Shown one piece after another: positions 1-42,807 of a DNA stretch of 42,807 bases. The first letter of the stretch is position 1. Every line of letters begins with the position of its first letter. Source of the stretch: Rhodopirellula sp. (GTDB lineage: Bacteria; Planctomycetota; Planctomycetia; Pirellulales; Pirellulaceae); NCBI GenBank assembly GCA_024644085.1, contig JAHELS010000032.1, forward strand, positions 1 through 42,807, in the 5' to 3' direction. A model generated the notes under the pieces. The model had not been told where the DNA came from, did no database searches, and saw only the letters and a list, made by a program, of their open reading frames with translations. Position numbers and translations under genes: made by a program.

Positions 1-150
1 GTGGTGAATCCCAAAGTGGTGAATCCCAGAGTGGTGAATCCCAAAGTGGTGAATCCCAAAGTGGTGAATCCCAAAGTGGTGAATCCCAAAGTGGTGAATC
101 CCAGAGCGGTGAATCCCAGAGCGGTGAATCCCAGAGCGGTGAATCCCAGA
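1..150 (+). repeat. 15-bp in-frame tandem repeat, 10 copies (GESQS)
   Basis: Ten contiguous copies of a 15-bp unit (gtggtgaatcccaaa/cccaga, with gcggtg in later copies) run from the window edge. The array probably continues upstream. Variation is limited to two positions, so the copies are young or homogenised. The unit is a multiple of 3 and therefore only changes the length of the Ser/Glu/Gln-rich linker. Confidence 0.95.
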
Positions 151-668
151 GTGGGTCGACCTCCGGGGATGAGTCGGCTTCGGACAGTTCGACGGCGACC
201 GATCCGTCGCGGACCGGCGATAATTCCAACGCCGGTACCGGTACCGGTACCGGTGCTGAGGGCGCGGGCGAGGCGGCAGACTCGGCCCGGCCGCCCGATC
301 CGGTCAATCTTGACTACGCCAAGCGTGCCACGGACATGGTTCTTGACTATCTCGATGAGACTCGCGACGCGCCGGACCGCGAGTTGTTGGAGGAGTTGAA
401 CTGGACCGAAGAGGACCTGAAGCGGTTTTCCGATCGGTGGCGAAACGTGCGCGAGATGGATTCCTCGAGCGACACACCATCAACAAACCGGGATATCGAA
501 GAGGCGCTCAAGAGCCTCGGTCTGCGCCCGCCGAGTGATGCGCCGGACCAGGTACGTGAATCGGCCGATCCTCTGCGTGGCGTTCGTGACTCGGGGAACC
601 GCAAACCTCCGCCGGCCGCATTCCGCGACGCTTTTGACGCCTTCCGCCGCGCGGTCGGACGCCAATAG
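1..668 (+). CDS. C-terminal part of a large protein with GESQS repeats (partial)
   Basis: The reading frame enters from the left edge (codons begin at base 3) and stops at TAG 666-668. It starts with ten GESQS pentapeptides, followed by a Ser/Asp/Thr-rich and Gly-Thr-rich low-complexity linker. A charged helical C-terminal domain of about 120 residues follows, with the stretches DYAKRATDMVLDYL and LLEELNWTEEDLKRF. That tail resembles a C-terminal module I associate with very large planctomycete proteins whose function is unknown. The true start lies outside the window, so size and localisation cannot be judged. The other open frames across the repeat are shadows: the 15-bp unit has no stop in several frames. 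No function is assigned. Confidence 0.8.
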   Translation, partial: GESQSGESQSGESQSGESQSGESQSGESQSGESQSGESQSGESQSGESQSGSTSGDESASDSSTATDPSRTGDNSNAGTGTGTGAEGAGEAADSARPPDPVNLDYAKRATDMVLDYLDETRDAPDRELLEELNWTEEDLKRFSDRWRNVREMDSSSDTPSTNRDIEEALKSLGLRPPSDAPDQVRESADPLRGVRDSGNRKPPPAAFRDAFDAFRRAVGRQ

Positions 669-752
669 AGGCGGGTACGCGCGGCCGCATTGGTTGCGGT
701 ATTCTTCCAGCAGGATGGTTCTCTCTCGGCTGGAAATCTGAAGAACGAAACG

Positions 753-2102
753 ATGCGGACTCTTTTTCAAAATGCCAACCTCGTGCTCCCGACCGACGTG
801 CGCGTCGGGTCACTGCTTGTCGAAGACGGGCGAATTGTCGACGTCGATGCAGGGAAGAATGTGGCTGTCGATGAGACGATCGATTGCACCCGTCTGCACT
901 TGATGCCGGGTGTGATTGACGATCAGGTTCACTTTCGTGAGCCCGGATTGACACACAAAGAGGATCTGCATTTTGCGTCCCGGGCTTGTGCTGCCGGCGG
1001 CGTTACTGCGTTTCTCGAGATGCCGAACACCAAGCCGCCGGCGATCACGATCGAGGGCGTTCGAGCAAAGGAACAGCTCGCGGCGAAAAAGTCGATTGTG
1101 AATTACGGGTTTTACATCGGTGCCACCCCTGACAACGTTGCCGAACTGGCCAAGGTGGACCAGGTCCCAGGGATCAAGATCTTCATCGGCAGCAGTACAG
1201 GGAATCTGCTTGTTGACCAGCAACAGGCGCTGGAGAAGATTTTTGCCGAGACGAGTCTGCCGATTTGTGCCCACTGCGAAGACGAATCGACGGTTCGGGC
1301 CAATGCGCAGCGTTTTCAGGGAACGCATGATATCGCGGACCATTCACGGATTCGCGACGAGCGGGCCGCGGTGATTGCCACCAAGCGAGCGACGGAATTG
1401 GCGCGGCGCCATCGCCATCGATTTCATGTGTTGCATGTCTCGACCGCCGCCGAGTTGCCGCTGCTGGCCAATCCCGCGCCCTACGTGACGGCCGAAGTCT
1501 GTCCGCATCACCTGTTTTTCAATGTGGATGATTACCCGCGGTTGGGCAGCCGGATCCAGATGAATCCCTCGATCAAGACGGCGGCCGATAACGCTGGATT
1601 GTGGCAGGCCCTGTTGGACGGCACGATCCAGGTCATCGCGACCGACCATGCCCCGCATACCCTGAACGAAAAGTCGCAGCCGTATCCTGACAGTCCCTCG
1701 GGGTTACCGGCGGTGGAGAACAGCCTCGCCCTGATGCTCGACCGGGTCGCTGCGGGCCAATGCTCGATCACCCAAGTGGCATCGTGGATGTGCGACGCAC
1801 CGGCTCGCGTTTGGGGAATCGTCGGCAAGGGTCGGCTCGAACCGGGGTACGACGCCGACCTGGTGCTCGTCGATCTGGATCGTCAAAAGACCGTTCGTGA
1901 CGAAGATCAGTTGACGAAATCTCGCTGGAGTCCGTGGCACGGCGTGACCCTTTGCGGGTGGCCCGTTGCAACGTTCCTCGGCGGCAGCCGTGTTTGGAGC
2001 GCCGAGGACGGATTCGACGAGAGTTTTCGCGGGCGAAAACTTCGATTCGATCACAGCCGAGGTGGCTATTGGCAAACGCCGGGTGGAATTGGCACCGCAT
2101 GA
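753..2102 (+). CDS. pyrC: dihydroorotase, class I type
   Basis: Predicted 449-aa zinc amidohydrolase that interconverts carbamoyl-aspartate and dihydroorotate in pyrimidine synthesis, in the cytoplasm. Visible motifs are [16 protein letters not shown] (residues 54-69), HCEDE with His174, and ATDHAPH (Asp298, His299, His302). The end is a typical amidohydrolase C-terminus ([12 protein letters not shown]). The ATG at 753 begins the conserved N-terminus; the frame is open further upstream (to 690), but those residues look unlike the family. The first His of the usual HxH metal motif is Gln58. I recall the same [10 protein letters not shown] signature in Bacteroidetes dihydroorotases, so this looks like a subfamily trait and not decay. 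The gene stands alone here, 84 bp after the repeat protein. Confidence 0.93.
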
Positions 2103-2170
2103 TGACTCTGCTTCCTGCGAATGGACTACAATTTGACGGTTCGCCACCTACATTACGGAGCCCCCCGCCG

Positions 2171-2899
2171 ATGATACGTACCGCTGGATTGCCGATTCTC
2201 CTTTCATTCCTTTGCGCCGTTGCCCTCGCCGAGAAACCAGCCGAGAAACCAGCGGAGACACCAAAGGCTGATGTCGATGCAGACGTGACTGTGCTGTATG
2301 ACGGCGGCGATTTGACAGGCTGGGCCGGACGCGAAGATTTGTGGACGGCGGAAGATGGTCAGATTGTGGGCCGAACCACGGCCGAACATCCCATCGACGG
2401 AAATACCTTCCTGGTGTGGCAGGGCGGCCAACCGAATAACTTCGAGCTGACGGCACAGTTCAAGATTGAAAGCGGCAATTCGGGAATCCAGTACCGCAGC
2501 AAGGTTATCGACGAAGAAAAGTTCGTTGTCAGCGGTTATCAGGCGGACATTGATTTTACCAACAAGTTCGCGGGGATCCTTTACGAAGAGAAGGGACGCG
2601 GGATTCTGGCTCAACGTGGCCAGAGGGTCACCATTGACAGCGATGGAAAGAAATCGGTCGATCAGTTTGGCGACGCGAAGGCTTTGGCCGCCGGCATTCA
2701 TCCGGGCAAGTGGAACGATTTTCGCGTCGTTGCCGACGGCAATCACTTGCAACATTTCATCAACGAGACAATGACGGCGGAAGTGATCGACCAACAACAG
2801 GCCAACGCGGCAACCAAAGGGGTGATTGCATTGCAAATCCATGCTGGACCGCCGATGACCGTGCGTTTCAAAAACATCAAGATTCGCAAATTGAATTAG
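2171..2899 (+). CDS. secreted DUF1080 (3-keto-disaccharide hydrolase-like) protein
   Basis: 242 aa. The N-terminus is a signal peptide (hydrophobic ILLSFLCAVALA) followed by a short KPAEKPAETP linker. The rest is one DUF1080 domain, a concanavalin-like jelly roll, with the family's typical start VLYDGGDLTGWAG and the motifs FELTAQFKIESGNSGIQYRS and GKWNDFRVVADGN. Planctomycetes carry many such exported proteins. Some members hydrolyse 3-keto-glycosides, but I cannot assign a substrate here. GGAG at 2157-2160 precedes the ATG, and a TACAAT box (2127-2132) about 40 bp upstream may be its -10, although no good -35 is visible. Transcription is probably independent of pyrC, which ends 68 bp upstream. 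Confidence 0.88.
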   Translation: MIRTAGLPILLSFLCAVALAEKPAEKPAETPKADVDADVTVLYDGGDLTGWAGREDLWTAEDGQIVGRTTAEHPIDGNTFLVWQGGQPNNFELTAQFKIESGNSGIQYRSKVIDEEKFVVSGYQADIDFTNKFAGILYEEKGRGILAQRGQRVTIDSDGKKSVDQFGDAKALAAGIHPGKWNDFRVVADGNHLQHFINETMTAEVIDQQQANAATKGVIALQIHAGPPMTVRFKNIKIRKLN

Positions 2900-3021
2900 C
2901 CCGCCGCACAGCCTCGACGATCGATCGGCGCGGATTGCGGGTGATTTCGTTGATGCGGTGTCGTTACCCGGGCTGGACGGGTATCGTCGCAGCGCCACTA
3001 GAATGGTCGCAGGAGAAGTGG

Positions 3022-3681
3022 ATGGCGAAGTCAATTTGGCCGAACGATGATCAAACCCAGACGCTGCTCGACGCCGCAAGGTTGGGCAGCGAAGATGCGG
3101 TCAATCGGTTGCTGGAGAAACATCGCGCACCGGTCCGCCGGTTGGTGCAAATGCGGCTCGATCGCAAAGTACAGCGCCGAGTTGACGTCAGCGACGTCGT
3201 TCAGGACGTCATGATCGAGGCCAGCGGTCGATTGCAAAAGTATCTCGACGACCCGGTCATGGCATTCCATCTCTGGTTGCGCCAAATCGCCTGGGATCGC
3301 ATCATCGATACGTACCGGCGGCATCGGGGAAGCGCGAAGCGTTCCATGGATCGCGAGCAACCGATGTCCGTGCCCGCGTCGCCCGACCATTCGACGATGG
3401 AGCTCGCCGTGCAACTGTGTGATCCCGGTTTGACACCCGCGGCTGCGGCGACGCAGCGCGAGATCGCCGGGAAAGTCGAAGCGGTGATCGAAATGCTGGG
3501 CGACCAGGACCGGGAGATCATCCTGATGCGTCACTACGAGCACCTTTCGAATCTCGAAATCGCCGAAGTGCTGAAACTGAATCCTCCGGCTGCCAGCATG
3601 CGTTACCTCCGCGCCCTGCGCCGGCTGCGCGAACTGCTCGAGCAGCAGGAGGTTGACACCAGCGGCGAGTCATCGGGGTGA
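3022..3681 (+). CDS. ECF-type RNA polymerase sigma factor (planctomycete kinase-linked type)
   Basis: 219 aa. Sigma-70 region 2 lies at about residues 20-100 (DVSDVVQDVMIEASGRLQKY, then FHLWLRQIAWDRIIDTYRRH) and region 4 at about 145-210 (DQDREIILMRHYEHLSNLEIAEVLKL, then a recognition helix rich in Arg). A good Shine-Dalgarno AGGAG (3011-3015) sets the ATG at 3022. The 3' end overlaps the next gene by 4 bp (GTGA), so the two are translationally coupled. Sigma factors of this type paired with Ser/Thr kinases are a known planctomycete theme. The partner kinase probably controls this sigma factor instead of a classical anti-sigma protein. Target promoters are unknown. Confidence 0.9.
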   Translation: MAKSIWPNDDQTQTLLDAARLGSEDAVNRLLEKHRAPVRRLVQMRLDRKVQRRVDVSDVVQDVMIEASGRLQKYLDDPVMAFHLWLRQIAWDRIIDTYRRHRGSAKRSMDREQPMSVPASPDHSTMELAVQLCDPGLTPAAAATQREIAGKVEAVIEMLGDQDREIILMRHYEHLSNLEIAEVLKLNPPAASMRYLRALRRLRELLEQQEVDTSGESSG

Positions 3682-5333
3682 ACGAGTCCGAATCGGGCGC
3701 TGAGACTCAGCGAGACCAGCGGCTCGCGAACATTCTCTCGGATGTCGCCGATGCGGTGGGACGCGGCGAGATCGTCGACTTGCAGAAAATTTGCGACGAC
3801 CACCCAGACCTTGCGGACGAATTGCGCCGGTTGCTTGGCGCGGTGCTGGTCACCGACACGGCTGGAATCGCGCGTCACGAGGAACCGGGTATTCACGACT
3901 CTCCCGGTCGCTGGAAAAGTCTGACATTGCCGACGATTGTCGGCGATTACGAGTTGACCGAGGAACTCGGCCGAGGCGGCATGGGTGTCGTCTTTCGTGC
4001 CCGGCAAATCAGCCTCAATCGCGAGGTTGCGGTGAAGATGATTCTCCGCGGCCGCCTCGCCAGCGAAGCCGACCTGCAACGATTCCTGACCGAAGCGTCG
4101 GCGACCGCGCGGTTGAAGCATCCCAACATCGTGCCGGTATACGAGGTGGGCGACATCGACGGTCGCCCATTTTTCAGCATGCAGTTGATCGAGGGCGAAA
4201 CGCTGTCGCAGCGAGTTTCGTCCGGACTGATGTCGCAGCGAGAGGCGGCGCGGATCGTAGCCGCCGTCGCGAGGGCCATCGGTTTTGCCCACAGCCAAGG
4301 AGTGTTGCACCGCGATTTGAAGCCCAGCAACATCCTGATTGCGAAGCACGGCACTCCGATGATTACCGACTTTGGCCTTGCCAAAGAATCGGGATCCAGC
4401 GCGGATTTGACGCGAAGCGGAATGCTGGTCGGAACGCCAGCATACATGTCACCGGAACAGGCGGGCGGGCGCCGCAATTTGATTGGCCCGGCAAGCGACA
4501 TTTATTCGCTCGGCTGCATGCTCTTTTTTGCGCTGACCGGTCGCAGTCCGTTCGTTTCGGAATCTCCGATGGAATTGGTCATGCAGGTCATCGAACAGGA
4601 CCCGCCGCCGCCGCGTGCCCTGCGACCCGGGCTTGACCGTGATCTCGAAATGATCGTGATCCGCTGCCTGCAGAAGCCGATTGATCTTCGATACGAATCC
4701 GCCGAGGACCTGGCGGCGGATCTGGAAGCCTATTTGTCGGACGAAAAGGTGTCGGCCCGTAGCGGTCGGTTCAACCAGGTCGTCGCACGCGTGTTTCGCG
4801 AAACTCACCACGCTGCAGTACTCGAGAATTGGGGCACGCTCTGGATTTGGCATTCGATGGTACTGCTGGTCGCAGGCCTGTTGACCTGGCAACTCGATTA
4901 CAACGGAGTGACCGAGCGTTGGGTTTACGCGGCGATGTGGACCCTCGGGCTCGGCGCCTGGGCCGCCGTTTTCTGGAAACTTCGTCAACGGATGGGACCG
5001 GTTACCTTCGTGGAACGCCAGGTGGCGCACGTCTGGGGTGCCAGCATGGTCGCAATTGGAATGTTGTTTCCCATTGAATGGTGGCTCGGCTTGCCCGTGC
5101 TTTCCCTGTCACCCCTGCTCGGTGTGATCAGCGGCATGGTGTTCATCATCAAGGCGGGCATGTTAAGCGGAGCGTTTTACGTCCAGGCTGCGGCGCTGTT
5201 TGTCACTGCAGCGATCATGGCGATCCTGCCTGAGTACGCCCATTTGATTTTCGGCGTTGTTGCGGCAGGCTGTTTTTTCTTTCCTGGATTCAAGTACGCT
5301 CGCCGTCGACGTTTCGATCGCAGCGAAGCGTGA
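3678..5333 (+). CDS. membrane Ser/Thr protein kinase, partner of the ECF sigma factor
   Basis: 551 aa from a GTG that overlaps the sigma-factor stop. Residues 1-70 form a short helical planctomycete-type N-terminal region. A full Hanks-type kinase domain spans about residues 91-355: glycine loop GRGGMGVVF (from 98), VAVK with Lys120, HRDLKPSN with Asp213, DFGLAK with Asp231, and GTPAYMSPEQA. The C-terminal 170 residues are hydrophobic, with five to six probable membrane helices (for example WHSMVLLVAGLLTW and AALFVTAAIMAIL). The kinase domain therefore faces the cytoplasm and a multi-helix membrane domain may sense a signal. There are no PASTA or TPR repeats. Likely role: signal-dependent phosphorylation controlling the sigma factor. 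Confidence 0.92.
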   Translation: MNESESGAETQRDQRLANILSDVADAVGRGEIVDLQKICDDHPDLADELRRLLGAVLVTDTAGIARHEEPGIHDSPGRWKSLTLPTIVGDYELTEELGRGGMGVVFRARQISLNREVAVKMILRGRLASEADLQRFLTEASATARLKHPNIVPVYEVGDIDGRPFFSMQLIEGETLSQRVSSGLMSQREAARIVAAVARAIGFAHSQGVLHRDLKPSNILIAKHGTPMITDFGLAKESGSSADLTRSGMLVGTPAYMSPEQAGGRRNLIGPASDIYSLGCMLFFALTGRSPFVSESPMELVMQVIEQDPPPPRALRPGLDRDLEMIVIRCLQKPIDLRYESAEDLAADLEAYLSDEKVSARSGRFNQVVARVFRETHHAAVLENWGTLWIWHSMVLLVAGLLTWQLDYNGVTERWVYAAMWTLGLGAWAAVFWKLRQRMGPVTFVERQVAHVWGASMVAIGMLFPIEWWLGLPVLSLSPLLGVISGMVFIIKAGMLSGAFYVQAAALFVTAAIMAILPEYAHLIFGVVAAGCFFFPGFKYARRRRFDRSEA

Positions 5334-6495
5334 GCAGCGAGAGCTCGGGGCGGCAATTGATCCTCAGCAAATGGACTCCGCTGATACCACGTGTTACATG
5401 CATCGTGGTGGGATCCTTGTAGAAGTCGCCCGACGCGTAGCGGCTGCCATGAAAGCTGGGGCCCAACAGCGGACCGGCCAACGGCAAGCGTCCCTGGCCG
5501 CCGTGGGTGTGGCCGGCGAGCATCAAGGTTACGCCTCGTTTTCGAGCCCAGGAAAGTTGATCGGGACTATGACTGATCAAGAATCGCAACGGTGTGTCTG
5601 CCCGTTCCTCGGTCCCCAATGGTGGCAAATCCGGCCGCCTGAACCAGGGATGCTCATTTCCGATGATCTGTAGGGGTACTTCGCGAAGTTTCGCCGGATA
5701 GACTTGCGAGCCCAGATCGATCCAACCGGAATCCACCATTGCGGCCCGGGTCTCGCCCGGGTCAGCAATTCGCAAGTCATGATTCCCGAGCACGAAGAAA
5801 CATCCATCGCTCGCCCCGGCACCCGAGAAGATCTCGGGGATCCATTTCACACACGGCTGTTTGTCGATGATGTCCCCGGTAAGCGCCAGGAGTTCGGGTT
5901 GCCATGCCGTTGCCCGATCGACGACGAATCGAGTGAAATCAGCATGCACGTGACCGGTCAAATGAACGTCGGAAAGGTGCGCGATTCGATATCCGTCCAG
6001 CGCCGGCGGCAGCCCCGCGACGGGCAACTCGATCGTCTCGATGCTGAGATCGAACATCTGGTTCATTGGCAGCCGAGACTGCAGACGACATCGCGTGCTC
6101 AGCGACAAATCGTTTTCGATTTCCCCTTGGACTTCGACCACTTCGACACTTCTCGGAGCAGTGACCCATTCAAGTCCGAAGATTGGGCGCCACAGGAGCC
6201 AGGGAACACCAAGAAAAGGCCAGGTCGCCAAACAGAGCCATCCGTAGAGCATCAACGGTGTCGGGATGGGTATTTCCTCCGGTCTACCCTGAAGCACGTC
6301 GATGATCATTTCGGGATAAAAATAGACAACCGTCGGAGGGAGCAGGATCGTAAACGCAAAGAAGAGCCTGACGATGGTCTTGATCACCCATCGCGGCAGA
6401 CCGAATCCATTGATGCGGTTGTAAATCGAGAGATTCAGCCCGAAGTGGCCGATCAGTACGGCCAGCGAAATGATCCACCACAGATAGGGACTCAT
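5290..6495 (-). CDS. membrane metallophosphoesterase (YkoQ/YaeI-like)
   Basis: 401 aa. The first 110 residues carry three or more hydrophobic helices. The phosphoesterase domain has all the family blocks: SDVHLTG (Asp176, His178), TGDIID (Asp208), GNHD (237-240), His309 and GHTHGGQ (His329, His331), giving a binuclear metal centre. Related proteins act on phospholipids such as lipid A precursors or on other phosphodiesters; the substrate here is unknown. It starts 7 bp after the SixA-like gene, so the two form an operon. Its last 15 codons overlap the 3' end of the kinase gene on the opposite strand by 44 bp. Confidence 0.88.
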   Translation of the reverse strand: MSPYLWWIISLAVLIGHFGLNLSIYNRINGFGLPRWVIKTIVRLFFAFTILLPPTVVYFYPEMIIDVLQGRPEEIPIPTPLMLYGWLCLATWPFLGVPWLLWRPIFGLEWVTAPRSVEVVEVQGEIENDLSLSTRCRLQSRLPMNQMFDLSIETIELPVAGLPPALDGYRIAHLSDVHLTGHVHADFTRFVVDRATAWQPELLALTGDIIDKQPCVKWIPEIFSGAGASDGCFFVLGNHDLRIADPGETRAAMVDSGWIDLGSQVYPAKLREVPLQIIGNEHPWFRRPDLPPLGTEERADTPLRFLISHSPDQLSWARKRGVTLMLAGHTHGGQGRLPLAGPLLGPSFHGSRYASGDFYKDPTTMHVTRGISGVHLLRINCRPELSLLTLRCDRNVDGERT

Positions 6496-6502
6496 GACTC
6501 GT

Positions 6503-7027
6503 CTATAGCGCCTTGGGTCGCATGTAGTGAATCAGGTTCAAAGTACCCTCGTCCAACTCACTCCACACGACATCGCCGAGCTGAAAAATGGCGATCGCAG
6601 CCGTTGGCATTTCGACACCCTGGTTCGACAGGTGGCTGACCAGATGAGCCATTCCTGGATTGTGGGCGACAACCATCAATCGTTGTGCGTCACCACCGTT
6701 GCCGAGAATCGTTTGAAAAATAGTTTCCGGTGATGAAAGATAAAGTGACTCGGAGAAAGATATTTCTGGTTCCGAAGTCCACTGAGCCGTCATCAGTCCA
6801 ACCGTTTGTCGCGTTCGCACCGACGAGGAACTGAATATCACGTCCGGAAGCAACTCGATGTCGGCGAGCCAGTTGGCCATCCGCGGCGCGTCACGCTGGC
6901 CGCGGCCGTTGAGCGGACGATCGTGGTCCGCAAGCGACTCGTCACTCCAGTCGCTTTTGGCGTGCCGCATCAAGATCAGAAACCGGCCCGATGCCGGCGG
7001 ACCATCATTCGTATTTGTCGTATTCAT
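6503..7027 (-). CDS. SixA-like histidine phosphatase
   Basis: 174 aa histidine-phosphatase (phosphoglycerate-mutase fold). It has the RHG-type motif LMRHAKSDW near residues 19-27 and the second catalytic His in VVAHNPGMAHL. Size and layout match SixA, the phosphohistidine phosphatase that acts on HPt domains, though many homologues have other substrates. GTG and ATG are adjacent (7030/7027) and I take the ATG. It is the first gene of a two-gene operon with the metallophosphoesterase and is divergent from the PQQ-propeller gene. Confidence 0.85.
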   Translation of the reverse strand: MNTTNTNDGPPASGRFLILMRHAKSDWSDESLADHDRPLNGRGQRDAPRMANWLADIELLPDVIFSSSSVRTRQTVGLMTAQWTSEPEISFSESLYLSSPETIFQTILGNGGDAQRLMVVAHNPGMAHLVSHLSNQGVEMPTAAIAIFQLGDVVWSELDEGTLNLIHYMRPKAL

Positions 7028-7046
7028 CACGAGTCTCGTCTCGGCC

Positions 7047-7052
7047 TATAAT
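7047..7052 (+). promoter_or_regulatory. candidate -10 box TATAAT upstream of the PQQ-propeller gene
   Basis: A perfect TATAAT lies in the divergent region between the SixA-like and PQQ-propeller genes, 65 bp before the latter's ATG. No convincing -35 is seen at 16-18 bp, so only the -10 element is supported. Confidence 0.4.
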
Positions 7053-7116
7053 GTCGCGACCCGCTCTCTGTGCGGCATGTTTATGTGAATCCGTCAACGC
7101 TATCTGTGATCCGATC

Positions 7117-8466
7117 ATGAACCATTCCAAGTCGCTGGTTTGCTCCCAAGTTTTGACCGCGGCCCTGACGACCCTGATCATCGCATCTGCCAGTTGGGCG
7201 GATGACTGGCGCGGTTGGATGGGCGATCAGCGGGATGGAGTGTACCGTGAATCGGGAATCATCGACGAGGTCCCTTCCGCAGGTCTCGACGTAAAGTGGC
7301 GAGCACCGATCCAGGGTGGATACGCGGGGCCTGCGGCTGCCGACGGACGTGTCTTCGTATTCGATTATGCGAAAAAATCGGGGGAGACTATCAATAATCC
7401 CGGCCAACGCGCCAATCTGGAGGGCCAGGAACGTTTGACCGCGCTCGATGCCCGCAGCGGAAATGTACTGTGGCATCATGCCTACGACTGTCCGTACAGC
7501 ATTTCCTACCCCGTCGGACCGCGCTGCACGCCGACGGTCGACGGCGATCATGTCTACATCCTCGGCAGCGAAGGCGACCTCAAGTGTCTCGGAGCGAGCG
7601 ACGGCGATGTGGTTTGGGCTCGAAATCTCAAGCGTGATTTTGCTGCCGAGGTTCCGATGTGGGGATTCGCGGCGCATCCGTTGATCGACGGCGAACTGCT
7701 GTACACGATGGTCGGGGGATCGGGCCAGGGGATCGTGGCGTTTGATAAGCGAACGGGGGAAGTCGCCTGGAAGGCACTCGACGCCAAAGCAGGCTACTGT
7801 CCTCCATCGATCATCGAATCGGGTGGATCGAGACAATTGATCGTCTTTCATCCAGCGGCGATTGTCAGCCTGGATCCCGGGAACGGGAATGAGCACTGGA
7901 GCATCCCGATCGAGCCATCTTATGAAATGTCGATTGCCAAGCCGGTTGTCGATGGGAACTTGATGTTTGCAAGTGCCATTCACACCGAGGCGGTCCTGAT
8001 CAAGCTCGCATCCGACCGCGTCGCTGCGGAGGAAATTTGGCGAGGCGAGCCGAAGAACGCGGTACACAGTGGCACCTCGACTCCCATGTTTGTTGATGGT
8101 GTGATCTATGGAACCGATTGCAACGAAGGTAGTCTGATCGCGGTCAGCAGCGAAGATGGTTCCCGGCTTTGGGAAACCTTTGAAGCGACCAAGCCGGGCG
8201 AAGAGAGGTTCATTAAACATGGCACCGCGTTCCTGACACGAATCGGCGACAGTGACCGCTATCTCGTGATGAGCGAAACGGGTGATCTTCAAATCGCTCG
8301 CCTGACCGAAAAAGGTTACGAAGACCTCGGGCGGTTTCACGTTCTCGAACCAACCAGCGAGTGTTTCGGGCGCTCGGTCGTGTGGAGTCACCCCGCCTAT
8401 GCCGACCGGACCGCGTACATTCGCAACGACAAGGAAATTGTCGCCGTTGACTTGTCAAAGAAGTAG
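7117..8466 (+). CDS. secreted PQQ-like beta-propeller protein
   Basis: 449 aa. The ATG at 7117 gives a clean signal peptide ending ASWA|DD; the in-frame extension upstream looks non-coding. The mature protein is made of PQQ/WD-like blades with repeated patterns such as LTALDARSGNVLWHH, LKCLGASDGDVVWAR, IVAFDKRTGEVAWKA and LIAVSSEDGSRLWET, so it forms an eight-bladed-type propeller like BamB or quinoprotein dehydrogenases. I see no clear PQQ-binding or catalytic residues. In planctomycetes such proteins are abundant, exported, and mostly without an assigned role. It is a single gene, convergent with the barrel gene that ends 35 bp downstream. Confidence 0.85.
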   Translation: MNHSKSLVCSQVLTAALTTLIIASASWADDWRGWMGDQRDGVYRESGIIDEVPSAGLDVKWRAPIQGGYAGPAAADGRVFVFDYAKKSGETINNPGQRANLEGQERLTALDARSGNVLWHHAYDCPYSISYPVGPRCTPTVDGDHVYILGSEGDLKCLGASDGDVVWARNLKRDFAAEVPMWGFAAHPLIDGELLYTMVGGSGQGIVAFDKRTGEVAWKALDAKAGYCPPSIIESGGSRQLIVFHPAAIVSLDPGNGNEHWSIPIEPSYEMSIAKPVVDGNLMFASAIHTEAVLIKLASDRVAAEEIWRGEPKNAVHSGTSTPMFVDGVIYGTDCNEGSLIAVSSEDGSRLWETFEATKPGEERFIKHGTAFLTRIGDSDRYLVMSETGDLQIARLTEKGYEDLGRFHVLEPTSECFGRSVVWSHPAYADRTAYIRNDKEIVAVDLSKK

Positions 8467-8501
8467 TTACCGCGTCCGAGAGAATCGCACGCGTGAATCC
8501 A

Positions 8502-9977
8502 TCAGTAGTTGAGCGTGGTGATGACGCCGCCCTGTGTTCGTTCGGCGTCAAACTCATCGTTGTCCGATGCGAACCGATCATGGCCCGCGACGGCTGAAAG
8601 CGAGAGCCGGTCGTTACATTGCCAACGAAGCTTTCCACGCACTCGCCAGGTCACTTCGTCGCGATTGATCGCCCCCGTGAAGTCGGGGTAGTCACGGCCG
8701 CCTACGCCCGCCTCCGGCACGAAGCTCAGTTTCGACCCGAGCGCCAACGTAGCGTCGGCGTAGAGCGTCAGCGACAAGTAGCGAAAGTCCGCGCCATCGG
8801 TGTCAGCATCTTCGATATCCGCACCGAGACTCCATTGAGGAATCCAGTCGCGGTCGGTTTGAAAGAACCGGCTGATTCCGCCCGTGATACTTGTCCCGTC
8901 GAGCGAAGTGACCGCCGGATCAATCCCATCGTCGTCGAAATCTGAAAAACTCGTCGTCAAGTAGATGTAGATCACGTCCAAATCGGGACGAATCGTGATC
9001 AAGGAAGCAGTGATCGCATGCCGGTCGGCAAATTGATCACCATCTAGAAAGTCAAGCGAGTAGACGTAATCAAGGCGGCCGATCAATTCGCTTTCACCCA
9101 GGGAGAAATCTCGTTCGAGGAACGCACCGGGTTGGATGTTGGCCAAGTCAAATCCGCTCAACTGTCTTTCATTCAGAGTGAAATAGCCTCGCATCAACGG
9201 TCCGATTCGTCCACCGGATCGACTCGCCGCGATCCATTCGAGTTCCGGCGAGAGGAATCCCTGAAAGCCGCCGGCATCCGAGTTTGTCAGTTCGCGGCTG
9301 TTGGGAGTCAACGTCACATTGGAGTTGTATAGAACACCCGATTCCAAAAAGACCCTCAGCCGTTTGAGTTCTGGATCGGCATCACTGTAAAGTTGATTCA
9401 TCCGCCGGTCGGCGTCATCGTTGCCATCGAAGGTTTGGATTTCGTATCCGACCTGGCGATATTCGCCGACGTCCGATGGTCGATTCAAGGTCCGGGAAAC
9501 CTCCGAAGCATCGGGAACGAATCCGGCCGTTCGCAGTTCCTCGGCGTACTTGCTGTGCGGAGCAATCTCGAAGACCTGCTGCCGGTGCTCGGTAGCCTTG
9601 GCGAAATCGCCCGCCGAGAGCAACAACTCCGATACATCAAAGTGGGCCGCGGCGTTGTGGGGATCAAGCTGAAGCGCGTGCACCACCGCCTCCATCGCCG
9701 CATCGGAGTTTCCCAACTCGCTCTCGAGTCGGCCAATCATCCGCCACGTATCGGAGTGGTCCGGCTTCGCAGCCGCACGGCTCCTTAGCACTGATAGCAT
9801 TCGTTCTTTACCTGCCGATTCGGTCTCAGCGGCATGATCAGCGGGGGTCGAGCTACCGTAAATCCACGAATCCTCGGCAAGACTCGTGTTCCCGATGCTG
9901 AGCGTGAGAACGAGCACGAGGCAGCGTTGCAATCGGTACAAGCGTCTTTTCTCCCGTCTTACCCGTAATTGAAACAT
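8502..9977 (-). CDS. outer-membrane protein: TPR domain plus C-terminal beta-barrel
   Basis: 491 aa. The signal peptide (residues 1-35, charged then LVLVLTLSIGNTSLA) is followed by two to three TPR motifs (about residues 60-155, for example GNSDAAMEAVVHALQLDPHNAAAH). From about residue 205 there is a long run of alternating amphipathic strands (FLESGVLYNSNVTLTP, LIGRLDYVYSLDFLDG and others) that ends with a terminal Tyr, the usual outer-membrane barrel signature. The layout, periplasmic TPRs plus a roughly 14-strand barrel, recalls SLAM-type (DUF560) secretion barrels, but I cannot confirm homology from sequence reading alone. It is transcribed divergently from the Ala/Gln-rich secreted protein, 161 bp apart, which suggests joint control. 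Confidence 0.75.
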   Translation of the reverse strand: MFQLRVRREKRRLYRLQRCLVLVLTLSIGNTSLAEDSWIYGSSTPADHAAETESAGKERMLSVLRSRAAAKPDHSDTWRMIGRLESELGNSDAAMEAVVHALQLDPHNAAAHFDVSELLLSAGDFAKATEHRQQVFEIAPHSKYAEELRTAGFVPDASEVSRTLNRPSDVGEYRQVGYEIQTFDGNDDADRRMNQLYSDADPELKRLRVFLESGVLYNSNVTLTPNSRELTNSDAGGFQGFLSPELEWIAASRSGGRIGPLMRGYFTLNERQLSGFDLANIQPGAFLERDFSLGESELIGRLDYVYSLDFLDGDQFADRHAITASLITIRPDLDVIYIYLTTSFSDFDDDGIDPAVTSLDGTSITGGISRFFQTDRDWIPQWSLGADIEDADTDGADFRYLSLTLYADATLALGSKLSFVPEAGVGGRDYPDFTGAINRDEVTWRVRGKLRWQCNDRLSLSAVAGHDRFASDNDEFDAERTQGGVITTLNY

Positions 9978-10138
9978 TCGGTAAATACGTCATCGACGCA
10001 TGTCCGATCGAGTATGAGGGTTGGTGTGCGAATACGCCCAACTATTTCCTGCTGACGGCGATTGGGATGCGTGCAGACGCGTCGGGCCGCGGCAATCATG
10101 AATCGTGAAAAATCACACGACGAAAAGGAGTTCGTAAG

Positions 10139-11242
10139 ATGAAACCCAAATACACAGCTATGATTGCATTGGCAGCCTGTGCGATGGCCACGCCCGCCAG
10201 CGCTCAAGTCCTCGGAGGTTTGAACGGCGGTGCAGCCGGCGCGGCTAGCTCAGCAGCCAATGCAAACCGAGCCAAGGCCCAGGCAACGCAGCGAGTACAA
10301 GCGCAAGTTCAACAGCGCGTCCAGGCACAAGTCCAAACCCGCGTGTTGAACCAAACGCAAGCCCGTGTTCAGGCGGAAGTCGCTCGGGCCGCAAACATTG
10401 CCCACCGCATCGCGGCCCAGGCATCGAACAGGGCGGCCGCGAGCCAGGCCGCTTCCAACGGCTTGAAAATTGGCCTCAATGCAAACGCGTCGGCGCGAGC
10501 CGAATCGAATCTCGCTGGCACCAAGCTCGGCGCGCGATCGAACGCCAAGGTTGGCCTGCACGCCGAAACATCGGCCTTGACCAGCATCAGCCAGGAAGAC
10601 GTCGCTGTTTATGATTCGATCTTTGGAGTTTTCAATCCGCTGCGTGAAAACGAGCCGGAAACCGCCGAGGACGCACAGAATTCGGCCAACAACTCTCAGA
10701 CCGCGGCGACCGAGGAAACCGCTGCCGATGAGCACTCGACCGAAGAGAACGCAAGCGTTGCCGAGCAAGGCAACGAGGTGCTTCTGTCGTTGGAAAGCTC
10801 CGTCGATTTTACTTCTCGCGTCGAAATCGCGGCCCGCCAGCGGCGTGCACAGATTTCCGAATTGCGCGACAAAGCCATCGCAAGCGGAAACCTTCACTTG
10901 CTTGCACAGGCCGACGCCATGGAAACCCGATTGGATGCATTCCAAGAGGCTCACTCGAAGGCAGCGACCGACGCACAGTTGGCAGCGATCAATAGATTCG
11001 AGGCTGCGAGCCAGGCCGGCGCCGAAGCCGCCGAAGAAGCCAACGAGCAGGCCGAAGCGCGTCACGAGACCGCGCTCGACATGATCACCAAGGCACGAGG
11101 TGAGGCCGGGTCGACGGTTCAGGCCAGCGGCAATCTGAATGGATCTGTCGAAAGTTCGGTCGATGTCCCTCGGACTGCGAGCCGTAACGACGCCACCGCC
11201 GATGGCTCGGAAGAGACTTCGGGAAGCAGCAAGCTTCGCTAG
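10139..11242 (+). CDS. secreted Ala/Gln-rich repetitive coiled-coil protein
   Basis: 367 aa with no recognised domain. The signal peptide (residues 1-22) ends TPASA|QV. A Gly/Ala-rich stretch follows, then four 8-residue repeats of the RVQAQVQQ type (residues 52-83) and a long Ala/Asn/Arg helix. An acidic Ser/Thr/Glu spacer (about 170-215) precedes a second helical part with RRAQISELRDKAIASGNLHLLAQADAMETRLD. The C-terminus is polar and disordered. Cysteine occurs only in the signal peptide. A strong Shine-Dalgarno AAGGAG (10125-10130) and a perfect terminator suggest high expression. The composition fits an extracellular fibrous, matrix or surface protein. The divergent TPR-barrel gene could be its exporter or its partner; that is inference. 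Confidence 0.8.
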   Translation: MKPKYTAMIALAACAMATPASAQVLGGLNGGAAGAASSAANANRAKAQATQRVQAQVQQRVQAQVQTRVLNQTQARVQAEVARAANIAHRIAAQASNRAAASQAASNGLKIGLNANASARAESNLAGTKLGARSNAKVGLHAETSALTSISQEDVAVYDSIFGVFNPLRENEPETAEDAQNSANNSQTAATEETAADEHSTEENASVAEQGNEVLLSLESSVDFTSRVEIAARQRRAQISELRDKAIASGNLHLLAQADAMETRLDAFQEAHSKAATDAQLAAINRFEAASQAGAEAAEEANEQAEARHETALDMITKARGEAGSTVQASGNLNGSVESSVDVPRTASRNDATADGSEETSGSSKLR

Positions 11243-11274
11243 CGAATCGTTCGCATTGGATCAGTAATCGCACG

Positions 11275-11303
11275 AAAACCCCGCTCCCAGTGAGCGGGGT
11301 TTT
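11275..11303 (+). terminator. intrinsic terminator after the Ala/Gln-rich protein gene
   Basis: A perfect 12-bp stem (AAAACCCCGCTC ... GAGCGGGGTTTT) with the 5-nt loop CCAGT, followed by TCTC, lies 33 bp after the stop codon. The A-tract/T-tract flanks could let it work in both directions, but no gene reads into it from the right. Confidence 0.93.
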
Positions 11304-11369
11304 CTCATTCATGTAGAGAAAAGGAGTCAAATAACGGCGGAGGCATCGGAGGGGCACTCTGCTGTTTTC

Positions 11370-11398
11370 TTGGATTGCCAGAGCGAAACTGATACAAT
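11370..11398 (+). promoter_or_regulatory. sigma-70-like promoter for the TGA-interrupted thioredoxin-like gene
   Basis: TTGGAT (11370-11375) and TACAAT (11393-11398) are separated by exactly 17 bp. This predicts a transcript start near 11405, about 40 nt before the ATG at 11446. It is the best two-box promoter I found in the window. Confidence 0.55.
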
Positions 11399-11445
11399 TC
11401 CGGCATTGCCTGTCGAACTCTATTCTCACAATCCAGGCGTTTGCA

Positions 11446-13230
11446 ATGCACCAGACACGGCGTCCTCCCTCTTCTGCTGTTGTTCCTCCGCCGGTCGAAC
11501 CACCACCCCTTGCATGGTCATCGCCACCACCGATTACCCGATCCGATGGAATTTGGCGGAGAGCGATGTCGGTCATTGACCGTTTCGGTCGATACTCCAT
11601 CGTCGCTGGTGTCTGTCTGATCGCGGGATTGTTATTGGGTGATTTGAAGACCGCCTCGATGCAATTCCTCGCGGCTGTCCCCAGCCCGATCGAAGCACGG
11701 GTCCTGTCCAGTTTTCCGGCGGACGTGGACCTGTCCAGCGAACGACCTGACGCGATCGATGAAGCAACCGACCTGCCGACGGAGACGGAGGTAGTTCAAT
11801 CCGTTTCCGAGATCGCAGAGCTTGACGCTGGCCCGGTTTGGACCGAGTTGGAATCCCCTTTCGCCCAGCAAGGCGCCTACCGCGGTGATGTGGCCGCGGC
11901 AGAGGAGAGGCACGAGCTTGAAGTAACCGCGGACGCGCCGAGTCCTCACCACGACGAGTTCGCGACTGAGAAAGCGGATGAGGCAGCGGATCCGAGCGAA
12001 GACCAAACCGCGACCATGGTCGAGCCTGCAGAAACGCTCACCGCGAAAAAGGATCTCCCTGTTTCAATCAGTGCGTTATCGATGCTGAAATCCCAGTCGT
12101 CGATCATGCCCGCTACTTGTGAAGACGGCAAGTGTCCGAAGCCCGGTAAGACACTCGGCACTTCGTTGCAGTGGGCCGACACGCCATCGGACGCCTACCG
12201 CGATGCGGGCGAGGACGAGAAGCTTGTTTTCCTGATACACGTTTCGGGGAATTTCGAGATCCCCGGCTTTACGTGAAACAACGCATCCAAATACAGGGCG
12301 GGCGCTCTGTCAGACCCCGAAGTTGGCAAACTTTTTGCCAAGCATTTTGTTTCCGCACATCAGCAAGTCGGCGATTTTCGCGCGATCAAGGTTGGTAACC
12401 AGGTCCAGAAGAACGGCGGCAACGTCGCCAGCCATTTCCTGACCCCCTCAGGCCGCTTGATTCACAGTGTCACGGGTCCCGTTTCGGCCCAGACGCTCTT
12501 GCACGAAGCCAAATGGGCGATCGAGATGTACGCAGAGGCGAAAGCCAAACCCTACAAATCGCGTTTGCAATACGTCGCCTCGGCACACCAGCAGGCCAGT
12601 TGGTCACCGCTGAGCAATCAGGATCGAAAGGTTCACGAATTGCTGGCGACCAAGCCGCTGCCCCATTTGCAGCTGGTCTATGAAGAGATCTTCGAGACGA
12701 TTCTTGGCCAACGTGTCAGCAACGCGGGACCGCGACTGGCCCAGGCTTCTGCGCGGCTCGATTATGCCAGGCGGACCGGTCGTCCAATCCTGTTTGTCTT
12801 GCACGATGGTCATCATTGGTCGGCACCCGGATACCAACCGGTCACTCGCCAGCTAATCAACCAGTACGCGGTGATTGTAATGCCGCTGCGCGAGGCGCCG
12901 GCGTTGAGTCAGATCACCGGACAACCGCCATTTCAGTCAAATGGGGCCGCGCGGCCGCTGTTCGTTGTCGCGCGCAGCGATTGCGAGCAGGTTCGATCGG
13001 TGAGCGGTTCGAGCGAACCTGCTCTCGTCGAAGCTCTGGCTCATGGTTGGGCCGACACGCTGGAACGGCGGCCGCCGAGCGTCGGTGCGTTGGTGCGAGC
13101 CCAGCGGCTGCTTCGTAGTGTTCACCCGCCCACCGCCGATCGAATTCGGGATTTGACGATTCGAGTGCGAGAGGAGGCGCAAGCGGAGCGGCAGAAAAAA
13201 TTGGCGGCGGATAAACTCGCCGCGTCGTAG
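11446..13230 (+). CDS. membrane-anchored thioredoxin-like protein with in-frame TGA (candidate selenoprotein)
   Basis: One reading frame of 595 codons runs from 11446 to TAG 13228-13230, broken only by TGA at 12274-12276 (residue 277). A Pro-rich N-terminus precedes a membrane anchor (YSIVAGVCLIAGLLLGDL). A long acidic Glu/Ala/Thr spacer and a CEDGKC element come next. The thioredoxin-like domain follows: strand KLVFLIHVS, GNFEIPGFT, the TGA, then NNASKYRAGALSDPEVGKLF and the late strands FLTPSGRLIHSVTG. A Gln/Arg-rich helical domain ends the protein. The fold is complete only if the TGA is read through; the ATG at 12457 would start in the middle of it. With the hairpin just downstream, I read the TGA as selenocysteine. 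An alternative start is ATG 11566, with GGAG upstream and the anchor at its N-terminus. A nonsense mutation or sequence error remains possible. Confidence 0.7.
12274..12310 (+). promoter_or_regulatory. candidate bacterial SECIS element at the TGA codon
   Basis: After TGA 12274-12276 an RNA hairpin forms at 12293-12310: ACAGGGC pairs with GCUCUGU (7 bp, one G-U) around the tetraloop GGGC. The loop starts 23 nt after the UGA and begins with G. The published bacterial SECIS model expects an apical loop 16-37 nt from the UGA with a G in its first two positions, so both criteria are met. No second TGA lies in frame before the end of the gene. Confidence 0.6.
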
Positions 13231-13256
13231 GTCAACGCCATTTTCGAGGCAATCTG

Positions 13257-14099
13257 ATGTCACGAATACTTGCCAGCACATTGATGGCCGCCGTCGTAAT
13301 TCACTCGGTCTCGATCGAATCGGCCCACGGCGATGTGATCCGCCTTGATAACGGCGACACAATCAACGCCACGTTGATCCGCATTAGCGAGTCGTCGCTG
13401 AAGATTCGGCACGAGATCTTTGGAGAGCTTGAGATTCCACGTGAACGCGTTCGCGCGATCATCCTTGGCGATGCACCGGAAGGCGGCGGGGGTGACGTTG
13501 TCGAGGAAGGGGAACTCGAAACCGAACCGGAGACACCCAAAGAAGTCATCGACCGATTGGTCAATCCGGACTTCGGCCCTGACGCGGTCAAAGAACTGAC
13601 CGCAGATGCGAAGCGACAATCCTCGCCCGAGGATGTGATCGAACAACTGCGCCGCGAAGGTGTCGATTCGCAATTGAAAGATCGTCTGCATCTGATGCTG
13701 CCCGGATTCGGAGCACCCGAGGTCCAGGGGTATTTCAATGACACCGTCGGCGGTTTGATCAGCGGTTCGGTAACGATCCAGGATGTTCGCGACGACGCAA
13801 TCGACGCCCGTGATCAGTTGAAGGAAATCATGGACGACCTCGGACCCGATGCCGTTGCGCTGCGCGGCTACTACGGCATCCTCGACAACTTCATCCAAAA
13901 GACGGAGCCGAAGAAAACGGGCGCCAATCGCCCGGCCTCGGCGAAGGAGCCGCGCCCGAGCCTCCCAGGAAAGTCGAGCCTCCCAGGAAAGTCGAGCCTC
14001 CCAGGAAAGTCGAGCCTCCCAGGAAAGTCGAGCCCGGCCAAGAAATCCGGGCCCGGTAACCAGGGGGCCGATGAGAGTTCGCTGCCCTCGGTGGATTGA
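13257..14099 (+). CDS. secreted protein of unknown function with SLPGKS repeats
   Basis: 280 aa. The signal peptide ends near SAHG|DVI. Residues about 25-70 (DVIRLDNGDTINATLI, then IFGELEIPRERVRAI) form a small beta domain of the type found after signal peptides in many planctomycete proteins. An acidic linker and a helical middle part follow, with PEDVIEQLRREGVDSQLKDRL, GGLISGSVTIQDVRDDAIDARDQL and ALRGYYGILDNFI. The C-terminus is basic and disordered, with four perfect SLPGKS repeats. It begins 26 bp after the thioredoxin-like gene on the same strand, so the two are probably co-transcribed, and it ends 3 bp before the convergent PhoD-like gene. No function is assigned. Confidence 0.75.
   Translation: MSRILASTLMAAVVIHSVSIESAHGDVIRLDNGDTINATLIRISESSLKIRHEIFGELEIPRERVRAIILGDAPEGGGGDVVEEGELETEPETPKEVIDRLVNPDFGPDAVKELTADAKRQSSPEDVIEQLRREGVDSQLKDRLHLMLPGFGAPEVQGYFNDTVGGLISGSVTIQDVRDDAIDARDQLKEIMDDLGPDAVALRGYYGILDNFIQKTEPKKTGANRPASAKEPRPSLPGKSSLPGKSSLPGKSSLPGKSSPAKKSGPGNQGADESSLPSVD
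13959..14030 (+). repeat. perfect 18-bp tandem repeat, 4 copies (SLPGKS)
   Basis: Four identical copies of agcctcccaggaaagtcg sit in frame in the 3' part of the gene. Complete identity at synonymous positions shows recent expansion. A diverged fifth unit (SPAKKS) follows. Confidence 0.95.
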
Positions 14100-14102
14100 G
14101 CT

Positions 14103-15659
14103 TCACTGTTTGAATATCAAACGGCTTCGTTCCAGTTCAAACGAATGCATCGTCTCACCATCGATCGTAATGCACCGAAAAGTCACTCGCGGGTCGGCGG
14201 CGGTGGTGTCGAATTCCATCAGCGCGAATGAGCAGGTTTTGTTGTAGCCCCAGACCAGCCCGTCGGTCTTGACGACGCTGTGCGTGTGGTGGTTGGTCAG
14301 CCGCGAACTCTCGAGTTCGTACAGGTTGTATCCGTTTGGACGCGCCGTCACACGCAGGTCGGTGCGGTGGCGATCGGCCGCGATCAGGAAGACACCTTCG
14401 ATTCGTGCATTCTCAATGTGGCGAAAGATCTCTTCGCGTTCTTCAGGGAAACCGTCCCATGGATCGCGGCTGCCCTTCTTGATGCCGGCGGTGAAAGGCA
14501 CCGGCGACGCGATCACTTTGAAGGTGGCGCCGGAGCTAGACAGGGTGTCGAGCAACCACTTTTTTTGAACCGGTCCCAACATGGTGCCACCTTCGAGGTC
14601 GCGATAATATCGCCCGTCGAGCATGATGAAGTGGACGTCGGCGATGTGAAAGTCGTACCAGCATCCCGGTTGCGATTCGCCTCCGCCGTATCCCGGATTG
14701 ACCCAGTTTTGCCGAAAGATATTCCACACCTGGCGCTTCCACGGTGGTGAATCGATTTCAGGACCGGGCACGCAATCGTTCGTCGCAAAGTCGTGATCGT
14801 CCCAGATCGAGAACACCGGGGTCCGAGCGGTCAATCGCTTCCACTCGGGACGGGATTGACGGCGATAGTAGCAGTAAAGATTCGTGAGTGATTTTTCAGG
14901 TTGGTCGATGTAGACGTTGTCACCGAGCATCAGCAGCGCATGCGGATTGAACTTCAGAATGTTTTCCCACATCGACTCCCACTCCGGCACGTAACCGGCA
15001 CCGCCACCGAAAGCGACCGAGAAGACGCCAGCTTCACCTTGCGCCGGAAAGGTGCGAAACGTGCTCCGGCGGAGCGTGTCACCATCGACGATGACTTCGT
15101 ACTCGTGCGGCGTGTTCGGCGCGAGATTCGTCAGTGGGATCACGGCCGTGTAATCGGATTCACGGCTTGTCGGTCGCGAAACACCGCTTGCCACATCATT
15201 CTTGATTTTGACAGTGACAGTGGCTTCGTGAGATGTGCGAACCCAGATCGACGCGGTTTGGTCGGTAACATTGCCAACCATCGGTCCATGGATCAATCGC
15301 GATGGATCGACTTCGCCTTTCCACTTCTGAAAACGCGGCAATGCATGCAGCTTGGCAAGTTGTTCGCGGGGACCAACGATCAATCTTTCAAACGGCAATC
15401 CCTTTTCGACCGCATCGCGAGCCGCGTCGTGCGCCTCCTGCACCTTGTCCTGCGCTAACAGACTCAACATCTCGACGTACGCCGACTCGGCTTCGCCTGC
15501 AAACGGCTTCTTGTTCTGCAGTGTTTCGGCGACCAGGCCGAACTTACCATTGGCAATATGACGCACCGCGTCTCGGGCACCATCGTGCTGAGCGTGCACG
15601 GCCGTGGATAATCCGATGAGACTGCAGAAGAGCAATGCTGAAGTACAGACGATTCGCAT
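14103..15659 (-). CDS. exported PhoD-like alkaline phosphatase/phosphodiesterase
   Basis: 518 aa. The start at 15659 puts a classic signal peptide first (MRIVCTSALLF ... VHAQ). Residues about 25-115 form a helical, repeat-like region. Then comes the Fn3-like N-terminal domain of PhoD proteins (GPMVGNVTDQTASIWVRT, LAPNTPHEYEVIVDG). The metallophosphatase domain has LMLGDNVYID, WDDHDFATND and FLIAADRHRTDL. PhoD enzymes hydrolyse phosphate mono- and diesters outside the cytoplasm with Fe/Ca, so phosphate scavenging is likely. The usual final GDRH/GDxH block is ADRH here. It ends 3 bp from the convergent SLPGKS gene. I see no Pho box. Confidence 0.88.
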   Translation of the reverse strand: MRIVCTSALLFCSLIGLSTAVHAQHDGARDAVRHIANGKFGLVAETLQNKKPFAGEAESAYVEMLSLLAQDKVQEAHDAARDAVEKGLPFERLIVGPREQLAKLHALPRFQKWKGEVDPSRLIHGPMVGNVTDQTASIWVRTSHEATVTVKIKNDVASGVSRPTSRESDYTAVIPLTNLAPNTPHEYEVIVDGDTLRRSTFRTFPAQGEAGVFSVAFGGGAGYVPEWESMWENILKFNPHALLMLGDNVYIDQPEKSLTNLYCYYRRQSRPEWKRLTARTPVFSIWDDHDFATNDCVPGPEIDSPPWKRQVWNIFRQNWVNPGYGGGESQPGCWYDFHIADVHFIMLDGRYYRDLEGGTMLGPVQKKWLLDTLSSSGATFKVIASPVPFTAGIKKGSRDPWDGFPEEREEIFRHIENARIEGVFLIAADRHRTDLRVTARPNGYNLYELESSRLTNHHTHSVVKTDGLVWGYNKTCSFALMEFDTTAADPRVTFRCITIDGETMHSFELERSRLIFKQ

Positions 15660-15788
15660 GATGTCAAACGCAAGACTGGGAAATGAAAGTACTAAGAATT
15701 TGAACCTGCCAAGTTTGATCATCCGAAATCGACGACACAGACGACGCGTGTGAAAGTGGCGAATCGGATTCGGGACGTGGATAGAGCC

Positions 15789-17384
15789 TTATTTTTTGTT
15801 TAGCTCGTGTTGTAGCTCGGTCAACAATTGAGAGCGTGGCATTCGCGGCCGCAGTCGTCCATCGCGTCCAATCACGAGGGTCGTTGGGTAGGCGTTCACT
15901 CCATACGCTTTGGTCGTTTTCCCACCCGGAGCGTCGATCGCGATCGGGTAGGACAGGTTGTGGCGTTCAATATCGCGATTAACATCATCGGGATCGTATT
16001 GGTGGTCGGTATGAATACCAATCACGACCAATCCGTTCGCCACGTGCTGCTCGTGCAGCATCCGGAGGACCGGGAACTCACGCTTGCAGGGTCCGCACCA
16101 AGTGCCCCAGAAGTTCATGACGACGACCTTGCCTCGAAGTTCCTGGATCGAAAGTGGTTGTGTGTGATGCCAGGTTGCGCACGCCAGCTCCGGCAGCGGA
16201 CCCTCGGTAGTAATCAATTTTTCTTGACGTTTGGATCGTACAGAAATGCGTAGTGCGGGATCGTATGTTAATGTCCCGAATCCGTTTGGATCATCAGCAC
16301 GAATGCTCGCGATGCCCGGGCCGCGTCTGGACGATGAAACGGTGGCCCGATAATCCACATGCGGAACCAGGCCCGTGAACCGGAATGTCCCGTCGTCGCT
16401 TGAGTAGACGATCGCCTGGCGGTACGAGGACCGTCTCGTTCCCTCGCGCAGTTCCATCCAAAGTTGGACGGGAACATGTGCGACCGGATTTTTATCTTCG
16501 TCGACGACCATCCCGGACGCGGAACATGCTGAATGCAATTGCAGCGTCAGATCCTTGCTTTTTCGTGTGGCGGTGGTCACGCCAACTTCACCGCTGGCAA
16601 AGTCAACGGCGAAAATCGCTTCGCTGCGCGGCGAGAAACTGGTCGGCGAAATCGTGAACCGTCCCGTCTGGTCGGTCAGGGTCAGTTCTCCTTTCCATTG
16701 ATGGCCCACCACGACATCGGTGGCCGCCTTGCCGTCGGACCCGAGGATCTGTCCCGCAAGACGGGGCCTTAATGAGACCGTCACGGGCAGGACCTGGATT
16801 TCCTCTTGGGGCTCCACACGAACCTTCAAAGGAGTGTCCACGATTTCCCATTCGCTGCGTGAATCGATCGTCACGATCAAATCGATCGCGGGACACTTGA
16901 TCGAATATTCACCGCGTTCGTCGGACGTGCCGCGAGCGACGACGTACCGTGATTTCGGATCGACCACGTGGATCGCGACTCCCGCGGCCCCGTCACCACT
17001 TTCCTCTTCAACAATCTTTCCGCGAATCGTTCCCCCTGGAGAGAGCGTGAACTCGGGGATCTCTCGCTGGGGATGCTTCCCAGAGAGGGTGTGCGAAGGT
17101 GGCGTCACGAACAGCGAAGGATGTTCGACAAATAGAGTTATCCCATCGCTCGATTCCAATCGAAGATTCCCATACTCCCGGCCGTCGAAGTTAACGTCAA
17201 TTTTTCGACGACGGCCGTTGTCCAGTCGAATCGTGACCTTCGACTGTCGAACCTCCGCCGGATCGTGATCGCAGTGGATACGAAATCGGTAAACGCCCGC
17301 AAGAGGCTGACCATCCTGGGCCGATAATGGCGCGAGGATCACAAACAAGAAGAGGGACGCAAGCGCTGATTCCAGTCGGGCCAT
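15789..17384 (-). CDS. exported carboxypeptidase-regulatory-like protein with C-terminal TlpA thioredoxin domain
   Basis: 531 aa. The start at 17384 gives a signal peptide ending LSAQ|DG; the in-frame extension to 17450 is not needed. Several Ig-like CarboxypepD_reg units fill residues about 30-370, seen as GGTIRGKIVEEESGDGAAGV, ARGTSDERGEYSIKCP, LAGQILGSDGKA and ASGMVVDEDKNPV. The C-terminal roughly 140 residues are a TlpA/AhpC-like thioredoxin domain with active site FWGTWCGPCKREFPVL and a cis-Pro region at AYPTTLVIG. Likely a periplasmic or cell-surface disulfide reductase carried on Ig-like spacers. Such fusions recur in planctomycetes. Substrates are unknown. Confidence 0.88.
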   Translation of the reverse strand: MARLESALASLFLFVILAPLSAQDGQPLAGVYRFRIHCDHDPAEVRQSKVTIRLDNGRRRKIDVNFDGREYGNLRLESSDGITLFVEHPSLFVTPPSHTLSGKHPQREIPEFTLSPGGTIRGKIVEEESGDGAAGVAIHVVDPKSRYVVARGTSDERGEYSIKCPAIDLIVTIDSRSEWEIVDTPLKVRVEPQEEIQVLPVTVSLRPRLAGQILGSDGKAATDVVVGHQWKGELTLTDQTGRFTISPTSFSPRSEAIFAVDFASGEVGVTTATRKSKDLTLQLHSACSASGMVVDEDKNPVAHVPVQLWMELREGTRRSSYRQAIVYSSDDGTFRFTGLVPHVDYRATVSSSRRGPGIASIRADDPNGFGTLTYDPALRISVRSKRQEKLITTEGPLPELACATWHHTQPLSIQELRGKVVVMNFWGTWCGPCKREFPVLRMLHEQHVANGLVVIGIHTDHQYDPDDVNRDIERHNLSYPIAIDAPGGKTTKAYGVNAYPTTLVIGRDGRLRPRMPRSQLLTELQHELNKK

Positions 17385-17461
17385 GAATCGACCTGCCGAA
17401 CGGTAGAAGAAAAGAGGTGTTGGGCCAATGATAACAGCCCGCGACGCCATGGTGGGATCGC

Positions 17462-19120
17462 TTACGGCGAAGCGACGGGCGAGGATTCAAGAAGGCTGAT
17501 GATTAACGGCAAGAGCTGTTTCTTGCGGCTGACAACCTCGTCGAGTTGGTACAAGTTATCTTCCAACTCGGGATAGTTGATGTCTTCCCAACCATCGACT
17601 TGCCGACTCATCAACAGCAGGCTGCCGTTACTCGAGATGTCGGTCACCAGCAGCGCCGAGAAATCGAGGCCATGTTCCCTCGCCAGCCCTTCCAGGCCGC
17701 GCGACAGTTCTTGCTTGCGTTGCCAAAACAGATCGAATCCGATTTCTTCGATCTGTGAAATCGAGAAACGTTGTCCTGACTCGCTGAATTCCTTGCAATC
17801 TTCGCGGACGACCTGGTCGGCGGTGCAATTGCGGAGCGCCGATCCGACCTGGAAAAATTCTTCGGCATACTGATTCATATCGCCATCACAAAACGTGTCC
17901 AGCCATGACAGGACTTCGCGATCCGCCTCGGTCGTGGTCGGTGACCGCAGGTGAAGCGTATCGCTGATGATTCCCGATGCCATGCACAACGAGATGCCGG
18001 GCGAAGGAGCGATTCCGGCACGCTCGAACATGCGGGCCACGAGCGTGCAAGTCGATCCGACCGGTTCCATGTGAAGCCGAATGGGATGATTGGATTTGAG
18101 CGAGCCGCCGAGCCGGTGATGGTCCAGGACCTCGACGATCTCCGCGTCCTCGGCACCCTGCACTGCCTGGGACAACTCGTTGTGATCGACCAGCACGATT
18201 TGAGTCTTCGGTGGGTTGACCAAATCACTCTTGCTGAGCACACCGGTCAATCGCCCACCATCGAGAATGGGAAAGATCGCCTGGGATGAACGGAATACCT
18301 GTTGGCGAGCGGTTTCGACCGGCATCTTCGCAGACAACGACATGAAATCCCGGTTGATCACCGAATCGATCAATTGCGCGGCCTTGATCCGCAAGGTGGT
18401 GGTCGCAGTGTCATAGGGGCTGTTGATCACCGCCACACCGCGGGCTTCGGCCAATTGCATCAAACCGCTGGACAGCTCGTAGCCGCCGGTAACCACGAGA
18501 GCGCGGACGCCGGTTTCGAGCGCAGGCAATTGGATGGTTGGCCGGTCACCGCTGACGACAAGCAGCCGCTCGGCCGGGAACTCACGCATCCGCGATGTGA
18601 AACCGCCTGCGCTCATGGCACCGACGGTCATGATGAAGTCGTCGGTTCGGTCGGGGTCGACCGAGTGTTGAAAACTACCGTTGATCACCGAGACCACTTT
18701 CGAGAGCGTGCTTCGCACCTCGCGAGATTGCCCCGGGTCCGCACCGCCACGGAGGATCAATTCCAACAGGTCAAGGAGGCTGACAATGCCAACGATTTCG
18801 TCCTCGGTGCCGAGGACTGGAATCGCACGCACCTCGTGCTGGTCCATCCGCCGATAGACATCAAAGAAAACGTCGTCTTCTCTGGCGAAGATCGGTTCGC
18901 GATGACAGACATTCTCGATTTCCGGTCGGATATCCATGATGATCCGAGGCGCGGGCACATTGGCTTTACGAAGCGCGAACTCGGTGCGTTGGTTGGGCGT
19001 ACCGCAGCAAGCCGCGATTGCATCGGGACGGGTCGTGCGTCGAAGAAAGTCGGCGTAGGCCAGCGCACTGCAGATTGCGTCGGTATCAGGATTGCGATGG
19101 CCGAAAACGTAGACGTTCAT
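17462..19120 (-). CDS. ppaC: family II (Mn-dependent) inorganic pyrophosphatase with CBS-DRTGG insert
   Basis: 552 aa, against about 310 for the simple family II enzyme. The DHH phosphatase domain starts at the N-terminus (FGHRNPDTDAI) and is split by a regulatory insert made of CBS (VRAIPVLGTEDEIVGIVSLLDLLEL), DRTGG (about residues 200-290) and a second CBS (SSQAIFPILDGGRLTGVLSKSDL). The catalytic part resumes with VLVDHNELSQ and EVLDHHRLGG, followed by the DHHA2 domain. In this class the CBS pair binds adenine nucleotides and tunes pyrophosphate hydrolysis. It starts 28 bp after coaC and probably shares its transcript. Confidence 0.92.
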   Translation of the reverse strand: MNVYVFGHRNPDTDAICSALAYADFLRRTTRPDAIAACCGTPNQRTEFALRKANVPAPRIIMDIRPEIENVCHREPIFAREDDVFFDVYRRMDQHEVRAIPVLGTEDEIVGIVSLLDLLELILRGGADPGQSREVRSTLSKVVSVINGSFQHSVDPDRTDDFIMTVGAMSAGGFTSRMREFPAERLLVVSGDRPTIQLPALETGVRALVVTGGYELSSGLMQLAEARGVAVINSPYDTATTTLRIKAAQLIDSVINRDFMSLSAKMPVETARQQVFRSSQAIFPILDGGRLTGVLSKSDLVNPPKTQIVLVDHNELSQAVQGAEDAEIVEVLDHHRLGGSLKSNHPIRLHMEPVGSTCTLVARMFERAGIAPSPGISLCMASGIISDTLHLRSPTTTEADREVLSWLDTFCDGDMNQYAEEFFQVGSALRNCTADQVVREDCKEFSESGQRFSISQIEEIGFDLFWQRKQELSRGLEGLAREHGLDFSALLVTDISSNGSLLLMSRQVDGWEDINYPELEDNLYQLDEVVSRKKQLLPLIISLLESSPVASP

Positions 19121-19148
19121 GGATTCCCCGCGGCAAGGCGACGCTGGT

Positions 19149-19697
19149 TCAACGGTTCAGCAGCGCGTCGGCCGCCTCAAGTATCTGCTCCGGTTCGCTC
19201 ATGCGACCTTGTCCCACTTCGCGGCAGCTGAGCCAACCCGATTCCGGACCGATGATGTGGCAGCCGTCGTCGCGAAGCTGGTCGACGTTGCGCCCGACGG
19301 CCGGCTTGGACCACATCGGACTGCTCATCGCCGGCGCGACCAGCACGGGACAGGAGGCCTGAAGGTACAGGGCACTGACGAGGTCGTCGGCCCGCCCGGA
19401 CGCCAATCTCGACAACAGATTGGCCGTCGCCGGTGCGACGATCATCAAGTCGACCTGGTCGGCCAATTCAATGTGAGGCCCCAGCGGATGATGATCTGCA
19501 TCGAACATGTCCATCGCGACTGGTTTACCCGACAGCGCCGCAAGGGTGGCGGTGCCGATGAACTCGGTTGCCGAGCGCGTCATCGCCACCCGGACATCGA
19601 TTCGAGATTGCACCAAACGGCTGCACAGGATCGCCGACTTGTAGGCCGCGATGCCGCCGCCGATGGCAAGCAGGATCCTCTGCCCACGCTGATTCAT
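19149..19697 (-). CDS. coaC: phosphopantothenoylcysteine decarboxylase (CoaC flavoprotein only)
   Basis: 182 aa HFCD-family flavoprotein for the decarboxylation step in coenzyme A synthesis. It has the FMN loop AIGGGIAAYKS, APATANLLSRLASG, and the substrate-clamp end SCREVGQGRM. Its numbering runs level with E. coli Dfp: His75 and Cys158 are kept, but the catalytic PAMN motif reads PAMS, so Asn125 is Ser (codon AGC at 19323-19325). No CoaB synthetase half is fused or adjacent. The position after yicC-gmk-rpoZ is the usual one for coaBC, which supports the identity. Activity with Ser125 is uncertain. Confidence 0.85.
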   Translation of the reverse strand: MNQRGQRILLAIGGGIAAYKSAILCSRLVQSRIDVRVAMTRSATEFIGTATLAALSGKPVAMDMFDADHHPLGPHIELADQVDLMIVAPATANLLSRLASGRADDLVSALYLQASCPVLVAPAMSSPMWSKPAVGRNVDQLRDDGCHIIGPESGWLSCREVGQGRMSEPEQILEAADALLNR

Positions 19698-19714
19698 CGA
19701 ACAAGACTCGCACA

Positions 19715-19816
19715 AGGCTTTGTCTCAAAAGGGGTCTGACCCTTTGGAGGGCAAGCCAGTTTGCCAGTAATTGCGCCTTGCCCGGAGAGGGTCAGACCCC
19801 TTTTGAGACAAAGCCT
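19715..19816. repeat. 102-bp palindromic (REP/MITE-like) element with perfect 29-bp arms
   Basis: The arms at 19715-19743 and 19788-19816 are exact reverse complements (29 bp each, including GGGGTCTGACCC). An inner pair GGGCAAG/CTTGCCC (19749-19755 and 19777-19783) extends the fold. The element lies between rpoZ and coaC within a same-strand gene run and has no coding capacity. GGGGTCTGACCCC-type palindromes are scattered in several bacterial genomes, which suggests a dispersed repeat moved in trans. It could also stop or slow transcription before coaC. Confidence 0.85.
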
Positions 19817-19863
19817 AGCTGTGCGCCGATTGCTCCGCGACGGCACCCGGGAACGGTCGCGGC

Positions 19864-20136
19864 TCATAGGTCGGATGCATCCAGGTCGGGACCTTCGGCT
19901 GCTGCGATCGTGGCGTCGAGATCCGGCATCTGTTCCACTTCGTTGTCCATGTTCAAGACGATTTTGTCCTGCATGATTTCCTGCAGCACGATCGACATCT
20001 TGTCATGAGTGTCAACGTTGACCAACGCGCGGCTACCCTGGTTCAATTGAACCAGACGCTTCTGAATCAAGGTGCTCAGTTTGAATCGGCCGCCAACTTT
20101 GTTGACGATCTCTTCTTCTTTTAGCTCTTCGAGCAT
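19864..20136 (-). CDS. rpoZ: RNA polymerase omega subunit
   Basis: 90 aa. The omega/Rpb6 core is clear: VGGRFKLSTLIQKRLVQLNQG followed by a helix with SIVLQEIMQDKIVL. The tail is acidic (DLDATIAAAEGPDLDASDL). Omega helps fold and assemble the beta' subunit of RNA polymerase. The ATG at 20136 lies inside the end of gmk (16-bp overlap), so the two are translationally linked, as in the common gmk-rpoZ order. The longer open frame upstream is simply antisense-free gmk sequence read in another frame. Confidence 0.93.
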   Translation of the reverse strand: MLEELKEEEIVNKVGGRFKLSTLIQKRLVQLNQGSRALVNVDTHDKMSIVLQEIMQDKIVLNMDNEVEQMPDLDATIAAAEGPDLDASDL

Positions 20137-20753
20137 GGATGGTTTTCCTTCTGGTCTTTCAGTATTTGACAGATTTCGGCGACCGCGGCGTCGACCGATC
20201 CGTTGATGATTTCGTACTGGTAACGATGCATGTATCGCATTTCCGCCGACGCGGTTTCCAACCGGGCGCAAATCGCTTCTTCGCTTTCGGTGTTTCGTGC
20301 CCTCAACCGTTTCTCGAGTTCATCCATGCCGCCGGGATGGATGAACAGCGTAATCGGTTTCAATTCTTTCTGGTCGAGAACGGCAAGAGCCCCCTGGACG
20401 TCGATCTCCAAAATAACCCACTGCCCGGCCGCCAGACCAGTGGCGACCTGGTCGCGAAGCGTTCCGTACCAGCATCCCAGCCCGAAAACCTCCTTGCTTT
20501 CGAGGAATTCACCCGCCTCACGGCGCCGCTGGAATTCCTCGTCCGAGATGAATAAGTAGTCTTCGCCGCTGATTTCCCCCGGTCGAGGCGGGCGGGTGGT
20601 CGCCGAAACGCTCAGTTTGAGCGGCAGGTCGCACTGGGTCAGCAGCCTGCTCACGACGGTCGATTTCCCGGCACCACTGGGCCCCGAGATGATGATCAAT
20701 CGACCCGGCGTCGCGCCGGTTTCTTCGCTCGTGCTACGGTCGCCGTCGCTCAT
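20121..20753 (-). CDS. gmk: guanylate kinase
   Basis: 210 aa. P-loop GPSGAGKST, the GMP-binding lid region (SVSATTRPPRPGEISGEDYLF) and ILEIDVQGA are all present, so the enzyme should convert GMP to GDP. A strong Shine-Dalgarno (GGGGAGG) 5 nt before the ATG fixes the start at 20753 and rules out the in-frame ATG at 20774. It follows yicC by 27 bp and overlaps rpoZ by 16 bp. Confidence 0.95.
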   Translation of the reverse strand: MSDGDRSTSEETGATPGRLIIISGPSGAGKSTVVSRLLTQCDLPLKLSVSATTRPPRPGEISGEDYLFISDEEFQRRREAGEFLESKEVFGLGCWYGTLRDQVATGLAAGQWVILEIDVQGALAVLDQKELKPITLFIHPGGMDELEKRLRARNTESEEAICARLETASAEMRYMHRYQYEIINGSVDAAVAEICQILKDQKENHPCSKS

Positions 20754-20780
20754 CGAACCTCCCCCATTTTGCAAATTCGG

Positions 20781-21704
20781 TCACTCAAGATTCTGGACCA
20801 GTTCGCGCATCCGTTCAATCGCACATTTAATGTCGACCACGTGAGCCGAGATCTCCGCATCCGAAGCCTTGCTGCCAATCGTGTTGGTTTCCCGGAACAT
20901 TTCCTGGATGATGAAATCAAGCTTTCGACCGGTCGGTTCGGGACGTTCACCACTGTTACCGGCAAGCACGTCGGTGAACATCGCCAAGTGGCTGCTCAGC
21001 CGAGTGATTTCTTCGCTGATGTCGATCCGATCGGAATAAATCTGAACTTCGCGAAGAAGATCGGCTGTTTTCACCTCGAGGCTGTGCTCCTCGAGCACGC
21101 GTTGAATCTTGCCTTGCAATCGCGCTCGGTAGGAATCGACCGCCCTGGGCGCGAGTTCCTCGATCAGCCGCAGCCTCCGTGCGACGCCCTCGCAGTCGGA
21201 CGTCAACGATTCTGCCATTCGCATCCCTTCGGCACATCGCATTTCGTTCAAGTTGTCAATCGCTTTGACGATCGCACCTGAGACAAACTCCCAGAGAGGA
21301 GCGTCGTCGCAAGCATCTTCGCGTGAGGAAACGATGACGCCCGGCAAGGTCATTAACGCGGAGAGGTCGATCGTGGTTTGGGTGTTGGACGTACCCGTAC
21401 AGACCTGTTGAAGTTGTTCGACGTAGGCTCGTACAACCTCGCTGTCGATCGACGGGATGTTGGTGCCCGGCGGTTGTTGCCAGGTCACGTTCAGGTGAAC
21501 GGTGCCGCGATGGATCAGCGATCTCGAGAGTGCCTCGATCTTGCTTTCCAACTGGGACAGAGAGTCGCTCAAACGCATCAAGCATTTGAATCCGCGGTTG
21601 TTGACCGTGCGTACTTCGACATTCAACGATCCGAGCTCGCCCTGGTCGGACGAGTGCCCTTGCCCCGTCATGCTGCGGACGGCTCGAGTCTTGGGTTGCG
21701 TCAT
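20781..21704 (-). CDS. yicC: YicC-family endoribonuclease-like protein
   Basis: 307 aa, close to the usual family length. The N-terminal signature RSMTGQGHS and the C-terminal DUF1732 block RKLDFIIQEMFRETNTIGSKA are both intact. E. coli YicC is linked to RNA decay, and family members act as endoribonucleases. It heads the yicC-gmk-rpoZ-coaC order that is widespread in bacteria. Start at ATG 21704. The 149 bp before it, up to the secG stop, contain TTGACC but no matching -10 that I can defend. Confidence 0.9.
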   Translation of the reverse strand: MTQPKTRAVRSMTGQGHSSDQGELGSLNVEVRTVNNRGFKCLMRLSDSLSQLESKIEALSRSLIHRGTVHLNVTWQQPPGTNIPSIDSEVVRAYVEQLQQVCTGTSNTQTTIDLSALMTLPGVIVSSREDACDDAPLWEFVSGAIVKAIDNLNEMRCAEGMRMAESLTSDCEGVARRLRLIEELAPRAVDSYRARLQGKIQRVLEEHSLEVKTADLLREVQIYSDRIDISEEITRLSSHLAMFTDVLAGNSGERPEPTGRKLDFIIQEMFRETNTIGSKASDAEISAHVVDIKCAIERMRELVQNLE

Positions 21705-21853
21705 GCCGTTTGTTGAATGCGTCTTTCGCCGGTGAGCATGAAAAGTGCGTGCGGGTCAAACGGTGAAAAGATAACGCAGAGGGATCAGCGACCCGATCAC
21801 AGCGGCAGGTGAATCGCCGCAGCACCTTCGATCCTCGCCCTGAACGTCTGTGG

Positions 21854-22537
21854 TCAATTGTCGGTGTCGACAGGATCATCGGTGTCGACCGGATCGTCGG
21901 CCGGAGCCGAGGAATCGTCCGGTGAGGGTTCTTCGACCGCCGAAGTCGCCGGCTCATCGGCCGGGGCAACCGGCGATTCATCAACCGCGGGTGTTCCATC
22001 ATCCTCTGCGGTCGGTTGGGTCGTTGTCGCCGAATCGCCCGTGTCCGAATCGCCCGTCTCCGAATCGCCCGTGTCCGAATCGCCTGTGTCGGGATCGGGC
22101 GTGGTGGGAACCAGGTCGGCCGACGGCGTTCCGGACGAGTCACCTGCGTCGATTCCGCCGATCCCACCAATTCCACCAAGCCCACCGCTGGCGGGCGGAA
22201 TGATCAATTCGTTTCCGGGCGAGGTTTCGTCGTCGTCGCCCGGTCCGGCGGTCATGTTGGTTTCGGTCACTGCGGTCGGGGTGTGCGTGCCGAGCAACCA
22301 CATGGTGAAAGCACAGGTGAATCCCCAGATTGATGCCATCACGATGGTGATGACGGTGAAGGTATCACCCGCCTTGCTACCGAACGCGCTTTGGCCGCCC
22401 GGTCCGCCCAGCGCGCCGGTCAACCCGCCGCCTTTTCCTTTCTGGATCAAGATCAGCAGGATCAAGAAGAGTGAAAGGAAGCCCATCAGAAGGCCGAGGA
22501 CGGAGCCCGCGAACGAGCCCAGAAGTGAAATCGTCAT
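21854..22537 (-). CDS. secG: SecG preprotein translocase subunit with long acidic C-terminal tail
   Basis: 227 aa, against about 75-130 for usual SecG. Residues 1-85 are a standard SecG: helix 1 ([17 protein letters not shown]), the loop [26 protein letters not shown], and helix 2 ([18 protein letters not shown]). About 140 residues follow with no hydrophobic segment: Gly-Ile repeats, four DTGDS-type pentads and Asp/Pro/Ala-rich sequence ending DPVDTDN. The tail is disordered and strongly acidic, predicted on the trans side of the membrane after two helices. The gene comes 45 bp after tpiA, a common order. The equally long open frame on the other strand is a shadow of the repeats. Confidence 0.92.
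22032..22091 (-). repeat. 15-bp tandem repeat, 4 copies, in the SecG tail
   Basis: Four near-identical 15-bp units (plus-strand gaatcgcccgtgtcc with one to two changes) encode the Asp-Thr-Gly-Asp-Ser pentads of the SecG tail. A separate shorter direct repeat (21858-21893) encodes [12 protein letters not shown] at the end. Confidence 0.85.
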
Positions 22538-22582
22538 TTCCGTTTACCAAGAGCGTGTTTGAGTAGGTGTCCAGAGCGCGGC

Positions 22583-23338
22583 TCACGCCGCGTTAATGAT
22601 TCCCAAAAAGTCGTCTGCCTTCAAGCTCGCACCACCAACCAGGGCCCCGTCGATATTCGGTTTGCCGAGCAGTTGCTTGGCATTTCCCGGTTTGACGCTG
22701 CCGCCGTACTGGATCCGGATTTGCGCCGCCACATCGTCGGTGAACAATTCACCCAGCAGTTTTCGGATAAATGCGTGCACTTCTTCGGCCTGCTCGGGTG
22801 TCGCGGTTTTGCCTGTCCCGATCGCCCAGACGGGTTCATATGCGACGACGATTCCTGCGGCGCGAACCTCATCGAGCTCGGAGAGCGAACCGCGAATCTG
22901 CGTTCCGACCACTTTCTCGGTGCGATTGGCCTCACGATCTTCGAGCGTTTCGCCAACGCAAACGATCGGGACTAAATTCCCGGCCAACGCCGCCTGCAGC
23001 TTTTTGCTAACCTGAGCATCGGTCTCACCCATCAGGGCGCGCCGCTCGGAGTGTCCGAGAATCACAAAGCGACATCCCACGTCGGTCAACATGCCGGCAT
23101 TAATTTCACCCGTGTAGGCACCGTCATTGGCCGGGTAAAGATTCTGTGCGCCGAGTCCCACCGGCGTGCCCGCGACCGCGTCGGCCACAACCGACAAATA
23201 GACCGCGGGTGGACAGAGCGCGACATCCACCGGCGTATCTTCGCCGATTGCATCGACCACGGCCTTGGCGAGCGCCGTAGCCTCGCGGCTCCGCGTGTTC
23301 ATTTTCCAGTTGCCTGCAATCAAGTATCGGCGGCTCAA
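22583..23338 (-). CDS. tpiA: triosephosphate isomerase
   Basis: 251 aa TIM barrel with all catalytic blocks: AGNWKMN (Lys12), ILGHSERR (His near 95), the catalytic Glu in [15 protein letters not shown] with the flexible loop, and the phosphate-binding QYGGSVKP and GALVGGASL. It interconverts dihydroxyacetone phosphate and glyceraldehyde 3-phosphate in glycolysis. Its ATG overlaps the aroF stop by 4 bp, so translation is coupled; secG follows. Confidence 0.97.
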
Positions 23339-24372
23339 GCTTTTCTCTCCGGCAGCGGTGATATGGTCTTACCAAGCAGTTTCGCCAGCGACTTCATCTG
23401 GCGTGCTAATTCGTCGTATTGATCGGGAAGCAGCGCCTGAGGTCCGTCGCTCTTGGCAACCTCGGGGCAATCATGCACTTCGACATGGACTCCATCCGCA
23501 CCGGCGGCCAGACCAGCCAGCGCACAGGACGGAATCAAATCGGGGCGGCCGGTGGCGTGGGACGGATCGACAATGATCGGAAGATGCGAAATTGCATGAA
23601 TGGCCGGCACGGCGGCGACGTCAAACAGGTTTCGCGTCGCGGAATCAAAGCTCTTGATTCCCCGTTCACACAACACCACGTTTGCATTGCCCTGGGACAG
23701 AATGTATTCGGCGCACATCAACAGGTCGTTGATCGTCGCGCTCATGCCTCGTTTAAGGAGAACGGGTCGGTTCGACTTGCCAACCTCGGTCAGCAGCGCG
23801 AAGTTCTGCATGTTCCGCGCTCCAACCTGCAACATGTCTGCGTACTGGCTGACGAGTTCAACCAATCGTGGATCGGTGACTTCGGTCACAACCGGCATCG
23901 AGAATTCGTCGCCCACTTCTCGGAGCAACTGAAGTCCCGCCTCGCCGAGACCTTGAAAGGCGTAAGGACTCGTCCGCGGCTTGAAGGCGCCGCCGCGCAT
24001 CAGATTCGCGCCCGATTTGGAGACGCTTTCCGCAATGCGAAACATCCGGTCGCGATCTTCGACGCTGCAAGGCCCCGCGATCATTCCCAGATTGCCACCG
24101 CCGATCTTGACCCCCGATACGTCAACAACACTCGGTTCGGGATGCGCGTCACGCGATGCCAACTTAAAGGGAGGCAATACCGGGACGACCTTGGCCACGC
24201 CCGGAATGGCACGCAGCGGTTCTTCGCGAAGCTTTTCCTCGTCGCCGATGATTCCGACGATCGTGCGGTAGGTGCCACGGCTGAGGTGATGTTGCAGACC
24301 GAGTGCCTCGACACGCTCGAGCACGTGGTCGATCTGGTCATCGGTAGCATTGCTCTTGAGGATCAGAATCAC
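23335..24372 (-). CDS. aroF: 3-deoxy-7-phosphoheptulonate synthase (type I-beta DAHP synthase)
   Basis: 345 aa. An N-terminal ferredoxin/ACT-like regulatory domain (residues 1-70, [21 protein letters not shown]) precedes the barrel with [28 protein letters not shown] and [10 protein letters not shown]. This layout matches the Thermotoga-type enzymes, which are feedback-inhibited by Tyr/Phe through the N-terminal domain. It condenses phosphoenolpyruvate and erythrose 4-phosphate, the first shikimate step. It is the first gene of the coupled run aroF-tpiA-secG. Confidence 0.95.
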
Positions 24373-24702
24373 GGAAAATGCAGGGGCGGCGCGAGATTGA
24401 GGGAGTTCCGACGGGCAAATTCAGGCAAGCCGGGCAATGTACCAGCCACATGCCAGCATCGTCGAGGCCAATGACCATCGCACCCGGCGCCGATTTGACC
24501 CTCCGGTACTGCCCCACCCACATCGTTTCCTTGCCCGGGCCGGGGGGAGTTTTCCTTGGGGCCGGCTGGTTGCTCAACGAAGCCGCCTCGGTTCACCCGT
24601 CCAGCCCAGGCACGGCCCTCCGGTACAATGACGCCTGCCTTCGCGGGGTTTCAGGCGCCTGGTCCCACTGGGCCAACCAATCCCCCTTGCATGCCCGCCG
24701 TG
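24373..24702. other. 330-bp intergenic region between aroF and the PPOX-fold gene
   Basis: This divergent region should hold both promoters. I see TACAAT at 24624-24629 on the plus strand without a good -35, and a small GCCTG/CAGGC hairpin just after it. A weak minus-strand open frame (24338-24577, TTG start, overlapping aroF) crosses the left part; I do not call it a gene. Confidence 0.5.
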
Positions 24703-25146
24703 ATGTCCGAACCGAATCGACCCCGCCAGATCATCGAGGCCGCGATCACCGGCAGCCTCGGCACGGTGACCGAGGAGGGAAAACCGTTCGTCACCATGGT
24801 GACGCTTGCGGCGATGTCGCCAAGCCGAATCGTGTTGCTGCTGAGCGATCTTGCCCGACACACCCGAAATTTGAATCAACGTCCTGACTGCTCTTTATTG
24901 TTGATCAACCGGGGCAGCGGCCAGGGCGATCCGTTGATGGGGGCTCGGCTGACTCTCAGCGGTGTGGTCTCGCGTGTGGCGCGGGGTGAATCGGCCGAGC
25001 TTCGAGCAACTTTTCTCGAGCGTCATCCTCCCGCTTCGGTGTATGTCGACTTTCCCGATTTCAATTTTTACCAATTCGTTGTCGACGAGGCCCACCTGGT
25101 CGCAGGCTTCGGCCGGATCGAGACCTTTCCGGCAAGCCGGTTATGA
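24703..25146 (+). CDS. pyridoxamine 5'-phosphate oxidase-fold (FMN-binding split barrel) protein
   Basis: 147 aa. The split-barrel pattern is visible: GSLGTVTEEGKPFVTMVTLAAM, IVLLLSDLARHTRNLNQRPDCSLLLI and LTLSGVVSRVARGE, then a C-terminal motif VVDEAHLVAGFGRI. This arrangement resembles the HugZ/heme-utilisation branch, whose members bind FMN or heme. The end with DEAHLVAGFGRI is typical of that branch, but ligand and reaction are not decided by sequence reading. ATG 24703 (MSEPNRP) is the most conservative start; in-frame ATGs at 24691 and 24628 are possible and none has a clear ribosome binding site. Confidence 0.8.
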   Translation: MSEPNRPRQIIEAAITGSLGTVTEEGKPFVTMVTLAAMSPSRIVLLLSDLARHTRNLNQRPDCSLLLINRGSGQGDPLMGARLTLSGVVSRVARGESAELRATFLERHPPASVYVDFPDFNFYQFVVDEAHLVAGFGRIETFPASRL

Positions 25147-25205
25147 GCCATTAGTACGCAATCGTTCGCACAGATCGAGTATTTCCTTTTCGATGCAGGA
25201 ATGAC

Positions 25206-25586
25206 ATGAGTGAATCAGAACCCGACCCGCAGTCAGTCGCGTCCGAAACCGATTCCAAGGACGTGATTCGTCCCAAGAGTAAAGTTCAATCGCCTCAGGA
25301 TCGCGACGGCCGCCAGATCGCGCAGTTCGTGACAACGATCAAGAACGCTGAAGAACAGGTTGGCGAGCACATCATCCAGGCGCTTCAACACGAGGATACA
25401 GTCGCAGTGATCACGACCGTGGCGATGGGAGCCGACGGACAACAAAGAGTCATTTCGGCTGCCTTGAATCCCGATCGAATGCAACAGGTTCAGGAGATTC
25501 TGCAGGCGGCCGAGGAAGAACGCGAAGAGGAAGAACCGTGCGTCGGTTTCCACTGCCTGGTGAAAAAGAAACCAGCAGATTCCTGA
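25206..25586 (+). CDS. small acidic conserved-looking protein of unknown function
   Basis: 126 aa, cytoplasmic, without signal peptide or membrane helix. The N-terminal 40 residues are polar and disordered. A compact alpha/beta core follows (QIAQFVTTIKNAEEQVGEHIIQ, DTVAVITTVAMGADGQQRVI, MQQVQEILQAAEEE). The end is a Glu-rich run and the short Cys-containing tail PCVGFHCLVKKK. AGGA at 25196-25199 supports the ATG at 25206. It lies 59 bp after the PPOX-fold gene on the same strand and may be co-transcribed. I do not recognise a family. Confidence 0.7.
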   Translation: MSESEPDPQSVASETDSKDVIRPKSKVQSPQDRDGRQIAQFVTTIKNAEEQVGEHIIQALQHEDTVAVITTVAMGADGQQRVISAALNPDRMQQVQEILQAAEEEREEEEPCVGFHCLVKKKPADS

Positions 25587-25750
25587 TTCGGAATGCGGCG
25601 ACCACGGTTACCCTTTTCGGCGTCGTGTTCGTTCAGCATCGTTTCGGGCTTGTCGAAGCCGATGGTGATCGTTGAGCGGTGCCGAAGCGTTTCGAGCATG
25701 TTCGTTTGCGTGGCCGCTTGACGCCATCGAGCGCCCTCGACCACTGGACT

Positions 25751-26995
25751 CTAGGATGTAAGCCCGGCCAATTCGGCGGCGCGGCGAACACGCGTGATAC
25801 CAATGATGTAGGCTGCGGTCCGCATCGAAACCTGGTCTCGCTGGGACGCCTGCCACACGTTCTCGAAAGCCTGATTCATCGTGTGATCAAGTTCCTGTCG
25901 GACGCGGTCGAGCGTCCACCGATAATGCTGGCGATTCTGGACCCACTCAAAGTAGCTGACCGTGACGCCGCCCGCATTGGCCAGGATATCGGGGATGACC
26001 GTTACACCACGCTTTTCCAGTTCGGCGTCCGCTGCCGGATGAATTGGGCCATTGGCCGCTTCGACAATCACCGGTGCCTTGATCTTGTCGACGTTCTCAT
26101 CCGTGATGACTCCACCCAGCGCGGCGGGAATCAACACTTCAACATCCTCGAGCTCCAACAGCATGTTGAGCGGCAGTTTTTCGCAACCGTTGTAACCCTC
26201 GAGCAGCCCACGCGGGTGATTGAGCTTGTGATGCAACAATTCGGGAATCTTCAAACCGTTGGGATCGTAATAGGTTCCTGAAATGTCGCTGACCGCGACG
26301 ATTGAAAACTGCGACTCGTGGAGGAACTTCGCGGCATGGGCCCCGACGTTGCCGAACCCCTGGATTGCCACTCGTGTTTTTTCGGGGTGATGGCCCAGTC
26401 GTTTGGTCAACTTGAATGTCAGCGAACCGACACCGCGACCGGTCGCCTCTTCGCGTCCCTTGGCGCCGTACTCCTCGACCGGTTTTCCAGTGATCACCGA
26501 CGGATTGAATCCGTGATACTTTTCCCATTGGTTTCGGAACCACGCCATCACCCGGTGATCGGTTCCCATGTCGGGCGCCGGGATGTCTTTGTCGGGTCCG
26601 ACGATATCATGAATCTGGTCAACAAACGCGCGCGTCAAACGCTCGATTTCGCGCTCCGACAAGGCGGAGGGGTCCACGCCGATACCACCTTTTGCGCCTC
26701 CATAGGGCAAGTCAACGACCGCCGTCTTCCACGTCATCAAGCTGGCTAACGAACGCACTTCATCCAGATCGACTTCGGGGTGATACCGCAAACCTCCTTT
26801 CATGGGCCCGCGGTAATGATCGTGTTGAACGCGGAAACCGACATAATTCGAAATGCCACCGCGATCGCGCTCGATAGTGACCTGAACCTGCACTTCACGA
26901 TGCGGCATCAGCAATGCTTCGCGCAGATCGCCGTCGATACTGAGATGCTCGGCCGCGACGTCGAAAAAATGTTTGCTTGCTTCAAAGGCACGCAT
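25751..26995 (-). CDS. Glu/Leu/Phe/Val dehydrogenase
   Basis: 414 aa, usual length. The substrate half has GPMKGGLRYHP and PYGGAKGGI with the catalytic Lys, then PAPDMGTD. The NAD(P)-binding half has the Rossmann motif IQGFGNVGAHAA and the acidic strand end AVSDISG. ANGP and ILANAGGVTVSYFEWVQN complete the fold. Most similar to NAD-type glutamate dehydrogenases (2-oxoglutarate/ammonia), though a branched-chain amino-acid dehydrogenase cannot be excluded. ATG 26995 begins the conserved N-terminus; the open frame to 27043 is probably leader. Confidence 0.93.
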   Translation of the reverse strand: MRAFEASKHFFDVAAEHLSIDGDLREALLMPHREVQVQVTIERDRGGISNYVGFRVQHDHYRGPMKGGLRYHPEVDLDEVRSLASLMTWKTAVVDLPYGGAKGGIGVDPSALSEREIERLTRAFVDQIHDIVGPDKDIPAPDMGTDHRVMAWFRNQWEKYHGFNPSVITGKPVEEYGAKGREEATGRGVGSLTFKLTKRLGHHPEKTRVAIQGFGNVGAHAAKFLHESQFSIVAVSDISGTYYDPNGLKIPELLHHKLNHPRGLLEGYNGCEKLPLNMLLELEDVEVLIPAALGGVITDENVDKIKAPVIVEAANGPIHPAADAELEKRGVTVIPDILANAGGVTVSYFEWVQNRQHYRWTLDRVRQELDHTMNQAFENVWQASQRDQVSMRTAAYIIGITRVRRAAELAGLTS

Positions 26996-27107
26996 GAGCA
27001 GTCCCCGCAAATAGATTCCCTTAGCCCTCAGAATACCACGCATGCCGCATGGCGTTCATCACGTCTACTTCCGCAACCGTTCTTGCACCGCCCCTTCAGG
27101 GCGCTTG

Positions 27108-28598
27108 CTATGCCGAACGGCGTAGCGGCGAATCGTCCGCCGCCAACTTCCGTTTTGCATGTTCGACCCACGAATGTACTTGTGCAAGCGACGGGGGGGA
27201 CACGTCGTGCAATTCGCTCCGGGCCTCACGTGAATACGCAAAGTCGGCAATCTTGCGATGCAGCGTCTCGGGCTGGCACGCCCCGATCTCGGCGGCGCTT
27301 GCGTAGCCTGCACCGGTCAGTAGCCGGGCGTCGTCGGCCGCGAGTTCCGGTAAGTCACAAATCAGTTGCGTTTGAGATTGCCATCGACGCACGGTATTGG
27401 GAGTGACCCAATGCGCGCCGATCCGTTTCGCCATGTCGCTCGCATCACCGGCGATAAAGTCTGCGATGCGATCGATTCCAATCGCCTGGAAGCTTGAAGC
27501 GGTAGCAGGCCCGATCAACGGCGATGCAATCATCGGATCGCTCAGCGAGAGGCCCCGCCGCTCCGAGTCTTTCCCCGCAGGTGATGGGAACGGCACTGTC
27601 GCCGGCTGGTGATCGATGGCAGGCAACGGCATCGAATCGGTCGCGCGTCGAAGCGCCCGTTGCTTCTTCCATCGCTTTTCGTCGTTGTAAACTTGAATGA
27701 CGCGGCCGACGATGTCGACTTCCGCCGGTAAGTGTTCCTTCAACTTGCCGAGCCGACGGAATTCATCGACCAATTGCTTCACGGCATGACGCTCGAGTTT
27801 GTACTCGGCTCGGACCATCCACCATCGGAACGGACTTTGGATCGTCGCGAATAAGGTAGGAATGAACAGTCCTCGGTGCGGCAAAGCTTTACCGCGAGCC
27901 GCCTCAGCATCGGCGGCGGCCCGTTCGAGGACGCGGGCCCATCCGGTGAGGGCAAGACCGAACGACTCGGACAACGACATGCGCGCTGCGGCATTCAATC
28001 CGGCTGCGGGGTCCTCCATGCCACGCAACAAGTCAAATCCATCCAGCACCGACGTGTACCGCCGGTTGGCAAATCGGGCGCCGTGCAAGATTGCCTCCCC
28101 CAGCCAACCGGGCCGATCGGAGAGCTGAAAAACGACGCGCATCTCGTCGCGTTTCCAATCCTTGAGAATCCGCGAGTAAGATTGCCGGATGCTCGCTTCA
28201 ATCGGACGGTGCAACACCGCCTCGCGCTGGCAATGTTGCGTATGCAGAGGTTGAAACGGGTCAGTGAAATAATGACTCAACACGCCGGCGGCGTGCGCTG
28301 CATCCGAAAACCGATCGGATCGCAGATACCGCTGGAGACGGTCGTACCAAAGGTGGGCGACGCGCGGCGCGCCGCCCCAGTAGCCGTCAGTGACATGCAC
28401 GACGTGGTTCTGGAAATCGCGGTACCGTATGTCCGGATCGATCGCGCCGGTGAGGTAGCGGTTGTGGTGGACAAGCAGCAGTTGCACCAGTCGCTCCCCA
28501 GCCTCGGTTTGGACCATGGGAAGCGCATCGAGGGCAAAACAGTGATGTGTACTGTGGCAGCGCGTTGCGCGAAGGATCAAACCAAGGGGACTCTTCAC
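27108..28598 (-). CDS. zinc-dependent phospholipase C/S1-P1-like domain fused to DUF4332
   Basis: 496 aa from a GTG. Residues about 10-230 look like the PF00882/S1-P1 all-helical zinc fold, with many His/Asp: RCHSTHHCFALDALP, DIRYRDFQNHVVHVTDG, HLWYDR, and AAGVLSHYFTDPFQPLHTQHC. A basic linker follows (230-350). The C-terminal roughly 140 residues fit DUF4332, a helix-hairpin-helix-like region (PLIGPATASSFQAIGIDRIADF and ICDLPELAADDARLLTGAGY). Phosphodiester or nucleic-acid cleavage is plausible but unproven. The first codons may be missing because of a frameshift near 28605: another frame from ATG 28650 reads MQLPLVALIAHLTAR and would join smoothly. No signal peptide is visible as it stands. 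Confidence 0.75.
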   Translation of the reverse strand: MKSPLGLILRATRCHSTHHCFALDALPMVQTEAGERLVQLLLVHHNRYLTGAIDPDIRYRDFQNHVVHVTDGYWGGAPRVAHLWYDRLQRYLRSDRFSDAAHAAGVLSHYFTDPFQPLHTQHCQREAVLHRPIEASIRQSYSRILKDWKRDEMRVVFQLSDRPGWLGEAILHGARFANRRYTSVLDGFDLLRGMEDPAAGLNAAARMSLSESFGLALTGWARVLERAAADAEAARGKALPHRGLFIPTLFATIQSPFRWWMVRAEYKLERHAVKQLVDEFRRLGKLKEHLPAEVDIVGRVIQVYNDEKRWKKQRALRRATDSMPLPAIDHQPATVPFPSPAGKDSERRGLSLSDPMIASPLIGPATASSFQAIGIDRIADFIAGDASDMAKRIGAHWVTPNTVRRWQSQTQLICDLPELAADDARLLTGAGYASAAEIGACQPETLHRKIADFAYSREARSELHDVSPPSLAQVHSWVEHAKRKLAADDSPLRRSA

Positions 28599-28732
28599 CA
28601 GAATCTCTCGCCGTGAGGTGGGCGATCAGTGCAACCAACGGCAGCTGCATCACGCGGCGCCTAGTGTGCCGGTCGAAATTGATTCACAGCAAGATCGATC
28701 CGCGGCGGGACCGAAAATCGGGACCAATTTCT

Positions 28733-29455
28733 TCAGCGCGGTCTTCGGCGGACGATGTCACGTGTCCACGAGATCAATCGGTCAACTTCCTCGGGCCGCG
28801 GATCCGGCGCGACACCCGTGAAGTAATCATCCTGAATCCCCAACAACCTGCGGCGCTTTCGTGAAACTCCCGGGTCAGCATCGAGAAAGCCATCGGCCAA
28901 CTCGAAATCGCGATCCCACAGGATGGCGTCCGCCAAGGCAGTGATCAGTGGTTCCCAGAGACGAATGTCTCGGCATGATTCGTCGGGCAACTCTTCAAGC
29001 ATCTCCGCCCAACTTGCGTTGCTGCCCTCCTGCGGACGATACAGCAAGGTGTAGGCATCGAGCACAAGCGGGCGCCACGGTGGCGGATTTACGGTGCGAT
29101 CGTCCTCGTCGTCGTCGGTGTCAGGCTGAATCGACAGGAAATCGATTTCGATCGCAATCTGGTCGCGAATGTCGGCGAAGATTGCTGCGATCGTTGCCTC
29201 CAAGGTCGATGACAACGGGATCGCTGATTCGGTTTCAGTCAATAGATACCGAGAGACGTCGTGCAACATCGCGATGCGCTGCGATGGGCTCAGAGCGTCA
29301 TAAACCGCAATTCCCGACTCGCACACCGCGCGAGCCTCCTCGACATCATCGTCGAGGTGGATCAGCAACGAATCGATCATCGCGTCGATGGCATTCCTTA
29401 CCAACGCCGCTTCTGCGCCGCGCAGTGTCCGATCGCCCCGGCTTGTGTGCCACAT
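28733..29455 (-). CDS. hypothetical protein, helical and acidic
   Basis: 240 aa. A purine-rich ribosome binding site (GGGGAG, 29466-29471 region) puts the start at ATG 29455 instead of 29548. The protein is mainly helical (ALVRNAIDAMIDSLLIHLDDDVEEA, SPSQRIAMLHDVSRYLL), with an acidic DTDDDEDD insert near the middle. The C-terminal part has WEPLITALADAILWDRDFELAD, KRRRLLGIQDDYF and PRPEEVDRLISW. No signal peptide, membrane helix or known motif is seen. I do not recognise the family. Confidence 0.7.
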   Translation of the reverse strand: MWHTSRGDRTLRGAEAALVRNAIDAMIDSLLIHLDDDVEEARAVCESGIAVYDALSPSQRIAMLHDVSRYLLTETESAIPLSSTLEATIAAIFADIRDQIAIEIDFLSIQPDTDDDEDDRTVNPPPWRPLVLDAYTLLYRPQEGSNASWAEMLEELPDESCRDIRLWEPLITALADAILWDRDFELADGFLDADPGVSRKRRRLLGIQDDYFTGVAPDPRPEEVDRLISWTRDIVRRRPR

Positions 29456-29686
29456 GGCAATGAACTCCCCCCGCTGTTGCCGCACCGTGGCGCGAACGCG
29501 CCGGGTGCAAACAGATAATGTCAGCAACGAATAAGTCGCCGACATCATAGTCGAGTCAAACGGCCGTGCGCGCTCCGGTGCTAAATTTGTCGAGCTTCGC
29601 GCAGTCGCAGATCCGTAAGTCCTTGCTGGACAAGATGCTTACAATTGTCGCGGTCGCAGCAGCGCCCAAGCGGTACGCATGTCCCG

Positions 29687-30679
29687 TCAAGAAGCCTGGG
29701 AAACCGGTTCCTGACCGAATGTGTCGTCGGTTTCGCGGCGTACCGGGCGTACACGAGGACGTTGTCGCGGTTCGGCCGCTTCGTCGGGACCGCTGCTCAG
29801 ATGCACATCCAACTGTGGATAGGGGATGCCTATGTTCACCGCGTCGAGTTGGCGCTTGACCTCGCCGGTCAACGATTCGAGCAACGACCAATAATCTGCT
29901 GCGGCGACCCACAACCGGACCTTCCAGATCACAGCGCTGTCGCCGAGGTTGTCAAGGAGGATCTTCGAACCGCGTCCTTCACCGGGGATCGATTGCTCGG
30001 AAAACGCCGCTGCGGCTGCTTCGAGGGCTGCTCGAGTCTGGTCCATATCAGCACTGTAATCGACGCCCACGACCACTTCGATTCGCCGGTGCGGGTGAAA
30101 GGATATGTTTTCAATCGTGCCCCCGGCAATCGAGCTATTGGGGACGATGATTCGTCGGTTGTCGGGTGTATCCAACGTCGTCGTGAACAAATCGATTTCG
30201 TTGACCTTGCCCGTAACCCCTCCGGCATTGATGACGTCGCCGACTTTGAAGGGCCGGAAGACCAGCATCAAAACGCCCGCGGCAAAGTTGCCAAGGGTGC
30301 CCTGGAACGCCAACCCGACGGCGAATCCGGCGGCTGCCAATAATGCGGCCAATCCGCCCAGCGGCGCACCGAGCTTTGACAACACGGCGCCGGTCACACC
30401 CAGCATGATGCAGTAGAAGACAATTCGGCCGACGAACTTGCCAAGCGTCTCGTCGACGCGCCGGCAAACGGGTCGGCTGATCAGACCCGCGATGTATTTG
30501 GCAATCAGATAGCCGACAAAGATGATCCCCAAACCGATACCCGCGGCTACCACCGCCGGCCCGAGTTGGTTCATCGCGTACTCGGTCAAGCCGGAGAAAT
30601 CACCGTCGGTCATTTTCTGGATCGTTTCCCCGGTTGCATCGGAGATCCCCGTTTCTGTTGTCTCAACGCTCTCTGACAC
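29687..30679 (-). CDS. mscS: small-conductance mechanosensitive channel, MscS family
   Basis: 330 aa, near E. coli MscS (286) plus tails. Three membrane helices are visible: AVVAAGIGLGIIFVGYLIAKY, FYCIMLGVTGAVLSKL, and the Gly/Ala-rich pore helix GGLAALLAAAGFAVGLAFQG. The beta domain follows with FKVGDVINAGGVTGKVNEIDLFTT and NSSIAGGTIEN, then the cytoplasmic alpha/beta vestibule and a disordered Arg-rich tail. It releases solutes on hypo-osmotic shock. The GTG at 30679 is chosen because AAGGA sits 6-7 nt before it. It is a single gene flanked by gaps of 231 and 124 bp. Confidence 0.92.
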   Translation of the reverse strand: MSESVETTETGISDATGETIQKMTDGDFSGLTEYAMNQLGPAVVAAGIGLGIIFVGYLIAKYIAGLISRPVCRRVDETLGKFVGRIVFYCIMLGVTGAVLSKLGAPLGGLAALLAAAGFAVGLAFQGTLGNFAAGVLMLVFRPFKVGDVINAGGVTGKVNEIDLFTTTLDTPDNRRIIVPNSSIAGGTIENISFHPHRRIEVVVGVDYSADMDQTRAALEAAAAAFSEQSIPGEGRGSKILLDNLGDSAVIWKVRLWVAAADYWSLLESLTGEVKRQLDAVNIGIPYPQLDVHLSSGPDEAAEPRQRPRVRPVRRETDDTFGQEPVSQAS

Positions 30680-30803
30680 GGTGTTTCCTTTCGTGTGTGA
30701 TCGGTGACGGCTGTGGGAATTCACTCGCCGTATCCATCCATGTGGGGTCTATAGAAAACCACCCCCGGGGCGTAAAGACGAAACCAGAAGAATCGCGTGA
30801 AAC

Positions 30804-32099
30804 TCAGCGGGTCACGATCGGCAAATCGCTCGCGGGGGACGCATTGGCAGAGGCCTCATCGGCACCGATCGCATCGGGATCGCGGTAATTCGAGGCATCA
30901 AAATGTCGCGAATAGGCCCCGAAATCATTGAATGCATATTTCTTCGCCCATCGATAGACAAGGCTCTTCTCGGGGATTTCGTCCCCGGGCTGATACTGGC
31001 TTCGCCGTGGCGTGACTCGTCGAAGTTCGTCGATGACCTCCATCCGCGCGGTCGTGTCTCGCGCTCCGTGCTTCTCGGCTAATTCGACCAACAGATCAGG
31101 CCGCTCCATGATCACGCAGCCGCGCGTGTGCTGGGCCGTCAGCTCACGAAAATCGCGAAGGAATCCTGACTCGTTGAACGTTTCCGCCAGCGGCCGATCG
31201 TCGTGAATCGATTCGGTGGCCAACTGTATCACCGGACAGGGTTCGATGTCGCCCCACGGCCCGATGTGGTGCGTGAACCCGGTTACCGCGGGACAAAGTG
31301 CGTTTCCAGCGTCGTCGTGGTAGGCGTCGATCACGATGATCGGTTTGCTGGCCCGTGTGTCGACCACGAATTGGCGCACCCGCCGTTGCTCTTCGCTCGA
31401 AAGTGCCAATTGAGGATTGGGCTCAGGGCCAACCGGTCGATAGATGTGGAACCAACAATACATCACCCCCATTTCGATCAACCGATCAACCCATTTCTCG
31501 TTGACCAGGTCGTCGATGTTGGATTTGCAAACGCTGGTGCAAACGCCGACCAACAACTTGTTTCGCAGCGCGGCTTCCAAGCCACTGAATGTTTGGTTGA
31601 GCACGCCGCCGCGACCGCGCCGGGTATCGCTGATGATCTCGGACCCTTCGACGCTGATCAGCGGAGTTACATTGCCCAATCGGCGCAACTCCGCGGCCAC
31701 CTCGTCGGTAATGAAATGGCCATTGGTGAACACCTGGAAATAAACGTCGCGGTTTGCCTCGAAGATCTTCAGCAAGTCTTTGTGCATGAAGGGTTCACCG
31801 CCGAGAATCCCAAAAAAGCTGTTCCCCATCGCCTTTGCTTCGGCGATCGTGCGATTGGCGGCATCGACCTCGATTCGGTGTTGCTTGGCGCCCACGTCGA
31901 CCCAACATCCCTGGCATCGCAGGTTGCAACTGTTGATCACCGAGAGGTACAGGAAGGGGGGAAAGAACTCGCCCTTTTTGAGCCGTCGCTTGTGACGATG
32001 AACGCTCCACAAACCTCGCACGCCGAGCGTCCAAGCGGCTTTGAGCAGCAATCGCTTGTCGGTTTCGAAGAGAAATCGGCGGGCCAAACTCAAGTACAT
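30804..32099 (-). CDS. radical SAM protein with additional C-terminal cysteines
   Basis: 431 aa. The [4Fe-4S]-SAM motif CNLRCQGC lies near residue 58 (Cx3Cx2C), followed by FFGILGGEPFMHKDLL, FTNGHFI and SVEGSEI. Further cysteines in ALCPAVTG and DIEPCPVIQLA match a SPASM/twitch-like auxiliary region. The C-terminus (YRWAKKYAFNDFGAYSRHFDA) is basic, then disordered. The motif CQGCWVD differs from the HpnH hopanoid enzyme. Peptide or cofactor modification is possible, but no precursor peptide gene is apparent nearby. Function not assigned beyond the superfamily. Confidence 0.88.
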   Translation of the reverse strand: MYLSLARRFLFETDKRLLLKAAWTLGVRGLWSVHRHKRRLKKGEFFPPFLYLSVINSCNLRCQGCWVDVGAKQHRIEVDAANRTIAEAKAMGNSFFGILGGEPFMHKDLLKIFEANRDVYFQVFTNGHFITDEVAAELRRLGNVTPLISVEGSEIISDTRRGRGGVLNQTFSGLEAALRNKLLVGVCTSVCKSNIDDLVNEKWVDRLIEMGVMYCWFHIYRPVGPEPNPQLALSSEEQRRVRQFVVDTRASKPIIVIDAYHDDAGNALCPAVTGFTHHIGPWGDIEPCPVIQLATESIHDDRPLAETFNESGFLRDFRELTAQHTRGCVIMERPDLLVELAEKHGARDTTARMEVIDELRRVTPRRSQYQPGDEIPEKSLVYRWAKKYAFNDFGAYSRHFDASNYRDPDAIGADEASANASPASDLPIVTR

Positions 32100-32158
32100 G
32101 GCGGGTGTTCGTGTGGTTCGCCGGTGCGGCGTTTGGGGGTAGAAGGGATACTGGGATC

Positions 32159-32194
32159 AAAAAGAAAACCGGCAGTCTCGGGTGAGACGGCCGG
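32159..32194 (-). terminator. intrinsic terminator after the CCxxC metal-binding protein gene
   Basis: On the minus strand, CCGGC-C-GTCTC pairs with GAGAC-T-GCCGG (11-bp stem with one mismatch) around a 4-nt loop. A T-rich run (TTTTCTTTTTG) follows. It starts about 35 bp after the stop codon at 32230. Confidence 0.85.
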
Positions 32195-32229
32195 CTTTCG
32201 GTTTCTATTCTTCGTTGCGCGAACGAGGA

Positions 32230-32685
32230 TCAACCTTCGTCTTCTTCTTCGACTTTGGTGAAGGCCTTGGCGAAGGCTTTCTTCGAGAAGACAAGACTGA
32301 CTTGTTCAGCTTCGTCTTCAGTGCCTTCGACCTTGCCCTTGCAATTGTTGCAGCAGAACGCAACCTTCACGCCCGCAACCTTGATCGCGGTTTCGGGATT
32401 CAAGTCGCCGCCGCTCAACGGGCATTTCTTTTGCTCGAATTGCTTGGTGGCAACCAATTGATGGTTGGCTTTGGTCGTAAATTTCTCGGTGTTCGCAGCA
32501 AACTTGCCTGCGCACCCGCCACAGCAGAAGTAGACCTTGCCGCCCTCGTAATCGGCTGACTTGCCTTCGGTCGCTGGCTTGTCGGCCACGACGCACTTGA
32601 CGCCTTCGAGATCAACGTCTCCGGCGATGACCGTCGCACCAGCGACGAGCATCACGGCAAAACAGGTGAAAAGTTTCTTCATCAT
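32230..32685 (-). CDS. secreted protein with two YHS/TRASH-like CCxxC metal sites
   Basis: 151 aa. Signal peptide MKKLFTCFAVMLVAGATVIAG, then two similar halves. The first has KCVVADKPATEG and VYFCCGGCAGKF; the second has KCPLSGGDLN and VAFCCNNCKGKV. Each half pairs an upstream Cys with a CCxxC knuckle, as in YHS/TRASH heavy-metal modules. The end is acidic (KVEEEDEG). Likely binds copper, zinc or a similar ion outside the cytoplasm. GGGAG upstream supports ATG 32685 (a second ATG follows directly), and the gene has its own terminator. Confidence 0.85.
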   Translation of the reverse strand: MMKKLFTCFAVMLVAGATVIAGDVDLEGVKCVVADKPATEGKSADYEGGKVYFCCGGCAGKFAANTEKFTTKANHQLVATKQFEQKKCPLSGGDLNPETAIKVAGVKVAFCCNNCKGKVEGTEDEAEQVSLVFSKKAFAKAFTKVEEEDEG

Positions 32686-32790
32686 CAATCAGTTCTCCCA
32701 ACAGGACTTGAATTGTTTTTTAGTCTGCTTCGTGCATGGTTTCCGCCTATGAGGATAGGCAACCCGGTAGCCTTCCGTCAATTATCTGTG

Positions 32791-33345
32791 TCAGTCAAGT
32801 CCCAGAATCATGGTCAAATAGCTGCGTGTTTCACCCCGAACCAGGCCCAACTCACCCGACAGCCGGGTGATTCGATCCCGGGACGCTTCGATTTCCCCTG
32901 AATTGAGAGCAATCAGCTCGACCTCGGCGAAGCGTCCCAAACGCTCCACTTCGTCGATCACGACCGCGAAATCGGACAAATCGTCTGGCATCGTGAACAG
33001 ATGTCGTTTCTTGTGGACCCGTCCCACCGCCCGAAATCCGAGCAATTGGAGCAACTCTTCCAGCTTCGAACCGTCCGCGTCCCCCGGATCGAGCCTCCAT
33101 TCCAATTCGCGACGTGCTTTGATCTTCCCCGGTAACTTCGGCCCTTTGTAGGTGACCATGGGAATCCCATCGACGCGACGCACGCGGAGCGCCTCGCGTG
33201 TTTCTCCGAAGTCGCGGCAAGGGTGGTTGTAATAGGTGTCGTCGTGTTCTTCGACCCGGCCCTCGGTCGCGCCCAAGCCACGCAGACTTTGCAGAAAAAC
33301 CCCGTCATCGCCGATGAAAAATTTTTGTTCAATCTCGAACGACAT
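32791..33345 (-). CDS. CYTH-domain protein (class IV adenylate cyclase/triphosphatase-like)
   Basis: 184 aa. It opens with the CYTH signature EIEQKF (ExExK) at residues 4-9. The tunnel-fold charge pattern follows: ETREALRVRRVDG, VTYKGPK, KARRELEWRL, KKRHLFTM, and the Asp/Glu strands VVIDEVERLGRFAEVELIAL. CYTH enzymes act on triphosphates (thiamine triphosphate, tripolyphosphate or ATP to cAMP). The CyaB-like spacing with LGRFAEVE favours the class IV cyclase branch, without proving activity. Its stop lies 105 bp from the CCxxC gene on the same strand. Confidence 0.88.
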   Translation of the reverse strand: MSFEIEQKFFIGDDGVFLQSLRGLGATEGRVEEHDDTYYNHPCRDFGETREALRVRRVDGIPMVTYKGPKLPGKIKARRELEWRLDPGDADGSKLEELLQLLGFRAVGRVHKKRHLFTMPDDLSDFAVVIDEVERLGRFAEVELIALNSGEIEASRDRITRLSGELGLVRGETRSYLTMILGLD

Positions 33346-33396
33346 GTCTGCACCACCGTGGGCAATCCGAAACGTAGTAAGTGACTTGCCGAATGT

Positions 33397-34299
33397 TCAC
33401 GGCTTGTCATCCATCGCTGGTAATCGCCCCAGCGGCGCGGGGGTCCCCTCGCTTGTGATCCATAAATCTCCAACTCGGTCGATCGCAATGGATTCGATCT
33501 GCCTCCATCGCGGCAATTCGCGAGTTGTCGGGACCACCGATATCTGTTGGCCGATGGGAGCGTCGCGCTGCGCACGCGGAAATCGAAAGGCTTGGAAATA
33601 GTTGGTAAGCCACAGATCGCCCGTTTTCGGATCAATGTCCATCGCAGTGACCATCGGCATCGTAATGGTTCCAACACGTGTGGCGGTGACCCTCTTTTTC
33701 GTACGACCCGCGACGCGCGATGGTAACGCAACGACGTACACTCCACAGACCGGCAGCACCGATTTGGCAATCATGACGATTTGGCGTCGATCGCAATCAA
33801 CGGCAACCGCTTCACAGTCCCGCGGGCCGTCCGGGTAGACGATCGTCAAAGTTTGAATTCGGTCGCAGGTCCCCGATTCAATCGGATCAGGCTCGTCGAG
33901 CAAATAGAGCTTGACCGATCGGCGCGTTGCCAGGTTGTCCCCGCAGTCGGCCACCAACAGCCTCGGCGTCCCCTCATCCACGAAGGATGCCATGTCTTCC
34001 CAATCTCCCGAAGGGACAGAATCTAAATCGAGGTGACCCGATTTCTGGCCGCCCGAATCGAAGGCATACAAGCGAGGCTTTCCACCAGAATCATTGTGGG
34101 TCCAGAAATGACCGTCGCGCCGCCACGAAACTGCCAACCCGCTGCTTTCGGTCACCTCCAAGTCGCTCAGCGAGACCACGTCGAGGACGCCCGAAGGATC
34201 GGAATTTTGACTCTCTTCGGCGGAGCCGACCCCACTTTGGGCCATTAACCCTAAGATCAGCATGGTCGCCGCAAGGATGAAACGGTAACAGTCCATCAT
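33397..34299 (-). CDS. secreted beta-propeller-like protein of unknown function
   Basis: 300 aa. ATG 34299 (with a second ATG right after) starts a signal peptide (ILAATMLILGLMAQSGVGSA). The mature part has propeller-like strands: ESSGLAVSWRRDGHFWTHNDSGG, LYAFDSGGQKSGHLDLDSVPSGDWEDMA, CEAVAVDC, MDIDPKTGDLWLTNY, and IESIAIDRVGDLWITSEG. The pattern of paired G-x-L-W strands and acidic turns suggests a six-bladed propeller with bound Ca. No catalytic signature is visible. The gene is divergent from the TlpA-like thioredoxin gene. Confidence 0.8.
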   Translation of the reverse strand: MMDCYRFILAATMLILGLMAQSGVGSAEESQNSDPSGVLDVVSLSDLEVTESSGLAVSWRRDGHFWTHNDSGGKPRLYAFDSGGQKSGHLDLDSVPSGDWEDMASFVDEGTPRLLVADCGDNLATRRSVKLYLLDEPDPIESGTCDRIQTLTIVYPDGPRDCEAVAVDCDRRQIVMIAKSVLPVCGVYVVALPSRVAGRTKKRVTATRVGTITMPMVTAMDIDPKTGDLWLTNYFQAFRFPRAQRDAPIGQQISVVPTTRELPRWRQIESIAIDRVGDLWITSEGTPAPLGRLPAMDDKP

Positions 34300-34430
34300 G
34301 ACAACAACTAAATTAGGAAAGAGCGTCGGTTTTCGCGCGGTGTGATCTTTCAGCGAAGCGGGGACCGTCCTCAGCGAAGATTGCCGTGAACTTCGGAATT
34401 GGTCGGGTACCACTCTTTTGAAACCATACT

Positions 34431-35069
34431 GTGTCACACTCTGATCCGCATCCCGAATCCGGTTCCTCCCGTTTTTCCATCCTTTGGTGGGCCATCCCGC
34501 TGTTGATGCTGTTCGTCGTGATGGTCGCCCTGCAACCGAATCGCCATTCGGCCTCGGGCCCTGACAGTCCGGCCATTGGCAAACCCGGGCCAAGGATGGA
34601 TCTGGTTCGATTGGCCAGTAACCCGCTCGAGGGTCGCGTCGACACTCTTCGCCGCGGCGAGGTCGCTCTGATCCACTTTTGGGGCACCTGGTGTGGACCG
34701 TGCAAGATGGAATACCCGGAACTCGCAGAGATGGTCAAAGACTTGGAGCAAAACGAGAAATTCCGCTTCCTGTCGGTTTCGTGTGAGGCGGGTCGGGGCG
34801 AAACGTTCGAGGTTCTGCGGCAGAAGACAGAGGACTATTTTTCATCCGAGGGGATTGCTGGTGCAGTGTATGCCGACCCCCAAGGCACGACTCGACTGAG
34901 CACCGCGCAGCGACTTGGCCGCAACGAAATGTTCTACCCGACATCGATTGTTGTCGACGCCGACGGAAACATCGCCGGAGTCTGGGAAGGCTACGCGCCC
35001 GGTTCGGTCGATGAAATGAAACTACTGGTCAAGAGATTGCTGGCCGAACAAGTGGCCTCAGCGACTTGA
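34431..35069 (+). CDS. membrane-anchored TlpA-like thioredoxin
   Basis: 212 aa from a GTG. A single N-terminal membrane anchor (ILWWAIPLLMLFVVMVAL, residues 17-34) places the thioredoxin domain outside the cytoplasm. The active site FWGTWCGPCKMEYPEL and the cis-Pro region MFYPTSIVVDADGNIAGVWEG are complete. The insert between them (SCEAGRGETFEVLRQKTEDYF) is that of TlpA/ResA reductases. Likely reduces disulfides in exported proteins or supports cytochrome c maturation. No ccm gene is nearby. Confidence 0.9.
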   Translation: MSHSDPHPESGSSRFSILWWAIPLLMLFVVMVALQPNRHSASGPDSPAIGKPGPRMDLVRLASNPLEGRVDTLRRGEVALIHFWGTWCGPCKMEYPELAEMVKDLEQNEKFRFLSVSCEAGRGETFEVLRQKTEDYFSSEGIAGAVYADPQGTTRLSTAQRLGRNEMFYPTSIVVDADGNIAGVWEGYAPGSVDEMKLLVKRLLAEQVASAT

Positions 35070-35102
35070 GATCATCGCGACCTAACGGACGAGACGCGGC
35101 CT

Positions 35103-35233
35103 AGGCACTGTCCCGCAAATGTGAGCCGAACGCGCTAGCGTCGGGCCTTCCGTTGACAACAGTTCAGATTTGCGGCCGCGGCAAGCGTCGTCGGCTCACC
35201 AATTCGCCTTTCATCATTTACGGGACAGTGCCT
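35103..35233. repeat. 131-bp dyad repeat (MITE-like) overlapping the 3' end of thiE
   Basis: Outer arms AGGCACTGTCCCG (35103-35115) and its exact reverse complement (35221-35233) enclose a second dyad: GTGAGCCGA (35121-35129) and TCGGCTCAC (35191-35199). Between them sits CGCTAGCG (35132-35139). There is no coding capacity. TGAGCCG...GCTAGCG sequences are a recurrent dispersed motif in Pirellulales as I recall. The right arm supplies the last codons and the stop of thiE. Confidence 0.75.
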
Positions 35234-36287
35234 GGCGGGTCAAGCGTGCTCGTAGCTCGGCTGCGGCTCTTGGCCCATCGTCGGCGTCGCGCACCGCGCC
35301 GGTGACCGCGATCCGATCGATACCCGCCTCAATGACGCGGCCAAGATTCGAGGCGTCAATTCCACCGATCGCGAACGCCGGCAGCTCGATTTCGCCGGCG
35401 ACCTCTTCTAAAAAAGCTGTCCCAGCATACGACTCGAATTCTTTGGTGCGCCCCGGAAAGACGGGTCCGCAACCAATGTAATCGGCACCATCGCGGATCG
35501 CCGCCCGCGCCTGTTCGATCGAATGGGTCGAGACGCCGATCAATCGATCCGGCCCGACGATGCGGCGAGTTTCCGCGACCGGCAATTCTTCCTGGCCAAC
35601 ATGCACGCCGTCGGCACCAGCGGTAGCGGCAATGTCGGGACGATCATTCATGATGAAAAGTTTGTCGTGCGCCCGCGCGATACCCGCTGCCAAACGCGCT
35701 CGACCCAGCAGCGTGCGATCGTCCGTGCTGCGATCACGCAGTTGAATGACATCGACGTCACCGGCGAACATCCGTGTCACTTCGTCGACAAACTTCGCTT
35801 CGCTCTCTCCGGCATCGACCAACACGTACAATTTCGCCTGGACGATCCGTTGGCGTCGCCGTTGGCGGCACAGGTTTTTCTCGAGTGCCGAACTGAGGTC
35901 GTAGCATCGATATCGAATCTGCTCGATGGATTTTGCCATCGAAGGATCAATCGTCTTTCCATACTCCTCGAGGACGCGCAGCGATTGTTGAGTGCGTGAC
36001 GCTGCGGCCGCCACGACGTCGGTCACGTTGGCCCGGTGGTACTCTTTAGGACCCGCGATTTCGGTTCCCACGTCACCACCTGTATCGCGTGCCGAAAGCA
36101 ATTCGTCGCGCGGCAAACGGCTCAGTGCCGCCGCCAGAGCGTGCCGAAGCGATTTCCACTCCTGAGTCGATTGCGGGTCATTCAATACGAACCTCGCAAA
36201 TTCTTCCATGGTGCGCAAACCCTCCCCCGCTCGATTCGCCGAGGCATCGATAATACGATAGATGGATTGCAGAGCTTTGTCGGACAT
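35214..36287 (-). CDS. thiE: ThiD2-ThiE fusion: thiamine phosphate synthase
   Basis: 357 aa. Residues 1-140 are the ThiD2-type domain (YRIIDASANRAGEGLRTMEEF, LKSLRHAL-like helix, RVLEEYGKTIDP). Residues about 150-350 are thiamine phosphate synthase: [66 protein letters not shown] and AIGGIDASN. It joins HMP-pyrophosphate and thiazole phosphate to give thiamine phosphate. The start at 36287 leaves 20 bp to the divergent SGNH gene, so there is no room for a TPP riboswitch. The final residues QALSRK are encoded by the repeat element. Confidence 0.92.
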   Translation of the reverse strand: MSDKALQSIYRIIDASANRAGEGLRTMEEFARFVLNDPQSTQEWKSLRHALAAALSRLPRDELLSARDTGGDVGTEIAGPKEYHRANVTDVVAAAASRTQQSLRVLEEYGKTIDPSMAKSIEQIRYRCYDLSSALEKNLCRQRRRQRIVQAKLYVLVDAGESEAKFVDEVTRMFAGDVDVIQLRDRSTDDRTLLGRARLAAGIARAHDKLFIMNDRPDIAATAGADGVHVGQEELPVAETRRIVGPDRLIGVSTHSIEQARAAIRDGADYIGCGPVFPGRTKEFESYAGTAFLEEVAGEIELPAFAIGGIDASNLGRVIEAGIDRIAVTGAVRDADDGPRAAAELRARLTRQALSRK

Positions 36288-36307
36288 CGAAACCGGGCAG
36301 GTGAATA

Positions 36308-37051
36308 ATGAACGCGTTAGGAAAATTGGTTTGTGTCGCCGCCGTGATCGCGGTGCTCGCCCCGTTGTCGGCACAGGATGCACCCACAAAGAAGAAGGCA
36401 GCGGAGAAGGCAAAGCCGGTGCGAAGGGTGCCACCCGCCTTCCAGCCGCCCGAGGTCCAAGCCGGACTCCCACACGTGCTGTTGATCGGCGATTCGATCT
36501 CGATTGGTTACATGTTGGACGTCCGCAAACAACTCTCGGGAGAAGCCAACGTTTGGCGTCCGCCCACCAATTGTGGACCAACGACGCGGGGTTTGGAATC
36601 ACTCGACCAGTGGCTCGGGGACCGAAAGTGGGATGTGATCCATTTCAACTTTGGGCTTCACGACCTGAAGTTCATGGGACCCTACAACGAAAATCTCGCT
36701 GATCCCGACTCCGAAACGAGCCGACAACAGGTGCCGATCGCCGATTACCGAGCGAACCTCAAGCAGATCGCCGAGCGTCTGAAGAAAACGGGTGCCAAAG
36801 TCATCTGGTGCGAAACGACGCCGGTTCCCGAAGGATCGAAGGGACGCGTTGTCGGCGATTCGAAGCGTTACAACGTCGCAGCCGCGGAAGTGATGGCCGA
36901 GGTCGGCGGAATCAAAATCGATCCGCTCTACGCGTTTGCCAAGGAGCACGCTGAACAGAAAAAGGCCAACGTCCACTACAGCGCCGCGGGAAGCGAGAAG
37001 CTGGCCGAACAAGTCGCCCGCAGCATCCGCGCCGCACTGAGCTCGAATTGA
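36308..37051 (+). CDS. exported SGNH/GDSL hydrolase
   Basis: 247 aa. The signal peptide ends LSAQ|DA and is followed by a Lys/Ala-rich linker. The SGNH blocks are present: block I LLIGDSIS, the Gly of block II in NCGPTTRG, block III FNFGLHDLK (Asn replaced by the LHD variant of this branch) and block V NVHYSAAGSEKLA with the catalytic His. Likely an esterase or acetylesterase acting on polysaccharide decorations. It is divergent from thiE and upstream of tRNA-Arg. Confidence 0.86.
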   Translation: MNALGKLVCVAAVIAVLAPLSAQDAPTKKKAAEKAKPVRRVPPAFQPPEVQAGLPHVLLIGDSISIGYMLDVRKQLSGEANVWRPPTNCGPTTRGLESLDQWLGDRKWDVIHFNFGLHDLKFMGPYNENLADPDSETSRQQVPIADYRANLKQIAERLKKTGAKVIWCETTPVPEGSKGRVVGDSKRYNVAAAEVMAEVGGIKIDPLYAFAKEHAEQKKANVHYSAAGSEKLAEQVARSIRAALSSN

Positions 37052-37113
37052 GACCACGAGGCTCTCTTTCCGATCGTGTCTTTCACTCTTCACTCTTTAC
37101 TCTTCTTCCTTTC

Positions 37114-37186
37114 GCCCTCGTAGCTCAGTGGATAGAGCACCGCTTTCCTAAAGCGGGTGTCGCAGGTTCGATCCCTGCCGGGGGTG
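37114..37186 (+). tRNA. tRNA-Arg(CCT)
   Basis: 73-nt cloverleaf. Acceptor 37114-37120 pairs with 37179-37185, D-stem GCTC/GAGC, anticodon stem CCGCT/AGCGG with loop TTCCTAA (anticodon CCT at 37147-37149), and T-stem GCAGG/CCTGC with loop TTCGATC. The discriminator is G. The acceptor has wobble pairs G1-U72 and U5-G68. No CCA is encoded (the sequence continues CTG), so the tail must be added. Confidence 0.95.
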
Positions 37187-37231
37187 CTGGTCTGACCCGT
37201 TTCGAGTGAAGCATCGAGAGGCTGGATAGTG

Positions 37232-38587
37232 ATGGACAGGGTGTTACAGCGCGCGATCCTTCTCCCGTTTCTTTTCCTGACGTTGGTGGGAAAGCCCGAT
37301 GCCGCGTCACCGAACGTACTGATCATTACGGCGGATAACCTGGGTTACGGCGATCTGCAGTGCTACAACGCCGACTCGAATGTGCGCACGCCCAACCTGG
37401 ATCAACTGGCTGCCCAGGGTGCGCGGCTGACCAGTTTCTACACGGCCTCTTCCACCTGCACGGTATCGCGCGCATGCCTGTTGACCGGCCGCATCGCGCA
37501 GCGGCACCGCCTGGTCAATCAACTACCCGGTGTGGATGGGAATTACGGCGTTGGTTTGAACCAGAACGAGATCTTGATTCCTGCCATTTTGAAAAGTGTG
37601 AAGACTCCTTACGCGACCGGTTGCTTTGGCAAATGGAACATCGGTTTCGCCAAAGGATCCCGGCCCACTGAAAGAGGGTTTGACGAGTTCATCGGCCATG
37701 TTTCCGGGAACATTGACTACTACCGTCACAACTACCGACAGATGCACGACTTGTACGATGGTGTGAGGGAGTTGCATCGGCAAGGAGAGTATTCCACCGA
37801 CATTTTCGCTGATGCTTGTATCGAATTCATCACGCGTGAGACCGAGGCGAAACAACCCTGGTTTGCCTACCTGCCCTTCAATGCGCCTCACTTTCCGATG
37901 AAGGGAAACAAGCAACCGGGCCAACCAACCAGGTGGCAGGCACCCGATTGGGCATTTGAACCTTACGGTTGGTCGCCGGAGGAAGAAGATCCCTATCGGA
38001 GGTTTTGCGCGGTGGTGTTTGCGCTCGATCGTGCCATTGGCCGGGTGCTCAAAGCACTTGATGACGCAGGTGCGTCGGACAACACATTCGTATTTTTCAT
38101 GTCGGACAACGGCGCATTCATGCTCGGTCGCAGGGGCTTGGATGTCGGCTCGAACCATCCGCTCCGCAGTGGCGGGATCACTTGCTGGGAAGGCGGAATT
38201 CGCATTCCCGCAATCGCGCGTTGGCCCACGAGAATAAAACCAGGTATCGTCATCGACCAACCGCTGTGGTCGCCCGATTTGTCGGTGACGACTGCGGCGA
38301 TTGCCGGCGCCGAGTTGCCCGGGAATGTTGTCTTTGACGGAAAAGACATCACCGCCGTGTTGTGTGACGGCGCGAAGTCGCCGCACGAATCGTTCTATTT
38401 CAGCTTCCGCAGCCACAGCGCGGTCAGGAAAGGCGACTGGAAGATCGTTCGCGAGAATCCGGGCGAGAAATGGAAACTCTTTAACCTGGCGGAAGACGTC
38501 GCAGAATCAAGCGACCTGGCGAAGGAGCGTCCGAAGAAACTCCATGAGCTGACCTCCATCTTCGATTCGTGGAACGATTCCTTTTGA
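37232..38587 (+). CDS. exported sulfatase (arylsulfatase family) with unusual CTVSR active-site motif
   Basis: 451 aa. Signal peptide ILLPFLFLTLVGKPDAA, then the sulfatase fold: IITADNLGYGDLQCY, LDQLAAQGARLTSFYT, STCTVSRACLLTGR (Cys76), GKWNIG, FMSDNGAF and GGIRIPAIARWP. The formylglycine motif is normally CxPSR; here the Pro is Val. The second Asp of the usual ADD metal pair is Asn (ADN), a variant I have seen in this family. Whether Cys76 is converted to formylglycine is open. Substrates are probably sulfated polysaccharides. ATG 37232 is chosen; GTG 37229 is adjacent. Confidence 0.9.
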   Translation: MDRVLQRAILLPFLFLTLVGKPDAASPNVLIITADNLGYGDLQCYNADSNVRTPNLDQLAAQGARLTSFYTASSTCTVSRACLLTGRIAQRHRLVNQLPGVDGNYGVGLNQNEILIPAILKSVKTPYATGCFGKWNIGFAKGSRPTERGFDEFIGHVSGNIDYYRHNYRQMHDLYDGVRELHRQGEYSTDIFADACIEFITRETEAKQPWFAYLPFNAPHFPMKGNKQPGQPTRWQAPDWAFEPYGWSPEEEDPYRRFCAVVFALDRAIGRVLKALDDAGASDNTFVFFMSDNGAFMLGRRGLDVGSNHPLRSGGITCWEGGIRIPAIARWPTRIKPGIVIDQPLWSPDLSVTTAAIAGAELPGNVVFDGKDITAVLCDGAKSPHESFYFSFRSHSAVRKGDWKIVRENPGEKWKLFNLAEDVAESSDLAKERPKKLHELTSIFDSWNDSF

Positions 38588-38638
38588 CGATCGCTCGTTT
38601 CGCTCTGGTGTGCATGTCGGCGTCGCACCGCCGGCGAT

Positions 38639-40390
38639 TCATCGGGCCTCAAACACTTTCGCTCCGTCGATCCATGTTGCGATCACCTTCGTTTCGCGAA
38701 TCTCCTCGTCGGTGCATCGCAGCAGGTCCCGGTCGATGACGACGAAATCGGCCCGTTTGCCGACTTCGAGCGACCCGACTTCTTCTTCGGCCCGCATCAA
38801 CCAGGCGTTGTTGATCGTGTAAAAGCGAATCATCTGCTCGCGCGAGAGCGATTGTTCCGCGTGGATCGGATGATCGTGCCAACGGGCCTGCCGCGTGACG
38901 GCGATCCACATGCCGAGAAACGGGTTGTAGGGGTTCACGCTGCGGAGCGACCCGATCTTCTGCATGTGATCGCTTCCGCCCCCGGCGATCACGCCGGCAT
39001 CGAACAGACTTCGTAGCGGAATGAAGTGCGTGAGTCGCTGCTCGCCAAACTGGGCGACCAGTGTTCGTGCATCGAGATACAGCCAGGCCGGCTGGAGATC
39101 GATGCCGATACCGAGATCCGCCGCGCCGTTGATCGCCGCCTCGCTCATGAAGCTCGAGTGCGTGATGGACGAATGGGTTGGCGCGATGGGTATTTCCTCG
39201 TTGACGCGCTGGTACGCCTGCACCAGCGCCTCGACCGCGGCGTCCCCCTGGCAGTGCGCGGTGAACGCGAGGTTGCGCCGCGCACAGGCTCTCACCAGCG
39301 TTTCCAGCCGCGCCGGGTCGATGTATTGCATGCCCCGGTATCTGGGATCCTCGATCCCGTAGATCGTGCTGATTCCCCACGGCTGTCGGAAAAAGGCGCT
39401 GCCGGTCAGCATGCCGCCGTCCTCAAAAACCTTCACGCCAACGACGCCGAGCCGCGGATCGGGCTCGCGAAAGTAGGGGTCCGCCGCGATGGTGTCGAGT
39501 CGTTCTTCGATCTCCGCAATCTCTGCACCTGGAGTGAGGCTTCGTGACATTCGCACGCGCAGCGGTAACCGATTGGCGGCGAGAAGTCTTGCGTACTGCG
39601 ATCTCGATTCATCGTTGCAATTGCGATCGATGATCCCGGTGATGCCCCAGCGAACGTAATCGTCCAGGAGGTCAACGAGGCGGTCATCGCGGTCGGCTTG
39701 GGAAAGCGACTTGCGGTCGGAATCTGGTTTTGTATGAAGAATCGAGGCGGCACGGCGCAACAACCCGCTGGGTTCGCCCGTGGCATCGACCAACACCTGG
39801 TCGGGATGCTTCAACGCAAATTCCTTGTCGATCCCGTTTTCCTTCAAGGCGAGTGAGTTGGCGCTGCCGTCGGGGCCGGTTCGAAAAGCGACGGGGTGAT
39901 CGGGGGCCGCCGCATCGAGTTCCGCACGGGTCGGATACCGTTGTTCACGCAGCCGCGTGATGAACACCTGCGAGAGCGTGATCCACTCGCCTTTGGGAAC
40001 AACCGCGGCGCGGCTGCGAACGTACGCCAGCACATCATCGATCGATTCCATCGATGGGATCTCGTGATCGGCTTCGTAACGGCTTGCGCCCGAGGGGTGC
40101 ACGTGTGAATCGATCAACCCCGGCAATACTGTGCGACCGTCGAGTTCGACGACGCGCGTCGCGGGGCCAATCCGGGTATTGATCTGATCGTTGGAACCGA
40201 CCTCGGTGACACGTCCCTCGTCAATCGCCATCGCCTCGACGATCCGGAAATCTCCATCGACGGTGAGAATCGTCCCACCGCGGACGACAAGGAAGGCAGG
40301 TTCCGCGGCGATCACGCCCCACGCGGCGGGATAGAATACGAGGGAGATCGCGGCAAGGATTCCCGTGACGAAGCGGTGATTGCAGATCAT
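38639..40390 (-). CDS. exported amidohydrolase (YtcJ-like)
   Basis: 583 aa. A signal sequence (GILAAISLVFYPAAWGVIAA) precedes the metallo-hydrolase domain: LDGRTVLPGLIDSHVHPSG with HxH, KGEWITLSQV, GVVGVKVFEDGGML with the probable bridging Lys region, FTAHCQGDAAV, and GVIAGGGSDHMQ with the late Asp. The C-terminus reads EVGSLEVGKRADFVVIDRD, as in YtcJ/formamide deformylase proteins. Substrate unknown. Its ATG overlaps the stop of the upstream WD40 gene by 4 bp, so the two are made together. Confidence 0.88.
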   Translation of the reverse strand: MICNHRFVTGILAAISLVFYPAAWGVIAAEPAFLVVRGGTILTVDGDFRIVEAMAIDEGRVTEVGSNDQINTRIGPATRVVELDGRTVLPGLIDSHVHPSGASRYEADHEIPSMESIDDVLAYVRSRAAVVPKGEWITLSQVFITRLREQRYPTRAELDAAAPDHPVAFRTGPDGSANSLALKENGIDKEFALKHPDQVLVDATGEPSGLLRRAASILHTKPDSDRKSLSQADRDDRLVDLLDDYVRWGITGIIDRNCNDESRSQYARLLAANRLPLRVRMSRSLTPGAEIAEIEERLDTIAADPYFREPDPRLGVVGVKVFEDGGMLTGSAFFRQPWGISTIYGIEDPRYRGMQYIDPARLETLVRACARRNLAFTAHCQGDAAVEALVQAYQRVNEEIPIAPTHSSITHSSFMSEAAINGAADLGIGIDLQPAWLYLDARTLVAQFGEQRLTHFIPLRSLFDAGVIAGGGSDHMQKIGSLRSVNPYNPFLGMWIAVTRQARWHDHPIHAEQSLSREQMIRFYTINNAWLMRAEEEVGSLEVGKRADFVVIDRDLLRCTDEEIRETKVIATWIDGAKVFEAR

Positions 40391-41385
40391 TCGAAATACG
40401 CCGTCGACCAGATTTTGATTGCCCCGCCGTTGCCGCTGGTCGCCAAAAGCGAACCGTCGGGGTTGATCGCGAAGCCGCGAACGGTGTCGTTCCAACGCCG
40501 GCCTTGAATGATCTCACCCGTGGCAGCTTGGCGCGACTGGATCGTTTCGTCGCGCGTGACGCTGTATACGATCGAGCCATCGGGCGAGAAAACGGACGCT
40601 TCGAAGCAGCGCGCATACGGAGGCGTCGGCCGTTTCCAGATCTGTTTCCCGGAGCGGGCATCCCACATTCGAATGGTACGGTCCCAACCGCTGGTCAGAA
40701 ACGCGTCGCCGCTCGGTGCGAACACCACGTGGGATGTCATTTCGCCCCCGTCGTGTGACATCGCGTGACGGAGACTTAGCGACGTATCGTCAAAGTTGTA
40801 CGCCCGTACTCCGCCGCGGTACTCGCTGGTTGCCAGCATTTTTCCGTCGGGCGAAAAATCGAGAAACATCGCGTTCGTGTTCGGGTCAGCACGCGCATTG
40901 GCAACGGCCTCCCATGATTCGCAGTCCCATACGAAAATGGTCCCATCCGCCGACGTCGATGCAAGCCATCGACTGTCGGCTGAGAATTTGACGCCGATGA
41001 CTCGATCGGTGTGGCTTGTGAGGACCGCGACCCTTTGGCCCGTGTCGGCCTCCCAAACTCGCACCGTCGCGTCGCGCGAGCCGGACGCGACATGTTTGCC
41101 GTCGGGCGAAAACGAGAATCGAAAGATGTCGGCCTCGTGGCCGGCAAATCTTCGCACGAGGTCGCCCGATTCGATGTCGTACGTTTGAACAAAGCGATCC
41201 CCGCAGGCGGCGACCGACTTTCCATCGGGCGAAAACTGCACCCATTGAAGCGTCCCGTCATCGGCATCGATGACTCGCAACGGTTGAAAGGGAACTCGGT
41301 CCGATGTACCGGGCGGCTGACCACCCGCCGGGGTCGCCGCGATCATCAGCACGATCGTGGCTGACACGGTGTTGCGAATCGACAT
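40387..41385 (-). CDS. exported WD40-repeat protein
   Basis: 332 aa. The start at 41385 gives a signal peptide (TIVLMIAATPAGG). About seven WD40 repeats follow, each with the pattern V-x-F-S-x-D-G-K...A-S-x...D-x-T-V-x-V-W, for example FSFSPDGKHVASGSRDATVRVWE, VKFSADSRWLASTSADGTIFVWD and VVFAPSGDAFLTSGWDRTIRMWD. One propeller should result, which is a protein-interaction platform in the periplasm. It is translationally coupled to the amidohydrolase, suggesting a complex. The frame open upstream to 41670 lacks coding character. Confidence 0.88.
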   Translation of the reverse strand: MSIRNTVSATIVLMIAATPAGGQPPGTSDRVPFQPLRVIDADDGTLQWVQFSPDGKSVAACGDRFVQTYDIESGDLVRRFAGHEADIFRFSFSPDGKHVASGSRDATVRVWEADTGQRVAVLTSHTDRVIGVKFSADSRWLASTSADGTIFVWDCESWEAVANARADPNTNAMFLDFSPDGKMLATSEYRGGVRAYNFDDTSLSLRHAMSHDGGEMTSHVVFAPSGDAFLTSGWDRTIRMWDARSGKQIWKRPTPPYARCFEASVFSPDGSIVYSVTRDETIQSRQAATGEIIQGRRWNDTVRGFAINPDGSLLATSGNGGAIKIWSTAYFE

Positions 41386-41635
41386 GGTGATGGCCCTGGC
41401 AAAGAGAGTCCTCGACGTTGCGGTCCAGCATACATGACCGCTGAGGCGTAAGGTTCCGTCCGCCGTTTGGGCGGTCCAAAAACCACGGCCGGCGCAGTGG
41501 AATCCTCTCGCCAGCCGAGGCACAGGGGTCGTCGTGGTGCTATGCTCTTGGATCGTGATTCGATTTGCCCCTCGCGAGTCAAAGTGAACGTCGAATTCAC
41601 AACGCCGGCACGCGACAACTTCTCCGGAGTTCCCG

Positions 41636-42403
41636 ATGCCTACCCGTCCTTCTTTCCTCGCCTTGGTCATGCTGTGCGCCTCGGCAGGCGTCGTCTTCGA
41701 CGCCCCTGTCTCGAGTGCAGATGTCTATGAACTTCGGACTTACACGGCCGCCGAAGGCAAACTCGACGCACTCAACGCGCGGTTCCGCGATCACACCGTC
41801 GAACTGTTCGAGAAACATGGGATCGAGTCGGTCGGTTACTGGGTGCCCACGGACGAGCAACGCTCGAGCAACACATTGATCTATGTCATCAAGCACAAAA
41901 ACCGTGATGCCGCCGCAGCATCCTGGAAAGCTTTTATCGCCGATCCCGATTGGCAGAAAGTAGCCAGGGAATCAGGCGTCGGAGCTCTCGCCGGTCTTGA
42001 ATCGGTCTACATGGAGGCGACCGACTATTCACCGACGTGGGACGTCGAGAAGGAAAACGGCGTCGCCGATGATGACGATCTGTTTGAGTTGCGGATCTAC
42101 AAGGCGGCCGAGGGCAAACTCGGTAAGCTCGACGCACGTTTTCGCGACCACACAATTGACCTGTTCCGCCGCCACGGCATCAAGTCGGTCGCCTATTGGC
42201 ATCCGGTCGACGAGCCGGCGTCGAATGACACGTTGATCTACATCATCAAGCACAACAGCCGCGATGCGGCCAAGGAATCTTGGAAGGCATTTGGCCAGGA
42301 TCCCAAGTGGAAAGAAGTTGCGCGGGAATCGGGCGTCGGCCGGCTCGCCGAGCCGCCTGAGTCGATTTACATGCGGCCGACGGATTACTCTCCGATTCGT
42401 TGA
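41636..42403 (+). CDS. exported protein with two NIPSNAP domains
   Basis: 255 aa. A signal peptide (FLALVMLCASAGVVFDAPVSSA) is followed by two closely similar NIPSNAP units (about residues 29-135 and 140-255). Each has the pattern YELRTYTAAEGKLDALNARF / FELRIYKAAEGKLGKLDARF, then SVGYW / SVAYW, NTLIYVIKHK / DTLIYIIKHN and a closing DYSP. The ferredoxin-like halves probably form an intramolecular dimer. Function unknown. GGAG (41626-41629) precedes the ATG. A possible -10 TATGCT lies about 100 bp upstream. Confidence 0.88.
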   Translation: MPTRPSFLALVMLCASAGVVFDAPVSSADVYELRTYTAAEGKLDALNARFRDHTVELFEKHGIESVGYWVPTDEQRSSNTLIYVIKHKNRDAAAASWKAFIADPDWQKVARESGVGALAGLESVYMEATDYSPTWDVEKENGVADDDDLFELRIYKAAEGKLGKLDARFRDHTIDLFRRHGIKSVAYWHPVDEPASNDTLIYIIKHNSRDAAKESWKAFGQDPKWKEVARESGVGRLAEPPESIYMRPTDYSPIR

Positions 42404-42471
42404 TGTGGGGAAACCGAATTTTGCATGGAAAGTGATGTGACCGTGTCTTCGTTATTGCGGAGGAGTCGCTC

Positions 42472-42807
42472 GTGAGTTTTGCCTGGATCGACAAGCAACG
42501 ACTGGGCGAAACGATGCGCGGAACCTTTCTGAATCTAGGCAGTCCTCTGAGTGCTCGGATGGCCGCCCGGACGGGGTTTGACTGGGTGCTGATTGATTTG
42601 GAGCACGGCGCCGGAACGGAAGAGACGCTCGCGGCGATGTTGATCGCGGTCGAGGGGAGCTCATGTTCGCCGATTGTACGCGTCGTTTCGAATAACGCCG
42701 ACAGCATCAAACGGGCGCTCGATCTGGGGGCTGTTGGCGTGATGGTGCCCTACGTCAGCAGTGCGGACGAAGCTGCGGCGGCGGTATCTTTCACGCGGTA
42801 TCCTCCG
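42472..42807 (+). CDS. HpcH/HpaI aldolase family protein (partial, 3' end outside the window)
   Basis: 112 codons are visible from a GTG with an excellent Shine-Dalgarno (AGGAG 42461-42465). The sequence matches the start of the class II pyruvate-dependent aldolases: LGETMRGTFLNLGSPLSARMAA, GFDWVLIDLEHGAGTEE with the Asp/Glu/His cluster, SPIVRVV with the substrate Arg, and LDLGAVGVMVPYVSSADEA. Likely cleaves 2-keto-3-deoxy sugar acids such as dehydrodeoxyglucarate. The C-terminus is cut by the window edge. Its GTG begins 68 bp after the NIPSNAP gene. Confidence 0.88.
   Translation, partial: MSFAWIDKQRLGETMRGTFLNLGSPLSARMAARTGFDWVLIDLEHGAGTEETLAAMLIAVEGSSCSPIVRVVSNNADSIKRALDLGAVGVMVPYVSSADEAAAAVSFTRYPP

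Follow-up and report, generated by a model that had tools for sequence, protein, structure and literature searches.

Does the single TGA that interrupts a long open reading frame in this planctomycete DNA end a gene, or is it read as an amino acid? The window, by which we mean the whole 42,807-nucleotide stretch analysed, corresponds to contig 118 in an assembly of 6.9 Mb from a planctomycete (completeness 94.57%, contamination 5.5%), and a first-pass annotation had proposed that one of its genes encodes a selenoprotein. As that annotation described, one frame stays open from the ATG at 11446 for 276 codons up to the TGA and for 317 codons beyond it, to a TAG that ends at 13230. The two features at issue are:

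11446-13230, forward strand: whole proposed selenoprotein gene of 594 residues with selenocysteine (Sec) at position 277; a single TGA interrupts the frame, and homologues cover both halves.
12274-12276, forward strand: TGA, proposed to be read as Sec277; TGA is found in 95 of 99 profile matches and in 51 of 51 loci of the clade described below.

Were the TGA a true stop, the locus would consist of two adjacent genes or a pseudogene, and a second gene could begin at a separate start, the next in-frame one being at 12457 (a TTG, and not the ATG first reported there). However, pN/pS over the 60 codons from the TGA to 12457 is 0.08-0.39 in six pairs, a sign of protein selection that agrees with their earlier description as protein-like; such selection is similar before (0.08-0.35) and after (0.08-0.39) the TGA. 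Furthermore, the reading frame runs past the TGA in all 43 homologous loci found in named genomes, and in the predicted models a single domain needs both sides of it. A true stop is thus highly improbable. A base error, which would also have undone the proposal, is ruled out, since the same TGA recurs in many separately assembled genomes.

The same assembly contains selA, selB, selD and a tRNA-Sec, the machinery found in genomes that encode selenoproteins. selB (329.5 bits, cut-off 242.25), selA (497.1 bits, cut-off 267.9) and selD (239.4 bits, cut-off 125) lie on contig 278, consecutive and on one strand in the order selB-selA-selD, and the tRNA-Sec, with anticodon TCA (UCA), lies on contig 360 (76.1 bits, gathering score 47). 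A second tRNA-Sec match above the gathering score is a tRNA-Ser and was rejected. selD lies in the latter half of a frame of 716 codons (contig 278, 21626-23776) and is therefore fused to another domain. The contamination of 5.5% counts against the selenoprotein reading; GC content is 0.585 in the window, 0.576 in 12 kb of contig 278 and 0.572 in 4 kb of contig 360, and the 4-mer correlation is 0.94 between the window and contig 278 and 0.95 between the two halves of the window. An fmdB gene of the same genome (TIGR03129; contig 6, 5710-6960, reverse strand) has an in-frame TGA in UHGP. The fmdB family appears, with the motif UHxP, in a list of selenoproteins (PMC13188914) and has been reported as a selenoprotein in a Rhodopirellula (PMC4807772). 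Because this TGA is of a known Sec type, UGA is very probably decoded as Sec at other genes of this genome as well.

Homologues retain the in-frame TGA. The protein is present in 19 of the 197 relatives searched, in 13 of these 19 (own genome counted) in the FTUNNA form, and, out of 392 genomes across the phylum, 66 gave a match to a profile built from 15 members. The 43 loci from named genomes came from an alignment search whose pattern, FTCNNA, was presumably back-translated using Cys codons; by title all belong to Planctomycetota or its subgroups, and all are MAGs. A single-protein scan of the named genomes gave 34 stretches, none of them a relative, and a plasmid search for relatives gave no match. 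Since the profile queries carried C at the Sec column, Cys forms were not disfavoured. Among the 99 profile hits on fetched loci (duplicates between collections counted), the four without TGA have Ser (three) or Cys (one) at this column, and Arg, Trp and Gln were never seen. Of thirteen further weak or stop-free matches, 11 have Cys and two, both weak, have Asp (13 of the 23 stop-free phylum matches were examined, the remaining ten having E values of at least 2.0e-4; L144 and L080 are the same place). The 84 distinct TGA loci, three of them added by later matches, comprise 51 FTUNNA or close, 25 USAGH or related and eight UTNA loci, these type labels being assigned to TGA loci only.

The 51 loci, all from Planctomycetota, have the TGA within T-U-N-N-A or nearly so, and group in a midpoint-rooted tree of 98 sequences as a single clade (support 0.76) that contains no other sequence. 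Across 44 aligned rows, the residues T, U, N, N and A never vary, and neither do 16 further positions. Neither the searches with Cys queries nor this tree yielded a Cys form of the clade, such homologues being usual for selenoproteins without defining them. The three Ser forms (L037, L039 and L047) stand apart, and their genomes, G068 and G076, have selA over the cut-off. Together with the machinery, these results bear on a further alternative, in which the UGA is read as an ordinary amino acid through a reassigned code or near-cognate read-through. In that case too the frame would be open, with selection on the protein before and after the TGA, but selA, selB, selD and tRNA-Sec are all present, TGA terminates other genes, for example the homologues L086 and L087 (L085-L087 are contigs of L024-L026), and distant relatives mostly have Cys at the aligned position. 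We give this alternative as little credence as a true stop.

Genomes carrying the gene tend to carry the machinery as well. selA is over the cut-off in 12 of 13 FTUNNA genomes versus 98 of 184 others (p = 0.007, Fisher, kinship ignored), and the thirteenth FTUNNA genome (G144) has selB at 368 bits. Within the genus itself, 14 of 22 genomes have selA over the cut-off and five of those 14 have the gene, which is found in none of the other eight, one of which (G010) has a selA fragment. Across the phylum sample, selB, judged from E-values, is over the cut-off in 46 of the 50 genomes whose match bears a TGA versus 189 of 342 (p = 1.3e-7, Fisher, kinship ignored), the 50 genomes being typed from profile matches and their Sec column confirmed by reading in part of them. 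The four exceptions (G341, G349, G473 and G529) are 76-90% complete.

Just 3' of the TGA lies the hairpin that the first-pass annotation had called SECIS-like, and its stem, loop and distance of 23 nt from the UGA are as described there:

12293-12310, forward strand: SECIS-like hairpin of 7 bp with the loop GGGC at 12300-12303; synonymous positions are conserved and pairs kept, and the energy is ordinary.

The stem pairs 12293-12299 with 12304-12310, with one G-U among the 7 bp. In the bacterial SECIS model the loop has 3-9 nt and the upper stem 4-16 bp, a G occupies one of the first two loop bases at 16-37 nt from the UGA, and the energy is at most -7.5 (PMC13188914); the hairpin agrees in all of these (loop 4, stem 7, GG, 23 nt, -9.3 kcal/mol). 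Its stability carries no weight as evidence: the fold energy has a z of -0.04 against dinucleotide shuffles, the 51 loci have a mean z of -0.49 against synonymous shuffles, and energy was rejected as an indication of Sec, being no better than in shuffles. Its synonymous conservation does carry weight. Across codons +5 to +12, the window gene and three relatives have 0 of 48 synonymous differences, versus about 60% on the flanks (102/170 before the TGA, 181/308 after), which points to an RNA signal at the SECIS position; among 121 eight-codon windows, the twelve lowest in synonymous differences all begin at codons +1 to +12.

Pairing is also maintained. In 16 of the 51 loci, picked for the window's hairpin type, which biases their pair counts towards it (the set leaves out L035 and L058 with their shifted hairpins), 93.8% of cells pair, versus 30-57% when the stem is slid. 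Only one pair varies in a compensatory manner, as G-C, A-U and G-U; the covariation score is reached by 7 of 500 shuffles, but the count of pairs changed on both sides by 108 of 500, which weighs against the hairpin. When the 51 loci are split into two hairpin types, a split made with the pair counts themselves, the 25 of the window's type (some truly of the other type) keep 6.16 of 7 pairs versus 4.54 expected, and the 26 with loop CGUGU or CGGGU keep 5.73 of 6 versus 4.12 expected from synonymous shuffles. Similarly, 33 loci of sister families keep 5.88 of 6 pairs versus 3.29 expected, the loop opening with CGUG in 29. An Rfam scan of 11400-13300 gave three matches, all below gathering scores. 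The first-pass reading of the TGA at 12274-12276 as a selenocysteine codon is thus strongly supported, by the machinery, by homologues that keep the TGA and by the conserved hairpin codons, and we suggest that SelB and tRNA-Sec would decode it, guided by the hairpin.

What would Sec do in this protein? Its predicted architecture, in addition to the two features above, is as follows:

11593-11649, forward strand: hydrophobic stretch, residues 50-68, a likely membrane anchor (limits set by eye).
11650-12120, forward strand: acidic spacer, residues 69-225 (157 residues), net charge -24.
12133-12135, forward strand: Cys230, likely partner of Sec; aligned Cys in 37 of 43 rows, role proposed from the alignment.
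12163-12543, forward strand: thioredoxin-like domain holding Sec, about residues 240-366, from models (Foldseek E 2.6e-4, probability 1.00).
12787-13068, forward strand: second thioredoxin-like domain, about residues 448-541, without Sec or CxxC, from the strand and helix order in the model.

Hydropathy over 19 residues peaks at 1.84 at residue 52, and a charge of +4 precedes the hydrophobic stretch. This arrangement, the acidic spacer and the apparent signal peptides (by eye) with which several homologues begin suggest that the Sec domain probably lies outside the cytoplasm. An AlphaFold2 model of residues 197-594 from 43 sequences (the window and 42 of the 43 named loci; L092, cut by its contig, is left out) has a pLDDT of 88.8 and a pTM of 0.81. 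In this model, a thioredoxin-like domain with Sec just before a helix is followed by helices and then by the strand and helix order of another such domain. The earlier reading of a thioredoxin-like domain that needs both sides of the TGA is therefore borne out in prediction, with the correction that a second domain of this kind follows the first. Modelled alone, the Sec domain has a pLDDT of 85.2 and gives four Foldseek matches at E <= 0.001, the best being 3f9u, followed by DsbH and a DUF255 protein; DsbD-gamma and AGR2 match above E 0.001. Foldseek with residues 197-594 returned nothing at E <= 0.001, and the best match in a PDB sequence search is 2kuc (E 0.0036). The predicted models thus have the core strands and helices of a thioredoxin fold, in which a helix begins at the active site.

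Sec occupies the nucleophile position of this fold. Profile alignments place it over the leading Cys in CHWC, CQKC and CRWC, with Ala at the second Cys, in agreement with the first-pass placement of the TGA at the position of a redox residue. Cys230 is 47 residues upstream of Sec. Close kin (L118, L120 and L125) are without the upstream Cys but have Cys-Phe-Thr-Sec (CxxU), and because the group that lacks it has CxxU instead, the upstream Cys is likely to be the partner of Sec; as one event in close kin, this replacement is a hint. In L127 the upstream Cys is absent in the stretch read, and in the UTNA group Cys directly precedes Sec in six of eight.

We therefore consider it probable that the gene encodes a genuine membrane-anchored selenoprotein in which Sec acts as an extracytoplasmic nucleophile of the thioredoxin type with redox chemistry, a redox role being likely from these sequence comparisons. 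In such a protein, the anchor would sit in the cytoplasmic membrane, and the acidic spacer would place both thioredoxin-like domains on its outer side. The first of these would have Sec instead of the nucleophilic first Cys of CxxC, with Ala at the second position. The selenolate could attack a disulphide, a peroxide or another oxidised substrate, and the conserved upstream Cys could resolve the product to give an intramolecular Se-S bond, which a partner would then reduce. Alternatively, the protein may be a selenoprotein that is no selenol oxidoreductase, Sec binding a metal or carrying selenium and the domain serving as a binding or chaperone module. It has neither CxxC nor UxxC, and its Foldseek matches include AGR2/AGR3 and UAS domains, as this alternative would lead one to expect; set against it, Sec occupies the nucleophile position, and the CxxU seen where the upstream Cys is missing is consistent with a redox pair. 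We regard this alternative as unlikely and favour the redox nucleophile.

The neighbourhood was searched for conserved genes hinting at a substrate, and no flanking family occurs in more than six of 44 stretches (ORFs of at least 90 aa, the Sec gene and overlapping shadow frames set aside). A terminator-like 12-bp inverted repeat ending in T (11275-11303, by eye) lies in the gap that separates the Sec gene from the ORF upstream of it. The next downstream gene (13257-14099, forward strand) encodes a protein that looks secreted and has SLPGKS repeats towards its end. The third gene downstream by the ORF list (15789-17450, reverse strand) has an ordinary thioredoxin-like stretch at its C terminus (FWGTWCGPCKREF).

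Is the family known? No selenoprotein model in NCBIfam release 20 matches any of the 15 members at E up to 1, and the cut-off of no NCBIfam selenoprotein family is reached. Against Pfam, the whole window protein gives no match at E up to 1, and the 15 members give weak matches to Thioredoxin_7 (four members, best E 3.8e-4) and DsbH (six members, best E 0.012), none reaching a gathering cut-off. The active site of Thioredoxin_7 and DsbH proteins is CxxC. Thioredoxin_7 (PF13899), Thioredox_DsbH/DUF255 (PF03190), DsbH and DsbD-gamma have a like fold, by prediction, and Sec aligns with their first Cys; the present family differs from Thioredoxin_7/DsbH in having Sec-x-x-Ala in place of CxxC (U-N-N-A in all 44 rows), a second thioredoxin-like domain, a long spacer and scores below the Pfam cut-offs. 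The VPGUxxT selenoproteins (NF041382, NF041383) likewise have Sec in a thioredoxin-like protein, but none of the 15 members, nor L106 or L127, matches them, and two sister-family members score 13-16 bits against a cut-off of 275. GrdA is a different protein from that of the window gene's family. It is also a selenoprotein family without known Cys homologues (PMC1088965, PMC1914089), but has a CxxU motif (table of PMC13188914). The Trx7/PDZ selenoprotein (NF041199), by its name also thioredoxin_7-like, again has CxxU (PMC13188914), and none of the 15 members matches it.

In the accessible parts of a 2026 inventory of 119 families and subfamilies, there is no UNNA or FTU motif and no recognisable equivalent entry (PMC13188914). 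The mostly open-access literature on planctomycete selenoproteins, in which, going by titles and abstracts, one study centres on them (PMC4807772), gave no description of the family, table S9 of that study lying outside the comparison. The first-pass remark that no known selenoprotein family fits agrees with NCBIfam, Pfam and the accessible inventory, and the family is likely to be undescribed; we read it as new and apparently Sec-only.

Sister families with a conserved in-frame TGA were also seen (USAGHSLRAVTLS, UTNARLARTVLFS and ULAAH/ULGGH; L060, L062-L067 and others), and six members scanned reached no NCBIfam or Pfam cut-off. One group (L132-L136 and L144; SCANSRFFRTVLYA) has Cys; selB is found at E <= 1e-87 in four of its six genomes and, in the other two, not at 1e-50. 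These six Cys forms (SCANSRF) nest among UTNA forms (path supports 0.98, 0.24, 0.81 and 0.07), a possible Sec-to-Cys change. It is conceivable, although we would not count on it, that FTUNNA, USAGH, UTNA and related forms make up a Planctomycetota superfamily of thioredoxin-like selenoproteins in which Sec is near-obligate, and in which Cys in the SCANSRF group would be derived, since it nests among Sec forms. Against this, the tree has shallow support and a midpoint root, and five CxxC relatives, together with one USAG-type sequence, adjoin the FTUNNA clade (supports 0.89 and 0.90). Because of these neighbours and the midpoint root, the tree is compatible with either Sec or Cys as the first state of the superfamily. 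If Sec is indeed near-obligate, the chemistry of the site would need selenium, and searches based on Cys homologues would have missed the superfamily.

Selenoprotein families without Cys homologues are considered extremely rare: GrdA is the sole example named in a study of the Sargasso Sea (PMC1088965), and is joined by one uncertain case in a survey that covered 191 genomes (PMC1914089). The Sargasso study required at least two Cys homologues (PMC1088965), and deep-Sep retains a candidate given either a known homologue with Sec or two or more homologues with Cys in its top ten hits (PMC12013277). Since searches often depend on Cys homologues in this way, a Sec-only family would escape their filters, and its gene would be split by gene callers. 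The 51 distinct loci, together with sister families that also use Sec, suggest that planctomycete selenoproteomes are under-counted, and with this family it becomes possible to test what reaction at a thioredoxin-type site does not tolerate Cys.
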